Shown one piece after another: positions 1 to 64,000 of a DNA stretch of 64,000 nt. The notes beneath the pieces are model-generated. The model ran no database searches. It worked only from the letters and a program-made list of their open reading frames with translations, and had not been told where the DNA came from. Position 1 is the first letter of the stretch. Each line of letters begins with the position of its first letter. Source of the stretch: Aphrocallistes beatrix (Eukaryota; Porifera; Hexactinellida; Sceptrulophora; Aphrocallistidae); the NCBI GenBank assembly GCA_963281255.1, contig OY725489.1, positions 1,488,001 through 1,552,000 on the forward strand, read 5' to 3'. Both the position numbers and the translations under genes were made by a program.

Positions 1-1700
1 CATTCTTCGAATAATTATATATTCAATTTTAATTGTTAGCATCAATTTGCACTTATATAGTAGTTATCATGAGTCAAATGCATACTTCCATATTTTCTAA
101 CCATTGGGCGGATCTCTGTATATCATTTTACAAATACATCACAATACTTTAATGGATCAAATATCCACATTACTGTAATAACACGTATATGTATCTATTC
201 TATTATGTACTAGTATATTATTGACCAATCAATCTTCAAGTCTAAGAGGTCAAAAATTCAGGGTGTTAAGAAATTGATGTCCTCTTTTTCAAACTCTAAG
301 ATCAAAATATAAATCAACGCCAAACAATAAATGATGTTTCCAATATATCTACAGATTGGTTCGATACGTTTTCTAATTCGACCTGGCAGACTCGATATTA
401 GTTTGTCCATAGGTATATGCGTACATATATGCGGTACTGTCACACTGTCGATGATCCGCTCCCATAATTGGTCCCTCTGGACCCTGCCATGGAGTGTCCC
501 CTCTTGCCATAGTTAGTTCTTCTTGTTAATTCTATGCAAAGTGGTGTTTAAGTAGTTATTAAGAATAATAAACGAACTTTTGGCTCGATTTGATGAAATA
601 TCCAAATTAGGATAGTACATAGATGTAATACCTTTTTCATAGAATCGGATTCGATCATCGGATATAATTTTCCAAGTATTCATACAATAATTAGCAAAAA
701 AATTTTCTTACTTGCCCATAGGATTTAGAGCACGAGTTAGTAGATAATTATTACATGTATTTTTCTAGCAATTATTATGTTTGCACTACTGATTGTATGA
801 GTAGTTTATTTATTAATATTTGTTGTGTAAAACTGTTCGTATAATTCTATCTCTATCATTTAACAAAGGTTAAACAAAGTGTATTGTGTGCAAGTCTTCT
901 AGAGAAGTGATCTGCGGAACGGGTGTAGCTAGCTCTGAATGACTGTTCGGGCACACGTCTAAATAGTATTGGTCAGGGCCGTAGCAAATGGTCAGGTTGG
1001 TCAGTTAATTTATCTTCAACCAAAGGTTTCCCAGTTGCAGTCAGATCTGGTTATTATGAGCAAATTCTTCATTTAGGCATATTGGTATGAATATCGAACA
1101 AACAATTACATTATGTTTTCCAAATTGACTTCGTATTCACATTGGATTTTGATTTGTTTGAGCTTGTGTATAATTATACCAATTTATATAATAAGTTAAT
1201 AACTAAACATTTTTTTAACCTGAGTGTAGCGACGGGGTCACAGATCCGAGGGGACAAAATTAGGGTGAACTCCTGGAACTACGATATTTGCACTATAAAA
1301 CAAACACAGGAATCGCCATTCATAATCAACGCTTTGATCTCATAATTAAAACAAAACAACAACGAACAAGTCTAATTATTGTAGTTCTTGTTATACGTAT
1401 GTTAATTAAAAGTTAATTTGTAACCGTTATATCATGGTACTCAACTTTGATTACACTCGATCTACAAGTTCACAACCGGCTTAACTTTCAAATAAATGGG
1501 CCAGCTATAGCATTGTATGGGTCATATATTCAATTATATTTATATTTGGTATAGCACGTAACCATACCATTAACCGATAAAAATAGCCTTGGCACCTATA
1601 GACAGTGAGTTTGATTTCCAAGTTATGTTAGGGGGTGAAATAAAACTTTCGCTCTCCTCTAGTTATTGAAGGAAGGATAAACCTTCGACAAATTATTGGT
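1..1700. other. AT-rich DNA without a recognisable gene
   Basis: No reading frame with family features, no tRNA-like fold and no clear terminal inverted repeats were seen. Short frames of 60-78 codons here are of the size expected by chance in AT-rich DNA. Around 975-1010 a segment reading roughly 'gggccgtagcaaatggtcagg' in two halves faintly recalls hAT-type ends but has no partner. Confidence 0.5.
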
Positions 1701-1777
1701 ATGGCCCTACCAACCCAACCGGAGCCTACACCAATGAAAATTACCACCATACAATTTTTTTGCCTTTGTGGAAAATA

Positions 1778-2767
1778 CAGGGTGTTTCATAAATTACAAG
1801 CGCGCTTCGCGCTTGCTTGCGCTGCGCGGCTGGCGGACACTTTGTGTCCGCCGGAGGCTCCCTTCGGTCGCCTGGAGTCACATTGGTTAATTATAAGGGA
1901 GATAACATCTCTAAATATGTCTGTCCTACTGTGCTAATCGATATCACTCGAAAAATCACCAAATTTGTGAATTTAAAAATTTTTTGATGCGTAATGATGA
2001 CGTCATAACAAAGTGATGAGTCATCATTTTTTGATAATAGTTGCATCATATGTGAGGTATGTTAGTACACAGATTCTATTAAAATTTCAGCCTTCTATCT
2101 CCTATAATGGCTGAGTTATGCCCGAATAACTGTGTTGCTTAACTTTTTAAAATGTGACAATGACGTCATAATTCCATGATGAGTTGACATTTTCGTCTGA
2201 GCTCAGAACTTACTGGAGCCATAGCCAAAAGACTCCCACATGCCAAAAATCAGCTTTCTGAGCCCGGCAGTCTCTTCAATCAATTCGTTACAGATATATA
2301 TATATATACACAAATAACAATCGAGTTTTAATAGTAAGGATGCACGAAACTTAATTGCTCTCACTTCACTTGTGATTGGAATAATATGATGATTTTAGTC
2401 ACATTTAGAAGAAAAACCTCTGTCATTTATGAAAAATAATAGAATAAGCATTTAGGTTAAGAATCAATTTATGTAAATAGTGGTTTGAGGATTGTTTTTG
2501 TAAACATTGTCATTACAGTACTCCCAAAGGAAAAAATCAGATGGGTGTTCAGATCCGCCATTCTCGCTGGGTTCCTACATAGGACTGAATTCTATGCTAG
2601 AATTCCACCATCTTTATCTTCCTATTTTTGTTATCTAACTCTTCCATTTCACTATTATACAAATGGCATTAAGTGCTAAACAAAATCCTAAAAAGAAGTG
2701 ATGGTTAGTCAAATACCTTCCGAGTAATATTAATTTATTTCGGTGATATAATCAATGAAACACCCTG
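1778..2767. mobile_element. mariner-type (IS630/Tc1) non-autonomous element
   Basis: The ends are inverted copies of CAGGGTGTTTCAT, each flanked by TA (1776-1777 and 2768-2769), the hallmark of Tc1/mariner transposition. No transposase is encoded. A GC-headed repeat (1795-2340) was inserted 17 bases inside the left end. A close relative with ends CAGGGTGTCTCAAAAG lies at 19723-20883. Confidence 0.75.
1795..2340 (+). repeat. GC-headed repeat, body A, copy 1
   Basis: The GC-rich head (about 1796-1880) contains strong hairpins, among them GGCGGACAC-TTT-GTGTCCGCC. The AT-rich body follows, with two TGACGTCA palindromes and a TGAGTCA site, then a TA microsatellite and the module AATCGAGTTTTAATAGTAAG. 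The arrangement suggests a non-autonomous rolling-circle (Helentron/HINE-like) element, but termini and target site are not proven. Further copies lie near 7.8, 24.7, 25.3, 26.0 and 26.5 kb, and head-only relatives with another body near 29.4, 42.3 and 54.8 kb. Confidence 0.7.
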
Positions 2768-3058
2768 TATATACGTACTAATGTGTATTAAGCGCTGAAT
2801 CACTATATATATAGTTGATTGAAGAAACTCTAAAGGGACAAAATATCACTTTTGTTATAAAGAGAAAAACTATTACAATGTTACAAAATTCAATATGTAT
2901 GTATATATGAAAGAAATCGAGTTTGACTTATCAATAAAATCTCTGATACTCAAAAGTCTAATATATAGATATAATTAGTCGTTATTAACCTAACTGAGCA
3001 CACTATGTATAATAATAAGAATAAAAATTAATCAAGATTCGAAGGGAAATGTACATAT

Positions 3059-6000
3059 TTAGTTGGCTAACTCTCCAAATTCATGAAGCTGAGAATTCAT
3101 CTGAGCAGCCATATTTTTTACAGCAATATTATCCATTAGATCATCTTCTGTTAACTCTTGAAAGGAAAATGGATCATATTTAGAAACTTCGAGATGCTGT
3201 AAAATTGCTTCCCTTTCGTATGTTTTGCCATGTTTAGTCAAGACTGGATCATGAAAAATTCTTTTAGTTAAAGGACACATAAGATGTGCATATTTGCTCA
3301 TAACTCCGGTTGAATGATCTTGCACTATTTTAGCTAGAATATCTGGTCTTAAATGCTTATTCGCCATTTCTTCAGTATAATCTTGCGCATTTTGGAAATA
3401 GAGATCTGGGTTATCATGATGTTCAATAGCTTTCACGCTATCTAGTGGGTCTGAATCATCTGGACACATAAGTAGCCCGAATAACTGATCGAAAATGTCC
3501 TTGACTCTGACTCCTTTAGTATACGATCTATCAATTATTGAATGGCATATTCTGCCAGCACTATTAATATTGCAATGATATATGGGAGTTACGAAGCGAA
3601 TGTGAGGAGGTAAATCAGGGTAGTCCTTAGTGAATTCTATGTAGAGGTGAAAAACTCCTTGACTGTAAGGGGTTTCTTCAGGACTGTTTATCAAAATATG
3701 CCAAAAAGCAATATCTTTTTCCATAGGAAATACTTCAAAGTAGGGATGCGGATTTTTTTGATAATGTGCTAACTCCTGGAATATCCTCTTAGTCGCCCCC
3801 TTATGAGGTCTCTGACCCAATTGTTTTTGCATGAAAGCTTGAGCAAGATAGAGCTCTGGTAGTATAGCCTTTTCTTTCAGTTTGTCAGGAACTATATGTT
3901 CTGGTTTGATATCAAATCCTACTTTTAACTTTTTCAAATTTATTGATTCGCATTTTTCAGCTGAAATTTTGGGCTTTTTGTTTTTTCTTATTGCCATTGT
4001 TAACATGGGTTCTTGTTCAAAGATTTGCATTATTTCTTTTGAAGACTTGGGTTGGAAGGAATAGCCACCTGATGCTTTAGCAATGAAGTGACTGAATACC
4101 TTTTCTCTACAGAGTAATACTGTATCCATGATGATATTATTTTTAATTAATAGCTCAACAACTTCATTTGGTTGTACTCGAGATCTATTATCTTCTCCAT
4201 CGGTTAAGCAGAGAATTCTTCTATTCGCAGATTTTGCAAGAGGATTCCTGACTTTAAATGTATTCAGCGAGTTAATTGCATAATATATTGCATCGTAGAT
4301 AGAAGTTCTCCCTTCTGCTTCAAAATTAGTGAATTGTTCAACAAATTCATAAAAATTCTCAGATAAAGGGAACTTTAGTTTAGGACTATGTCGAATATAT
4401 GTTAATCCAATAACATGCTTGAAATTATAAGCACTTGAACGATCTGAGAAAGCACTAAAGGCTTCAATAACTGAGGTGAATTTTGATTTGTCATCGAAAT
4501 AATCTTCCAGCATTGAACCACTTGTATCAAGTAAAACCATTATGATTTCTTCAGGTTCTCTAGTTAAAACCTTTACTAACTCTTGTTTTTTAGCTGAAGC
4601 AGTTGGCTCAGGAATCATACAAGGCGGAGGAGCACCTCTTATCTTCATATCCAATTCATCAGCATAAGTGCTACCTGTTAGCCCTTCTACAAGATTTAGA
4701 AATATTATTTGGTTATTGAGCTTGTTTCTTGCTCGAAAAACTCCAATCCTATCATTGGCTAATGGTATCATGATATTTAGCGCGCATCGTCGGCTCTTTA
4801 ATTCTAAAGGATAGAAAACCATTAGTGGAAAATACTTTTGGACAACTTCTCTCAATTTACCCCAGTGAGGAGTCAAATCCTCAGTATACGAAGGTAAATC
4901 AACATCTTTCCAGACCAGGCAAGTTAAAGTATTAAAAGATGTGGTCATTCTCTTATAATTAGATAATATGGTAACAATTTTTTCATTTGTTTCCATCACG
5001 CTTGACCTATCAACTATGTGTTTTACATTATCTGGGTCTGTTATCTGAACTGGATCGTTCATCTTTTTGTTTGTAATTGAACAAACTAAATCAAATTCAT
5101 CAAATGTTTCCGTTTTCGAGTGAAACTCCTTCGATTCTATGATAAAAAATGCCCAAAACAAGTTTGAATATTCTGTTGCTAAAATTTCATTAAACGTTCT
5201 CTGTGCTCTTTGTTTTGAAACTTTGGGTTTCATCACTTCAAAAAGTTTGAACAAGACCTCTGTGATAGCGACTGTATGGGGGAGAGTGATGGCTTCATTC
5301 GAAAAAACTATGTTTAATGAGTGTATCAATGGAGGACAACCTGAGAGACTCCGTATATGTCCAAGAACATTGAAATGCATTCGTTCTTTTTGTTCCGGTA
5401 AGTTCATCCAGTTCGAAATCGAGAAAATACAACTATAAAATAAGCTAATGCCATACTTTCCTTGATAATTGCTCCAAGTTGGTTCGTAGAGATTATGGTT
5501 AAAGTTGTTCTCAATATCCAGTGTCCAAAATTCATCTTGTACAATCAGCTCTAACTCGTCTTCATGTTTTATGCCTAGATGGCATAACTCTATGTCATTC
5601 ATCGCGTATAGAGGATCTCCTTCATTTTTTAAGTGGAAAAGGTGCAATGGGATTCCGGTTATATTTTGAATTTCACTCAACAATTCGAAATAAGATGTCT
5701 TAGTGCAGTCTGTTTGAAATGTGATTTCAAAATTTGTATTATTTTCTTTCAGAGTTATGAGGTCATTTCCTCTTTCCAACTGTTTTATTGTATTAACCCT
5801 ACGCTGGTAATCTGAAAAGATTTTCCATCTAGGGATGGCGTATATAAATGGTTTCTCAAGCTTGTCTAGACGCCATTCTGTGAGTTTTTTGATGTAACTA
5901 ATAGGTTTGCAGGCTAGCGGGTACCCTTCAATTGAATACAATTCGATAGTTAGATCTCCTCCCAATTCTCCTTGTTCTATCTGACATATCGTGTTGATCA

Positions 6001-6112
6001 AATCACAATAATGTAATCTTGTTGAATCTAATGGAGGAGTGCACCTTTCAGGTGGATTAAGAGTAGTAAACAGTTTATAGTGAATTTCTAACTTCTTTTT
6101 ATCATATTGACC
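3059..6112 (-). CDS. VWA / E2 ubiquitin-conjugating / U-box fusion protein, 3' exon
   Basis: This is an open frame of more than 1010 codons. Counting from the TTG at 6001 as residue 1: residues about 80-155 look like a ubiquitin-like beta-grasp fold. Residues about 303-345 resemble a U-box start (MNDPV). Residues about 485-660 are a von Willebrand A domain with MIDAS DTSGSM (492-497), Thr566 and Asp601 in LTDGED. Residues about 735-895 are an E2 (UBC) fold with candidate catalytic Cys819 in GRICHS. Residues about 903-975 are a U-box (MCPLTKRIFHDPV). Family knowledge says E2 carries ubiquitin as a thioester and U-boxes bind E2s, so the protein may act as an E2-E3 in one chain. The canonical HPN motif reads HCN (809-811). 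The TTG is not a credible start: the frame runs on upstream without a stop to a good acceptor (TTTTACAG, exon from 6112), so earlier exons are missing. Stop TAA is at 3059-3061. I see no AATAAA on this strand in the next 180 bases. Confidence 0.85.
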   Translation of the reverse strand, partial: GQYDKKKLEIHYKLFTTLNPPERCTPPLDSTRLHYCDLINTICQIEQGELGGDLTIELYSIEGYPLACKPISYIKKLTEWRLDKLEKPFIYAIPRWKIFSDYQRRVNTIKQLERGNDLITLKENNTNFEITFQTDCTKTSYFELLSEIQNITGIPLHLFHLKNEGDPLYAMNDIELCHLGIKHEDELELIVQDEFWTLDIENNFNHNLYEPTWSNYQGKYGISLFYSCIFSISNWMNLPEQKERMHFNVLGHIRSLSGCPPLIHSLNIVFSNEAITLPHTVAITEVLFKLFEVMKPKVSKQRAQRTFNEILATEYSNLFWAFFIIESKEFHSKTETFDEFDLVCSITNKKMNDPVQITDPDNVKHIVDRSSVMETNEKIVTILSNYKRMTTSFNTLTCLVWKDVDLPSYTEDLTPHWGKLREVVQKYFPLMVFYPLELKSRRCALNIMIPLANDRIGVFRARNKLNNQIIFLNLVEGLTGSTYADELDMKIRGAPPPCMIPEPTASAKKQELVKVLTREPEEIIMVLLDTSGSMLEDYFDDKSKFTSVIEAFSAFSDRSSAYNFKHVIGLTYIRHSPKLKFPLSENFYEFVEQFTNFEAEGRTSIYDAIYYAINSLNTFKVRNPLAKSANRRILCLTDGEDNRSRVQPNEVVELLIKNNIIMDTVLLCREKVFSHFIAKASGGYSFQPKSSKEIMQIFEQEPMLTMAIRKNKKPKISAEKCESINLKKLKVGFDIKPEHIVPDKLKEKAILPELYLAQAFMQKQLGQRPHKGATKRIFQELAHYQKNPHPYFEVFPMEKDIAFWHILINSPEETPYSQGVFHLYIEFTKDYPDLPPHIRFVTPIYHCNINSAGRICHSIIDRSYTKGVRVKDIFDQLFGLLMCPDDSDPLDSVKAIEHHDNPDLYFQNAQDYTEEMANKHLRPDILAKIVQDHSTGVMSKYAHLMCPLTKRIFHDPVLTKHGKTYEREAILQHLEVSKYDPFSFQELTEDDLMDNIAVKNMAAQMNSQLHEFGELAN

Positions 6113-7090
6113 CTGTAAAAGATTTGATTACACTATATATATTACAATCATATCATAATCTTCCTATTTTTGTAATAAAATCTATTCTTGCCTAATACCA
6201 AGGAATTATCTAGGAGCGCGAGACGCTCCTTTAGGCGTATGATTTTAAGCTGCAAAGTGTTTAGGAGCGTAGAAATCCAGAAAAATACCCAATTTACCCA
6301 ATATTATAATGTCATTTAGCGATTTAGGCGTATGAAAATTTAGAAATTTTAGATTAGGTGCATATCTCTGGAAGGCTGTATAATACCCTACCTAATACAT
6401 ATATCATTTACTCATATTAGATCAAATATTTATTGTCATACATATGCACAAATGTTTTGATGAAGAATAGTTTAAAATATGCTCTACATAATCTGCGCCA
6501 GGTAGGGATTTTCGCAAAGTAGGAATTCCTTATTTTCGCAGAAAATTTGGAATAATATTCATACATTAAATACGCTCATCCACATGCGAAAGCAGATGAT
6601 AACTAAAAAAGTATTTCTATTTTTGTGGTATTCTACAAAGTGTTCACTGATCTCTTTTCGCACCGAGGAAATAACTGTAAATGTAAAAATTAAATATACA
6701 GGTTCTAATCCTGCAAATCACCAATCTCATTACTTATCTACAATCTGAATTTTCTGTAACAAAATACACATAATCATAGCTTGAAACTGGTGTTATAAAA
6801 TGACATTGGTGGTATTCTGCGCAAATAAACGTTGTATTAAGTGGTTATTAATGAGGTTCGACTGTTGGAGAGCTGAAGTAATAGTAAAAACAAAATATCT
6901 ACAACCTCAGCTAACATTAGTCTTTGAGATTTTACTTATATCTTTAAACAAAACTGGTGTTAAAATATGAATATATACTTATAAACACCGGAAATGATGA
7001 GATTTTGCTAAAAGAGAGATCCTACATGTGAAATTTGGTAAAAATCGGACTGTTAGAATTCGCAGTAGCGGGTGTACGGACATACATACA
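6113..7090. other. probable intron / upstream DNA of the VWA-E2-U-box gene
   Basis: The sequence just upstream of 6112 (minus sense) is a pyrimidine-containing intron end closing in TTTTACAG. The rest is AT-rich without a supported coding exon; the missing 5' exons must be short or lie further up. Around 6205-6360 a loosely repeated 'gcgatttaggcgtatg'-like phrase occurs twice. Confidence 0.45.
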
Positions 7091-7092
7091 TA

Positions 7093-7440
7093 TAGGGCAT
7101 TAGTTGATCCTCAAAAAAAAGATCTAGATCCAGATCCCGATCCTAACTTATAAAAGGATCTTCGATCCGATCACGATCCCCAAAAAGATCCTTTCAATAA
7201 TAGTCAGAGGACTATCATTTTTAGTATAGCTCCTGTAAAAAGATGACTTATGGCATGAACGGCGTGCAATGTCCGTCCGCCTGTGGCGTACCATAAAACA
7301 CATTAAAATATTTAATAAACCTAAATTTCAACACTTTCACCTGCAACTTGGGAATTATAAAGAAAAAGGATCGGAATGAATTCAGTAAAAGTTTCGATCC
7401 GATCTCGATCCTCAAAAAAAGGATTGCGATCCGGATCTTT
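7093..7440. repeat. GATC-rich repeat, partial copy
   Basis: It begins AGGGCATTAG and is packed with ggatc/gatcc words that form overlapping palindromes. A longer copy lies at 37437-37923 (and 60674-61160), where the right end mirrors the left as TAATGCCCT, which suggests a terminal inverted repeat element. This copy lacks that end and runs into the repeat at 7443. Confidence 0.6.
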
Positions 7441-7442
7441 CG

Positions 7443-7735
7443 AATAATGTCATCATTTGATATACTGTGTGACATAAATGATGTTTATGGTAACTGTTGG
7501 TTTGTCTAAGTACAAAGGTTTTCTGAATTAGCAGCTTGACTTTTCGATTTCCCACAATACTCAGCAGAAATTTATCTAATTTATCCACAAAGCCATTCCC
7601 TAGCATATTTTGCATATTTAAACACAATCAATTCATTATTTCGTATAGACCAATCATGATTAATGGTTATATATTAATTTAAAACCTTCTAATATGTTTT
7701 ACTTCAAGTAATAGTAACTTTTCGCATGGTGTCGG
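7443..7735 (-). repeat. dispersed repeat with a conserved reading frame, copy 1
   Basis: On the minus strand this matches 28025-28320 closely, with only about six or seven differences over 150 bases compared. Both copies keep a frame with DKLDKFLL, then GNRKVKLLIQKT, then LRQTNSYHKH. The protein is not one I recognise. Differences include amino-acid changes, so it may be either a transposon gene piece or a decaying exon copy. Confidence 0.55.
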
Positions 7736-7785
7736 GCATGATGATATTCCCCCTTTTTTAGAATTGTTTAACTTCCATTATACTT

Positions 7786-8225
7786 ATATACAAGCACTTC
7801 GCTTGTTTGCGCTGCGCGGCTGGCGGACACCTTGTGGGCGCCTGTGGTCACCATTGATTAATTATATGGGGGATAACATCTCTAAATACGTCTGTCCTAC
7901 TGTTATAATCGATATCGCACGAAAAATCACAAAATTTGTCAATTTTTAAAATTTTGATGCGTAATGACGACGTCATAACAGAGTGATGAGTCATCATTTT
8001 TGGATGATAGTTGTATTATATGTGTAGTATATTAATATACACATTCTATTAAACTATAGCTCAAAGTGAGCAGGGCATAACTAGTTCTAGTTTCACAGTG
8101 CCTTATAGGATCTTGATCAAATTTGAAACAGAACATTTTATGAGTGAGGTAGCTTTATGTTATCTTAATATCTAACACCTCCCGATTAAAACCACGTGAC
8201 AATGATGATGCAAAAAATGGACATT
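7786..8225 (+). repeat. GC-headed repeat, copy 2, joined to an inverted 185-bp unit
   Basis: The head (7789-7850) reads like copy 1 but is shorter (CTTGTGGGCGCCTG). A body-A start follows with TGACGTCA near 7970. From about 8041 the sequence switches to the reverse complement of the 185-bp unit that forms the tandem array at 10876-11860. Confidence 0.6.
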
Positions 8226-8589
8226 TCTATTTAACTCACTATAGCTAGTGAGCAATGTGCAACTATTGAATTGATTACTGACTAACAATATAACACATTT
8301 AGATTATTCTATAGCTTCTAATTTCACAATACGCTATCCTAATGTATGTCAAGGCTAATCCTTGTATAAGTAAATATCGTTAACCAACATTTTCATCCAA
8401 AATGATCAATTAATTTGGTTTGTGATCCAATTTGTATGCTTCCAACTTCTTTCACCTGTATTTCCGGTTGAAAATGATCTCTAAACAATCTCAGGTAAAT
8501 CCTAGTCTCTGTCAGGTTATGAGAAGAATGTTTCTCATTGAACCCATACCCTGAAAGTTTCATCTAACATTTGCTTTCATCTTTGTAGA

Positions 8590-9190
8590 CAAAATGTCAG
8601 TACCTAGGATCTGTGCTGCTAAGAATATTTCTAAGTCAGTACCCCAAGATCCTAATCAGTCCATCAAGCTTATTTTGAGATATTCTTCTATTGTGTTGCA
8701 ACGCGCTTCGGTAGCAAATCATTTCGAGCGTTACAATACTTCGAGCATGTTTCTCTATATTCTCCTTTCATTTTTTGTATTAAGAGCCCTCTTAATTGTT
8801 GGTGATAGCTATCTGTCCCTGCAATTACGTAAGACAGTGATCTAAATAGGCCATTGCCATCTGGTGAGATTCTGTTCTCTCTAGAAGGTATTAGCTGTCG
8901 AATTTCCAGGGATTTTTCAATAGCTTCGTTCTTATACAAAACACCCTTTGTATACGTCATTTGCAGAAATTTGCGTTTTTCTTTCTGCCAGCTTTGTGTT
9001 ACTGGCTTGAAATTTCCGTGATAAAAAATGTAATCCCTTCAACGGAGATAGGTTCGTCATCAAGGCTATCATCATAATGCATTGCTCCATTTTTTCCATT
9101 CATCTTTTCACCTATGACAGTACTTTTAAAAGATAGTTGGGTACTGACTATGTCTTGCCACATGTCATTGTTAAACCTGGATTTTGACAT
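8590..9190 (-). pseudogene. broken OTU-family cysteine protease gene
   Basis: On the minus strand, motifs appear in the expected order for an OTU deubiquitinase. There is an N-terminal leader (VTQSWQKEK near 8985-9010), then YTKGVLYKNEAIEKSLEIRQL, then the catalytic motif region ISPDGNGLFRSLSY (about 8850-8895), and then WGTDLEIFLAAQ with an IYVY-like strand (about 8590-8660). The family motif is DGNC-F/L-R, so the nucleophilic Cys is Gly here. The frame is interrupted near 9005 and again after about 8688 by a stop. A second OTU piece lies at 40225-40557 in a transposon setting, so this may be transposon-borne rather than a host gene. It is non-functional as read. Confidence 0.7.
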
Positions 9191-9459
9191 GTGTTAGGAT
9201 TTTACTTTTCTGAGTACATCAGTTGAATGCAAAGAATTAAAGTTACCATGTTTCGCAGCAGTAAAAATGTCAGGTTCAGTGAACAGAGAATAATGGAAAT
9301 TTGAAACACTTTTATTCTGAGTTGTTCTGATATAGTTTCCCTTCTCTCGCCTGCTAAATGACGGCTTTGTGATACTGATTCGCGAAATAATCTATTGAAA
9401 TTGCATTCTGGTTCTAATTTGTTCTTAATTTCAAAAAACGATTCTTAACCATTCATGCA

Positions 9460-9904
9460 CAGGGATGGTGAAAATGCTGTTAACAGCCACTTTGGCTGTT
9501 TGCTGTTAACAGCTCACAATTGGCTGTTAACAGCTACAATTTCCAAACAATTAACAGTCTAGCTCTGCTGTTATTTGAGCTTTTAAAGCAAATTTATTTG
9601 CTGTTAACAGCCCAATTCGAGCTGTTAACAGCCCAATTTGAGCTGTTAACAGTCCGATTTGAGCTGTTAACAGCCCAATTTGAGCTGTTAACAGTCCGAT
9701 TTGAGCTGTTAACAGCAAATTTAAAGCTATATGGTTCTGTTTATATTCGTATATTTTTGAATAATTTATCTCAAATTTGGCGAATATAAATAGATAGAGA
9801 CATAGTATATAAATTAAAATTTTGCGATAGCTGTTAACAGCCACAATTTTGTGTTGGCTGTTAACAGCTGCTAGCTGTTAACAGCTTAGCTGTTTCCATC
9901 CCTG
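9460..9904. mobile_element. hAT-type MITE filled with GCTGTTAACAGC palindromes
   Basis: Ends CAGGGATGG and CCATCCCTG are flanked by a perfect 8-bp duplication TTCATGCA (9452-9459 and 9905-9912), as hAT transposition leaves. The interior holds twelve occurrences of GCTGTTAACAG, ten of them the full 12-base palindrome, partly at a 21-base period (9600-9716). Open frames on both strands (LLTAQFELL-like) are a by-product of this repeat. Confidence 0.85.
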
Positions 9905-9912
9905 TTCATGCA

Positions 9913-10875
9913 TTATTAATGAATCTCGCCTTGTTCAATCTCATGGGTTGAATCATTCCTATTTGATAAGTTAGCATCATCACGAAAATTATTTTCTGCT
10001 AATAGACATATACTTACAAAATCTGAAAAAACTTCACACGGTAGATCAGAAAATTTAATACTTATAGGTAAGGATGTAGTGATAAAATTTGTTTGAACCT
10101 GTGATTGAATGTTGTATCTGTTGTTGCGCCATGTGTTCATATGCTTTGCTCGTAGTTCTAGACGATTTCGACCATATACCATTTTGCGAGCTTTCCCCAA
10201 AAACCAAACGGATTACGCCAATTTCTAGTCATGTTAAGATTTTCCAGTACAGTGAATTTACGCAATTCAAATTTCGATAAAGCATTTAGTATCTTCGAAG
10301 GTAGATTCTGAGACAAATGATAAATTTGTTGTTACCATTTTCTAAAATTTTTAAAAAAAATTTTAAAAAAATCTATTCAGCTGTGATGGAAACCCTAAGA
10401 ATAAAAAGTGACCATTCGAGTAATCTGCACACATCAAATGAACCAAATCGATTTGTTAACAATGAATTGTATAAGTAGCAAATAGTGATTTTAGATAGTC
10501 TTATCATTTAAATATTACTACAAGTATAGTATTTTGAAAATATTTTCATTCGAAACCATATTACATTTATTTTCGCATTGGTTAATCACAAGTGATATCA
10601 ATTAATTAGTTATATTATATTAGTACATATTCATCATCATCCGCGTAAAACTAAGTTTTGGTTTCACTGGATGTTAATCTTAGCTCTGTGGTGAATTCAT
10701 AAATTTGTTGGACAATAATCGTAAACAGGTTTGACCAAGACTCGAAATCATCGCATTAAACTGTATGGATTCCAGGTTTCCTCTGTACATTGAAATTCCA
10801 GAAGATCGGAGGCACTATTATTAATTTGTAAAATTTAATATTATGAATTACCACTTATAGTATATTCTATTTATG
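9913..10875. other. AT-rich DNA without a recognisable gene
   Basis: Short frames here (up to 94 codons) show no family features. Between about 10350 and 10375 there is a poly-A/T run. Nothing else was identified. Confidence 0.4.
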
Positions 10876-11860
10876 TTTCAAATTTGATCAAGATCCTGCA
10901 AGGCACTGTGAAACTAGAACTAGTTATACCCTGCTCACTTTAAGCAATAGTGAAATCCTATAGAAATTTCATCAAATTTGCATCGTCATTGTCATGTGGT
11001 TTTAAGTGGTAGGCGTTAGATATTAGAATGGCACAAAACTACCTCGCTCATAATGTTCTCTTTCAAATTTGATCAAGATCCTGCAAGGCACTGTGAAACT
11101 AGAACTAGTTATACCCTGCTCACTTTGAGCTATAGTGAAATCCTATAGAAATTTCATCAAATTTGCATCGTCATTGTCATGTGGTTATAATTGGGAGGCA
11201 TTAGATATTAAAATGGCACAAAACTACCTCGCTCATAATGTTCTCTTTCAAATTTGATCAAGATCCTGCAAGGCACTGTGAAACTAGAACTAGTTATATC
11301 CTGCTCACTTTAAGCAATAGTGAAATCCTATAGAAATTTCATCAAATTTGCATCGTCATTGTCATGTGGTTATAATTGGGTGGCAATAGATATTAAAATA
11401 GCACAAAACTACCTCGCTCATAATGTTCTCTTTCAAATTTGATCAAGATCCTGCAAGGCACTGTGAAACTAGAACTAGTTATACCCTGCTCACTTTAAGC
11501 AATTGTGAAATCCTATAGAAATTTCATCAAATTTGCATCGTCATTGTCATGTGGTTATAATTGGGAGGCAATAGATATTAAAATGGCACAAAACTACCTC
11601 GCTCATAATGTTCTGTTTCAAATTTGATCAAGATCCTGCAAGGCACTGTGAAACTAGAACTAGTTATACCCTGCTCACTTTGAGCTATAGTGAAATCCTA
11701 TAGAAATTTCATCAAATTTGCATCGTCATTGTCATGTGGTTTTAAGTGGTAGGCGTTAGATATTAAAATGGCACAAAACTACCTCGCTCATAATGTTCTC
11801 TTTCAAATTTGATCAAGATCCTATAAGGCACTGTGAAACTAGGACTAATTATTTCCTGCT
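10876..11860 (+). repeat. 185-bp tandem array, about 5.4 units
   Basis: Units start at about 10876, 11061, 11246, 11431, 11616 and 11801, each with the phrase TTTCAAATTTGATCAAG, so the period is 185 bases. Units differ at scattered positions. The last unit is cut short where the Ty3-type element begins. A single inverted unit sits at 8041-8225 behind a GC-headed repeat. Confidence 0.9.
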
Positions 11861-11879
11861 CACTTTTCGCTGCTGAACG

Positions 11880-14800
11880 TGCTGCTAACTTCACACCCAT
11901 CCATTGAAAGCAGATGATAGGATAGCGGATTGGCAACCCCTATTTACGACTGCAACTAGTGCCCTAGCGGCTCAGGCAGGTCAGAAGGCTGTGGTGCAGA
12001 TTCTTCCTTCTTATGTCTGTAGAGATGAATTCGAAAGAGACACGACATTATTAGCGATACAGGAAGAGACAATCGAGGCAGCGTTCAAGATTTTGTGCAA
12101 TACACTGGACCCGCCGATAGACGAATTCGAATCCACCGCACTGGTATGTAGCATGGTCTGGGGCAGAGGAACGCGAGTGGAAGTATTCTTTACTCTACTG
12201 TGGAGGGAAGCCAAGCGGGCAGGGTTTACCAATAGACAGGTCTGCGTGATACTGACAACGCAACTGCCTAACAGGGTTCAGCTAGGAGTAAAGAAATGGA
12301 TCAAGGAACGGGAAGATAACCCGGTGACAGACGCACAGATGCGTGAATTTATAGCTGCAGTGCAACAGAGTCTTCGACAATCCGATATCGCGTTAGACTA
12401 TGGGAAAAGAGAAAGAGAAGAGAAGGCTACGGGCCACTGCAAGGTTATCGATCAAGACTCTCCCGGTGACCCTGGGTCAAGCGGTTCCGACTCTGAGAGA
12501 AAGAAGCTCAGAGTATACAAGGTCAGACAAGCAGGTTCCAAGGAGCATCATCGCTCTGGACCGAGAGAATCCCTGCGCAGGTACGACGACATGTCCTGCT
12601 ACACGTGCGGGAAAAGGGGGAATGGTTATCGGAGTTGCCCGGACCGCATATGCTGGAAGTGCCATGGAAAGGGGCATGACGCGACCAATTGCCGGATTGG
12701 GGTGCATGTGACAACGCGAAGTAACAAGGCGAAAAGGCGTGACTATGTAAATAGAATTGGCGGGTGCGATGAAAAGTCCGTGTCTATTGCAGTTAAAATT
12801 CGAGGCAAGCCGTGTTACGCGCTGTTGGATACAGGAGCTAAGGTGAATGTCATGGATACCCAGACTATGGATGACTTAAAACTAAGGGGATACTTAGAGC
12901 CGGAGGATAGTCTCATATATGGAGTATCGGGTACTCCTATATCAGTGGTCGGGAAGATCGAACTGCCCATCGAGGTACCGGGAGAAGAGGTTCGTCGGAC
13001 AAAGATTCACGTTTAGTGGGGGAGGGCCAATCGCTTTTGTTGGGACGGCAGTTCCTCAAACTCTTCACACGAGTGACCTTTGATTGGAGTAATAGAAGCA
13101 TCACGCTAGGTAGAGCCAGGATCGATATTGAAGATGAAGTAGTCGGAGGGAACCCGATAGATAGGGCCCGTTCAGTTAAGCTGATTAGTGATCAAGAGGA
13201 GGAACTGGTGGGGGCTCAGGATACGGATCTTACGCGTGACCAGCGAGTGGAGTTTGCGACACTACTCAAGGAATTCGATGCCGTATTTAATGACAAACCA
13301 GGACGCACTGCAGAATGCGAACATAGGATAGACACAGGAGCGCAGCTCCAGTCAGGAGCAGGGCAGCACGGATACCGCCACGTTGGGAGGAAGAAATTAA
13401 TAGGCAGCTTGATGAAATGCTGGAGCAGGGGTTGTGTCAGGCTTCCATCTCTCCGTGGGCCAGTAACGTGGTTTTAGTAATGAAGAAAGACGGGCGCCAA
13501 CGTTTCGCAATAGATTATCGGCGTCTGAATAGCGTCACAAAGAAGGATGCGTATGGGACACCCCAAATACAGGCAATACTAGACCGGCTACACGGATTCA
13601 GCTACTTTTCAGTAATCGATATATCCGCTGCCTATTGGGGTGTTCCGGTTAGAGAGGAAGACGTAGAAAAAACTGCGTTCAATACGCCAAGAGGGCTATT
13701 TGAGATGAAAGTAATGCCATTCGGCCTAGTGAATGCTCAAGCCACTTTCCAGCGGCTAATGGATACTGTACTCCGGGGTCTCAATAACACAGAGTCCTAC
13801 ATCGACGACTGTGTTATATATTCGTGCAGCTTTAAGCAACACATGGCAAACCTACGGGCTGTGTTCGAGCGCCTACGGGCGGCAAACCTTCACGTCAAGA
13901 TCAAGAAATGCCAATTTTGTCGCAGGAGAGTGGAATTCTTGGGACACGAAATATCAGAAGAAGGAAGGAAACCCCTAGCATCGGCGGCGGCAAAGTTAGC
14001 AAAATTCCCCAGACCCAAAACAGTAGCTGAATTGCAGCGATTTCTGGGTAGCATCAATTTCTACCGCGCGTACATTCCCAACATGGCACAATTGGCAGCT
14101 CCGTTATACGAGCTCACAAGAAAGGGAGCTAGATGGGTTTGGTCCAGCCTACGCGAAGAGGCGTTTGACTCATTGCGGAATAAACTTGTTCGAGAGCCAA
14201 TTTCACTAGCTTTCCCAAATTGGAAGAAAAGTTTCGTCATTGAGGCAGATGCAAGTTCGCGGGCCGTAGGCGCGGTATTGTCTCAGAGGAATGAGGCCAC
14301 CGGGCAGTTGCACCCAATCGAATTCTTTTCGTCCTCGCTTAACAAAGCACAGGAGAATTATTGCGCAGGACAATTAGAGGCGTGGGCCTTGGTTGCGGCG
14401 TGTCGAAAGTGGAGCACTTACCTGAGGGCGACAGCTGAGATAGAGTTAATTACTGACCACTGTCCACTAAAGTGGCTGCGCAACCAAAGGGACCCACGCA
14501 GAACCTTTGCGCGATGGATCTTGGAATTGGAGGAGTATACGTACCACATTGTACACCGCCCAGGCAGGGAGAATCACTTACCAGATTATTTAAGCAGAGT
14601 GCCCGACTTAGCTTTTGACACAGAAGTACAAGATGACAGTACATTCGAAGATAAAGTCTTTACAGTGAGACATACAGGTGAAAATATCCAATTAGAGGTA
14701 AATTTAAGCCAAGAGCAGAGAGAGATCCTGTGATTAGGGATGCACTGGGACAGCTGAAGAGGACCGGCAGGGTTCATTCGGGTCAGCTCCGCAGGGTTGC

Positions 14801-16327
14801 AGAGCAGCTAGAAGTGAAGGGAGGGATACTCTGCTTCCATAACCGCGTTGTGGTCCCGAAGAAGGCCAGGGGTGAAGTGTTGAAGAAGGTTCACGCCGCA
14901 GGCCATTTCGGCCAGAAAAGAACGTTAGGCAATCTAAAACGCAGCTACTTCTGGTTGGGGATGACGCAGGAGGTACGGTTCTTCTGCCAAAGGGCTAAAC
15001 CTTCAAACCAGCCTAGAGTACCGCTACAGGAATTCAGTACTGAAGGAATAGGGCCAGGGGACCTGGTGGCGATGGATGTCGCAACCCTGCCGTGGGCCGA
15101 CGAGCAGTTTCGGCATTTCCTATGTATTGTAGACGTTTTTACAAGGTACATTGAACTTACGCCCTTGCGAGATCAGAAGGCAGCCTCACTAGTGCACGAA
15201 TTCGAACGCGGGTGGGTTTTTCGGGGGCATGGGGTGCCCAAGGGTCTGCTGACAGACCAGGCTCATAACATCGACGGCGTAGAAGTCAGAAATCTGTGCA
15301 AGAGATTGGGAATTGAAAAACGGCACTCCTCCCCTTATCACCCCCAAGCGGATGGGTTGGTTGAAAGATGCATAGGGCTGGTCAAGCAGGTGGCCAGATG
15401 CTTAACGCTAGATTGCAGGCTGCCCAAGGAATCTTGGCCCGATATTCTTCCAGAAGTTGCCTTTTACTGCAACAACGCCCAAAACGCGTCAACGAAGTTT
15501 TCAGCGCAACTGCTAATGACTGGTAGACAGCCCACTTCGCCGATAGATGCCAGCATGGGCACCAGGCAGTGGTCAGAATTACCCAGCCAGGATCAGCACG
15601 TGGAACGTTTGAGGGAAATTAAAGTGGAGTTGGAGGCGTTGGCGCGGGAAAATGACGGACAGTGTAAGGCTAAGAGGGATGAGATACGCAACGAAGGAAC
15701 GAGGCTCCCGGCTATCAAGAAGGGTAAGTGGGTAATGGAGAGAAACGAGTTCCGAAAGGATTCGCTAGACCCGAAGTTCGAGGGACCGTACCTTGTTTTG
15801 GACTTTAGAAACGCCAGCATCAAGATTCAGAGGAAGAACAAGGGCATATGGGTACACGCTAGTCGGTGCAAGAAATACGATGCCAGCGGAGGTGTCGTAG
15901 TAACCACTGCCCCTATTCAAGGGGAAACAGATGAGATGGAGTACTCAGAAGGGGAAGAGCACGGAGCAGAAATTGTGGGTTTAGAGGCTCCAGACGATGA
16001 GCTCATACCGAGTCAAACGGAGACAGACAAACGAACAAGAGGAGGACCTGGTGAGCGAAAGAAGATATCCATTGCGCATTCGGAAGGCCAAAAGTTACGA
16101 TGATTATGTACTCAGCTTGGGGGAGTACTCAGAATCAATTGAGTCGGACTCGTATTCATTTTAGGGGGAGTGATGTAGCGATCACTCGCTTTATTACATA
16201 ACCACTTAGTATTATAGGTCAATTACTACGACGATCTATACTTAGAATTGTAGCATAGGACTTATAGTTTAGCTTCACTTATTTGTATTTCTCTATATTA
16301 CAAGTTAGTGTGTGCCTTGACGTAACA
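11880..16327 (+). mobile_element. Ty3-type LTR retroelement fossil, nearly whole
   Basis: Parts in order: gag-like region (about 11.90-12.58 kb), CCHC zinc knuckles (about 12.59-12.71 kb), aspartic protease with LDTGA (about 12.78-13.0 kb), reverse transcriptase (about 13.4-13.95 kb), RNase H (about 14.2-14.6 kb), then integrase with zinc-binding and DDE core parts (about 14.75-16.1 kb). The order protease-RT-RH-IN places it with Ty3/mdg4. A purine tract (about 16163-16170) precedes a candidate 3' LTR. No matching left LTR was found; the 185-bp array abuts the coding part. Long open stretches suggest a fairly young copy with about two to four breaks. Its base composition is clearly more GC-rich than its surroundings. 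Confidence 0.9.
16174..16327 (+). repeat. candidate 3' LTR of the Ty3-type fossil
   Basis: It follows the purine tract, starts TGTAGCG and ends CGTAACA, so it has the usual TG...CA borders and is about 154 bases long. It is uncertain because no second LTR is present for comparison. Confidence 0.5.
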
Positions 16328-16336
16328 ATATATATA

Positions 16337-16781
16337 CAGTCGAACCTGCTATAACGGCCACTCTGTATAACGGTCACCTGTCTATAGCGGTCACCATTGA
16401 ACAGTCCCGTCCGAAATTCCATAATATTTACCCTGTGTATAGCGGTCACCTGCTCAACGCGGCCAGCGGCCACCCATTTGCAGTCCCTTACTGACCCAAA
16501 AACTGTGTATAACGGCCATCATATGTCTATAATGGTCACTACCTGTCTATAACGACCATCACCTTTTTCACCTTTTTATGTATTTATGACAGGACCTGTT
16601 ACGAACGATAAACAAGTTTCATTATATTACTTCAAGTAATAGATTCTAAAAGCTTGATATTCATTTCACTACGTTGATACCTTTTGGGGATTAAGACAAT
16701 CACCTGTATATAACGGTCACCTGTGTATAACGGCCAATTTTGTCCAGTCCCTTGGGTGGCCGTTATATACAGGTTACACTG
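16337..16781. mobile_element. pogo/Tigger-type MITE
   Basis: Ends CAGTCGAACCTGCTATAACG (left) and, inverted, CAGTGTAACCTGTATATAACG (right) are flanked by TA on both sides. The interior repeats the phrase 'tataacggtcacctgt' on one strand several times. No transposase is encoded. Confidence 0.75.
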
Positions 16782-16812
16782 TATATATATATATATATAT
16801 ATAATATATATA

Positions 16813-16950
16813 CATTAAGCGGAGAACCCTATTAACCGAAAATATTTTGTATTAGCTTCTATGTGTGAGAGCTATTCCGGTCCTGCCAAAAGTGGCCCAA
16901 TTAAGCGGTTGACCCGATTAAACAGTGGCCCTATTAAGCGGAGTCGACTG
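16813..16950. mobile_element. relic of a second pogo/Tigger-type MITE
   Basis: The right end (inverted) reads CAGTCGACTCCGCTTAATAG next to TA, matching the pogo/Tigger terminal style. Several 'attaagcgg' phrases occur inside. The left end is not a clean inverted match, so the copy is partial. Confidence 0.55.
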
Positions 16951-17010
16951 TATATATATATATATACACACATACACAAACATTAATCGAGTTTTAATAG
17001 TAAGGATATA
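16951..17010 (+). repeat. TA microsatellite with AATCGAGTTTTAATAGTAAG module
   Basis: The module AATCGAGTTTTAATAGTAAG followed by GATATATA sits between TA runs here. It also occurs near 2312, 25802, 25957, (inverted) 25985-26010 and 29519, always beside TA microsatellites. Confidence 0.6.
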
Positions 17011-17305
17011 TATATATATACGCGTATAAGTCATTCCATTTGGAATCGACCAGTGGTCATACACTCATCTCATATTTCTATGAGATTTTCACCAAATAAT
17101 ATTTGGATTGTCTTTGGAAGGAACCCGTAATATTAGTCATCGTTTCACACTAGTTTTTAAGATACAGCCCCATTGGGATTTTGTACATTTTTGAGGATCG
17201 GACACATCTTTTTGACGGCCCCTATCTTAAAATTTTAATAACTCTTCGTTTAGTTGATTGATCTTTCTAATTTTTATCTCAGATATTAGGTATATCTCAT
17301 TTAAT

Positions 17306-17812
17306 ATATATCAAAACTAAATACATCAACTTAATTCTGTATGTGTTATTCCTTCCTAAATTTCGAAATCCAAAATATTTCATGTCATTCTTCAAGGACT
17401 AAAAACTCAACGTCTAAAATGGTTTCCATTTAACACTCCTACATTTCCTTAAAGCATTATATATATCCTGCAATATCTGTTAATTTTCCCGTCTTAGTTT
17501 ACAGATAAATACAAATAAATACTGCTTCAAAAAGTTTATCTATAATTTTTGAGCATTTAATGAGATTACAGGTTTACTTACAACTATCCGATGCGATTAT
17601 GGTTATGTCCTATTTAAAAATGTTCTTAAATTTGTTGTTTCTAGCTGTGTGAAAATTTATTCTACTGTAGGAATTTCTAGATTTGCGTTACTGTAATAAA
17701 TAGGCGGCTTTCGGACACTTATCCCACCCAGCCCCCCCTCCCCCATATGAAACATTGTTGTTGTCTCAATTTATATTTCTCTACTATGTGATTAGTATTA
17801 CATACACATAAT
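17306..17812 (+). repeat. left arm of a long inverted repeat pair (partner 24236-24736)
   Basis: This arm is matched in reverse complement by 24236-24736 along its whole length. Shared phrases in inverted order include 'tcaaaactaaatacat', 'gttattccttcctaaattt' and 'cacccagccccccctccccc'. The arms differ by scattered substitutions and small indels. They enclose 6.4 kb with a transposon-type gene relic (minus strand), a mariner-type element and a Ginger-like element. No gene is seen between 17812 and 18164. Confidence 0.8.
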
Positions 17813-18163
17813 TATTTTGTTTGGGGGCCCAATGAAAGTTGGAATTCCTATATTGTAGGACCCAAAAATTACGGGCAACCTCCAAACTTCCTCCTATTTT
17901 ATTCTAGGATCTATTTTTGTGTTGAATTGGTAAAGCCTACTTTACTATGGTACTATATTGTATTTTCCAAATTTTAAAAATTGGCAGGGTCACCCGCAAA
18001 TTTGGGAGGACTCGTTAATAGAATTCATAAAATTGGAAAAATGGGTCCACCCAAATGAACCCCTACATTATTGATCTTGGATATATATATAAACTCATTA
18101 GATTATTTGTTGAGATTGATTATCCTAAAAGATTCGCTAAACCTCACATTATGAATATCACTG

Positions 18164-19539
18164 CTACACTTCATCAGGGGGAGATAAACGGTGTACCCCT
18201 CCTGTTTTGCTAACCAATGGAGGATTTATTGCTGCAATAATGTTCTGTGCTGGAGCCCAGCATAGATCCTCTCTCACTGGCCAATGGAAATACTTTGAAG
18301 GTACTTTCGGATGCATGAATGAAACTAATGCGTCTCCATTTTCGAAGAAAAGCTCTTTAATATTTCCAATCCAACGATCAACATCATAGCTGCACACTAC
18401 AAACTGTCCAAGAGTAAATTTATCGAGATGGGAACTACAGGTAGCAAGTGAGATACTATTAACCTCATCTGTATTGTCATCGCCAGATATTCTCCTCATC
18501 TTAAGTTTTGTCAAAATTGGGAACGAAGCAGTGTAAAATAATTTCGAATTCCTGGAATTATTTTGATATTTTTGTATCTTTTTTCCAATTTACTTGCATT
18601 GATTTCAACTGCTTCTTTAGAAATGTAAAAGAAAATTATTCCTTCAATTCGTTTAGATTCATAAGTATTAGCCGTTTTTGCTTGTGAACGTGAGCATTTT
18701 CTACTTTCATTGATACAAAGTCTTTTTTCGCGGGTAAAATATGTGATATTTCATCATTTTCATAATACTTTTGTACGATTTCGATGGTGTTGTTACTAAT
18801 ACTTCTTCCGGGATTTGTTGGTAGTTCAGCTAATATGCCACTTTCAGTTTTCAATTTCGTGCTTGTTTAATCATGTAACTAGTTACCTCGAATACTCTTT
18901 TCGTTTTTTCAATGGTCCAGCTGGAAAGTACTGAGTGAGGAGACGAATGGTTGATCGCTTTGATGACACTTGTATCTTATCTTTAATTCCATTCAGTATC
19001 TCATCCAAATCTTTACAATTCTGGCAACATGGTTGACCACCCGAAGGTAAATACGTATCTTCTCTGGAATATCCAAGGATGCTTGTGATTTGTCCATTTG
19101 CTGATTGCTGTACTTGCATTACTTTCAGCTTACCATATTCAAGTTTATTTTTATCGTTAATTTTTCGAAAATTTAGTGGTGAACATCCTAACTTAACTAA
19201 TCCGACATTTAAAATATCTTTGTCCACTTCAGCATCATGATATGATTTATCAACTTCGCCTTGACTTAGTTCAGAGAGTTCAGAATGTACTGAAGATTGA
19301 GAAGAACTACATGCATTGAAACAATCGTAGCATAACTTTTGACCAGGTTTGACAGATAGCTCACCAGATAATTTGAGTAGGTTATTAAACGTATCAGCTT
19401 CAAATTCACTTCTAGTCCTAAGATATTTGTAAGCTACCGTTTTCTTGTGCAACTGCAAATTAGAATATTTATAAATATAAGTCTGCTCATGATGTAGACA
19501 AATAGTATCATCCGGTGAAAAGATATGATTCAATCTCAC
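18164..19539 (-). pseudogene. broken transposon-associated gene of unknown function
   Basis: Three minus-strand pieces lie in protein order. 18883-19539 begins CLHHEQTYIYKY and has CxxC pairs (CYDC near residue 75, CCQNC near residue 178). 18636-18854 contains KTESGILAELP and LPAKKDFVSMK. 18164-18514 contains FMHPKVPSKYFHWP and ends in LSPPDEV. I recognise these as parts of a protein repeatedly met beside metazoan transposons (the 'KKD[YF]VS' and 'MHP..P...F.WP' motifs), but I know no proven function. The large central part between the second and third pieces is missing, so this is an internally deleted relic. The first two pieces may be split by an intron or a break after KKRKEYSR. Confidence 0.6.
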
Positions 19540-19722
19540 CTGCAGAAGATTCTGTAATTCAGTTTCCAGTTCAACAACATTCTTTAAACCCTTTTCTTAG
19601 TATATCTTGTTTGATGGCAATTGTCTTGAAGTAATTTCCCAACAGAATAACGAGTGATTAGTTCCATAAGTTAATCGAAATAGCATTGAATAATTTTATT
19701 CATTTATTCAGTTTTGTACATA

Positions 19723-20883
19723 CAGGGTGTCTCAAAAGTTCTGCAACAACCAATTTTACTTTGTTAATTTTACTGAAATCACTTGATTGTATTCCAAATT
19801 AGCCCCCATAAATGAAATCTAGCACCCTTCTAGCATAGAAATGAGCCCAACTCATTACGCAAAAAAGATTCTTATGAAATTTTATATAATTACATACTAA
19901 TTACTCAAAAATTTGGAGCTCAAAAGTGTTAAGTTTGAAGATCACTATTTTTCTAATGAAATATTACATCAATCACTTCTATATTCTGTAATTGATTCAT
20001 AATACTAAAATAATATGATTACTTTTGATTTATGTAGCAGTAATCTTCGATAAGAACGAATCTTTGTAAAGTATAGCCATAAAATGTAGCTGGCAGGCCT
20101 GGGGTAATAGTAATATGTAATAGTAATTGTAATAGTAACGATTACATTTTAGAAGTAATAGTAATAGTAATAGTAATAGTGTTTTCAAAATAGGATGTAA
20201 TAGTAATAGTAATATATTACATTTCAAAGTAATTTACCCCAGGCCTGACCTGTAGGGAGACTATTTAGCATCGCAGGAAAATTATTTAAGCCAGATAGAT
20301 GTTCATTGTCTGATGCAGTTTTTCATAAGTTAATCATGATCAAATGTAATTCACACGTATGATAAATTTAGTGGAATTAGTTATTTGCTTAGGTTAGATA
20401 ATAGGTTAGATAGGTTAGATATTTTGTTTGTATGGGATAATCAATTAAATAATAAACTTCAAATATTCTGAATCATAGCAAAGTCTAAGTAATTGTCAAG
20501 AAATTTGTAATAGTAATAGTAATAAGTAATAGTAATAGTAATAGTAATATAATACATATAAACAAAATGTAATTGTAATAGTAATAGTAATTGGAAAAAA
20601 TATAAGTAATAGTAATAGTAATATATTACATTTCAAAGTAATTGACCCCAGGCCTGGTAGCTGGGATGTGAGATTTTGTATTGAGTTAAAAAATATTCTT
20701 TAAGAGACAATGAAATATATGATCCATCATTGCAAATAAATTGAGAAATACAGGCCATTGGAATGCCAAATAATTAAGATAATCCTCACTATTTTTTATC
20801 AAAATGAGGTATCGGATGTTGGATCTATTTATCTATGTATAATACATTAGCAAAATTTGTTGCAGAACTTTTGAGACACCCTG
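19723..20883. mobile_element. mariner-type non-autonomous element
   Basis: Ends CAGGGTGTCTCAAAAG and its inverse lie between TA dinucleotides (19721-19722 and 20884-20885). The shared end runs on as TTCTGCAACAA on both sides. A hAT-type MITE (20094-20656) is nested inside. No transposase is encoded. Confidence 0.85.
20094..20656. mobile_element. hAT-type MITE with GTAATA trinucleotide-like repeats
   Basis: Ends CAGGCCTGGGG and CCCCAGGCCTG are flanked by the 8-bp duplication GTAGCTGG (20086-20093 and 20657-20664). The interior is mostly taa/tag/taa repeats (about 20100-20245 and 20505-20645), with an internal copy of the right end near 20235-20248, which suggests a composite or self-nested origin. 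Confidence 0.85.
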
Positions 20884-20900
20884 TATATACAATATGTAAG

Positions 20901-23657
20901 TATATGCTACGGAACATGTTGACATTTGGAAGATGTTAACATCTACCGCGGTAGATGTTAACATTTTATTTTCAATTTGTTTAATGTATTTTAGACGGCT
21001 TCCCTAATGCTTTCACTTTCACATGATAAACATCTTTGATATGTCGATTTTGTAACTGTTTACATTTTAAATATGTTTACTACCTGATACAGATGGGAGG
21101 AACAGGTGCAATAATCGAACTATCGAGAATCAAATTTCCTACACGTACTTTTGTTCATATGTCTGATATTCGTTTAAATTACCACCGTCGAAAGTTTGAA
21201 GACGAAGTACTGGCTAAAAATCTGGAGCCAAAGTGTCGTATCTGGAATAATAAAGACATAGAAGGGATAATCGAGCAACTCTGCGATCCAAGCGGGACGT
21301 ATCCCCGAGCTGATCGATCCCTTCAGCATTTTCGCGTTCTTAAAGTCTTAGAAGTAAAGGAATTGCGCTATATAGATCCTTACAATAAAGATAGTCCTTC
21401 CAAGTTGTTTCGTTCGAAGACCTGTTCGATAAACTTTATTGGTTGTGGGAACAGACAGGATTTGCAGGATGGAAACCAATTCACCATAATTTAAGGGAAC
21501 AAGGTAGCTATATCAGTGTTGGGTTAGTGAGGCTATTCTTCGAGCACAGCCCGAGCCATCAGGGAAGAATTTTCAAAAAGGGTCAGAAATCTTTAGTAGC
21601 AAATCCAATTCTGTCTACAAGCTTTGGCTCACGGGGACAGGTTGATCTTATCGATATGCTTACTGTGCCAGATATCGGATTTAAGTGGATTTTAAATTAC
21701 CAGGATCACTTCACTAAGTGGGTAGTATTAAAACCATTAAAACAAAAATGTGCGGAAGAAGTTGCCAGCAATCTTGTCACAATCTTCTATTTACTTGGTG
21801 CACCGAACATACTCCAGAGTGACAATGGCAAAGAGTTTGATAATAGACTTCTATTGGAAACTCTAAATGCATTGTGGCCATCAACCAAATAATACATGGA
21901 AAAGCCACAATCCCAAGGCTCTGTTGAGAATGCAAATGGTCGTGTTGAGAATATTCTTCAAAGTTTGTTGGAAAAAGAAGGCCATTTTCATTGGGCTAAG
22001 GAATTGGACAGAGTAGCATATATGAAAAACACAACACTACATACGATTCTGAGTACCAGCCCATATAAGGTTCTATATGGCAGAGATCCACCTCGAGGAC
22101 TTCGAGATTTTGACATTCCTTCTACACTTCACCATTCAATCAATACAGTTGAAGATCTTAGTTCAAAGTTCCCAAGTTTTGAAACTGAACTATTAAGCGA
22201 TAACGAAGACATTACATACAGCGTAGAGGATGTTGGTTCACCTTTTATCCCAAATACCTCCCAAATGGAATCAGTATCTCTTTCTGAAAATATCGATAGT
22301 GATAATGGCTCGGACCATTATGATGTAACGATGAATTTTGATCTTACAACATTGGGAGCTACAATAGACCAAATATCTGAAGGTATGACTTGTTCAATAT
22401 TCAATTTTTCAGTAGGAAGCGAATTCGTGACTTGTTTTTCATGTTCAAACGTTGGGCATAAGTATTGTTTTAGCCAAGATTTGGTAACATTACACTATTA
22501 TTGCGTAAGTCCATATTGCGATAAGATACTGAACCAAAGCAAAATATGCACACTTGCTCAAAGGGGCCAAAAGAGGCAAGCAGAAAAGATGCTTTCTGAT
22601 ACTGCAAAGTATTTACAAGCAGTTACCATTGGCGATAATGTCAGGGTCTCAATTCCCAAGGTTGATAGGGGAAAACTTGGAGATAAACACTTATTAGGTG
22701 TTATCACTGATATAAGTGGAATCTATTGCACAATTGGAACAAAAGAAGGTGTCCTGAATCGAAAATATACCAGAGGCGAATTTGAACTTTGGAATGGTTC
22801 TACATTTCTTCAAGTTAGTGATATTCCTAAAACTGAAAGTACAATGCACACCATTGACAGATCAGTTACCTTATGTAAAAGAACTTCTTGTCAGTGTAGG
22901 GGAAAATGTAATACAAATTACTGTTCATGTAGAAGATCTGGTGTCACATGTTCCAGCAACTGCCATTCCAAAATAAGAGGTAAATGTAATAATGCAATCT
23001 CACCACCAGGATCTCCTAGTGAGCAACACGAAGAGTGTAAATATAAAATTGAGAATTCTACTTGTACAATGAATTCAGTAAAAATACAACGTAAAGATAG
23101 CAAGGAAATTGTTGATATTTCAGGTAATGAAGATTTCATCAATGGACTTGTAAAAAAAAATGAAATATTTAATGACAACATATTAGATACCGATAGTTCT
23201 GATAGTGAACCTTTGATAATGGATACTGGGAAATTAAGCATTCCATTCGCTGAGATTGAGCAGTATTGCGCAAGCTGGGGAGGTTGTTACAAAGGCATCA
23301 ACTTGTGTAACACATGTAATGTTGATAATGTCATAACTCTAATTAGTCTCCAACTTCACGAATTACAAAGAATACTGACCTAGCTTCAAATAACGATCCA
23401 AGATGAACTGAGGAAAATTATATCCGATATTCGTAAATTGAAATTCGATTCGCTACGTTTCTGGCTAGCGAGAAAATTACAAGTCAAGTTTGAGACTAGC
23501 ACATTCGATTTCTTTGGATCCGAATATAGAATTGTTCAGATTTTCGTTAATGCTGGACTAATCGTCCAGAAATATGAGCGTACATATAAGATGTTAACAT
23601 CTACCATGTTAGATGTTAACATCTTCCAAATGTCAACATGTTCCGTAGCATATATAT
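20901..23657 (+). mobile_element. Ginger-like DNA transposon with inverted ends
   Basis: The left side (from 20901, with TGTTGACATTTGGAAGATG at 20918) and the right side (to about 23657) are inverted copies over some 45 bases: GCTACGGAACA, TGTTGACATTTGG and AAGATGTTAACATCTAC. Inside the left end the AGATGTTAACATCTAC stretch is repeated as an inverted pair around CGCG. TGT...ACA ends and an integrase-like transposase fit Ginger. I could not find a clear 4-bp target duplication. Confidence 0.75.
21036..23383 (+). pseudogene. Ginger/KRBA2-like DDE integrase with C-terminal CXC domain (broken)
   Basis: The coding region falls into three open stretches (21036-21494, 21443-21892, 21896-23383). The integrase core shows QVDLIDM, then LQSDNGKEF, then SQGSVENANGRVE, giving the three acidic DDE residues; a downstream TSPYKVLYGRDP helix is typical of Ginger and KRBA2-type integrases. 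Further on are a Cys/His-rich segment (CFSCSNVGHKYC, about 22432-22520) that resembles a PHD-like finger, and a tesmin/TSO1-type CXC motif (CKRTSCQCRGKCNTNYCSC, 22875-22935, continuing CSSNCH). The enzyme would cut and join transposon ends in the nucleus. It is a plain cut-and-paste DNA transposon gene and is not intact. Confidence 0.8.
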
Positions 23658-24000
23658 ACTAGTATATTCATAGCTAAGTTAACGTAACTTACCTTCAGGA
23701 AAAATGGAATTTTAGTGAATGAAACCACAACAAATATATAAATACACCACATCCTTTATGGAGTTAGAGTAAATACAAATCAAATCAATCAGCTGAAACT
23801 AGATCTAAAATCCACTCAACTGAAGACAACACAATGGTTTCATCTCCATAATTTAAGCAATAATAATGTATTCAACTGAACTGTTTAAATTACATATGAA
23901 ATACTCTCGCGAATGACCGTGCAAAATGAGACAATCCTCAAGTTTGTAGATATGAGAGAAATATTTAAATGAACTCAGATTTTTCCCAGATTAGCAATTA

Positions 24001-24235
24001 CAGTGATATTGGATGGAGAGTGATAATGCCGGGGATACGGAATTTTTGGCCAAATTATCACTATATCCAATGACTACATCCAACCATCACTATAATTATC
24101 ACCATTTCCAATAATTCATTTTTTAATTGTCACTATATCCAATAAATAATATCACTATAGCCAATAAAATTTGTATGGGAAATTGGTGGGGATATCTCGA
24201 GACGTCCTAACTATCACTATATCCAATATCTACTG
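24001..24235. mobile_element. mariner/Tc1-type MITE
   Basis: The left end CAGTGATATTGGAT and the inverted right end CAGTAGATATTGGAT lie next to TA (23999-24000 and 24236-24237). The inside repeats 'cactatatccaat' several times. It sits directly against the inner edge of the right long inverted repeat. Between 23660 and 24000 nothing was recognised. Confidence 0.7.
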
Positions 24236-24736
24236 TATGTATACTACTAATCACATACGTAGTAGAGAAATATAAATCGAGACAACAACAATGTTTCATA
24301 TGGGGGAGGGGGGGCTGGGTGGGATAAGTGTCCGAAATCCGCCTATTAATTACAGTAACGCAAATCTAGAAATTCCTACAGTAGAATAAATTTTCACACA
24401 GCTAGAAACAACAAATTTAAGAACATTTTTAAATAGGACATGACCATAATCGCATCGGATAGTTGTAATTAAATATGTAATCCAATTAAAAGTCTGAAAA
24501 TTATAGGTAAACCTTTTGAAGCAGTAGTTATATGTATTAAGCTGTAAACTAAGACGGGAAAATTGTCAGATATACATGACATATATAATGCTTTAAGGAA
24601 ATTTAGGAGTGTTAAATGGAAACCATTTTGGACGTTGAGTTTTTGGTCCTTGAAGAATGACATGAAATATGGATTTCGAAATTTAGGAAGGAATAACACA
24701 CAGAAATAAGTTTATGTATTTAGTTTTGATATATAC
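24236..24736 (-). repeat. right arm of the long inverted repeat pair (partner 17306-17812)
   Basis: It is the reverse complement of the left arm from 'ctaatcacatacgtagtag' to 'atgtatttagttttgata'. Its outer edge runs straight into a GC-headed repeat. Confidence 0.8.
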
Positions 24737-25228
24737 AAGCGTGCTTCGCTTGCTTGCGTTGCGGGGATGGCGGACACTTTGTGTCCGCCGGAGGCACACT
24801 GTGGGCGCCTATGGTCGCCATTGATTAATTATAAGGGAGATAACATCTCAAAACACGTCTGTCCTACTGTTATAATCGATATCACTCGAAAAATCACCAA
24901 ATTTGACAATTTTAAATTTTTGATGCGTAATGATGACGTCATAACAAAGTGATGAGTCATCATTTTTTATGATAGTTGCATCATATGTGAGGCATGTTAG
25001 TATACATATTCTATTAAAATTTCAGCCTTCTATCTCCCATAATGGCTGAGTTATACTCGAATAATTGTGTTGCTTAACTTTTTAAAATGTTACAATGACG
25101 TCATAATTCCATGATGAGTCGACATTTTCGTTTGAGCTCAGAACATACCGGAGCCATAGCCAAAAAACTCCCAAATACCAAAAATCAGCTTTCTGTGACC
25201 GGCAGTTTCTTCAATCAATTCGTTACAG

Positions 25229-25238
<10 letters not shown>
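24734..25238 (+). repeat. GC-headed repeat, body A, copy 3
   Basis: Head 24736-24815 with hairpin GGCGGACAC...TGTCCGCC (loop region GGACACTTTGTGTCC), then the body with TGACGTCA near 24934 and 25096 and TGAGTCA near 24954. It ends in AATTCGTTACAGATATA and a TA run shared with copy 4. Confidence 0.75.
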
Positions 25239-25256
<18 letters not shown>

Positions 25257-25259
<3 letters not shown>

Positions 25260-25752
25260 CAAGCGCGCTTCGTTTGCTTGCGCTGCGCGGCTGGCGGACA
25301 CTTTGTGTCCGCCGGAGGCTCCCTTCGGTCGCCTGGGGTCACATTGGTTAATTATAAGGAAGATAAAATCTCTGAATACGTCTGTCCTACTGTTAGAATC
25401 TAAATCGCGCGAAAAATCAACAAAATTATCAATTTTTAAAATTTTGGATGAGTAATGATGACGTCATAACAAAGTGATGAGTCATAATTTTTTGATGATA
25501 GTTGCATCATATGTGAGGTATGTAGGTATACAGATTCTATCAAAATTTCAGCCTTCTATCTCCTAGAATGGTTGAGTTTTGCCCGAATAACAGTGTTGCT
25601 TAACTTTTAAAAATGTGACAATCACGTCATAATTCCATGAGGAGCCGACATTTTGCTCTGAACTCAGAACTTACTGGAGCCATAGCCAAAATACTCCCAC
25701 ATGCCAAAAATCAGCTTTCTGCGCCCGGCAGTTTCTTCAATCAATTCGTTAC

Positions 25753-25775
<23 letters not shown>
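25257..25775 (+). repeat. GC-headed repeat, body A, copy 4
   Basis: Same orientation as copy 3 and only a TA run away. Full head, body with TGACGTCA near 25459, end phrase TCAATTCGTTACAGATATA, then a long TA run. The second TGACGTCA site has decayed here (tcacgtca). Confidence 0.8.
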
Positions 25776-25789
<14 letters not shown>

Positions 25790-25791
<2 letters not shown>

Positions 25792-26032
25792 AACAAACAA
25801 TAATCGAGTTTTAATAGTAAGGATATATATGTCATGGGGAAGCTTCAAATTTGGTGAAACTTCAAATTCCCCTGGGGGAACTTCAAATTCCACCAAATTT
25901 GAAGCTTTCCCATGACATATATATCCACAAACAAACAAATAAACAAATAATAATCGAGTTTTAATAGTAAGGATATATATACTTGTATCCTTACTATTAA
26001 AACTCGATGATTGTATATATATATATATATAT
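25790..26032. repeat. TA-module cluster with a small perfect-armed palindrome
   Basis: Three AATCGAGTTTTAATAGTAAG-type modules (one inverted) surround a palindrome at about 25831-25920 whose arms read ATGTCATGGGGAAGCTTCAA and its near inverse. It is probably a small foldback/MITE inserted in a TA run. Confidence 0.6.
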
Positions 26033-26533
26033 ATATCTGTAACGAATTGATTGAAGAAACTGCCGGGCGCAGAAGGCTGATTTTTGGCATGTGGGAGTCT
26101 TTTGGCTATGGCTCCAGTAAGTTCTGAGTTCAGAGCAAAATGTCGACTTATCATGGAATTATGACGTCATTGTCACGTTTTTAAAAGTTAAGCAACACAG
26201 TTATTCGGGCATAACTCAGCCATTATAGGAGATAGAAGGCTGAAATTTTAATAGAATCTGTATACTAACATACCTCACATATGATGCGACTTTCATCAAA
26301 AAATGATAACTCATCACTTTGTTATGACGTCATCATTACGCATCAAAAATTTTAAAATTGACAAATTTGGTGATTTTTCGAGTGATATCGATTAGCACAG
26401 TAGAATAGACATATTTAGAGATGTTATCTCCCTTATAATTAACCAATGTGACTCCAGGCGACCGAAGGGAGCCTCCGGTGGACACGAAGTGTCCGCCAGC
26501 CGCGCAGCGCAAGCAAGCGCGAAGCGCGCTTGT
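26033..26533 (-). repeat. GC-headed repeat, body A, copy 5
   Basis: Inverted relative to copies 1-4. It starts (plus sense) with TCTGTAACGAATTGATTG and ends in the GC head at about 26450-26532. The TGACGTCA sites are kept near 26162 and 26325. Confidence 0.8.
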
Positions 26534-26545
26534 ATATATATATAT

Positions 26546-27042
26546 CTGTAACGAATTGATTGAAGAAACTGCCGGGCGCAGAAAGCTGATTTTTGGCATG
26601 TGGGAGTATTTTGGCTATGGCTCCAGTAAGTTCTGAGTTCAGAGCAAAATGTCAACTCATCATGGAATTATGACGCCATTGTCACATTTTTAAAAGTTAA
26701 TCAACACAGTTATTCGGGCATAACTCAGCCATTATAGGAGATAGAAGGCTGAAATTTTAATTGAATATGTATACTAATATATCTCACATATGATGCAACT
26801 ATTATCAAAAAATGATGACTCATTACTCTGTTATGACGTCATCATTACTCATCAAAATTTTAAAAATTGACAAATTTGGTGTTTTTTCGAGTGATATCGA
26901 TTTTAAAACTAAGATGGACATATTTAGAGATGATATCTCCCTTATAATTAACTAATGTCACCTCCAGGCGACCGAAGGGAGCCTGTGGCGGACACAAAGT
27001 GTCCGCCAGCCGCGCAGCGCAAGCAAGCGAAGCGCGCTTGTT
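26546..27042 (-). repeat. GC-headed repeat, body A, copy 6
   Basis: Inverted, separated from copy 5 by a short TA run. Head at about 26965-27040. Beyond it, 27043-27555 is AT-rich with no recognised gene. Confidence 0.8.
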
Positions 27043-27558
27043 TGCTATAAAAATAGAATTTTTTGTGCTTGGTATTAAATTATGGATGTAATTTTACTGA
27101 GCTTTGATAGATGTGTTTTTTGTTGGTTCCGATTTCAAATGCTCCAACTCTGCCTCAATTCCGAGTTCAACTTCCTTTCAATCAGATTTTCCAATATCTT
27201 CTTTTATTCTTTGTTGCATCAACATAAGCCTTTTGAAATTATTGTATAGAAGCTTCCCAACCTTCTAACAGTATTTTCCCAAACACTTTGTGTATTACCT
27301 TACTTGAAGACCGTAGAACAGGTATGAGGGGGCTAAGCCTAAGAGTAGGTAATTATTGTGTATTAATATATTCATAGCCGTCAATTTGCTTATTTGATTT
27401 ACCATCTGTATATGTTCCACCATGATATTGCTGAATAGGACCTATTAAGGGTACTATAAAATACTTTTCAATCCGCTTATACTCATCTTTACCTAAAATC
27501 TTTAGCGGGATTCTGTTCAGCAATTTTTCACGAAGGCCTAGAATTCTATGTACGGCAG

Positions 27559-27879
27559 CTATGGGAAAGGATTGTAGGGGACTTTAGAAATTATTGAAAA
27601 TCTGAGGCGGAAACATACCAGCACATTCTTTGGCATACTGTTGGGCACTTCAAGTTTGTGAAGAGCAGATACACATGGGTTGCACAATACACATGGAAAG
27701 AAATGGATAACCTTAGCAGGATAATATGCTATTTCGTTTTCTATATCGATATCGTACCATGACTTTATTTTGGATATAGATATGCGATATAATATCAACT
27801 GATTTTTCAAAATTTTCGAAGAACATAGTCGACAAACATTTTCACTGCTTGTAAATGATATGACGACATTATGATACAA
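27559..27879 (-). CDS. possible zinc-finger-like fragment, unrecognised
   Basis: A 106-codon minus-strand frame with paired cysteines: VCRLCSSK near its start and PCVLCNPC about 45 residues later, followed by VSALHKLEVP. The two CxxC pairs could bind zinc. Similar CxxC leaders occur on several transposon-encoded proteins, but I cannot name the family. It lies upstream of the dispersed repeat at 28025-28320. It could be chance, an exon or a transposon piece. Confidence 0.3.
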   Translation of the reverse strand: MYHNVVISFTSSENVCRLCSSKILKNQLILYRISISKIKSWYDIDIENEIAYYPAKVIHFFPCVLCNPCVSALHKLEVPNSMPKNVLVCFRLRFSIISKVPYNPFP

Positions 27880-28024
27880 AGTGGATTAATATATGTGTAT
27901 TTTAGTGACATAAACTAATTATTTGAGTTTTATTTCAGAAAGCACAAAATATCAAATGGGTGGATGAAGAAATTCACACACTAATAGTAAATATTCTACA
28001 GAGAGCGTAAATATTTATTTGAAT

Positions 28025-28320
28025 TCTATAAGAATTCTGAAACACCATGCGAATAGTTACTATTACTTGAAGTAAAACATATTATAAAGTTTTAAATTAA
28101 TATATAACCATTAATCATAATTGGTATATACGATATAATGAATTGATTGTGTTTAAATATGCTTTGTGGATAAATTAGATAAATTTCTGCTGGGTATTGT
28201 GGGAAATCGAAAAGTCAAGCTCCTAATTCAGAAAACCTTTGTACTTAGACAAACCAACAGTTACCATAAACATTATTTATGTCACACAGTAGATCAAATA
28301 ATGGCATTATTTCGGTTGAC
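28025..28320 (+). repeat. dispersed repeat with a conserved reading frame, copy 2
   Basis: Inverted relative to copy 1 at 7443-7735. The frame from 28166 reads MDKLDKFLLGIVGNRK and continues as in copy 1. Upstream of the frame the two copies also agree (phrase 'tactattacttgaagtaaaac'), so the unit is longer than the frame. Confidence 0.55.
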
Positions 28321-28384
28321 AAATTGTGTTAGAAAAATATTAAAGTATGATTTTTAGAGGTTTCTGAGCCCAGACGGAGAGTGG

Positions 28385-28765
28385 CATAAGAGTGGCATAT
28401 ATTAAAACGAATATATAAAAAGCATATATAAAAAGCATATACAAAAAGCAACCATAAAAAGCAAGCATATAAAAAGCATATAAAAAGCAAGCATAAAAAG
28501 CAAGCAATAAAAAGTATATAAAAAGCATATAAAAAGCATATAAAAAGCATATAAAAAGCATATAAAAAGCATATAAAAAGTATATAAAAAGCACATAAAA
28601 AGCATATAAAAAGCATATAAAAAGCATATAAAAAGCATATAAAAAGCATATAAAAAGTATATAAAAAGCATATAAAAAGCATATAAAAAGCATATAAAAA
28701 GCATATAAAAAGCAAGCATAAAAAGTAAGCATATATAAGCATATATAAAAAGCATATATTAAAAC
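28385..28765. repeat. AAAAGCATATA minisatellite
   Basis: About thirty copies of an 11-base unit AAAAGCATATA with minor variants (AAAAGTATATA, AAAAGCAAGC). The overlapping long minus-strand frames rich in CFLYAFYM are a product of this unit. Confidence 0.9.
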
Positions 28766-29264
28766 GCTAGAAATTTTTGTTTGTTTGTCCGAATTGAGTG
28801 AAGAATTGGCAAGTCGTAGAGATATGAAAATTGGCATGTAGGTGTCAAATGATGAATCTACGATTAAGTTCGAAGATCTAAGCGAAATTTTCACACCTCG
28901 GCAAAAAAATGGAAAACAATTTTTGCACCGCCGTCAATTACGGTTAACGGTTAACGGTTAAGAAAATTTTGGATCGGGTAGCCGATCTGCTTTATTTTCT
29001 AAATATTTAGACTAATTTCATTGTTTTTCGATGAAGATTCATGAAAATTACTTCTAAAATTTTGATATTACAATATTATTACAATTTTTCTAACCAAATA
29101 GTATATTTCGAGACCACTGAATATTGTAAATTTTTCAATATCAGGTTAAATATTGGTCGACAAATCCATATTTATACTAATTAATATTGACATCGGTTAA
29201 CCGGTTAACCGGCCCTGAATACCCCAGCCATGTCACACCTTTATATACATGTTTTAACACTATT

Positions 29265-29545
29265 TGACGAATTTTGAAAATTATGCTAGAGATTGGCTTC
29301 CAACGTTTGACATGGGGGTTTTAGGGATGTAGATTTCGAATATCATATTTTCAGATCGATATGATAAAAAGGTGTTTACTTTTGTTTACAATAGATACAT
29401 AAAGTAAACAAATTACATGTAGTAACGCCTCTGGCGGACACATGGTGTCCAGCACTCGCGCAGCGCAAGCAAGCAAAGCTTGCTTGTATATATACGTATG
29501 TACAAATACATACACAATAATCGAGTTTTGAATAGTAAGGATATA
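29265..29545 (-). repeat. GC-headed repeat with body B, copy 7
   Basis: On the minus strand: module (variant AATCGAGTTTTGAATAGTAAG, inverted), TA run, GC head (29428-29487) with GCTGGACACCATGTGTCCGCC-type hairpin, then about one unit of a 150-bp repeat with CTATTGTAAACAAAAGTAAAC and CCCCATGTCAAACG-like phrases. The body is unrelated to body A. Confidence 0.65.
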
Positions 29546-29549
29546 TAGC

Positions 29550-30045
29550 CAAACTGGTTCTCGGATCAAATATTTGGCAACTAAGACTAGGAACCACCAT
29601 TTTGATCGAATTTCAGGTCGAACTTTGATCGAAATTTCTGAAGTTGAACTTGATCAAATGTAGAATTTTGATCGAAAAATTACCCCAACTGACCAAAATC
29701 CGTTTTCATAGCAAGACTGGAATATAGAAACATTCCAAGGAAAAATTCCAAATTTTCGTATCAACGCATTCACAGCACAATTCTATGCGAAAAACATTAT
29801 ACGTATTGAAAACACTTAGAACTATCGTTAGACCCCCGCACTTTGCTTTACTTTACTTTACTCTCAACCTTGTATTATTAACAACCCATAAAATCACCGC
29901 TGTTAAACTTGACTATACATTTTGGTTACAAGCATCCTTTTTGTTTAAATGACTACCAACCGGATCACTCTGTTGAATATCCGTACATAAACGTTTACGA
30001 AAATCTAGGGATTAGGTTCATAGTATTCTAGAAGATTCATTAAGT
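29550..30045. other. no gene; trace of a foldback end
   Basis: About 29690-29750 resembles one arm of the GGAATGTTG foldback family (ACTGACCAAAAT, then CATAGCAA, then GGAATATAGAAACATTCC). Otherwise AT-rich DNA without features. Confidence 0.4.
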
Positions 30046-30049
30046 CCGT

Positions 30050-30150
30050 GCTTCTCAACCTTTTTAGTAGCACAGAACCCTTTTTAAACATTTTGAGGAA
30101 CCCTTCTTATTTTTGAATATCTAATAGTACCAATTGCACTAACATATATA
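30050..30150. mobile_element. single end of a hAT-type element
   Basis: The phrase GTGCTTCTCAACCTTTTT followed by AGCACAGAACCCTTTTT is typical of a hAT-family terminus. No matching inverted end was found in the window, so it is a one-ended relic. 30150-30700 holds nothing recognised. Confidence 0.5.
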
Positions 30151-30717
30151 ACAAAACAATACAAAATCAAAAAGGCTGAATTGTATTTAAGATTCTTAAA
30201 ATCTAAAGACATGTATGTAAACTTGAGTGTTTATAGCTGATTAAAAGAATGGCGTAAAATCCGTCGCTATCGTAACTAATGCATAAATAAGAATATAACC
30301 AACATCCACTATCTTTCCATTTTCGGATAATTTCGAGTCATAGCGACTAAAATCAAGACATCTAGACAATACAAGCTTGTACATAAGCCACGGCTGTAGT
30401 CTAAAATCCCACGATTACATTATCAGCGCCTAAAATGCCATGATATCACGTAACTAGTTTAATCTTTCACCTTAAAAGCTTCCTTGACCCTTGTTTACGA
30501 GCTCCATTCCTCCTTTCAAATGCAATCGGCCTTCGGCCCCCTCATCATATTTCCACACCTAAAAGCACCCACTTCTTACACAATGTACATACAACTTAGG
30601 TTTCTGCGACGGATCTTCCTGCGAATTTAGGGTTAACAGATTAAAATTATGTTCCGCAGTGATATCTTGACATACTGGTAACAAATATCTAAATATCAAT
30701 ATATGTAATCCCTCAAG

Positions 30718-30878
30718 TGGTAATGGGGAAATGATTCGATTTTTCGAAAAAGGAAATAGTTCGAATTGCAGATTTAGGAAATAGTTCGACTTTTTATCAT
30801 TAGGATTAATTATGGTTTTTATGTGAACCATTTCCTTTTTCGGGAAGTCGAACTGTTTGCGAACTATTTCCACCATAC
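30718..30878. mobile_element. small MITE with 8-bp duplication
   Basis: Flanks CCCTCAAG at 30710-30717 and 30879-30886. The ends are imperfect inverted copies (TGGTAATGGGGAAAT against GTATGGTGGAAAT), and the interior repeats 'ggaaatagttcga'. The 8-bp duplication suggests hAT. Confidence 0.55.
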
Positions 30879-31159
30879 CCCTCAAGTCAGTTCATACGAG
30901 TTTTTATTATAATTTGGCTTTACTGTCATAAAATAATAACATATTGTACTTGTAATCAATACATTGAACCACTAAGTGATGTTTTGGTTGCTATGCGCTG
31001 ATTTTCGATACAAATATAGGGCATGAATAAAATTAGCATATTTGACTAATGCAAATGGACAACAAGTTTTGAACCAGCTTACGTTTAATTCAAGGTGCTC
31101 TAATTTTCTGTCAAAATATGTATCGATAACCTAGTAAATTGAAATATTTCCAAGTCACG

Positions 31160-31455
31160 GAACCAGAGTGGACCATGGGTCACTGGGTCATGGGTCATGG
31201 GTCACTTGGATCACATAAATCGCTGGGTCAGTTGGGTCACTGGATTACAGGGTCATGGGTCATGGGTCACATGGGACACATAAATCGATGGGTCATCACT
31301 GTAGTTTTAGAAGGTTATAAGAATAAATTAATTGATTAACATAATTTACTTGTATGTATGTGTTGTGTTAAACTAGTCTGGGTCACTGGGTCACATACTG
31401 GGTCACTGGGTCACATACTGGGTCACTGGGTCACGTACTGGGTCACTGAGTCATG
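31160..31455 (+). repeat. GGGTCACT minisatellite
   Basis: Variants of GGGTCACT and GGGTCATG recur, in two blocks (31170-31290 and 31378-31455), the second with a period near 23 bases (CTGGGTCACTGGGTCACATA). 31456-31789 shows nothing else. Confidence 0.8.
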
Positions 31456-31789
31456 GGAAAAATTAAGTTTAATATCATGTATGTATGTTGAGCCTGCCAT
31501 TGAATAGGAAAACATGACTAATTTTGTCACAAATATAACCTGTTGCGCAATTATATGATGACTGATCAAAATTTTAGTAACGGATATGAATACTTTGACA
31601 AAATATTCATATATGCAGGTAATACATTCCTAAGCTCTTTTTCTGCGTGGTTAACCGTAGAATGCCGGCTGGGGACACAGTGTTCCCGATATCGTGGAGT
31701 ATCTCAGCTATTTCCTATACCACTGAAGTCATATAAATGCTCAGAATTCGACAGTTAATGATTTAAGGCAACTCTCGTATTAGTTCAAC

Positions 31790-32438
31790 CATAGCCTACT
31801 CTAATAATGCCTCACAGTAAAATAACCAAGGATGCGGTAATAGCCGAATAGATTAATACACGATTAGCCTAAAGTCGTCAACCATGTAGGATAGGCATTA
31901 AGAATGTATTACCAGTATATATAAACATGGCATCAAATAACATATATCCGTTGTCAAAATTTCGATTCGTCATCATATCATTGCGCAACAGGTCATTTTA
32001 AGCACGATTTTGGCAATTTTCTAAGCTGTTTTAACCCTATTTCTAAATGATATTAAGGTGTGATTTTTGTGTAGAACCAAGATTAGCACGAGTTGATTTG
32101 AAAAATTTAGAATTTTTCAAATCAACTCGTACTAATCTTGGTTCTACACAAAAATCGCACCTTATTACCATTTAGAAATAGGGTTAAAACAACTTAGAAA
32201 ATCGCTAAAATTGTCCTTAGAATGACCTGTTGCGCAATGATATGATGACTAATCGAAATTTTTCCAACGGATATATGTACTTTGATATCATATTTATATA
32301 TGCTGGTAATACATTCTTAATGGCTATTCTGCATGGTTAACGATTTCAGGCTAATCGTGTATTAATCCATTCGGCTACTACTTCATCCCTAGTCCATGAT
32401 TTTCAGTCTACTGTGAGGCATTATTAGAGTAGGCTATG
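31790..32438. mobile_element. palindromic element, CATAGCC family, copy A
   Basis: The whole 649-bp element is one long hairpin: it starts CATAGCCTACTCTAATAATG and ends with the inverse, the centre lying near 32105 (GAAAAATTTAGAATTTTTC). It is flanked by the 7-bp duplication GTTCAAC (31783-31789 and 32439-32445). No coding capacity. Confidence 0.85.
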
Positions 32439-32439
32439 G

Positions 32440-32900
32440 TTCAACCATCTTCTAGCGCATCCCTACCACAAATTCCGTAAGTTACAATGAGGCCTATAGT
32501 AGGCCATGAAAAAGGATACCTTAGTTGATGACTATTATGGTTAGGCTAGAATAAGATAATTTTTGGATATTTACTAAACAACTAATTACACTAGCTAATC
32601 GAAATATTCTGCAAATTTTTCCGCGAATAGCCAAAACCGCGAACAGCGAGGCTACCTGTACTGCATTATATCAAATTGTATTACATTCGACAAAAAGTCA
32701 AACCAACACTGTGTGGGAAACCGAAAAAAATATTTATCTCGGCATACTTACCAACCCATTTCGACAATTTCCCTAGATTCTAGGAGTGAAATCCCTGGTT
32801 TTTCATTGATTTCCCTGGAAAAGCGGGCCAAAATATTCATGCGGGCTTCTTGCGGGCCAAATAATTTATTTGCGGGCCGCGGTTACAAATTTCGGCCCGC
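32440..32900. other. no recognised gene
   Basis: AT-rich spacer with faint 'gcgggcc' phrases near 32825-32880. It runs into the end of the minus-strand Ty3-type fossil. Confidence 0.4.
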
Positions 32901-34779
32901 GTGCAACTCTGCGCTATCGCGAAGTGCCTTCGGAATGGACGAATTCGAGAATTTCCTGTTGCAATACTTTGGGGACGACGAGCCTCTCTTTAAAAAATAA
33001 CAACCCGTCTCTTAGTCTCAGCCTATTCGACACCTTCCTAAACTTCCCTTGGGTTACCTGTCCCGTCGCCCTTAACTGTATTTTAGCTTCTCGTATTACC
33101 GGATCTTCACTCTGGCCATAAGCAATCTGCGCTCCGAGCTGGTTGGGGAGCTCAACCACATACAAATGTTCCTCAAATGTATGTTCCTGATTTACCTCGT
33201 CGTCTTAAACCAGGTGGCGATTACGGCTAAAATAGTCTGCTGTAATATTGTCCCGTCCGGGCCGATATTTGATCACACATGGTAGTTCCTCTAATTCTCA
33301 AATCCACCTGGCATACGTATGTCTGGGGTCCTTCTGAGCTCGCAGCCATTGTAATGGATGGTGATCTGAGAGAAAAACTTCCTCGATGCCGATACCAGTG
33401 CCCATGCTTCTAATTGCATAGCTCCATAATTCCATTGGGTCGAGTTGAGAGATGAAGAAAAATAGGAAATTGGTCGGAGTTTGTTAGTACGTTTGTCCAA
33501 CTGAGACAAAGCTGCTGCGATTCGTTGAGAACTTCCATCAGCTTCGACATAAAATTCCTTTCCCCAGTTTGGAAATGTCAAGCATACAGGCTCGGTGATT
33601 AATGCCTTACGTAAACTGGAGAACGCTCCCTCTTGACAAGCACTCCATTCCCAAGCTGCTCCCTTGTGCGTCAATAGATTTAAGGAGGCCGCTCTTTCTG
33701 CTAGTTGGGGGATGTAATCTCTATAATAATTCAAAGTCCCTAAGAATCGTTGTAGCTCTGAAACTGACTCCGGCCGAGGAAAGTTCTTTAGTTTTCCTTT
33801 ATATGACTCTATTGGCTCCCTGCCCTTATTCAAGATATGATGGCCCAAGAACTCTCCTTCCGATTACCCTATATGACATTTCGATTTTTTTCAGTTGAAT
33901 TCCTGCCTTTTCTAAGGCCTGGAAAGCCTGTCGCAAATTTTGAGTGTGCTCTTCGAAAGTCCTCAAGTAGATAAGAATATCGTCGATGTAGCTCTCGCAT
34001 CGGTCTACACGTTCGAGTGTTTGATCCATCAACCTTTGAAACGTCGCCCCGGAGTTTATCATCCCGAATGGCATCACTAGCATCTCGAATTTCCCCCTTG
34101 GGGTGTGAAAGGCAGTTTTCTCAATATCGGTCTCTCGCATCGGAACGCACCAGTAAGCTGATGTGACGTCTAAAAATGTAAAATAATTACTCCCGTCTAG
34201 TTTATCCAATATCGTCAGGGGGTTGGGGAGTTCATATGTGTCTCTCTTAGTAATCGCGAAGTTTTCTATAATCGATAGCGAATCTTAATGTGCCATCCTT
34301 TTTACGCACGAGTACGACGTCACTTGCAAATTGCGAGCTTGAAAGACGATAAATTCCGTTTTTGCACATCTCTTCTGCCTGTTCTGCTACTGTCTTCTCC
34401 CATGCCAGTGGCATCCTCTTTGAACGCACTTGAATTGGTGTCAACGCTTATACAGGTAATGTTGTATTTCCGTTATAATTATCTTTGGTTTCTTAGGATA
34501 TTTGGCAAACAGATCTGTAAATTCCTTTAATTGTCTGGTTCTCGCTCGGGGGTTGATCAATTCCTTCTCTTTCGTAGCTTCACCTAGTTCTAATACTTTT
34601 CATCGGCGATCCTGGTTCTGGATAAGCCATTGGAGCCGCTTAGCATCGTCTGGGCTGGCTGCCAATCGTTACCCAGGCGAATTCGGCCTCCCTTCCAATC
34701 CAAGGTGACTGTGTCGAACCTTTCCATGAACTGTCAACCCAACAAGAGTGTACGTTCCTCACTGTCCAATACGCGTAAC

Positions 34780-35845
34780 CATAGCCTACTCTAATAATGC
34801 CTCACAGTAAAATAACCAAGGATGCGGTAATAGCCGAATGGATTAATACACGATTAGCCTAAAGTCGTCAACCATGTAGGATAGGCATTAAGAATGTATT
34901 ACCAGCATATATAAACATGGCATCAAATAACATATATCCGTTGTCAAAATTTCGACTCGTCATCATATCATTGCGCAACAGGTCATTTTAAGCACGATTT
35001 TGGCAATTTTCTAAGCTGTTTTAACCCTATTTCTAAATGATATTAAGGTGTGATTTTTGTGTAGAACCAAGATTAGTACGAGTTGATTTGAAAAATTTGG
35101 AATTTTTCAATGGAATGTTGCTACATTCCTGCGTTGCTATGGTAAAGCATTTTGGTCAGTTTGGGCCATATCCTGCAAACTGTAAGAACTAGGTCTTCAA
35201 ATTTGATTTTATTTGATAGGCAATTGGCTACTTCCTATTAGTTAATAATACAATTTAAACTTCTAAATTCACAGACTATAGAGTTATGAGACAATTTAGT
35301 GTTTTGGTCACATTCTTAAAACAACCCATAACTCAAAACTCGTTGAATTTAAAAGTTCAAGTTGTATTAACACCTAATAGGAAGTAGGCCATTGCCTATC
35401 AAACACGATCGAATTTGAAGATCTAGCTACTACAGTTTGCACGAAATGGCCCAAACTGACCAAAATGCTTTACCATAGCAACGCAGGAATGTAACAACAT
35501 TCCATTGAAAATTTCTAAATTTTTCAAATCAACTCGTACTAATCTTGGTTCTACACAAAAATCACACCTTAATACCGTTTAGAAATAGGGCTAAAACAGC
35601 TTATAAAATCGCTAAAATTGTCCTTAGAATGACCTGTTGCGCAATGATATGATGACTAATCGAAATTTTTCCAACGGATATATGTACTTTGATACCATGT
35701 TTATATATGCTGGTGATACATTCTTAATGCCTATTCTGCATGGTTAACGATTTCAGGCTAATCGTGTATTAATCCATTCGGCTACTACTTCATCCCTAGT
35801 CCATGATTTTCAGTCTACTGTGAGGCATTATTAGAGTAGGCTATG
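34780..35845. mobile_element. palindromic element, CATAGCC family, copy B
   Basis: Same ends as copy A with the 7-bp duplication GCGTAAC (34773-34779 and 35846-35852). It is inserted in the Ty3-type fossil. The hairpin centre is interrupted by a separate foldback element (about 35107-35507). Confidence 0.9.
35107..35507. mobile_element. GGAATGTTG foldback element inside copy B
   Basis: The ends ATGGAATGTTGCTACATTCC and its near inverse each contain a small palindrome of their own. The arms (about 190 bases each) are imperfect, with CTTCCTATTAG and CTAATAGGAAG facing each other. It lies at the exact centre of the host palindrome, which copy A lacks. Confidence 0.8.
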
Positions 35846-37436
35846 GCGTAACCTTTGTGTCACGGGTCTCTCGTTACCAACCTGTACAAGCGTATCTACG
35901 TTCCCGAGTACTTAAACGGGATAACTACATAGTCTCTACACCTCACTAGGTGCACGTAACAATTCGCTTCCTAACTTGAGTTCTGCTAACGTATAACGAT
36001 CGATAACGCAAGGTTTGGCGCCAGTGTCTAACATAGCAGTGACATTATTAGTGACCATCTACCTGCAAGTTTACTGTCTCTTCATTCGAGTTAACGAGAA
36101 AGGCGTCTTCACCCTTGAAATTTCTGTCGTTTCTGTCGTACCTGTGTCTTGGGTATTTACTGATCCAATGGCCATTATTCCCACAATTTCCGAAAGGACG
36201 CTTGGGACAATACTTCCACCCGTGCTCAAACTTACCACAGGTGAAACAGCGCGTGTTCTGGGACATTTGTCCAGGTCTTGTCTTTCTAGGGAATCTATCA
36301 TCGTCTGTACTAGTCTTTCTATGGAATCTATCGCACTGATGGAACGTGTTTACTTTCGCTGGGTCTTTCGTTAATTCTGCAGTACCGCTCCCTTCACTCT
36401 CTGAGTTTGAGGTTTTGACTCTTATTACTCTCTCTGGTCCGGGATCACGGTAGCCCCGATCCATTGAAATCCCTTTCTTGGTGAACCACTCACGTACAGT
36501 GTTTCCCTCAGGATAATTGGAAAGCGCGTTAATTTTGCAAAGTTTTGTGCGGTTTATTCGGTAAATTGCATTATTTAACAACAAAATCACGTTATTCGAC
36601 AAGCTAACGTGCTAAATAGCGCGCTTAATGCGCTCGACGGGAAACACTGCTCACGTTGCTTAACAGCAAATTGTGTTCTTTGTCCGTCTCCCATATCTTC
36701 TGACTTTTCAGCTAACCACTCCTTTGCTTTCTGGTATACTTCTTTTGGAAGTTGTGTAGTCATGAAAACTCAAGCGAATTCAACGTTCAACTCGAGGTCA
36801 TACATCAGAATCTGTTTGCAGCTTCAAATAGATCAATCGAAGGATCGAGACTTTCCTTCAGTACCTTAAATACCGCATCTAGTGTGATTTTCCTGATCAC
36901 GGTCAACACAACTCTATCTTCTAGTTTGCCTCTGTTGATATAGGCCGGCAGTAACCGTATGCTGCGGGTTCTTCTAAGGCAGAAACACTGGCTCGAAACT
37001 TCCCATTCTTCAATCCTTTGGGTAGGTAAGGGGATGGGATTGCGACTGTAAGAGGATTAGCCATCAGTAAGGTATAATGTATAATTTAGTATTTATGTTA
37101 TGATTTCGTCGTCTATTTATAACTATATCTGGAATGTTGAAGTGAAAGTGAAAGTTAATTGAAAGTAAACTGGTCATTTCTATTTATACCTTTGACCACA
37201 AGTATTTCCCGGGTTTTAATTAATTAACCAGTTATTTTCCTAGGAAAGATAGACCTTAAAAATTTATTTCCAAAAAATTTATTACCAGAAAAATTTATTA
37301 CCAGCATATATAAACCACATATCAGAGCCCCCGAATCCGTAATCAAAATGTGCATTGTCATCATCATTTTGAGCCACGAACCCTTTTTTGAGGAAATTTA
37401 GGCATTTTTCTCACCTGTTTTATACCGTTATAAATA

Positions 37437-37923
37437 GGGCATTAGTCGATCCTCAAAAAAGGGATCCAGATCCCGATCCTAACTTATAAAAGGATCTTCG
37501 ATCCGATCACGATCCTAATTCTATGAAAGGATCTTCGATCTGATTACGATCCCCAAAAGGATCTTTTCAATAATAGTCAGAGGACTATCATTTTTAGTAC
37601 AGCTCCTGGAAGGAGATGCCTTATGGCATGGACGGCGTACAATGTCCGTCCGTCTACGGCAGCCTGGGGCGTACTTAGTGCTTAAGTTAGTATTCAAACC
37701 ATAAAACACATAAAAATATATATTTAACCAACATAAATTTCAACACTTTCACCTCCAACTCGGGGATTAAGAAGAAAAAGGATCGGATCGAATTCAATAA
37801 AAGTTTCGATCCGATCCTGATCCTACTTTAAAAAGGATCGTCGATCCGATCTCGATCCTCAAAAAAAGGATCGCGATCCGGATCTTTCGATCATGGATCG
37901 AAAGATCTTAATGCCCTATTGAT
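37437..37923. mobile_element. GATC-rich inverted-end element, full copy
   Basis: It starts AGGGCATTAGTCGATCC and ends TAATGCCCT. It has clusters of ggatcgcgatccggatc-type palindromes at both sides and a plain AT-rich middle. No clear target duplication. 37070-37430 (between the fossil and this element) holds no gene. Confidence 0.6.
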
Positions 37924-37982
37924 AATCCATCATTCATGTCTAATTATCGAATAAAATCTTATTTTGGACCAGTTGTTTAGAA

Positions 37983-38415
37983 ATATGTGGAAATTTCCAT
38001 CGGAATGTTGACACATTCCTGTGTCGCTAAGGAAATTTATTTGACTAATTTGGACTATAACTCGAAATTTGTAAATGTTAAACGCCAATAAATTGTACCA
38101 TCATGTAGGCAATAGGCGACTTTCCATTCACCAATAATACACTTTATCGTTTATCTCAAAATATAACAGTCATACAGTTATGGACCAATTTATAAATGTT
38201 GGCATAAATGGTAAATTGATCCATAACTGTATGACTGTTATATTTAGAGAGATAAAGTGTATTATTGGTGAATAGGAAGTCGCCTATTGCCTACTTGATA
38301 GTACCATTTATTGGCGTTTAGCATCTACAAATTTAGAGATATAGTCTAAATTAGTCGAATAAATTTCTTTAGCAACGCAGGAATGTGTCAACATTCCGAT
38401 GAAAATATCAACATA
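37983..38415. mobile_element. GGAATGTTG foldback element, second family member
   Basis: Arms of about 205 bases face each other around 38205 (GTCATACAGTTATGGACCAA against its inverse). The outer ends carry CGGAATGTTGACACATTCC and the inverse, like the element at 35107-35507. Confidence 0.75.
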
Positions 38416-38500
38416 TGTCTAACCACTGGTTTATCATTCCTAGGAAAAAAAACTTTAATGTTGTAAAATTCCCTAACTATACGGGGGCGCGTCGTTAGTC

Positions 38501-39990
38501 CTGTTGCGTGGTATTCTGAGGCACCGTGGTATTTTGAGGCACTAGTCAAATTAACCATGGATATTCAACTTGCGTGGTATTCTGAGGCAACACCAACCTG
38601 TGATCATGATGCGATCATTTACATAGTTCTAATTTAGACAATGACTTTCCATTTGAGTAGAGATACTTGTATGTTTTCCCTGCTCTAAATAGTGTATTGT
38701 GCTTCATGACCTGGAATGCTTGTTTAATAATATGTTTATTCGTCTCATTATTCAGGACATACAATACAAATAGAAAAAACCTGTGAGTACTGTTGCGTGG
38801 TATTTTGAGATATATCGTAGTATTCTGAGATTTTGTTTCGCTTACTCAAATGGTTTTGTGGTTCAATCGGTTTCATCGTAACCTGATAACCACCGCCACA
38901 AAATTGTGGAACATGACACAATTTGATGGCACGCGACACAATTTACTATGGTAGAACCCAGGGTTGCCGTGGGAATGGGAATCTGTGGGTATTCCCATAT
39001 GGGATGGGAATGGGAATGACTTTAAGCCTATGGGTATTCCCACATGTGGGTTTCTGTGGGTTTTTCTGTGGGTTTCTGTGGGTTTTAGTGGGTTTTCCTG
39101 TGGGTTTTAGTGGGTTTTCCTGTGGGTTTCTGTGGGTTTACTTTTGGTATCTGCAGGTATCTGTCGGGATTCAGTGTGAAATCCTACTTAGGCCTATATA
39201 ATATCATAGTAAACATAATCTTGTAGTCTATTATTATATTAGTTAGGATCAGCAAATTCAATTGGTTTTTGCGAGTTTTTGTGTGGGTTTTTGTGGGTTT
39301 TTGTGTGGGTTTTTGTGGGTTTTTGTGTGGGTTTCTGTGGGTTTTTCTGTGGGATTCTGTGGGTTTTTGTGTGGGTTTTTCTGTGGGATTCTGTGGGTTT
39401 TTGTGGGTATTCCCACAGAAATCCTGTGGGAATGGGATAGGAATGGGTATTGAAATTCCATTCCCACGGCAACCCTGGTAGAACCCCATATGGACCATGA
39501 ATGAAACATATACTTTATCCATGGTCCATATGGGGTTCTACCATAGTAAATTGTGTCGCGTGCCATCAAATTGTGTCATGTTCCACAATTTTGTGGCGGT
39601 GGTTATCAGGTTACGATGAAACCGATTGAACCACAAAGCCATTTGAGTAAGCGAAACAAAATCTCAGAATACTACGATATATCTCAAAATACCACGCAAC
39701 AGTACTCACAGGTTTTTTCTATTTGTATTGTATGTCCTGAATAATGAGACGAATAAACATATTATTAAACAAGCATTCCAGGTCATGAAGCACAATACAC
39801 TATTTAGAGCAGGGAAAACATACAAGTATCTCTACTCAAATGGAAAGTCATTGTCTAAATTAGAACTATGTAAATGATCGCATCATGATCACAGGTTGGT
39901 GTTGCCTCAGAATACCACGCAAGTTGAATATCATGGTTAATTTGACTAGTGCCTCAAAATACCACGGTGCCTCAGAATACCACGCAACAG
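38501..39990. mobile_element. large palindromic element, CTGTTGCGTGG family
   Basis: The arms are inverted copies of about 450-470 bases from CTGTTGCGTGGTATTCTGAG inward, nearly identical. The phrase GTGGTATTCTGAGGC or GTGGTATTTTGAGGC recurs along the arm. A hAT-type element (38959-39477) sits at the hairpin centre. No transposase is seen between the arms. No convincing target duplication outside. Confidence 0.85.
38959..39477. mobile_element. hAT-type MITE with GTGGGTTT minisatellite
   Basis: Ends CAGGGTTGCCGTGGGAATGG and its inverse, with the 8-bp duplication GTAGAACC (38951-38958 and 39478-39485). The interior has two same-strand arrays of GTGGGTTTYT units (about 39040-39140 and 39270-39410). 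The many G-triplets on one strand are compatible with G-quadruplexes. The long low-complexity frames here are not genes. Confidence 0.9.
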
Positions 39991-40224
39991 TCCTACTCTG
40001 CATGTAGACGTTAGTCCTAATTCTGACTTGTAGACGTTAGTCCTGTTGCGTGGTATTCATTGCGCTAAGTTCATTTAATTCTTCATGCGGATTGACTTTT
40101 TAATGGCTGCTTTATTACGAACCATTTTTGCCGTTCGGATTCAATAAGAGCGAACTTGACTATTAGTCATTTTTGACTATGAATCATTTCTAACTTCATT
40201 GCGAGCGAAGGCACTACCAAACTA

Positions 40225-40557
40225 GGATGGTATTTTAGACAATTCCGCATTACACCTAGCGACTACTTCCTTAATGAAAAAATTCCACATATTGATGGTG
40301 TTTGGGGTGGAGATATCGAGATCATGGCAGCTTCAGCAATTCTCCAAGTTGATATTTATGTAGCAAACGACAACTACTTAAATACACTACAAGAAAGTAA
40401 ATTTAGCCATCAGGTACGCTGGAGCCTACTCAAAGGTAGCAAGGACACAAAGTTAGCAATATATATCAAGAACTTTGCTAATCATTACGAACCAGTGATA
40501 TCTATGATTAATTGTCCAACCACTTTCGGAATAATTGAAGAACCCCTGAATTCTTAA
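40225..40557 (+). pseudogene. OTU protease fragment beside a palindromic element
   Basis: The frame carries IDGVWGGDIEIMAASAILQV, then DIYVAND, and later the catalytic histidine motif FANHYEPV. These are the central and C-terminal parts of an OTU fold. The N-terminal DGNC motif is not present upstream. It is bracketed by CTGTTGCGTGG (40041-40051) and ACTGTTGCGTAGA (about 40571), which are ends of the palindromic element next door, so it was probably carried by that transposon family. Confidence 0.65.
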
Positions 40558-40567
40558 ACAATATTAT

Positions 40568-40763
40568 AGTACTGTTGCGTAGATTTGTTTAATTTGTATT
40601 GTGTCTTGAATAATGAGACGAATAAACATATTATTTAAGCTTTCCAGGTCGTGAAGCACAATAAACTATTTAGAGTAGGGAAAACATAAAGTATCACTAC
40701 TCAAATGGAAAGTCATTGTCTAAATTAGAACTATGTAAATGATCGCATCATGATCACAGGGGG
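40568..40763 (+). repeat. partial arm of the CTGTTGCGTGG element
   Basis: This matches the inner part of the palindrome's arm ('aatgagacgaataaacatatt', then 'aatggaaagtcattgtctaa', then 'gatcgcatcatgatcacag', each in shorter pieces), with small differences. Confidence 0.7.
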
Positions 40764-40775
40764 GTGCATGCATTT

Positions 40776-41382
40776 GTCAGAATTTTGAAGCTGTCACTTG
40801 TCAGAATTATCCTAGTTGTCACTTGTCAATGGTTTTTAGGACTGCTGTCACTTGTCAGAATGGTTTTTAGGATTGCTGTCACTTGTCAGAATGGTTTTTA
40901 GGACTGCTGTCACTTGTCAGAATGGTTTTTAAGGAATGGCGGATGTTTCGTCACTGATATTTCTTTGAATGAAATTAAAGAATCACTACTTTCATTCTCC
41001 CATTCATTCTACCAAATAATAAATGACAATCACCCACCCTCACGAAATAAAAAAAACACTCTCGCGTGCCACTTTATATTATTTCAAACTCAAAATGCCT
41101 ACTCTCACTTTCCTACCAATTCTATTCAACTCCATGTTTGCCAAAAAGCCATTCTGACAAGTGACAGCAGTCCTAAAAACCATTCTGACAAGTGACAGCA
41201 GTCCTAAAAACCATTCTGACAAGTGACAGCATTCTTAAAAACCATTCTGACAAGTGACAGCATTCTTAAAAACCATTCTGACAAGTGACAGCATTCTTAA
41301 AAAACCATTCTGACAAGTGACAGCAGTCCTAAAAACCATTCTGACAAGTGACAGCATTCTTAAAAACCATTCTGACAAGTGA
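40776..41382. repeat. inverted pair of GTCACTTGTCAGAATGG minisatellites
   Basis: The left arm (40776-40932) has several copies of a unit near 32 bases on the plus strand. The right arm (41145-41382) has seven or more copies inverted, running into the N gap. About 200 bases of ordinary DNA lie between. The array probably caused the gap. Confidence 0.8.
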
Positions 41383-41582
41383 NNNNNNNNNNNNNNNNNN
41401 NNNNNNNNNNNNNNNNNNNNNNNNNNNNNNNNNNNNNNNNNNNNNNNNNNNNNNNNNNNNNNNNNNNNNNNNNNNNNNNNNNNNNNNNNNNNNNNNNNNN
41501 NNNNNNNNNNNNNNNNNNNNNNNNNNNNNNNNNNNNNNNNNNNNNNNNNNNNNNNNNNNNNNNNNNNNNNNNNNNNNNNNNN
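41383..41582. other. assembly gap of exactly 200 N
   Basis: Round size shows a placeholder, so the true length is unknown. Frames reported across it have no meaning. Confidence 0.99.
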
Positions 41583-41810
41583 ATCATCATCTCGGTAGAT
41601 CTTAACGATATTTTTGTATTTTAAAACCTGCTTAAAAAGTTCAGCAGACATTCTGAGTGCCACTGGAAAGCTGACCACAGCAATGAGGAACTTGCCTATG
41701 TATATCAATATATAGATTATAAATGCGTAATCTGGAAGAGCGACAACTCCTGCCAGTAGCATGTCCCATATCGGAATCATTATTCCTGATCCAATTTCTT
41801 CAGTTAATTG
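41583..41810 (-). CDS. exon of an unidentified membrane protein, cut by the gap
   Basis: Minus strand, open from an acceptor (GATAAAACAG, exon from 41810) to the gap. It reads QLTEEIGSGIMIPIWDML, then ALPDYAFIIYILIYIGKFLI, then VSFPVALRMSAELFKQ. The hydrophobic stretch (about residues 30-60) suggests one or two membrane segments. A methionine lies at 41780, so the exon could also hold the start. I do not recognise the family. The downstream part is lost in the gap. Confidence 0.45.
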
Positions 41811-42315
41811 CTGTTTTATCTTTTAAACTACACATACACATAGTGTAATACAAGTATATACTCCACATTCCTTGAGCATAATTATCCATTTGCTATGCAT
41901 GTTATACTATTAGTTGCATATATAATATTACAAGTAATAAGATACCTTTTCAGGTTATGAACTTAATCTACTACGGGCTACAATCTTACTGTAGGAATCG
42001 ATGGTAATCTACATCATCTTGGCAATAAAAGGCTATCCAGTGTATCTCTACAGAAAATAGATACAGAAAACAATAACAGAACCTTTATAATCCGTTTTAT
42101 AGTTTGGTGGAAAGTCTCCTCATATGAATCACTCGCTTCAGACTGGATTCTTATCTCAAGAGGAGGAGTAATGAAGTGCAAGCAAGTCAATGTTAAGCAG
42201 TTGATGCACGAATTGATTTAGTATTTGATGCTAGTTTGATTTATCAGCGATATATGTAGATGTAACGCGTATGCAGGTTATTGGTACTTGCATTGCTAGA
42301 ATTTAGAATTTAAAG
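41811..42315. other. no recognised gene
   Basis: AT-rich spacer, perhaps the intron and upstream region of the minus-strand membrane-protein exon. Confidence 0.35.
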
Positions 42316-42885
42316 TTACAAGCGCGCTTTGCGCACTTGCGCAGCGCGGCTAGCGAACACTTTGTGTCCGCAGAGTCACCCTGCGGGCGTCTGGGAATAT
42401 AAACAAATTCAGAAGTCCTGCGGGTAAATATTGACACTAACCCATTTCAAATTTGCTTACTTATGAGTTTAACGTAAAGAAATAATCCATTTAAATATGA
42501 AATACGATATTTGGAATCTACACCCTTACAAGCAACAGGTCACTACATTGTTGAAAGCTAGTAGTTTCTAACACATATTTGAAAGGTATTTACTTCATGC
42601 ATCTATTGCATACAAAACAAACTAAATATTTATCATGCAGTTTCAAAAATACAATACTTATAATATACGTCCTAAAAACCCCAGGTCAAGAGTTGAAAGG
42701 TAGTCTCTAGCTCATTTTTAGAGTTTACTTACTTTATTTATCTATTGTAAACAAAAACAAACGAAATACTATTTATAAAATAGATTTGAAAATACGATAC
42801 TCGGATTCTATACCCCTCAAAACCCCAGATCAAGCGTTGAAAGGCAGTCTCTAGCACATTTTTCAAAATAGTCAAAAGCTGTGAA
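42316..42885 (+). repeat. GC-headed repeat with body B, copy 8
   Basis: Head 42318-42395 (hairpin arm GCGAACAC...GTGTCCGC, then CACCCTGCGGGCG). About three degenerate 150-bp body-B units follow, each with a CTATTG(C/T)A(T/A)ACAAAA phrase and a 'CCCCAG(G/A)TCAAG' phrase. Confidence 0.65.
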
Positions 42886-43168
42886 ATATCATACTGCAAA
42901 TAGTATCACCTCCACTATTCTATGCTCTTCTTTTTATGGGTGATTAATTTGTTTCTAACTTACTGATAATTCTTCGACAAATGAATGATTATCTCAACTT
43001 TTACGGTTACAGAATGGATTTAGAAATTAAATTTAATTCCGTCTATAACTGTCACTTCTAATGGTTACATAAAATAGTCCCGTTGTGTCGACTTTTCAGT
43101 TTTTACAGTTTCCTCAACTAGACCAATTCAAAATTTGAGTTTTAACTAGTATTTGTATTGTAGCATTT

Positions 43169-44611
43169 ATGAAGACGTTTCAAACAATTTTGTTGAAGAT
43201 CAAGGCTAAATTTGATAAACACCTTCACAACATAGTTGTATTGGGGTTTGCCTTTCACTTTATTTTCGTTGATTTCGCCACCACACAATCCCTCTCAGTT
43301 TCTGCATTGAAAACTTCCACACGAATTCCACTCAAGCACAAAACATCTTAATTCAAAACATCGGGTACTACGCATTACTATTCCTGTATGCATTCTTCAC
43401 AGTTTCAAATGTCATTGCACCTTCAGTGATAAGACTGATCGGTTCAAAGACTTCCCTATTTATAGCCGCGATCACGTACGTTGCATTCGCGGCTGCCTAC
43501 ATATACCTCCTGGTGTACACTCTCTACATCACGGCCGCTTTAATCGGCATAGGAGCGGCACTCTTATGGACAGCGGAGGGTCAGATACTGCTGGAGAATT
43601 CAGATGAAAGAACTATTGACAGAAATAGTGGTATATTCTTAGCATTCATGACTTCGAATTTCGTTATTGGCAATTTGTTCGTTTTCTTATACTTAGGAGA
43701 TTCTGTGGACATCACTGCTTTTGATCGCTACATAATTTTCTCAGTCCTCAGTTTCATTGGAATGATCGGCGTCCTTTTAATTCTATTAATTCTTCCAAAT
43801 AAACAGACCGACTCGGGATAAGAAGATAAGAAAATAAGGAATTTAAAGTCGATAATAGTGGAATTCTTGAAAGGCCTTCTAGATGTGTTACGTTTGTTTC
43901 TACGTGTCAAAACGTGGTTACTGATACCGATGTTTTACAGTTAGCGGACTGATGCTAAATCTCTACGCCGGGGGAGTGTATGCTACCTGTTTCGGCAACA
44001 TATTGGCTCCTGGATTTAGAGTGCGTTACGCAGCTCTTTCTTTACTCTTGTCCGGGGTTGGGGGGATGTTTGGGAGTATTTGTTTTGCAATTAACGGTCG
44101 CTTGTCTAAGCGACTCACTCAAAAAACTATATTTCTACTAGTTGTGATAGTGTGCTCAATTGCAATTATTCTGATTTACTACCTCGCAATTGTAACTTCC
44201 CATAGACACCTCACAACGCTCTGTTAACTGATGGGACACTGATAAAACCTTCCAATCTCATCCTTGCACTGTCTTGCTCTGTCCTTTTAGGGGTCGCAGA
44301 TTCGAATTGTAAGTCTCTAATTTATTCAATAATAGCTTCTACTTATGTGAAGTCAATGAGTGCTGCTATAATGGGTGTCTACAAATTGTTTGAATCTATC
44401 GCGTTAATGCTCGGATTCTTTTACAATCCATTATTGAATCTGTATTGGCAACTTTTGATTGTGGAGATAATGATGACACTCTCATTCATTGGATTTGTGT
44501 CGAGCTGTTAACGGGAATGACCAGGAAAAAGAATGCACTGGAGGACTCTCAGATTCAATTACAAGCGATGCCGCAAGAAGATATCGCTAAATTTATAATA
44601 TCGTATTCTTA
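43169..44611 (+). pseudogene. UNC-93-like major facilitator superfamily transporter, decayed
   Basis: Pieces in order encode hydrophobic helices typical of the UNC-93 family. NIGYYALLFLYAFFTVSN (about 43360) is followed by SVIRLIGSKTSLFI, then ALIGIGAALLWTAEGQILLE (43532-43591; the A-x-LWTxQG-like motif of the family). Next comes a second half with VGGMFGSICFAINGRLSKR (about 44059) and VADSNCKSLIYSI (about 44292). Family members are membrane proteins of about 450 residues with some 11-12 helices; several regulate potassium channels or traffic receptors. The frame shifts near 43310, meets a stop at 43819 and shifts again near 43938 and about 44215. These look like decay, not introns, since the pieces join without splice sites. 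A first methionine at 43169 is plausible. Confidence 0.75.
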
Positions 44612-45420
44612 ATTGTGTGTTAATAATACAGTCTACGTAGTTAGTCTATCATTAAGTTAAGTGTACTATATAGTGATATTTAATTTCTTTTTTCTTTAAT
44701 TCAGGATTTCTTTTGAATTATAAGGAAGCACAAATAAACTATAATTGTATATTAAATTAAATTCATAATATATTTAAAAGCTAGAAATACCTTTACAGGC
44801 AAAATCCTTAAGTATCCTCTATCCCATATTCCCATGGAGCTATGTGCCAATATAATAGTATAAGATGCCCCGTGGGACTGTTGAGACGTGACGTAACGTT
44901 TCAAGGGAGGGCGAATAATTAAAATGTGACAGATGGAGAAGAGGGGGGATGGGTGGGATTTTTTCGTTACGTAGCGAATTATATCAATTAAAATTGTATG
45001 ATAATACTGTGGTATTTCAGTGTCGAAACACACGGTGGTTATTAAATTTCAGTCACAATTCTTTACAAATAGTTTATTTAAAATTGTGTTGTAATTGAAA
45101 ATATATCAGGAAACCACGTCATCTAATGTCTTGTACTTGCAGATTTAAAAAATTCGTCTTCAAGTTTCCATCTTCAGTGCTTCATATCGTTTTAATAAAC
45201 TTTTTTTTGAATGTATATACAGCTTCGAGTTCAGCATCACACCAGTTAAGACCTCGTAAACTATTATGCAACTTTTCCATCCGCCTCTATCTGCCCTCTC
45301 TTCCCATCTCCTAACTGTGTTCTGATCGGTGCACTGTTTGTCACGTCGCGTCTCTACTTCATGTGCTCTCTGCTTCAGTCTGATACCCTCCTCTTCATAG
45401 GTCTTGAACTGAATTTTTCA
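44612..45420. other. no recognised gene; one transposon-like phrase
   Basis: About 44885-44985 has a GTGACGTAACGTTTC...TTCGTTACGTAGC layout with a GA/GGGG-rich middle, reminiscent of an inverted-end MITE. The rest is AT-rich. Confidence 0.4.
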
Positions 45421-45599
45421 CGGGCATGCCTAATTTCCGGGACGGGACGAGTCAAGATGCCTAATCTCCGGGACGGGACAGAAAAAGCACCTAATTTCCG
45501 GAACGGGACGGGTTAAGATGCCTAATTTCCGGGACGGGACGGGTTAAGATACCTAATTTCCGGGACGATCCCGCCCCGTCCTGGAAATTAGACATGCCC
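45421..45599. mobile_element. MITE with CTAATTTCCGGGACGGGAC units
   Basis: Left end GGGCATGCCTAATTTCC and inverted right end GGGCATGTCTAATTTCC. Between them about five units of some 33 bases. A weaker relative (TCCGTAAATTAGGTATGTCC) lies near 48960-49075. Confidence 0.7.
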
Positions 45600-45819
45600 A
45601 TTTTTCACTCATTCACAATGTGATATTATCCTGTTAGAGCTTTTGTCAGTCGAGTCTGCAGCTATGTTTCCAATTCTTTGCGTTCTCTGGACCATAGAAA
45701 GTGCTGCCTCATGCCTGTACGTTAGAGTTCATAAATTGCAGGAATATACCACTTAATTAATAGTACAACATTAATTAGGACATAAACTTTGGTTTATTAG
45801 ATTGGAGACCAGTGATTAG

Positions 45820-46246
45820 CAGTGGCGTAGCCAGACCTTCAGTTTTCTCTGGGCACACCTGGGGCCTGTACTGTTTATTATATTTGAGCTTTAAACCTTT
45901 AAAAATATTAACTTTATTTAACCTTCCTTTTTTAGTATCAAATTTAATGTCGAGTTAAAACAAACAAATTGATGTAAATAGTGAATAGTATTTATTTATG
46001 GATGATAGACAAGGGTGAAATCAAGTGATTTTAAGTGATAGTCAACTACTGAGTAATGGAATAGGGTAGTTGACTCGTGTCACAACTGCTGAACGTATTC
46101 AAATTATTTTGTTTTTCACTGCAGTATGCAGATTATGTTTGGTATTTTTTCTCAATAGCCTAGGAGGTGCACAGGCATCGCTAACCGGGGCCTCGGCTGT
46201 GCCAGCCGGGGCCCGGCCCTGGCGGCCCCCCCTGGCTACGCCACTG
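45820..46246. mobile_element. hAT-type MITE
   Basis: Ends CAGTGGCGTAGCCAGA and, inverted, CAGTGGCGTAGCCAGG. Flanks GTGATTAG (45812-45819) and GTGATTAA (46247-46254) agree in 7 of 8 bases. The right third is very GC-rich (GGGGCC phrases). Confidence 0.85.
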
Positions 46247-46259
46247 GTGATTAATGCAA

Positions 46260-46790
46260 CCTGGAGCCCACGGATAATTTTGTATCGTTAATGAGAGGGT
46301 TCACATAATGTAGAAAGATTGCAATAGATCGCTGCAATATAGCAAAACCACTGAGACATTTAATTAATTCTAATCTAAATCATTACATCAGATAGGATAA
46401 ACACATTGCTAGGAGCGGCATCTGACTGTGTGGTGTCTCGATGGAGAACAATACACAATTTCTTGCTTCCCTTGCTATCTTCTCCGTTCTCTTCTTACTC
46501 CATGAATTATGATGGTAATAATCCATCTTTCGTTCACAAGCCAGATGCGCGCTAATACTAATATGCAAAAGAAACAAACAGACAAATATAAGAGGGACTT
46601 CATTTTACAAATACTGGTTTCAACATTTCATTGGTTGCATTGCAGCTACACTAGTCACCTCGATACTGAGGTTGCGATGGGTGACGCACCCCGGCTATGC
46701 CGGGCCCCTTGCAAGATCCCGGACCCTGGGTTATTTCCCCCTCTCGCCGGCCTAGTTCACCATTTACGATTCAACTATTTTGAAGTGACA
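46260..46790. other. spacer with a GC-rich transposon-like stretch
   Basis: About 46630-46745 (phrases GGTGACGCACCCCGGC and CCCCTCTCGCCGG) looks like a transposon terminus, without a partner. Otherwise nothing recognised. Confidence 0.35.
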
Positions 46791-46794
46791 AGAC

Positions 46795-48901
46795 ATGGCT
46801 ACTCCTAATGATGTAGTGGAGAATGACAGATTCCTGAAACACGTAAGTAGATTGAGAGAGGAAATAAAAAGTTCTTCAGAGCTCATCAGGTGCTTGGAGA
46901 GAGAGAGAGGCTGAACTGCTATCAGAATTATATCCGCTACTGGAGCGATACAGAGGAGATAGTGTTCCCGAGCAGATTGAGGAATTAAATCAACCCAAAG
47001 AGATGCAGCTAGCGGCAGCAAAAGAAACAAAAGCAAATATTTAGTGATGTAGTAAGACGTTTCAGAGTTGGAGTATCGTGTTAAGAAGATAAAGGAAGAT
47101 TGAGAGAAGGAGAGAGCTAGCATGAGGAGAGTAGAGTTGGAGTGGGATGCAGAGCTAGAAGTGAGATTGAGTGAGTTAGGAATGATTAGGGTGAGTGCTC
47201 TTCGGGAATATAAAGAACTAGAAAACCCAGTAATGGCAACTGATACACTCAGTAATGAGATATGCCAATCAGCTGAAGTGTTTCGTTATCCTCGTTCAAA
47301 TGCTACTCATCCTGAAACAAATAACGATTATATTTGCGCAAGGGCGTAGCCAGGATTCCGGATTGGGGGTGTCCTGAGCGAGCGAAGCGAGCTGTAATCG
47401 GGGGTCTGGGGGCTTGGCCCCCAGCGAAATTTTTAAAATTACTGTAACTAACGACAAATTTTGTAGTATGAGAAACTCTTTACAGTAGCCTCTATCCACT
47501 AACAATGAAACACTTTCAATATTCGGTTAGACCAAATACTATTTGGCAAATAGCTGATATTCGGTTGGAAACCGAATACCAGTATTCGTATTCGGTTGGA
47601 GTAACCGAATATTATCAGTATTCATCAGGCTTTCATCCAGGTGTACTGGGCTCGCCTAGAGGCGCGTATTTGATCTCATGAATCATAATTAGGCATATGA
47701 TTTTTGGGGTTAGGCGCGCGGCATACGTATCACATCTCGACGTAGACTCTGTCGCATCTGTAGTCTCACTTTCTTTGTTGGGTGGTTGTTCATGCAGGCA
47801 CTGAATCACTGCATTGGACTGCAGTCTACAATAGGCGGATCAGGAGCAGAAACTGGGAGAGCGCATTCACTTTCAGCTTCCACACTAAAATAGTGCAACA
47901 TAGTGCATTGCCGCTTGGCTTCACTCATAGTTACAATGCAAGCAATATTTAGTTAGCATAACATTCCACAAAAATATTAACGAACAGCTGCAATATTAAA
48001 TAAACATTTAATTAACTGGAAAGATAAGATAGTAATAAGTAACAGACATCAAACAAGTATTAGTAGACCCTATGTATGTTTTTGAGGTGCTTTTGAAGCG
48101 GTAGTGGTCCTCCGTTCCTGACAAAAAATTCAGTCTGCCAGGATTGGGGGGGGCCTAGGCCACCCAGGACCCCCCCCCTCCCTACGCCACTGTATTTGCG
48201 AAGGTCTGAATGATCATGTCCAAGTCTTTACAAAATATTTGCAGTTCTTATTCGATTTCAGTGAAGAGATTTACTCTCCAACTGATATGTGTATCAGTAA
48301 CAACTCAGTGTATGTTACACAGGCTGAAAGTCATTGTCTGAATGAGTACACTGCACTGAAGGGAAATTCTTGAAGTCAGTCGGTAATTGGGGGAAGAAAA
48401 AACGACGAAAAAACGAATTTCTCTTCCCTCGTGGTGTTGCTTTCTAAAGATAAAATAATTTAGGTACGTGACCTTGATAATAATAGAATCCAATGTTTGA
48501 ATATGGACTTCATATTCAATCCAATTATTTCGGATATCATTAAACCGCTCGACGTCAAACTAACAGCGGAGGAAATAGTATGTCGTGCTGGCAAAAGGAG
48601 ATCATTACATTCGTTACTACAACTACACTCATCAGCTGATTAGAAAGTTAATTCCAAGTGATGAAATACATGTGATAGGACCTAATTTCTTCTGCATGGA
48701 TAATCAAGGCTATATTTACATGAGTGATGAGTTTGCCTGCTGTGTTTGCATTTTTACTAACAGCGGAGAATTGATAGATTTGACCAGGAGGGTCCTGGGA
48801 AGGGAAGGTTATTTAGTGCGGCAGGGATAGCTATCGATTCCCAATCCAGGATAATCGTTGCATCTCTAAATCCTAATTACTGTGTAAACATTTTCGATTG
48901 A
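46795..48901 (+). pseudogene. coiled-coil / NHL-repeat protein, decayed and split by a hAT element
   Basis: It starts MATPNDVVENDRFLKHVSRL (46795) and continues as a charged coiled coil (RLREEIKSSSELIRCLERER, then LLSELYPLLERYRGDSV). NHL-type repeats follow: EVFRYPRSNATHPETNN, then NDHVQVFTKYLQFLFDFSEE, then MCISNNSVYVTQAESHCLNEY, later NNRIQCLNMDF, and at the end SQSRIIVASLNPNYCVNIF. NHL repeats form beta-propellers that bind RNA or protein, often in TRIM-type E3 ligases; no RING or B-box is seen here. The reading frame has an early stop near 46912, further stops near 47042 and 48371, and shifts further on. A hAT element interrupts it at 47339-48192, its duplication falling inside codons. 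The family resembles large NHL families I recall from sponges. Confidence 0.7.
47339..48192. mobile_element. hAT-type element inside the NHL gene
   Basis: Ends CAAGGGCGTAGCCAGG and CCTACGCCACTG, with the perfect 8-bp duplication TATTTGCG (47331-47338 and 48193-48200). It encodes no transposase. Both ends are rich in G or C runs. Confidence 0.9.
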
Positions 48902-49264
48902 ATTTGTATCATTTATTCTTAGCTTTATTTGGTCAACTTTAGCTGTGTAGATTCATAATTTACGGAACATTCAGTAAATTAGACATTAACAATATCTGGA
49001 ATGGGATATTCCGTAAAATAGGTATTTAAAATTCCGGAACCGTTCCGTCAAATTCCGTAAATTAGGTATGTCCACCTATGTACTAAACAGTGATGTCTGG
49101 ATAAGCACACGGAAATAATTTTTCACAAAAAGTCCCCATTGATCTTTTTTAAAAAAAATGCGCTGAAAATTTCTATTTAAAATTTGATTAATAAAAAATA
49201 TTATACCGCCGTTCTAGTATTACTGTATATAAATATAAATAATTTATTCATTGAAAAAAACTTC

Positions 49265-49382
49265 AGCTACGGCCATACCATGTTGGTAACACCAGTTCTC
49301 GTCCGATCACTGAAGTTAAGCAACATTGGGCCAGGATAGTACCACGATCGGAGACGGCGCGGGAACACCTGGTGCAGTAGCT
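49265..49382 (+). rRNA. 5S ribosomal RNA gene
   Basis: 118 bases with 5S landmarks in order: AGCTACGGCCATACC at the start, GTCCGATCACTGAAG, the box-A region AGTTAAGCAACATTGGGCC, GGAGAC, and box-C-like GGGAACACCTGGTGC, ending GTAGCT, which pairs with the first bases to close helix I. Five T residues follow immediately, as a polymerase III stop. Only one copy is in the window, on its own among transposons. It could be a lone functional gene or a dispersed copy. A 5S-derived SINE is less likely because of the T run directly after the gene. Confidence 0.9.
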
Positions 49383-49690
49383 TTTTGATGTTTTCTCAAA
49401 AGTTCATAAAAAATCTAGACCTAGAATATGTTATCTCATAGCCTACTTCAATAAGGCCTTTTCACTGAACAATTTTCCATGGTACCAGGGATAAGATAAA
49501 GTGGATTTTCTTACGCACCCATAATATGAATAAATAATTTTTGTTCCAAATCTAGTTCATCATTTGTTTGATGCGCATAACTATATGAAACTAGTCTACG
49601 TTCAATAAATTATATATCAATGTTATTGCTATTTTCTTTCTCTGCTATATGGTTCCTTTTTACTTTTACGTTGTACGTATTTGTTCTTGA

Positions 49691-51045
49691 ATGTTAGCTC
49701 TCAACTGTTTCTATACATATAAGGATGCGCCACGTAGCAAAGGGGCAATGGGGAGGCGGGATGGACCTACAAGGAAGTATCCAGCAAGCCAATTTCCTAA
49801 GAAGGGTCGGTGCTTTATTTGCGACTCGGACAGGCACTTTATGGCCCAATGCCCGGAACGGCACTGTGCGAAATGTGGCGAAAGAGGACACGAGGTCCGC
49901 TATTGCCCACATACACAGTCGAAGAGGGGTATTTCAGGCCACGACGCAGCATGGTGTTGTACATGAGACGGCCGTTGTGGTACCAGTTAAATGGAACGGC
50001 AAACCCATCAATGTAATGATGGACACAGGGGCGGATCCTTCGGTGGTGGACAGAGGCACCGTACAAAAGATGAATATCCCTTACAGCACAAAGTACAGTC
50101 AAGTGTATGGGCTAGGGCGGACAGCGCTTGCGGTCTGTGGTACTGCCTGCGTGGCGATAGATGTGGGGGATGGTCGACCACTAGAACACGAAATCGAAGT
50201 ACTCGATACTAACAATAGGGTGGTTATATTGGGGCGAAGGTTCCGATTGGGAAAACATGAGAGTTAGGCTAGGTGGTTGTTGGAAAACCTCTTTAGCTGC
50301 GGCACGCGGGGGATACACGGCGACTAGAGCAGAAATTATGCAGACTGAGATGGGAAAGGAGGGAGATAGCTTGGAGGCCAGGTTCGATATAAACCCGAAA
50401 CTATCACCGCGAGAAGAGACAGCCATACGCAAGGTGCTGTCGAGATGGAAAGACGTTTTCGCGGAGAACCCGAAGAGCCCGCGCGAAATTGGAACCGCGG
50501 AACACGTTATCACTCTTCTGGATGAGCGGCCGATCAGAATCCGGCCGTTGCGTGTTTCTCCGGAAATTGAAGCGGAGGTATCCAAGCAGATAGATGAAAT
50601 GCTCGAGAATGGGATCATACGTCCCTCTTCTTCCTCTTGGGCGAGTCGGGTGATCTTAGTGAAGAAAAAGGACGGGACTCATCGATTTGCCGTAGATTAC
50701 CGGGATCTCAACGATGTGACGAAGCGAGATGCCTATCCGATGCCGGATCCCCGAGATGTTTTCGATCGTATGGGAGGGGCAACTGTATTCTCTACACTGG
50801 ATGGAGCATCCGCATACTGGAGCATGCCTGTGAAGGAAAAGCATAGGGAGTTCACTGCGTTTGTTTCAACGCGCGGCCAGTTTGAATTCAACCGCATGCC
50901 TTTTGGATTGTCAAACTCACAGGCTACCTATCAGCGAGCGGTAGACCAGGCTCTATGAGGGTGTCCGAATGTACAGGCATTTGTTGATGACACATGTGTC
51001 CGCTCGCCCAGTTTCGATACGCACCTGGAGCATTTGGATGATGCT
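49691..51045 (+). mobile_element. Ty3-type LTR retroelement fossil, partial
   Basis: Parts: CCHC zinc knuckles (about 49.83-49.91 kb), aspartic protease (about 49.95-50.25 kb) and the first half of reverse transcriptase (about 50.5-51.04 kb). RNase H, integrase and LTRs are absent. About two or three breaks. GC-rich compared with its surroundings. It is a different lineage from the fossils at 11.9 and 32.9 kb. Confidence 0.85.
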
Positions 51046-51049
51046 CAGT

Positions 51050-51260
51050 TGGCTATTCTAAAAATTGAGGATGAAGAATGTGAGGATTGGGCTTTTGAGT
51101 GTACTGATTGCTGTATTGACGGAAAAGATATGCTACGTTGTATTTTAATGACTTCAAGTAACTGTTTACTCAACAACAAGGCCAAGAATATTACTTCTAC
51201 CACCTCTTGTCCCAAAGATACTCAAAGGAAGATACTTAAACTTACCTCTAATTAATATAT
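51050..51260 (+). other. short unrecognised open frame after the fossil
   Basis: The frame continues from the fossil into sequence not typical of RT: AILKIEDEECEDWAFECTDC, then CIDGKDMLRC. The spaced cysteines faintly recall the finger of the Ginger-like gene at 22.4 kb. Between 51260 and 51880 only AT-rich DNA and a few 'caagct' phrases (51480-51560) are seen. Confidence 0.3.
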
Positions 51261-51894
51261 GTATATATATACACCTATATATTTATGTAGTATTCCTTGT
51301 CCGTCAACTAAATTATGCCAGCAGTCAGTAATATCATTATTGTGGGGTAGAGGATGTATAATTACACGATATTAAATATATCAAAATGATATTGTGTTAA
51401 ATTTCATTGTATTAAAAACTCGACTTTATCTTATCCCTGGTCTAAAGTAGTGAAATGGCCTGTATGTAGTAGGCTATGGTCAAGCCTATCTCAAGCTAAG
51501 TCAAGTCTGTCTCTCAAGCTAAATCGAGCCTATCTCAAGCTAAGCCAAGCCATAGTCTGCCATCAAGAAGTAGAAGTCCGTCTCATTAGTACTTCTCGAA
51601 ATCCAATGTTTATTTTGTATTTATGAGCTTAATATTTATATTATGTTATATTTGTTTTTTCCTGAATAAAAATAATTACAAAGATCAAACATGTCTTGAC
51701 AATTAATGGTCATATTTGTGAGTGGGTCACTTAAAATGCTTAATTAATCATATATAACGTATAAAGGATGAATGTAAATTTGAATATACTAAGCAATCCC
51801 TGGTCAAAAAAAAATAGTGACTGCCATTGCCTTATGTATAGAATGCTATGACTACACCTATTTGGCTTACTGCTAAGAAAAATATACGTGTGGA

Positions 51895-52533
51895 TGAATA
51901 AATTGGGAATTACTTGCACAAAATGAATTGCACCTACAAACGCTCGATTAGGACTACTCCATACAAAATCATGTTTGGAAGAGAGAGTGTGCTTATATTA
52001 ATCTACTCAAATTAATTCAGTTTGATTCAGTTGAGGAGGAAATCACACCAAGTGAAGATGAACATTCGCTAAGTGATGTTGAAGATAGAGATTATTTGAC
52101 TGATTTTGATGTATCTAATTTCGAGAACAAAAGAAAAGTATCACAGAATATAGCCCGAGAAAGCATTCTTCGTGAACAAACTATTCAAAAGCGTATTTTT
52201 GTTGCAAAGGTTCAGCACAAGAGGTATATTTAAGATTATAATATACATCTTTTACATTCTCTTATATACAATTTAACCAGTTTATTGTTGATAGGTATAA
52301 AATTGAAGAAAATGATCAATTTATCATCAGAAACAAACCCAAAGAAAAGAAAATACCGGGTACAAAAAGTCAACCAAAATATCTAGGACCTTTTACAGCA
52401 GAAAGAGTAACACCTACTTGCATTGAATATACTCCTAACAAAATTGACAAACGCAAAACGAAGAAAATAACAACTCATCTTGCTAAAAAGTATTTTTCAA
52501 AGGAAAAGGTTATTACGAATTCTACAATTTAAC
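51895..52533 (+). pseudogene. C-terminal piece of a Ginger-type integrase, with an intron
   Basis: It starts around LHLQTLD/NCTYKRSIRTTPYKIMFGRE, the helix that follows the DDE core in Ginger and KRBA2 integrases, with frame damage near 51990. An acidic linker follows (VEEEITPSEDEHSLSDVEDR). A 71-base GT-AG intron fits 52224-52294 and joins HK-R-YKIEEN in frame. The end has KYLGPFTAERVTPTCIEY, an SH3/GPY-F-like integrase tail, and stops at 52531-52533. The catalytic core is absent. Confidence 0.6.
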
Positions 52534-53616
52534 TGGGGATGTTTAATAGTACTTATGCAAATCAAATATCATTGATAGAATAAGACAGATCTCCGAAAAT
52601 AACAGGTCCCTACGAAATCGCAATCACAAAACAAACATCACTCTGAAAAATAATCATCATCAACAACAATGATCGAAACCATAAAAACGATAATCTACTA
52701 ATCAACACTTGGGTAAAAGTAGCATAGAGATAGAATATCCATGGTTTGGGTGGAAATAGCATATGGGTGAAAATAGCATGAAACAGGCCTTATGTACATA
52801 GTGCTATGGTCGGACTATATATCGGATTGTTCAGCAAATATTAGTCCTCCTAAATTAACTTTTCAAATCATTAGTGATATTTATTGCATTCCTATTACAT
52901 AGCAACAACAGCATTGCACTGTTTGTGTTTAGTCTGTCTGCGGTCAAATATACAACATACTTATAATTCCTAATGCACATATCAATTGTAGAATGTTGTA
53001 AGAATCAGTGATATTATAGAGGAAGGTATAAAAGCATTTTCAAAATGGTAGAAATTGAGAGTTGTCAGGTCAATTTTATATTTTTCCAAAAGGCATAAAA
53101 TTTTGAGTTATATATAGAAAGCGATTACAGGTACAAAAATGTGAATAACTCAAAGAGAACAATGGAAACCAAATGAATTTTTATATATAACGAATTATGA
53201 CCATAAACAGTAAAATACCAAAAAATAAAACAGTTTCCAAATATACATTTTTGCTACGTCATAGTTCCGGTTTGCTTCCGGAGTTGGTTTCAGTTCCAGT
53301 TTTCACAAAGAAAAGGAACTCAAAACTTAATTTACTCATGTTTTTCGTATTCTCCATATTTAAAACCAATAGTATAGTAATTTATGAAAGAGTTTGATGA
53401 ATATTTATAGTTATTCGAGTTTAATATGGGATGGTGATTTTACCATTGTGAAAATCCTTGGTCAAACAGCAAAAATTCAAAATTTTGTGAAGTCAAAAAC
53501 AACAAGACCGATTGATCTGAAATTTTCACAAAAGTAAAGACATATCAGTGGCTTGTCGCACAGCAAATTTCAGACAAATCGGTTAATGGTGGTGAAATGG
53601 CAGGTATATATTTTTT
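52534..53616. other. no recognised gene
   Basis: AT-rich. Near 52735-52805 there are short same-sense repeats (gggtggaaatagcat, then gggtgaaaatagcat) and a CTATGG end-like phrase. A 66-codon frame at 53197-53397 has no family features. Confidence 0.4.
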
Positions 53617-54165
53617 AAATCCTATTATCAGAGACTTTTTTTTCAGCACTTAGTGTGATAACTCTTTACAAATTCAACATAGAAGCGAAAACTCAACGGT
53701 TTCTAATAGATCTCGAAGAATAGAACAAAATTAACAGACATATTTTTGATATTACGAATAAAAAGAGAATTATGAAAAAATAGTGTTAAAATTACTAAAA
53801 AAATTGCCATAAAAAAATTGCCATTTTACAAGGAAGAAATCGGACACAATATGCTTACAACCCTTCAGAAACTATTCTCAAATTCTTTCATCAATGGATG
53901 ATCTATCAAATGAACATACAGTTTTTTGAAATTTTGTAAATTGTTAAAAATTCACACTAAACAGCCGAGGAAATTTATTTTTAGTAATTTTGACACTATT
54001 TTTTTCATAATTCTCTTTTTATCCGCAATGTCAAAAATATGTCTGTTCGTTTTGTTCTACTCTTCGAGATCTATCAAAAACCGTTGAGTTTTCGCTTCTA
54101 TATTGAATTTGCAAAAAGTGATCATATTTATAAGTGCTAAAAAAATCTCCGATATTAGGATTTAA
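53617..54165. mobile_element. foldback element with 185-base arms
   Basis: The left arm (53617-53805) and right arm (53985-54165) are inverted copies. Facing phrases include TCGAAGAATAGAACAAAA against its near inverse and AAATCCTATTATCAGAGA against TCTCCGATATTAGGATTT. No coding capacity. Confidence 0.7.
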
Positions 54166-54767
54166 AAAAAAAGACCCCTCACAGACGGGATAGAAGTGTG
54201 CTTCCAAATTCCTGGGATGACATGTATTGTGTCATCATCTAATTAATTAACATAATTTTGTTGAGATATCTATCTATATTGAACACTTTATTGAACTATT
54301 ATTTATCTCAAACTATTAAAATTTGAGCCCTAATAGGCATTTAACATTAAAATTAGGCGATGATGACGCGACAAAAGTTTAATCGCAAATTGCTCAGAGG
54401 TCCTATGTCCGATGGATCTAGGAATTAAATAGGTTTTAGAGGGCCTCATATTTCACCAGTGTTACCAATCTCAAGTTTCTAGCTCTTCTAGTTTTTGTGC
54501 AATAAGCAAAATAATGAAATCACAACATGTTACGTAATGATGATGATTTAGCATATATTGAAAATCGTATGAGTAGATGCACATCTACATATATATCCGT
54601 AGCTTCACAAAAGATTTCAGGGCGATATCTTTCAAACTCTGTGCACCATTTATGGCAGGCTGGCCGGACACCAGCACTCATTTTAGTACTGTGCTATTAT
54701 ATTATTAGACTATAGATCCAATATAATAATATAGGAAGCACACTGAAAATATTTGTATTTAATTAAA
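54166..54767. other. no recognised gene
   Basis: AT-rich spacer. A 62-codon frame at 54527-54715 has no family features. Confidence 0.35.
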
Positions 54768-56250
54768 ACAAGCACGCTTCGCTTGCTTGCGCTGCGGGCT
54801 TGCGGACACTTCGTGTCCGCAGAGTCGCCCTGCGGGCGCCTGGAGTTACTGAATCTAAACTATTTTTGGAATTTTTCCTTTATATATATATTGTAAACAA
54901 AAGGTCAACGAAAAATTTTTCATATGGATCCGAAAATATGATATTCACAATCTACACACCTAAAAACCCCATGTCAACCGTTGGAAGCTAGTTTCTCGCT
55001 TAATTTTGTCATTTGTTTACTTTATGTATCTATTGTAAACAAAAGTAAACAAATAATTTATCATATCGATCTGAAAATATGATATTCGAAATCTACACTC
55101 CTAAAAACTCCATGTCAACCGTTGGAAGCTAGTTTCTCGCTTAATTTTGTCATTTGTTTACATTATGTATCTATTGTAAACAAAAGTAAATAAATAATTT
55201 ATCATATCGATCTGAAAATATGATATTCGAAATCTACACCCCTAAAAACCCCATGTCAAACGTTGGAAGCTAGTTTCTAGCCTATTTTTGTAATTTGTTT
55301 ACTTTATGTATCTATTGTAAACAAAGGTCAACGAATATTTTTTCATATGGATCCGAAAATATGATATTCGAAATCTACACTCCTAAAAACCCCATGTCAA
55401 CCGTTGGAAGCTAGTTTCTAGCCTATTTTTGTAATTTGTATACTTTATGTATCTATTGTAAACAAAGGTCAACGAACATTTTTTCATATGGATCCGAAAA
55501 TATGATATTCGAAATCTACACCCCTGAAAACCCCATGTCAACCGTTGAAAGCAAGTTTCTAGCCTATTTTTGTAATTTGTTTACTTTATGTTTCTAATGT
55601 AAACAAAAGTAAACAAAAAATTATCATATCGATCTGAAAATATGATATTCGAAATCTACACCCCTAAAAACCCCATGTTAACCGTTGGAAGCTAGTTTCT
55701 AGCATAATTTTCAAAATTCGTCAAATCGTCTGAAAATATGTATATAAAGGTGTGAAAATATCATAGATTCCTTTAACTAAGGACTGGAGGGTCTCATACT
55801 CGGGTCCTGTAACTTGAGTCTATTGCCTATCACTATAACTAGTCGTCATTTCGATGAGAAATGTATTATTTTTGAATAGGAAGTCGCATATGGTGAATTC
55901 ATTGGTCACATTGGAATACTTGAAATATTTGTGGTTCTTGAGTTTTGCGGTTTTCACACCTTTCCATATATGGTAATACTGTTGATAACTTGGAATTGGT
56001 TAGCGTTAGACATGGGAAATGTATTATTATTGAATAGGAAGTCATATATAAAGAATCAATTGGACATATCGACTTATCCTAAATGCTTCTAGTTTTTTAT
56101 TTTTGCGGTTTTCACACCTCCATATATGGTCATATTATAGACTTCTTTAGAGAAGGACTGAAGCCTCCCATGCTCGGGGTTTGTAATTTGAGTCGGAATA
56201 ATTAACTTGAGTCCTGGGCTAAAATGACTTCTAGAAGGGCTAGAGACACG
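54768..56250 (+). repeat. GC-headed repeat with tandem body B, copy 9
   Basis: Head 54770-54845 with hairpin TGCGGACAC-TTC-GTGTCCGCA, then GCCC-TGC-GGGC. Six or so 145-150-bp tandem units (about 54890-55740) each contain CTATTGTAAACAAA, GATCTGAAAATATGATATTC or GATCCGAAAATATG, and CCCCATGTCAAC-type phrases. A further pair of about 190-bp units follows (55800-56190; TTGAATAGGAAGTC). Tandem units behind a structured end are a known feature of Helentron-derived elements. Confidence 0.7.
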
Positions 56251-56514
56251 ATCTCGGGTCTATATAGGCCATTATCAGCACCACCTGGTGTCATCTTAAA
56301 GGTCCAAAGGTCATGTTCCAAGGTCAAATGGGTGAATTTTGCTAATGTTTGCCCATTTTATCTGTCTAACTAATAAACGGTGAGAGATGACTGATTGTAA
56401 TGAGACGCAGTGGTGTATTGGAGCCCAAATTTGATATTTATTGTCCTATATGTAATTACATAAACATTATATGCACATCACAACACTATATCTATTACAA
56501 GGTTGTATATGCAG

Positions 56515-56896
56515 TAATGTTATGGCTGCAGCTAAAGTTGTAAACTTGGAAACACTCATTAAGCATGACATTATGCCAGAATCTAGTTCTCGTGTGCTTG
56601 ATTGCGACAAAAACTGTACTACTTCCGAAAATCCAGCTGAGCGAAGTGAACTGATTGACGAGATCACTCCTCAAGACACTCAATAACTCTTGAGGTCTTA
56701 AGCATAAAGATGTTTATTTGGCCAGATACCTTGTTTATAAATATGGTGAAGATGGTAACGAGGTGTCATCTGAGTTCCTAGATAATTTGAATAGAGGTGG
56801 ACTGAGTGTGTCGACTATGTCAACCGTCTGTTTTGTACACAATGCCTATAATTTGCATGACCAGGCTAAAATGCGTTGCCGCTTTCAGTTTTGCTG
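56515..56896 (+). CDS. possible transposase C-terminal piece, cut by the gap
   Basis: Two frames follow one another: MAAAKVVNLETLIKHDIM... to a stop near 56686, then LARYLVYKYGEDGNEVSSEF, then LDNLNRGGLSVSTMSTVCFV up to the gap. The 'YLVYKY ... LNRGGL' layout recalls the C-terminal part of P/THAP9-like transposases (AG-W-KY ... NRGGL-P). It is weak, and the rest lies in the gap. Confidence 0.3.
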
Positions 56897-57096
56897 NNNN
56901 NNNNNNNNNNNNNNNNNNNNNNNNNNNNNNNNNNNNNNNNNNNNNNNNNNNNNNNNNNNNNNNNNNNNNNNNNNNNNNNNNNNNNNNNNNNNNNNNNNNN
57001 NNNNNNNNNNNNNNNNNNNNNNNNNNNNNNNNNNNNNNNNNNNNNNNNNNNNNNNNNNNNNNNNNNNNNNNNNNNNNNNNNNNNNNNNNNNNNNNN
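56897..57096. other. assembly gap of exactly 200 N
   Basis: Placeholder size. The sequence right of the gap is the duplicate of 33860 onward, starting in the middle of a Ty3-type fossil. Confidence 0.99.
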
Positions 57097-60000
57097 CCGA
57101 TTACCCTATATGACATTTCGATTTTTTTCAGTTGAATTCCTGCCTTTTCTAAGGCCTGGAAAGCCTGTCGCAAATTTTGAGTGTGCTCTTCGAAAGTCCT
57201 CAAGTAGATAAGAATATCGTCGATGTAGCTCTCGCATCGGTCTACACGTTCGAGTGTTTGATCCATCAACCTTTGAAACGTCGCCCCGGAGTTTATCATC
57301 CCGAATGGCATCACTAGCATCTCGAATTTCCCCCTTGGGGTGTGAAAGGCAGTTTTCTCAATATCGGTCTCTCGCATCGGAACGCACCAGTAAGCTGATG
57401 TGACGTCTAAAAATGTAAAATAATTACTCCCGTCTAGTTTATCCAATATCGTCAGGGGGTTGGGGAGTTCATATGTGTCTCTCTTAGTAATCGCGAAGTT
57501 TTCTATAATCGATAGCGAATCTTAATGTGCCATCCTTTTTACGCACGAGTACGACGTCACTTGCAAATTGCGAGCTTGAAAGACGATAAATTCCGTTTTT
57601 GCACATCTCTTCTGCCTGTTCTGCTACTGTCTTCTCCCATGCCAGTGGCATCCTCTTTGAACGCACTTGAATTGGTGTCAACGCTTATACAGGTAATGTT
57701 GTATTTCCGTTATAATTATCTTTGGTTTCTTAGGATATTTGGCAAACAGATCTGTAAATTCCTTTAATTGTCTGGTTCTCGCTCGGGGGTTGATCAATTC
57801 CTTCTCTTTCGTAGCTTCACCTAGTTCTAATACTTTTCATCGGCGATCCTGGTTCTGGATAAGCCATTGGAGCCGCTTAGCATCGTCTGGGCTGGCTGCC
57901 AATCGTTACCCAGGCGAATTCGGCCTCCCTTCCAATCCAAGGTGACTGTGTCGAACCTTTCCATGAACTGTCAACCCAACAAGAGTGTACGTTCCTCACT
58001 GTCCAATACGCGTAACCATAGCCTACTCTAATAATGCCTCACAGTAAAATAACCAAGGATGCGGTAATAGCCGAATGGATTAATACACGATTAGCCTAAA
58101 GTCGTCAACCATGTAGGATAGGCATTAAGAATGTATTACCAGCATATATAAACATGGCATCAAATAACATATATCCGTTGTCAAAATTTCGACTCGTCAT
58201 CATATCATTGCGCAACAGGTCATTTTAAGCACGATTTTGGCAATTTTCTAAGCTGTTTTAACCCTATTTCTAAATGATATTAAGGTGTGATTTTTGTGTA
58301 GAACCAAGATTAGTACGAGTTGATTTGAAAAATTTGGAATTTTTCAATGGAATGTTGCTACATTCCTGCGTTGCTATGGTAAAGCATTTTGGTCAGTTTG
58401 GGCCATATCCTGCAAACTGTAAGAACTAGGTCTTCAAATTTGATTTTATTTGATAGGCAATTGGCTACTTCCTATTAGTTAATAATACAATTTAAACTTC
58501 TAAATTCACAGACTATAGAGTTATGAGACAATTTAGTGTTTTGGTCACATTCTTAAAACAACCCATAACTCAAAACTCGTTGAATTTAAAAGTTCAAGTT
58601 GTATTAACACCTAATAGGAAGTAGGCCATTGCCTATCAAACACGATCGAATTTGAAGATCTAGCTACTACAGTTTGCACGAAATGGCCCAAACTGACCAA
58701 AATGCTTTACCATAGCAACGCAGGAATGTAACAACATTCCATTGAAAATTTCTAAATTTTTCAAATCAACTCGTACTAATCTTGGTTCTACACAAAAATC
58801 ACACCTTAATACCGTTTAGAAATAGGGCTAAAACAGCTTATAAAATCGCTAAAATTGTCCTTAGAATGACCTGTTGCGCAATGATATGATGACTAATCGA
58901 AATTTTTCCAACGGATATATGTACTTTGATACCATGTTTATATATGCTGGTGATACATTCTTAATGCCTATTCTGCATGGTTAACGATTTCAGGCTAATC
59001 GTGTATTAATCCATTCGGCTACTACTTCATCCCTAGTCCATGATTTTCAGTCTACTGTGAGGCATTATTAGAGTAGGCTATGGCGTAACCTTTGTGTCAC
59101 GGGTCTCTCGTTACCAACCTGTACAAGCGTATCTACGTTCCCGAGTACTTAAACGGGATAACTACATAGTCTCTACACCTCACTAGGTGCACGTAACAAT
59201 TCGCTTCCTAACTTGAGTTCTGCTAACGTATAACGATCGATAACGCAAGGTTTGGCGCCAGTGTCTAACATAGCAGTGACATTATTAGTGACCATCTACC
59301 TGCAAGTTTACTGTCTCTTCATTCGAGTTAACGAGAAAGGCGTCTTCACCCTTGAAATTTCTGTCGTTTCTGTCGTACCTGTGTCTTGGGTATTTACTGA
59401 TCCAATGGCCATTATTCCCACAATTTCCGAAAGGACGCTTGGGACAATACTTCCACCCGTGCTCAAACTTACCACAGGTGAAACAGCGCGTGTTCTGGGA
59501 CATTTGTCCAGGTCTTGTCTTTCTAGGGAATCTATCATCGTCTGTACTAGTCTTTCTATGGAATCTATCGCACTGATGGAACGTGTTTACTTTCGCTGGG
59601 TCTTTCGTTAATTCTGCAGTACCGCTCCCTTCACTCTCTGAGTTTGAGGTTTTGACTCTTATTACTCTCTCTGGTCCGGGATCACGGTAGCCCCGATCCA
59701 TTGAAATCCCTTTCTTGGTGAACCACTCACGTACAGTGTTTCCCTCAGGATAATTGGAAAGCGCGTTAATTTTGCAAAGTTTTGTGCGGTTTATTCGGTA
59801 AATTGCATTATTTAACAACAAAATCACGTTATTCGACAAGCTAACGTGCTAAATAGCGCGCTTAATGCGCTCGACGGGAAACACTGCTCACGTTGCTTAA
59901 CAGCAAATTGTGTTCTTTGTCCGTCTCCCATATCTTCTGACTTTTCAGCTAACCACTCCTTTGCTTTCTGGTATACTTCTTTTGGAAGTTGTGTAGTCAT

Positions 60001-60305
60001 GAAAACTCAAGCGAATTCAACGTTCAACTCGAGGTCATACATCAGAATCTGTTTGCAGCTTCAAATAGATCAATCGAAGGATCGAGACTTTCCTTCAGTA
60101 CCTTAAATACCGCATCTAGTGTGATTTTCCTGATCACGGTCAACACAACTCTATCTTCTAGTTTGCCTCTGTTGATATAGGCCGGCAGTAACCGTATGCT
60201 GCGGGTTCTTCTAAGGCAGAAACACTGGCTCGAAACTTCCCATTCTTCAATCCTTTGGGTAGGTAAGGGGATGGGATTGCGACTGTAAGAGGATTAGCCA
60301 TCAGT
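57097..60305 (-). mobile_element. Ty3-type fossil, second partial copy
   Basis: Duplicate of the part 33860-37068 of the minus-strand fossil: reverse transcriptase next to the gap, then the gag-like region to about 60305. Same heavy decay. Confidence 0.85.
58017..59082. mobile_element. palindromic element, CATAGCC family, duplicate of copy B
   Basis: Same 7-bp flanks GCGTAAC (58010-58016 and 59083-59089) and the same central foldback (about 58344-58744). Confidence 0.9.
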
Positions 60306-60673
60306 AAGGTATAATGTATAATTTAGTATTTATGTTATGATTTCGTCGTCTATTTATAACTATATCTGGAATGTTGAAGTGAAAGTGAAAGTTAATTGAA
60401 AGTAAACTGGTCATTTCTATTTATACCTTTGACCACAAGTATTTCCCGGGTTTTAATTAATTAACCAGTTATTTTCCTAGGAAAGATAGACCTTAAAAAT
60501 TTATTTCCAAAAAATTTATTACCAGAAAAATTTATTACCAGCATATATAAACCACATATCAGAGCCCCCGAATCCGTAATCAAAATGTGCATTGTCATCA
60601 TCATTTTGAGCCACGAACCCTTTTTTGAGGAAATTTAGGCATTTTTCTCACCTGTTTTATACCGTTATAAATA

Positions 60674-61160
60674 GGGCATTAGTCGATCCTCAAAAAAGGG
60701 ATCCAGATCCCGATCCTAACTTATAAAAGGATCTTCGATCCGATCACGATCCTAATTCTATGAAAGGATCTTCGATCTGATTACGATCCCCAAAAGGATC
60801 TTTTCAATAATAGTCAGAGGACTATCATTTTTAGTACAGCTCCTGGAAGGAGATGCCTTATGGCATGGACGGCGTACAATGTCCGTCCGTCTACGGCAGC
60901 CTGGGGCGTACTTAGTGCTTAAGTTAGTATTCAAACCATAAAACACATAAAAATATATATTTAACCAACATAAATTTCAACACTTTCACCTCCAACTCGG
61001 GGATTAAGAAGAAAAAGGATCGGATCGAATTCAATAAAAGTTTCGATCCGATCCTGATCCTACTTTAAAAAGGATCGTCGATCCGATCTCGATCCTCAAA
61101 AAAAGGATCGCGATCCGGATCTTTCGATCATGGATCGAAAGATCTTAATGCCCTATTGAT
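60674..61160. mobile_element. GATC-rich inverted-end element, duplicate
   Basis: Duplicate of 37437-37923. Confidence 0.6.
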
Positions 61161-61219
61161 AATCCATCATTCATGTCTAATTATCGAATAAAATCTTATT
61201 TTGGACCAGTTGTTTAGAA

Positions 61220-61652
61220 ATATGTGGAAATTTCCATCGGAATGTTGACACATTCCTGTGTCGCTAAGGAAATTTATTTGACTAATTTGGACTATAACTC
61301 GAAATTTGTAAATGTTAAACGCCAATAAATTGTACCATCATGTAGGCAATAGGCGACTTTCCATTCACCAATAATACACTTTATCGTTTATCTCAAAATA
61401 TAACAGTCATACAGTTATGGACCAATTTATAAATGTTGGCATAAATGGTAAATTGATCCATAACTGTATGACTGTTATATTTAGAGAGATAAAGTGTATT
61501 ATTGGTGAATAGGAAGTCGCCTATTGCCTACTTGATAGTACCATTTATTGGCGTTTAGCATCTACAAATTTAGAGATATAGTCTAAATTAGTCGAATAAA
61601 TTTCTTTAGCAACGCAGGAATGTGTCAACATTCCGATGAAAATATCAACATA
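61220..61652. mobile_element. GGAATGTTG foldback element, duplicate
   Basis: Duplicate of 37983-38415. Confidence 0.75.
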
Positions 61653-61737
61653 TGTCTAACCACTGGTTTATCATTCCTAGGAAAAAAAACTTTAATGTTG
61701 TAAAATTCCCTAACTATACGGGGGCGCGTCGTTAGTC

Positions 61738-63227
61738 CTGTTGCGTGGTATTCTGAGGCACCGTGGTATTTTGAGGCACTAGTCAAATTAACCATGGATA
61801 TTCAACTTGCGTGGTATTCTGAGGCAACACCAACCTGTGATCATGATGCGATCATTTACATAGTTCTAATTTAGACAATGACTTTCCATTTGAGTAGAGA
61901 TACTTGTATGTTTTCCCTGCTCTAAATAGTGTATTGTGCTTCATGACCTGGAATGCTTGTTTAATAATATGTTTATTCGTCTCATTATTCAGGACATACA
62001 ATACAAATAGAAAAAACCTGTGAGTACTGTTGCGTGGTATTTTGAGATATATCGTAGTATTCTGAGATTTTGTTTCGCTTACTCAAATGGTTTTGTGGTT
62101 CAATCGGTTTCATCGTAACCTGATAACCACCGCCACAAAATTGTGGAACATGACACAATTTGATGGCACGCGACACAATTTACTATGGTAGAACCCAGGG
62201 TTGCCGTGGGAATGGGAATCTGTGGGTATTCCCATATGGGATGGGAATGGGAATGACTTTAAGCCTATGGGTATTCCCACATGTGGGTTTCTGTGGGTTT
62301 TTCTGTGGGTTTCTGTGGGTTTTAGTGGGTTTTCCTGTGGGTTTTAGTGGGTTTTCCTGTGGGTTTCTGTGGGTTTACTTTTGGTATCTGCAGGTATCTG
62401 TCGGGATTCAGTGTGAAATCCTACTTAGGCCTATATAATATCATAGTAAACATAATCTTGTAGTCTATTATTATATTAGTTAGGATCAGCAAATTCAATT
62501 GGTTTTTGCGAGTTTTTGTGTGGGTTTTTGTGGGTTTTTGTGTGGGTTTTTGTGGGTTTTTGTGTGGGTTTCTGTGGGTTTTTCTGTGGGATTCTGTGGG
62601 TTTTTGTGTGGGTTTTTCTGTGGGATTCTGTGGGTTTTTGTGGGTATTCCCACAGAAATCCTGTGGGAATGGGATAGGAATGGGTATTGAAATTCCATTC
62701 CCACGGCAACCCTGGTAGAACCCCATATGGACCATGAATGAAACATATACTTTATCCATGGTCCATATGGGGTTCTACCATAGTAAATTGTGTCGCGTGC
62801 CATCAAATTGTGTCATGTTCCACAATTTTGTGGCGGTGGTTATCAGGTTACGATGAAACCGATTGAACCACAAAGCCATTTGAGTAAGCGAAACAAAATC
62901 TCAGAATACTACGATATATCTCAAAATACCACGCAACAGTACTCACAGGTTTTTTCTATTTGTATTGTATGTCCTGAATAATGAGACGAATAAACATATT
63001 ATTAAACAAGCATTCCAGGTCATGAAGCACAATACACTATTTAGAGCAGGGAAAACATACAAGTATCTCTACTCAAATGGAAAGTCATTGTCTAAATTAG
63101 AACTATGTAAATGATCGCATCATGATCACAGGTTGGTGTTGCCTCAGAATACCACGCAAGTTGAATATCATGGTTAATTTGACTAGTGCCTCAAAATACC
63201 ACGGTGCCTCAGAATACCACGCAACAG
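61738..63227. mobile_element. CTGTTGCGTGG palindromic element, duplicate
   Basis: Duplicate of 38501-39990, including the hAT insertion at the centre. Confidence 0.85.
62196..62714. mobile_element. hAT-type MITE with GTGGGTTT array, duplicate
   Basis: Duplicate of 38959-39477, with GTAGAACC on both sides. Confidence 0.9.
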
Positions 63228-63461
63228 TCCTACTCTGCATGTAGACGTTAGTCCTAATTCTGACTTGTAGACGTTAGTCCTGTTGCGTGGTATTCATTGC
63301 GCTAAGTTCATTTAATTCTTCATGCGGATTGACTTTTTAATGGCTGCTTTATTACGAACCATTTTTGCCGTTCGGATTCAATAAGAGCGAACTTGACTAT
63401 TAGTCATTTTTGACTATGAATCATTTCTAACTTCATTGCGAGCGAAGGCACTACCAAACTA

Positions 63462-63794
63462 GGATGGTATTTTAGACAATTCCGCATTACACCTAGCGAC
63501 TACTTCCTTAATGAAAAAATTCCACATATTGATGGTGTTTGGGGTGGAGATATCGAGATCATGGCAGCTTCAGCAATTCTCCAAGTTGATATTTATGTAG
63601 CAAACGACAACTACTTAAATACACTACAAGAAAGTAAATTTAGCCATCAGGTACGCTGGAGCCTACTCAAAGGTAGCAAGGACACAAAGTTAGCAATATA
63701 TATCAAGAACTTTGCTAATCATTACGAACCAGTGATATCTATGATTAATTGTCCAACCACTTTCGGAATAATTGAAGAACCCCTGAATTCTTAA
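63462..63794 (+). pseudogene. OTU protease fragment, duplicate
   Basis: Duplicate of 40225-40557. The last part of the window (63805-64000) repeats the partial palindrome arm at 40568-40763. Confidence 0.65.
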
Positions 63795-64000
63795 ACAATA
63801 TTATAGTACTGTTGCGTAGATTTGTTTAATTTGTATTGTGTCTTGAATAATGAGACGAATAAACATATTATTTAAGCTTTCCAGGTCGTGAAGCACAATA
63901 AACTATTTAGAGTAGGGAAAACATAAAGTATCACTACTCAAATGGAAAGTCATTGTCTAAATTAGAACTATGTAAATGATCGCATCATGATCACAGGGGG

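Follow-up and report, generated by a model that had tools for sequence, protein, structure and literature searches.

A predicted E2/E3 hybrid ubiquitin ligase with a VWA domain in the glass sponge Aphrocallistes beatrix and its clustered paralogs

The large coding exon and its domains

The analyzed stretch, hereafter the window, covers 64 kb of the A. beatrix genome (G000:C2:1488001-1552000; contigs are given below as C1, C2, etc.) and contains a large coding exon on the minus strand (Table 1). Here, a frame is open from 6127 down to a TAA stop, with 1,022 codons before the stop; taken from 6112, the exon yields 1,017 residues plus stop in one open frame. A plausible acceptor, TTTTACAG, lies in phase at 6113-6120, its AG being at 6113-6114. 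In frame, no Met precedes residue 176 of the window protein (P0001), thus at least one upstream exon is needed for this gene. Residues are numbered according to P0001 throughout; Pfam numbering equals P0001 numbering minus 5.

Table 1. Features of the E2/E3 hybrid gene in the window.
Feature	P0001 residues	Position	Strand	Basis or remark
Large coding exon	6-1022 + stop	3059..6112	-	stop TAA at 3059-3061
N-terminal region	10-105	5813..6100	-	strand-strand-helix-strand order in model, beta-grasp-like
Ubiquitin-like domain	118-200	5528..5776	-	hhalign to ubiquitin; PF00240 in relatives
Helical region	215-340	5108..5485	-	secondary structure in model
Central degenerate U-box-like stretch	338-405	4913..5116	-	hhalign to C-terminal U-box
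VWA domain	524-713	3989..4558	-	best solved match is of TFIIH subunit p44/Ssl1 type
MIDAS motif DTSGS	D534-S538	4514..4528	-	
MIDAS Thr	T608	4304..4306	-	
MIDAS Asp	D643	4199..4201	-	
E2 (UBC) domain, UBE2D/E-like fold	776-923	3359..3802	-	Pfam, UBE2D alignment, structure match
HCN of the family, replacing HPN	H851-C852-N853	3569..3577	-	
Candidate active-site Cys	C861	3545..3547	-	alignment to UBE2D
Asp aligned to UBE2D Asp117	D893	3449..3451	-	alignment
C-terminal U-box	944-1010	3098..3298	-	Pfam

The first-pass annotation had read a VWA domain, a UBC domain and a C-terminal U-box through one unbroken exon, and had named the lack of a UBC or U-box profile match as grounds for giving up this reading. 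The exon (3059-6112, minus strand) is indeed open, and all three domains score above their Pfam cut-offs: UQ_con with 1.5e-31 and 109.4 bits (cut-off 27), the U-box with 5.5e-14 and 52.5 bits (cut-off 21.4) and VWA_2 with 8.3e-11 and 42.9 bits (cut-off 27). The remaining Pfam matches in the exon are zinc-finger look-alikes only. The MIDAS proposed for the VWA domain is present with its full metal-site set (D534, S536, S538, T608 and D643). Likewise, the candidate active Cys of the UBC domain is borne out by alignment, since C861, N853 and D893 align with UBE2D, the last one with Asp117. The Ser-Tyr-Thr-Lys-Gly of the exon aligns with Gln-Trp-Ser-Pro-Ala of UBE2D, a loop that makes contact with E3s. 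Variants of HPN exist among active E2s. When judged by eye, the sequence of the C-terminal U-box lacks the RING spacing of a zinc-binding Cys/His set.

A ubiquitin-like region had also been predicted, which holds for residues 118-200: in hhalign, 74 columns of the family sub-alignment align with ubiquitin (probability 88.7, E 2.9e-7), and relatives reach PF00240 while the ubiquitin-like part of the window copy itself has no Pfam match. The profile of residues 10-105 did not match ubiquitin, leaving a ubiquitin-like nature of this part unproven, and the N-terminal 199 residues folded alone gave an uninformative model (pLDDT 34). The central stretch 338-405, absent from the earlier domain list, aligns with the C-terminal U-box (hhalign 81.7, E 1.3e-6) and has a weak direct match in the window copy (iE 0.018).

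Profile, residue and model evidence together support a single chain with an E2, a U-box and an intact VWA domain. Splicing of the E2 and the U-box into separate products is unlikely because both reside in one open exon and because P0027, a transcript-derived relative ('TRINITY ... ORF type:complete'), carries both.

Family across organisms

A family set of 167 proteins was assembled from three protein searches plus the query; the one that used the full-alignment profile gave 14 rows only. Contrary to the initial impression that the arrangement was unknown in animals, the same domain set is found in the glass sponge Oopsacas minuta, in Oscarella, in the acorn worms Saccoglossus and Glandiceps, in the brittle star Amphiura, in lampreys and in many fishes. 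Two Paramecium proteins have the ubiquitin-like, VWA and E2 parts without a U-box. A chance or gene-model fusion of E2, U-box and VWA is rejected, as these domains recur together across many genomes.

The E2 motif is present in 161 of the 167 proteins and is followed by a U-box in 154, query included. Conservation of the key residues is high across the set: the active Cys is kept in 162 proteins, the Asn in 165, Asp893 in 161 and the MIDAS Asp in 165, and all but two proteins (165/167) carry Cys at the position of the Pro in the HPN motif of E2s (HCN). Two of the five proteins without the active Cys are A. beatrix copies (P0010 and P0014). Seven of the 166 retrieved proteins (P0002, P0007, P0010, P0011, P0014, P0034 and P0078) are 99.9-100% identical to A. 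beatrix genome frames and, being the sponge's own, are not independent. P0002 in particular was rejected as an ortholog at 77%; it is the sponge's own paralog C2a (99.9%). A U-box-like match well before the E2 (iE <0.01) occurs in 49 of the 167 proteins, including P0038 (Centropristis), where the match is its N-terminal RING; an extra RING of this kind is carried by some of the fish members. P0129 (Gadus, cod) has an additional OTU domain, so that conjugating, ligating and removing activities are predicted in one model, and conjugating plus ligating activities in P0038. The extra RING and OTU domains of fish may be gene-model fusions.

A FastTree tree of 58 sequences and 987 columns, with Paramecium as root, puts C2a and the window gene as sisters beside Oopsacas LOD99_14351 (support 0.97); Oopsacas minuta is the nearest relative that bears a species name. 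The A. beatrix copies C11:323524 and C1:7376262 form a separate clade with short branches, in which Oopsacas LOD99_14356 is the sister of C1:7376262, and C11:323524 falls with proteins lacking named sources. Lamprey-fish and acorn-worm members form supported clades, although several deeper branches are weak (0.27, 0.46, 0.83).

Members range from ciliates and sponges to fishes. Among the best 120 of 360 rows, drawn from 7,987 scored candidates, most names read 'uncharacterized' or 'hypothetical protein'. A member from Merluccius polli already bears the name 'putative bifunctional E2/E3 enzyme R795'. Searches of open-licence PMC papers listed none on this family, as judged from titles, abstract starts and some text passages. 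The family is widespread and little studied, and databases already contain its architecture; the new points are its reach, the HCN signature and a pattern of shared core and different ends among the A. beatrix copies.

Paralogs in the genome and their mosaic divergence

The genome contains at least 18 family frames of at least 800 residues, of which 13 are clustered within 170 kb on C7 (C7:223-391 kb), plus broken pieces. The frames examined come from C7:205-415 kb and seven further loci, and a 981-residue frame on C6 with a U-box match only was left out of the 18. Domain searches of the whole genome, whose counts are lower bounds for large families, gave at least 28 U-box matches, 16 of them in C7:223-391 kb, and at least 99 E2 matches, 18 of them in the same interval. 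The E2 Cys is kept in 15 of the 18 frames; it is replaced in two full-length copies (by Tyr in C7:281169 and by Gly in C7:352173), and one frame ends before it. The MIDAS DxSxS is kept in 11 frames and lost in seven. A diverged group of six cluster copies, C7b, has HPN and the E2 Cys and is without the MIDAS DxSxS; a C-terminal U-box was seen in four of these six.

The cluster also contains a lone U-box frame (G000:C7:355717-356058) about 450 bases behind a full copy with its own U-box, possibly a spare cassette or a relic. Separate small SAM-like frames occur there as well (e.g., 329268-329525, 386375-386656, 386936-387160), some of them directly upstream of big-exon copies. Elsewhere, G000:C1:11.80-11.95 Mb has 27 E2 domain matches within about 145 kb and represents a second large E2 expansion; two of its frames, one of them within a 1,708-residue frame, look UBE2J-like by eye.

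Purifying selection acts on the window gene and on C2a, which lies 33 kb from it (dN 0.142, dS 0.576, dN/dS 0.25), with dN/dS below 1 in each segment of the pair. Among 12 pairs compared, a single segment, the U-box of C7:240231 vs. C7:281169, reached a dN/dS of 1.45 on few changes, too few to show positive selection. Silent divergence in the C2 pair is blockwise when measured in 60-codon windows: it amounts to 0.00-0.21 up to about residue 335, to 0.40-0.75 through the middle, the VWA domain and the linker, to 0.00-0.05 at 817-906 (E2 core) and to 0.52-0.56 in the U-box. For each of four pairs examined, all of 500 codon shuffles gave a lower variance than the one observed. Segments for further comparison were chosen after the C2 profile had been seen; the C7a and C7b groups serve as a check, though single pairs of both had been seen earlier.

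For the E2 core (800-910), mean pS is 0.09 in the C2 pair, 0.19 among the seven copies of C7a (range 0.08-0.30 over 21 pairs) and 0.19 among the six of C7b (0.10-0.30 over 15 pairs). The corresponding values for C2, C7a and C7b are 0.60, 0.61 and 0.65 in the second half of the VWA domain, 0.59, 0.58 and 0.45 in the U-box, and 0.11, 0.16 and 0.40 in the N-terminal part (30-160), which in C7a is thus below the E2 core. Low silent divergence extends beyond the E2 at 161-330 (0.10 in C2, 0.25 in C7b) and at 331-515 (0.34 in C7b), and some single pairs are nearly identical in the VWA domain or the U-box (from 0.00 in the VWA second half and from 0.05 in the U-box of C7a; from 0.09 in the U-box of C7b). 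Fourfold sites agree with this, with 1/34 (C2), 58/610 (C7a) and 59/551 (C7b) differing in the E2 core, 15/25, 200/506 and 146/246 in the VWA second half, and 3/39, 41/925 and 81/354 in the N-terminus.

Gene conversion within each paralog group, most consistently over the E2 core, is the simplest account that fits these data. The VWA domain and the U-box remain distinct in most pairs, so that the copies of a group have a common catalytic core but unlike ends. Selection on silent sites, by an overlapping RNA or by codon use, would likewise predict that the same segment is low in all three groups. Between groups, however, this segment is near saturation (pS of 0.87 for C2-C7a, 0.74 for C2-C7b and 0.71 for C7a-C7b; fourfold-site divergence of 0.52-0.66), showing that its silent sites are free to change, and we therefore reject such a constraint as very improbable.

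Proposed working, known systems and possible roles

We propose, with a probability of about 70%, that the exon encodes an E2/E3 hybrid ubiquitin ligase in which the VWA domain would choose the targets; ligase activity and action in cis are predictions from domain anatomy. In this mechanism, an E1 would load ubiquitin onto Cys861 of the UBE2D-like E2 domain, and the C-terminal U-box of the same or a neighboring molecule would promote its transfer. The MIDAS-bearing VWA domain would bind either the target or some partner, and molecules may be gathered by the N-terminal ubiquitin-like domains, complemented by SAM in relatives. Computed support comes from the domains themselves, from catalytic and MIDAS residues that are all in place, from purifying selection and conservation throughout the family, and from a silent divergence that runs in blocks. 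HCN in place of HPN and the altered E3-contacting loop of the E2 speak against the proposal. A natural E2-E3 fusion with a putative targeting domain would allow testing of an E2 and a ligase in cis, and might offer a scaffold for compact targeted ubiquitination.

Characterized animal E2/E3 hybrids are BIRC6 and UBE2O, in which the E2 lies inside a large protein that also chooses substrates. The exon protein resembles them in having its E2 domain within a large protein, but neither a U-box nor a VWA is known to be part of BIRC6 or UBE2O. Conversely, BIRC6 has a BIR domain, whereas none was detected in the exon (Pfam up to E 1) or in eight longer relatives (up to E 0.1). Plant RGLG ligases combine a VWA/copine domain with a RING and thus also join a VWA to an E3 domain; they have a RING instead of a U-box and no known E2. 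The first PDB match in Foldseek is an engineered UbcH5B-RING fusion (8v0d), likewise with an E2 and an E3 domain in one chain, yet it is man-made, has a RING rather than a U-box and is without VWA. Its domain placement also differs, with an rmsd of 15.8 over both domains, which makes docking of the U-box onto the E2 of its own chain no more than hypothetical.

Among viruses, protein A0A1V0SEK3 of Hokovirus HKV1 matches the model over its whole length (1,321 alignment columns, Foldseek E 8.1e-37); at 15% identity, TM 0.43/0.34 and rmsd 22.6 this is a comparison of fold only. Scans of viral contigs with three queries confirmed no DNA relative. Proteins named after R795, a mimivirus gene, have by name an E2 and an E3 in one chain, as in the exon. 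The accessible part of a study on ubiquitin genes of giant viruses discusses viral U-box proteins and names no E2/U-box fusion (PMC11915834). According to the accessible part of Marin (2010; PMC3087547), Mb_UBOXa of Monosiga and its protist relatives represent a VWA plus U-box gene, called absent from animals; compared by this description only, it resembles the exon protein in uniting VWA and U-box, with no E2 named.

It is unlikely that the window copy is a decaying duplicate deprived of a working first exon. Such decay would be in line with the search for a SAM or start exon, which found no start exon and, in the 64-kb window, no SAM-like frame of at least 25 residues at E up to 1, while SAM-like frames are present near cluster copies on C7. 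Retroelement frames lie upstream, from 11.9 kb on, and some cluster copies are broken. Yet, the window copy is open throughout with all catalytic residues intact, its dN/dS is 0.25, and the large exon is also open in C2a, 33 kb away.

As to the role of the family, clustering, mosaic conversion, the copies with a replaced catalytic Cys and the giant-virus relative suggest defence or recognition. A defence or self/non-self array, in which each copy would be a VWA recogniser attached to a common ubiquitin engine, with duplication and gene conversion as the source of diversity, is conceivable at clearly below even odds. It would account for 18 long copies with 13 in C7:223-391 kb and broken ones besides, for an alike E2 core next to divergent VWA and U-box in three separate groups, for the substituted E2 Cys of two full-length copies and the loss of MIDAS DxSxS in 7/18, and it agrees with a full-length fold relative in a giant virus. 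In the accessible part of an eel infection study, the immune-defence table lists a transcript 'probable bifunctional e2 e3 enzyme r795' with a ratio of 0.18, near CXCL10 (0.23) and CXCL11 (0.17); this ratio is however below 1 and the label does not prove family membership (PMC5560681). Also the dN/dS below 1 in the C2 pair argues against such an array, as does the fact that the VWA loops, taken overall, do not stand out as the most variable segments: linkers and the ubiquitin-like part vary as they do, and no hypervariable MIDAS face is claimed. A constitutive hybrid serving quality control as a housekeeping ligase, expanded by drift, is equally probable. The persistence of two slow-evolving copies (C1:7376262 and C11:323524) fits this, and so do the supported lamprey-fish and acorn-worm clades in spite of several weak deeper branches, but housekeeping alone predicts neither the recurrence of a similar E2 core beside diverged VWA and U-box parts nor the tandem copies whose catalytic Cys is replaced. 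More tentative still, and rather doubtful as a whole, is the idea that the cluster gives an early animal a repertoire of recognition ligases, each complete in itself, where an E2 core kept by conversion in each group and different VWA/U-box parts would form a constant-plus-variable intracellular recognition (of pathogens or of self/non-self) coupled to ubiquitination. The clustered copies tend to have the enzyme core in common and to vary in the putative recogniser, which turns intracellular recognition into a testable question for early animals.

The window contains several other frames. A 116-residue frame at 8688-9038 (-) with the motif DGNGLFRSL is reminiscent of OTU, an identity that found no Pfam support. 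Ty3/gypsy-like retroelement frames were recognized by eye from translations at 11889-16103 (+), 33291-33863 (-), 50185-50958 (+) and 56820-57521 (-). Two 187-residue zinc-knuckle frames, 36048-36611 (-) and 59285-59848 (-), are identical by eye and 23 kb apart, likely reflecting a recent retroelement copy. A membrane-protein frame at 43273-43821 (+) appears UNC-93-like by eye.
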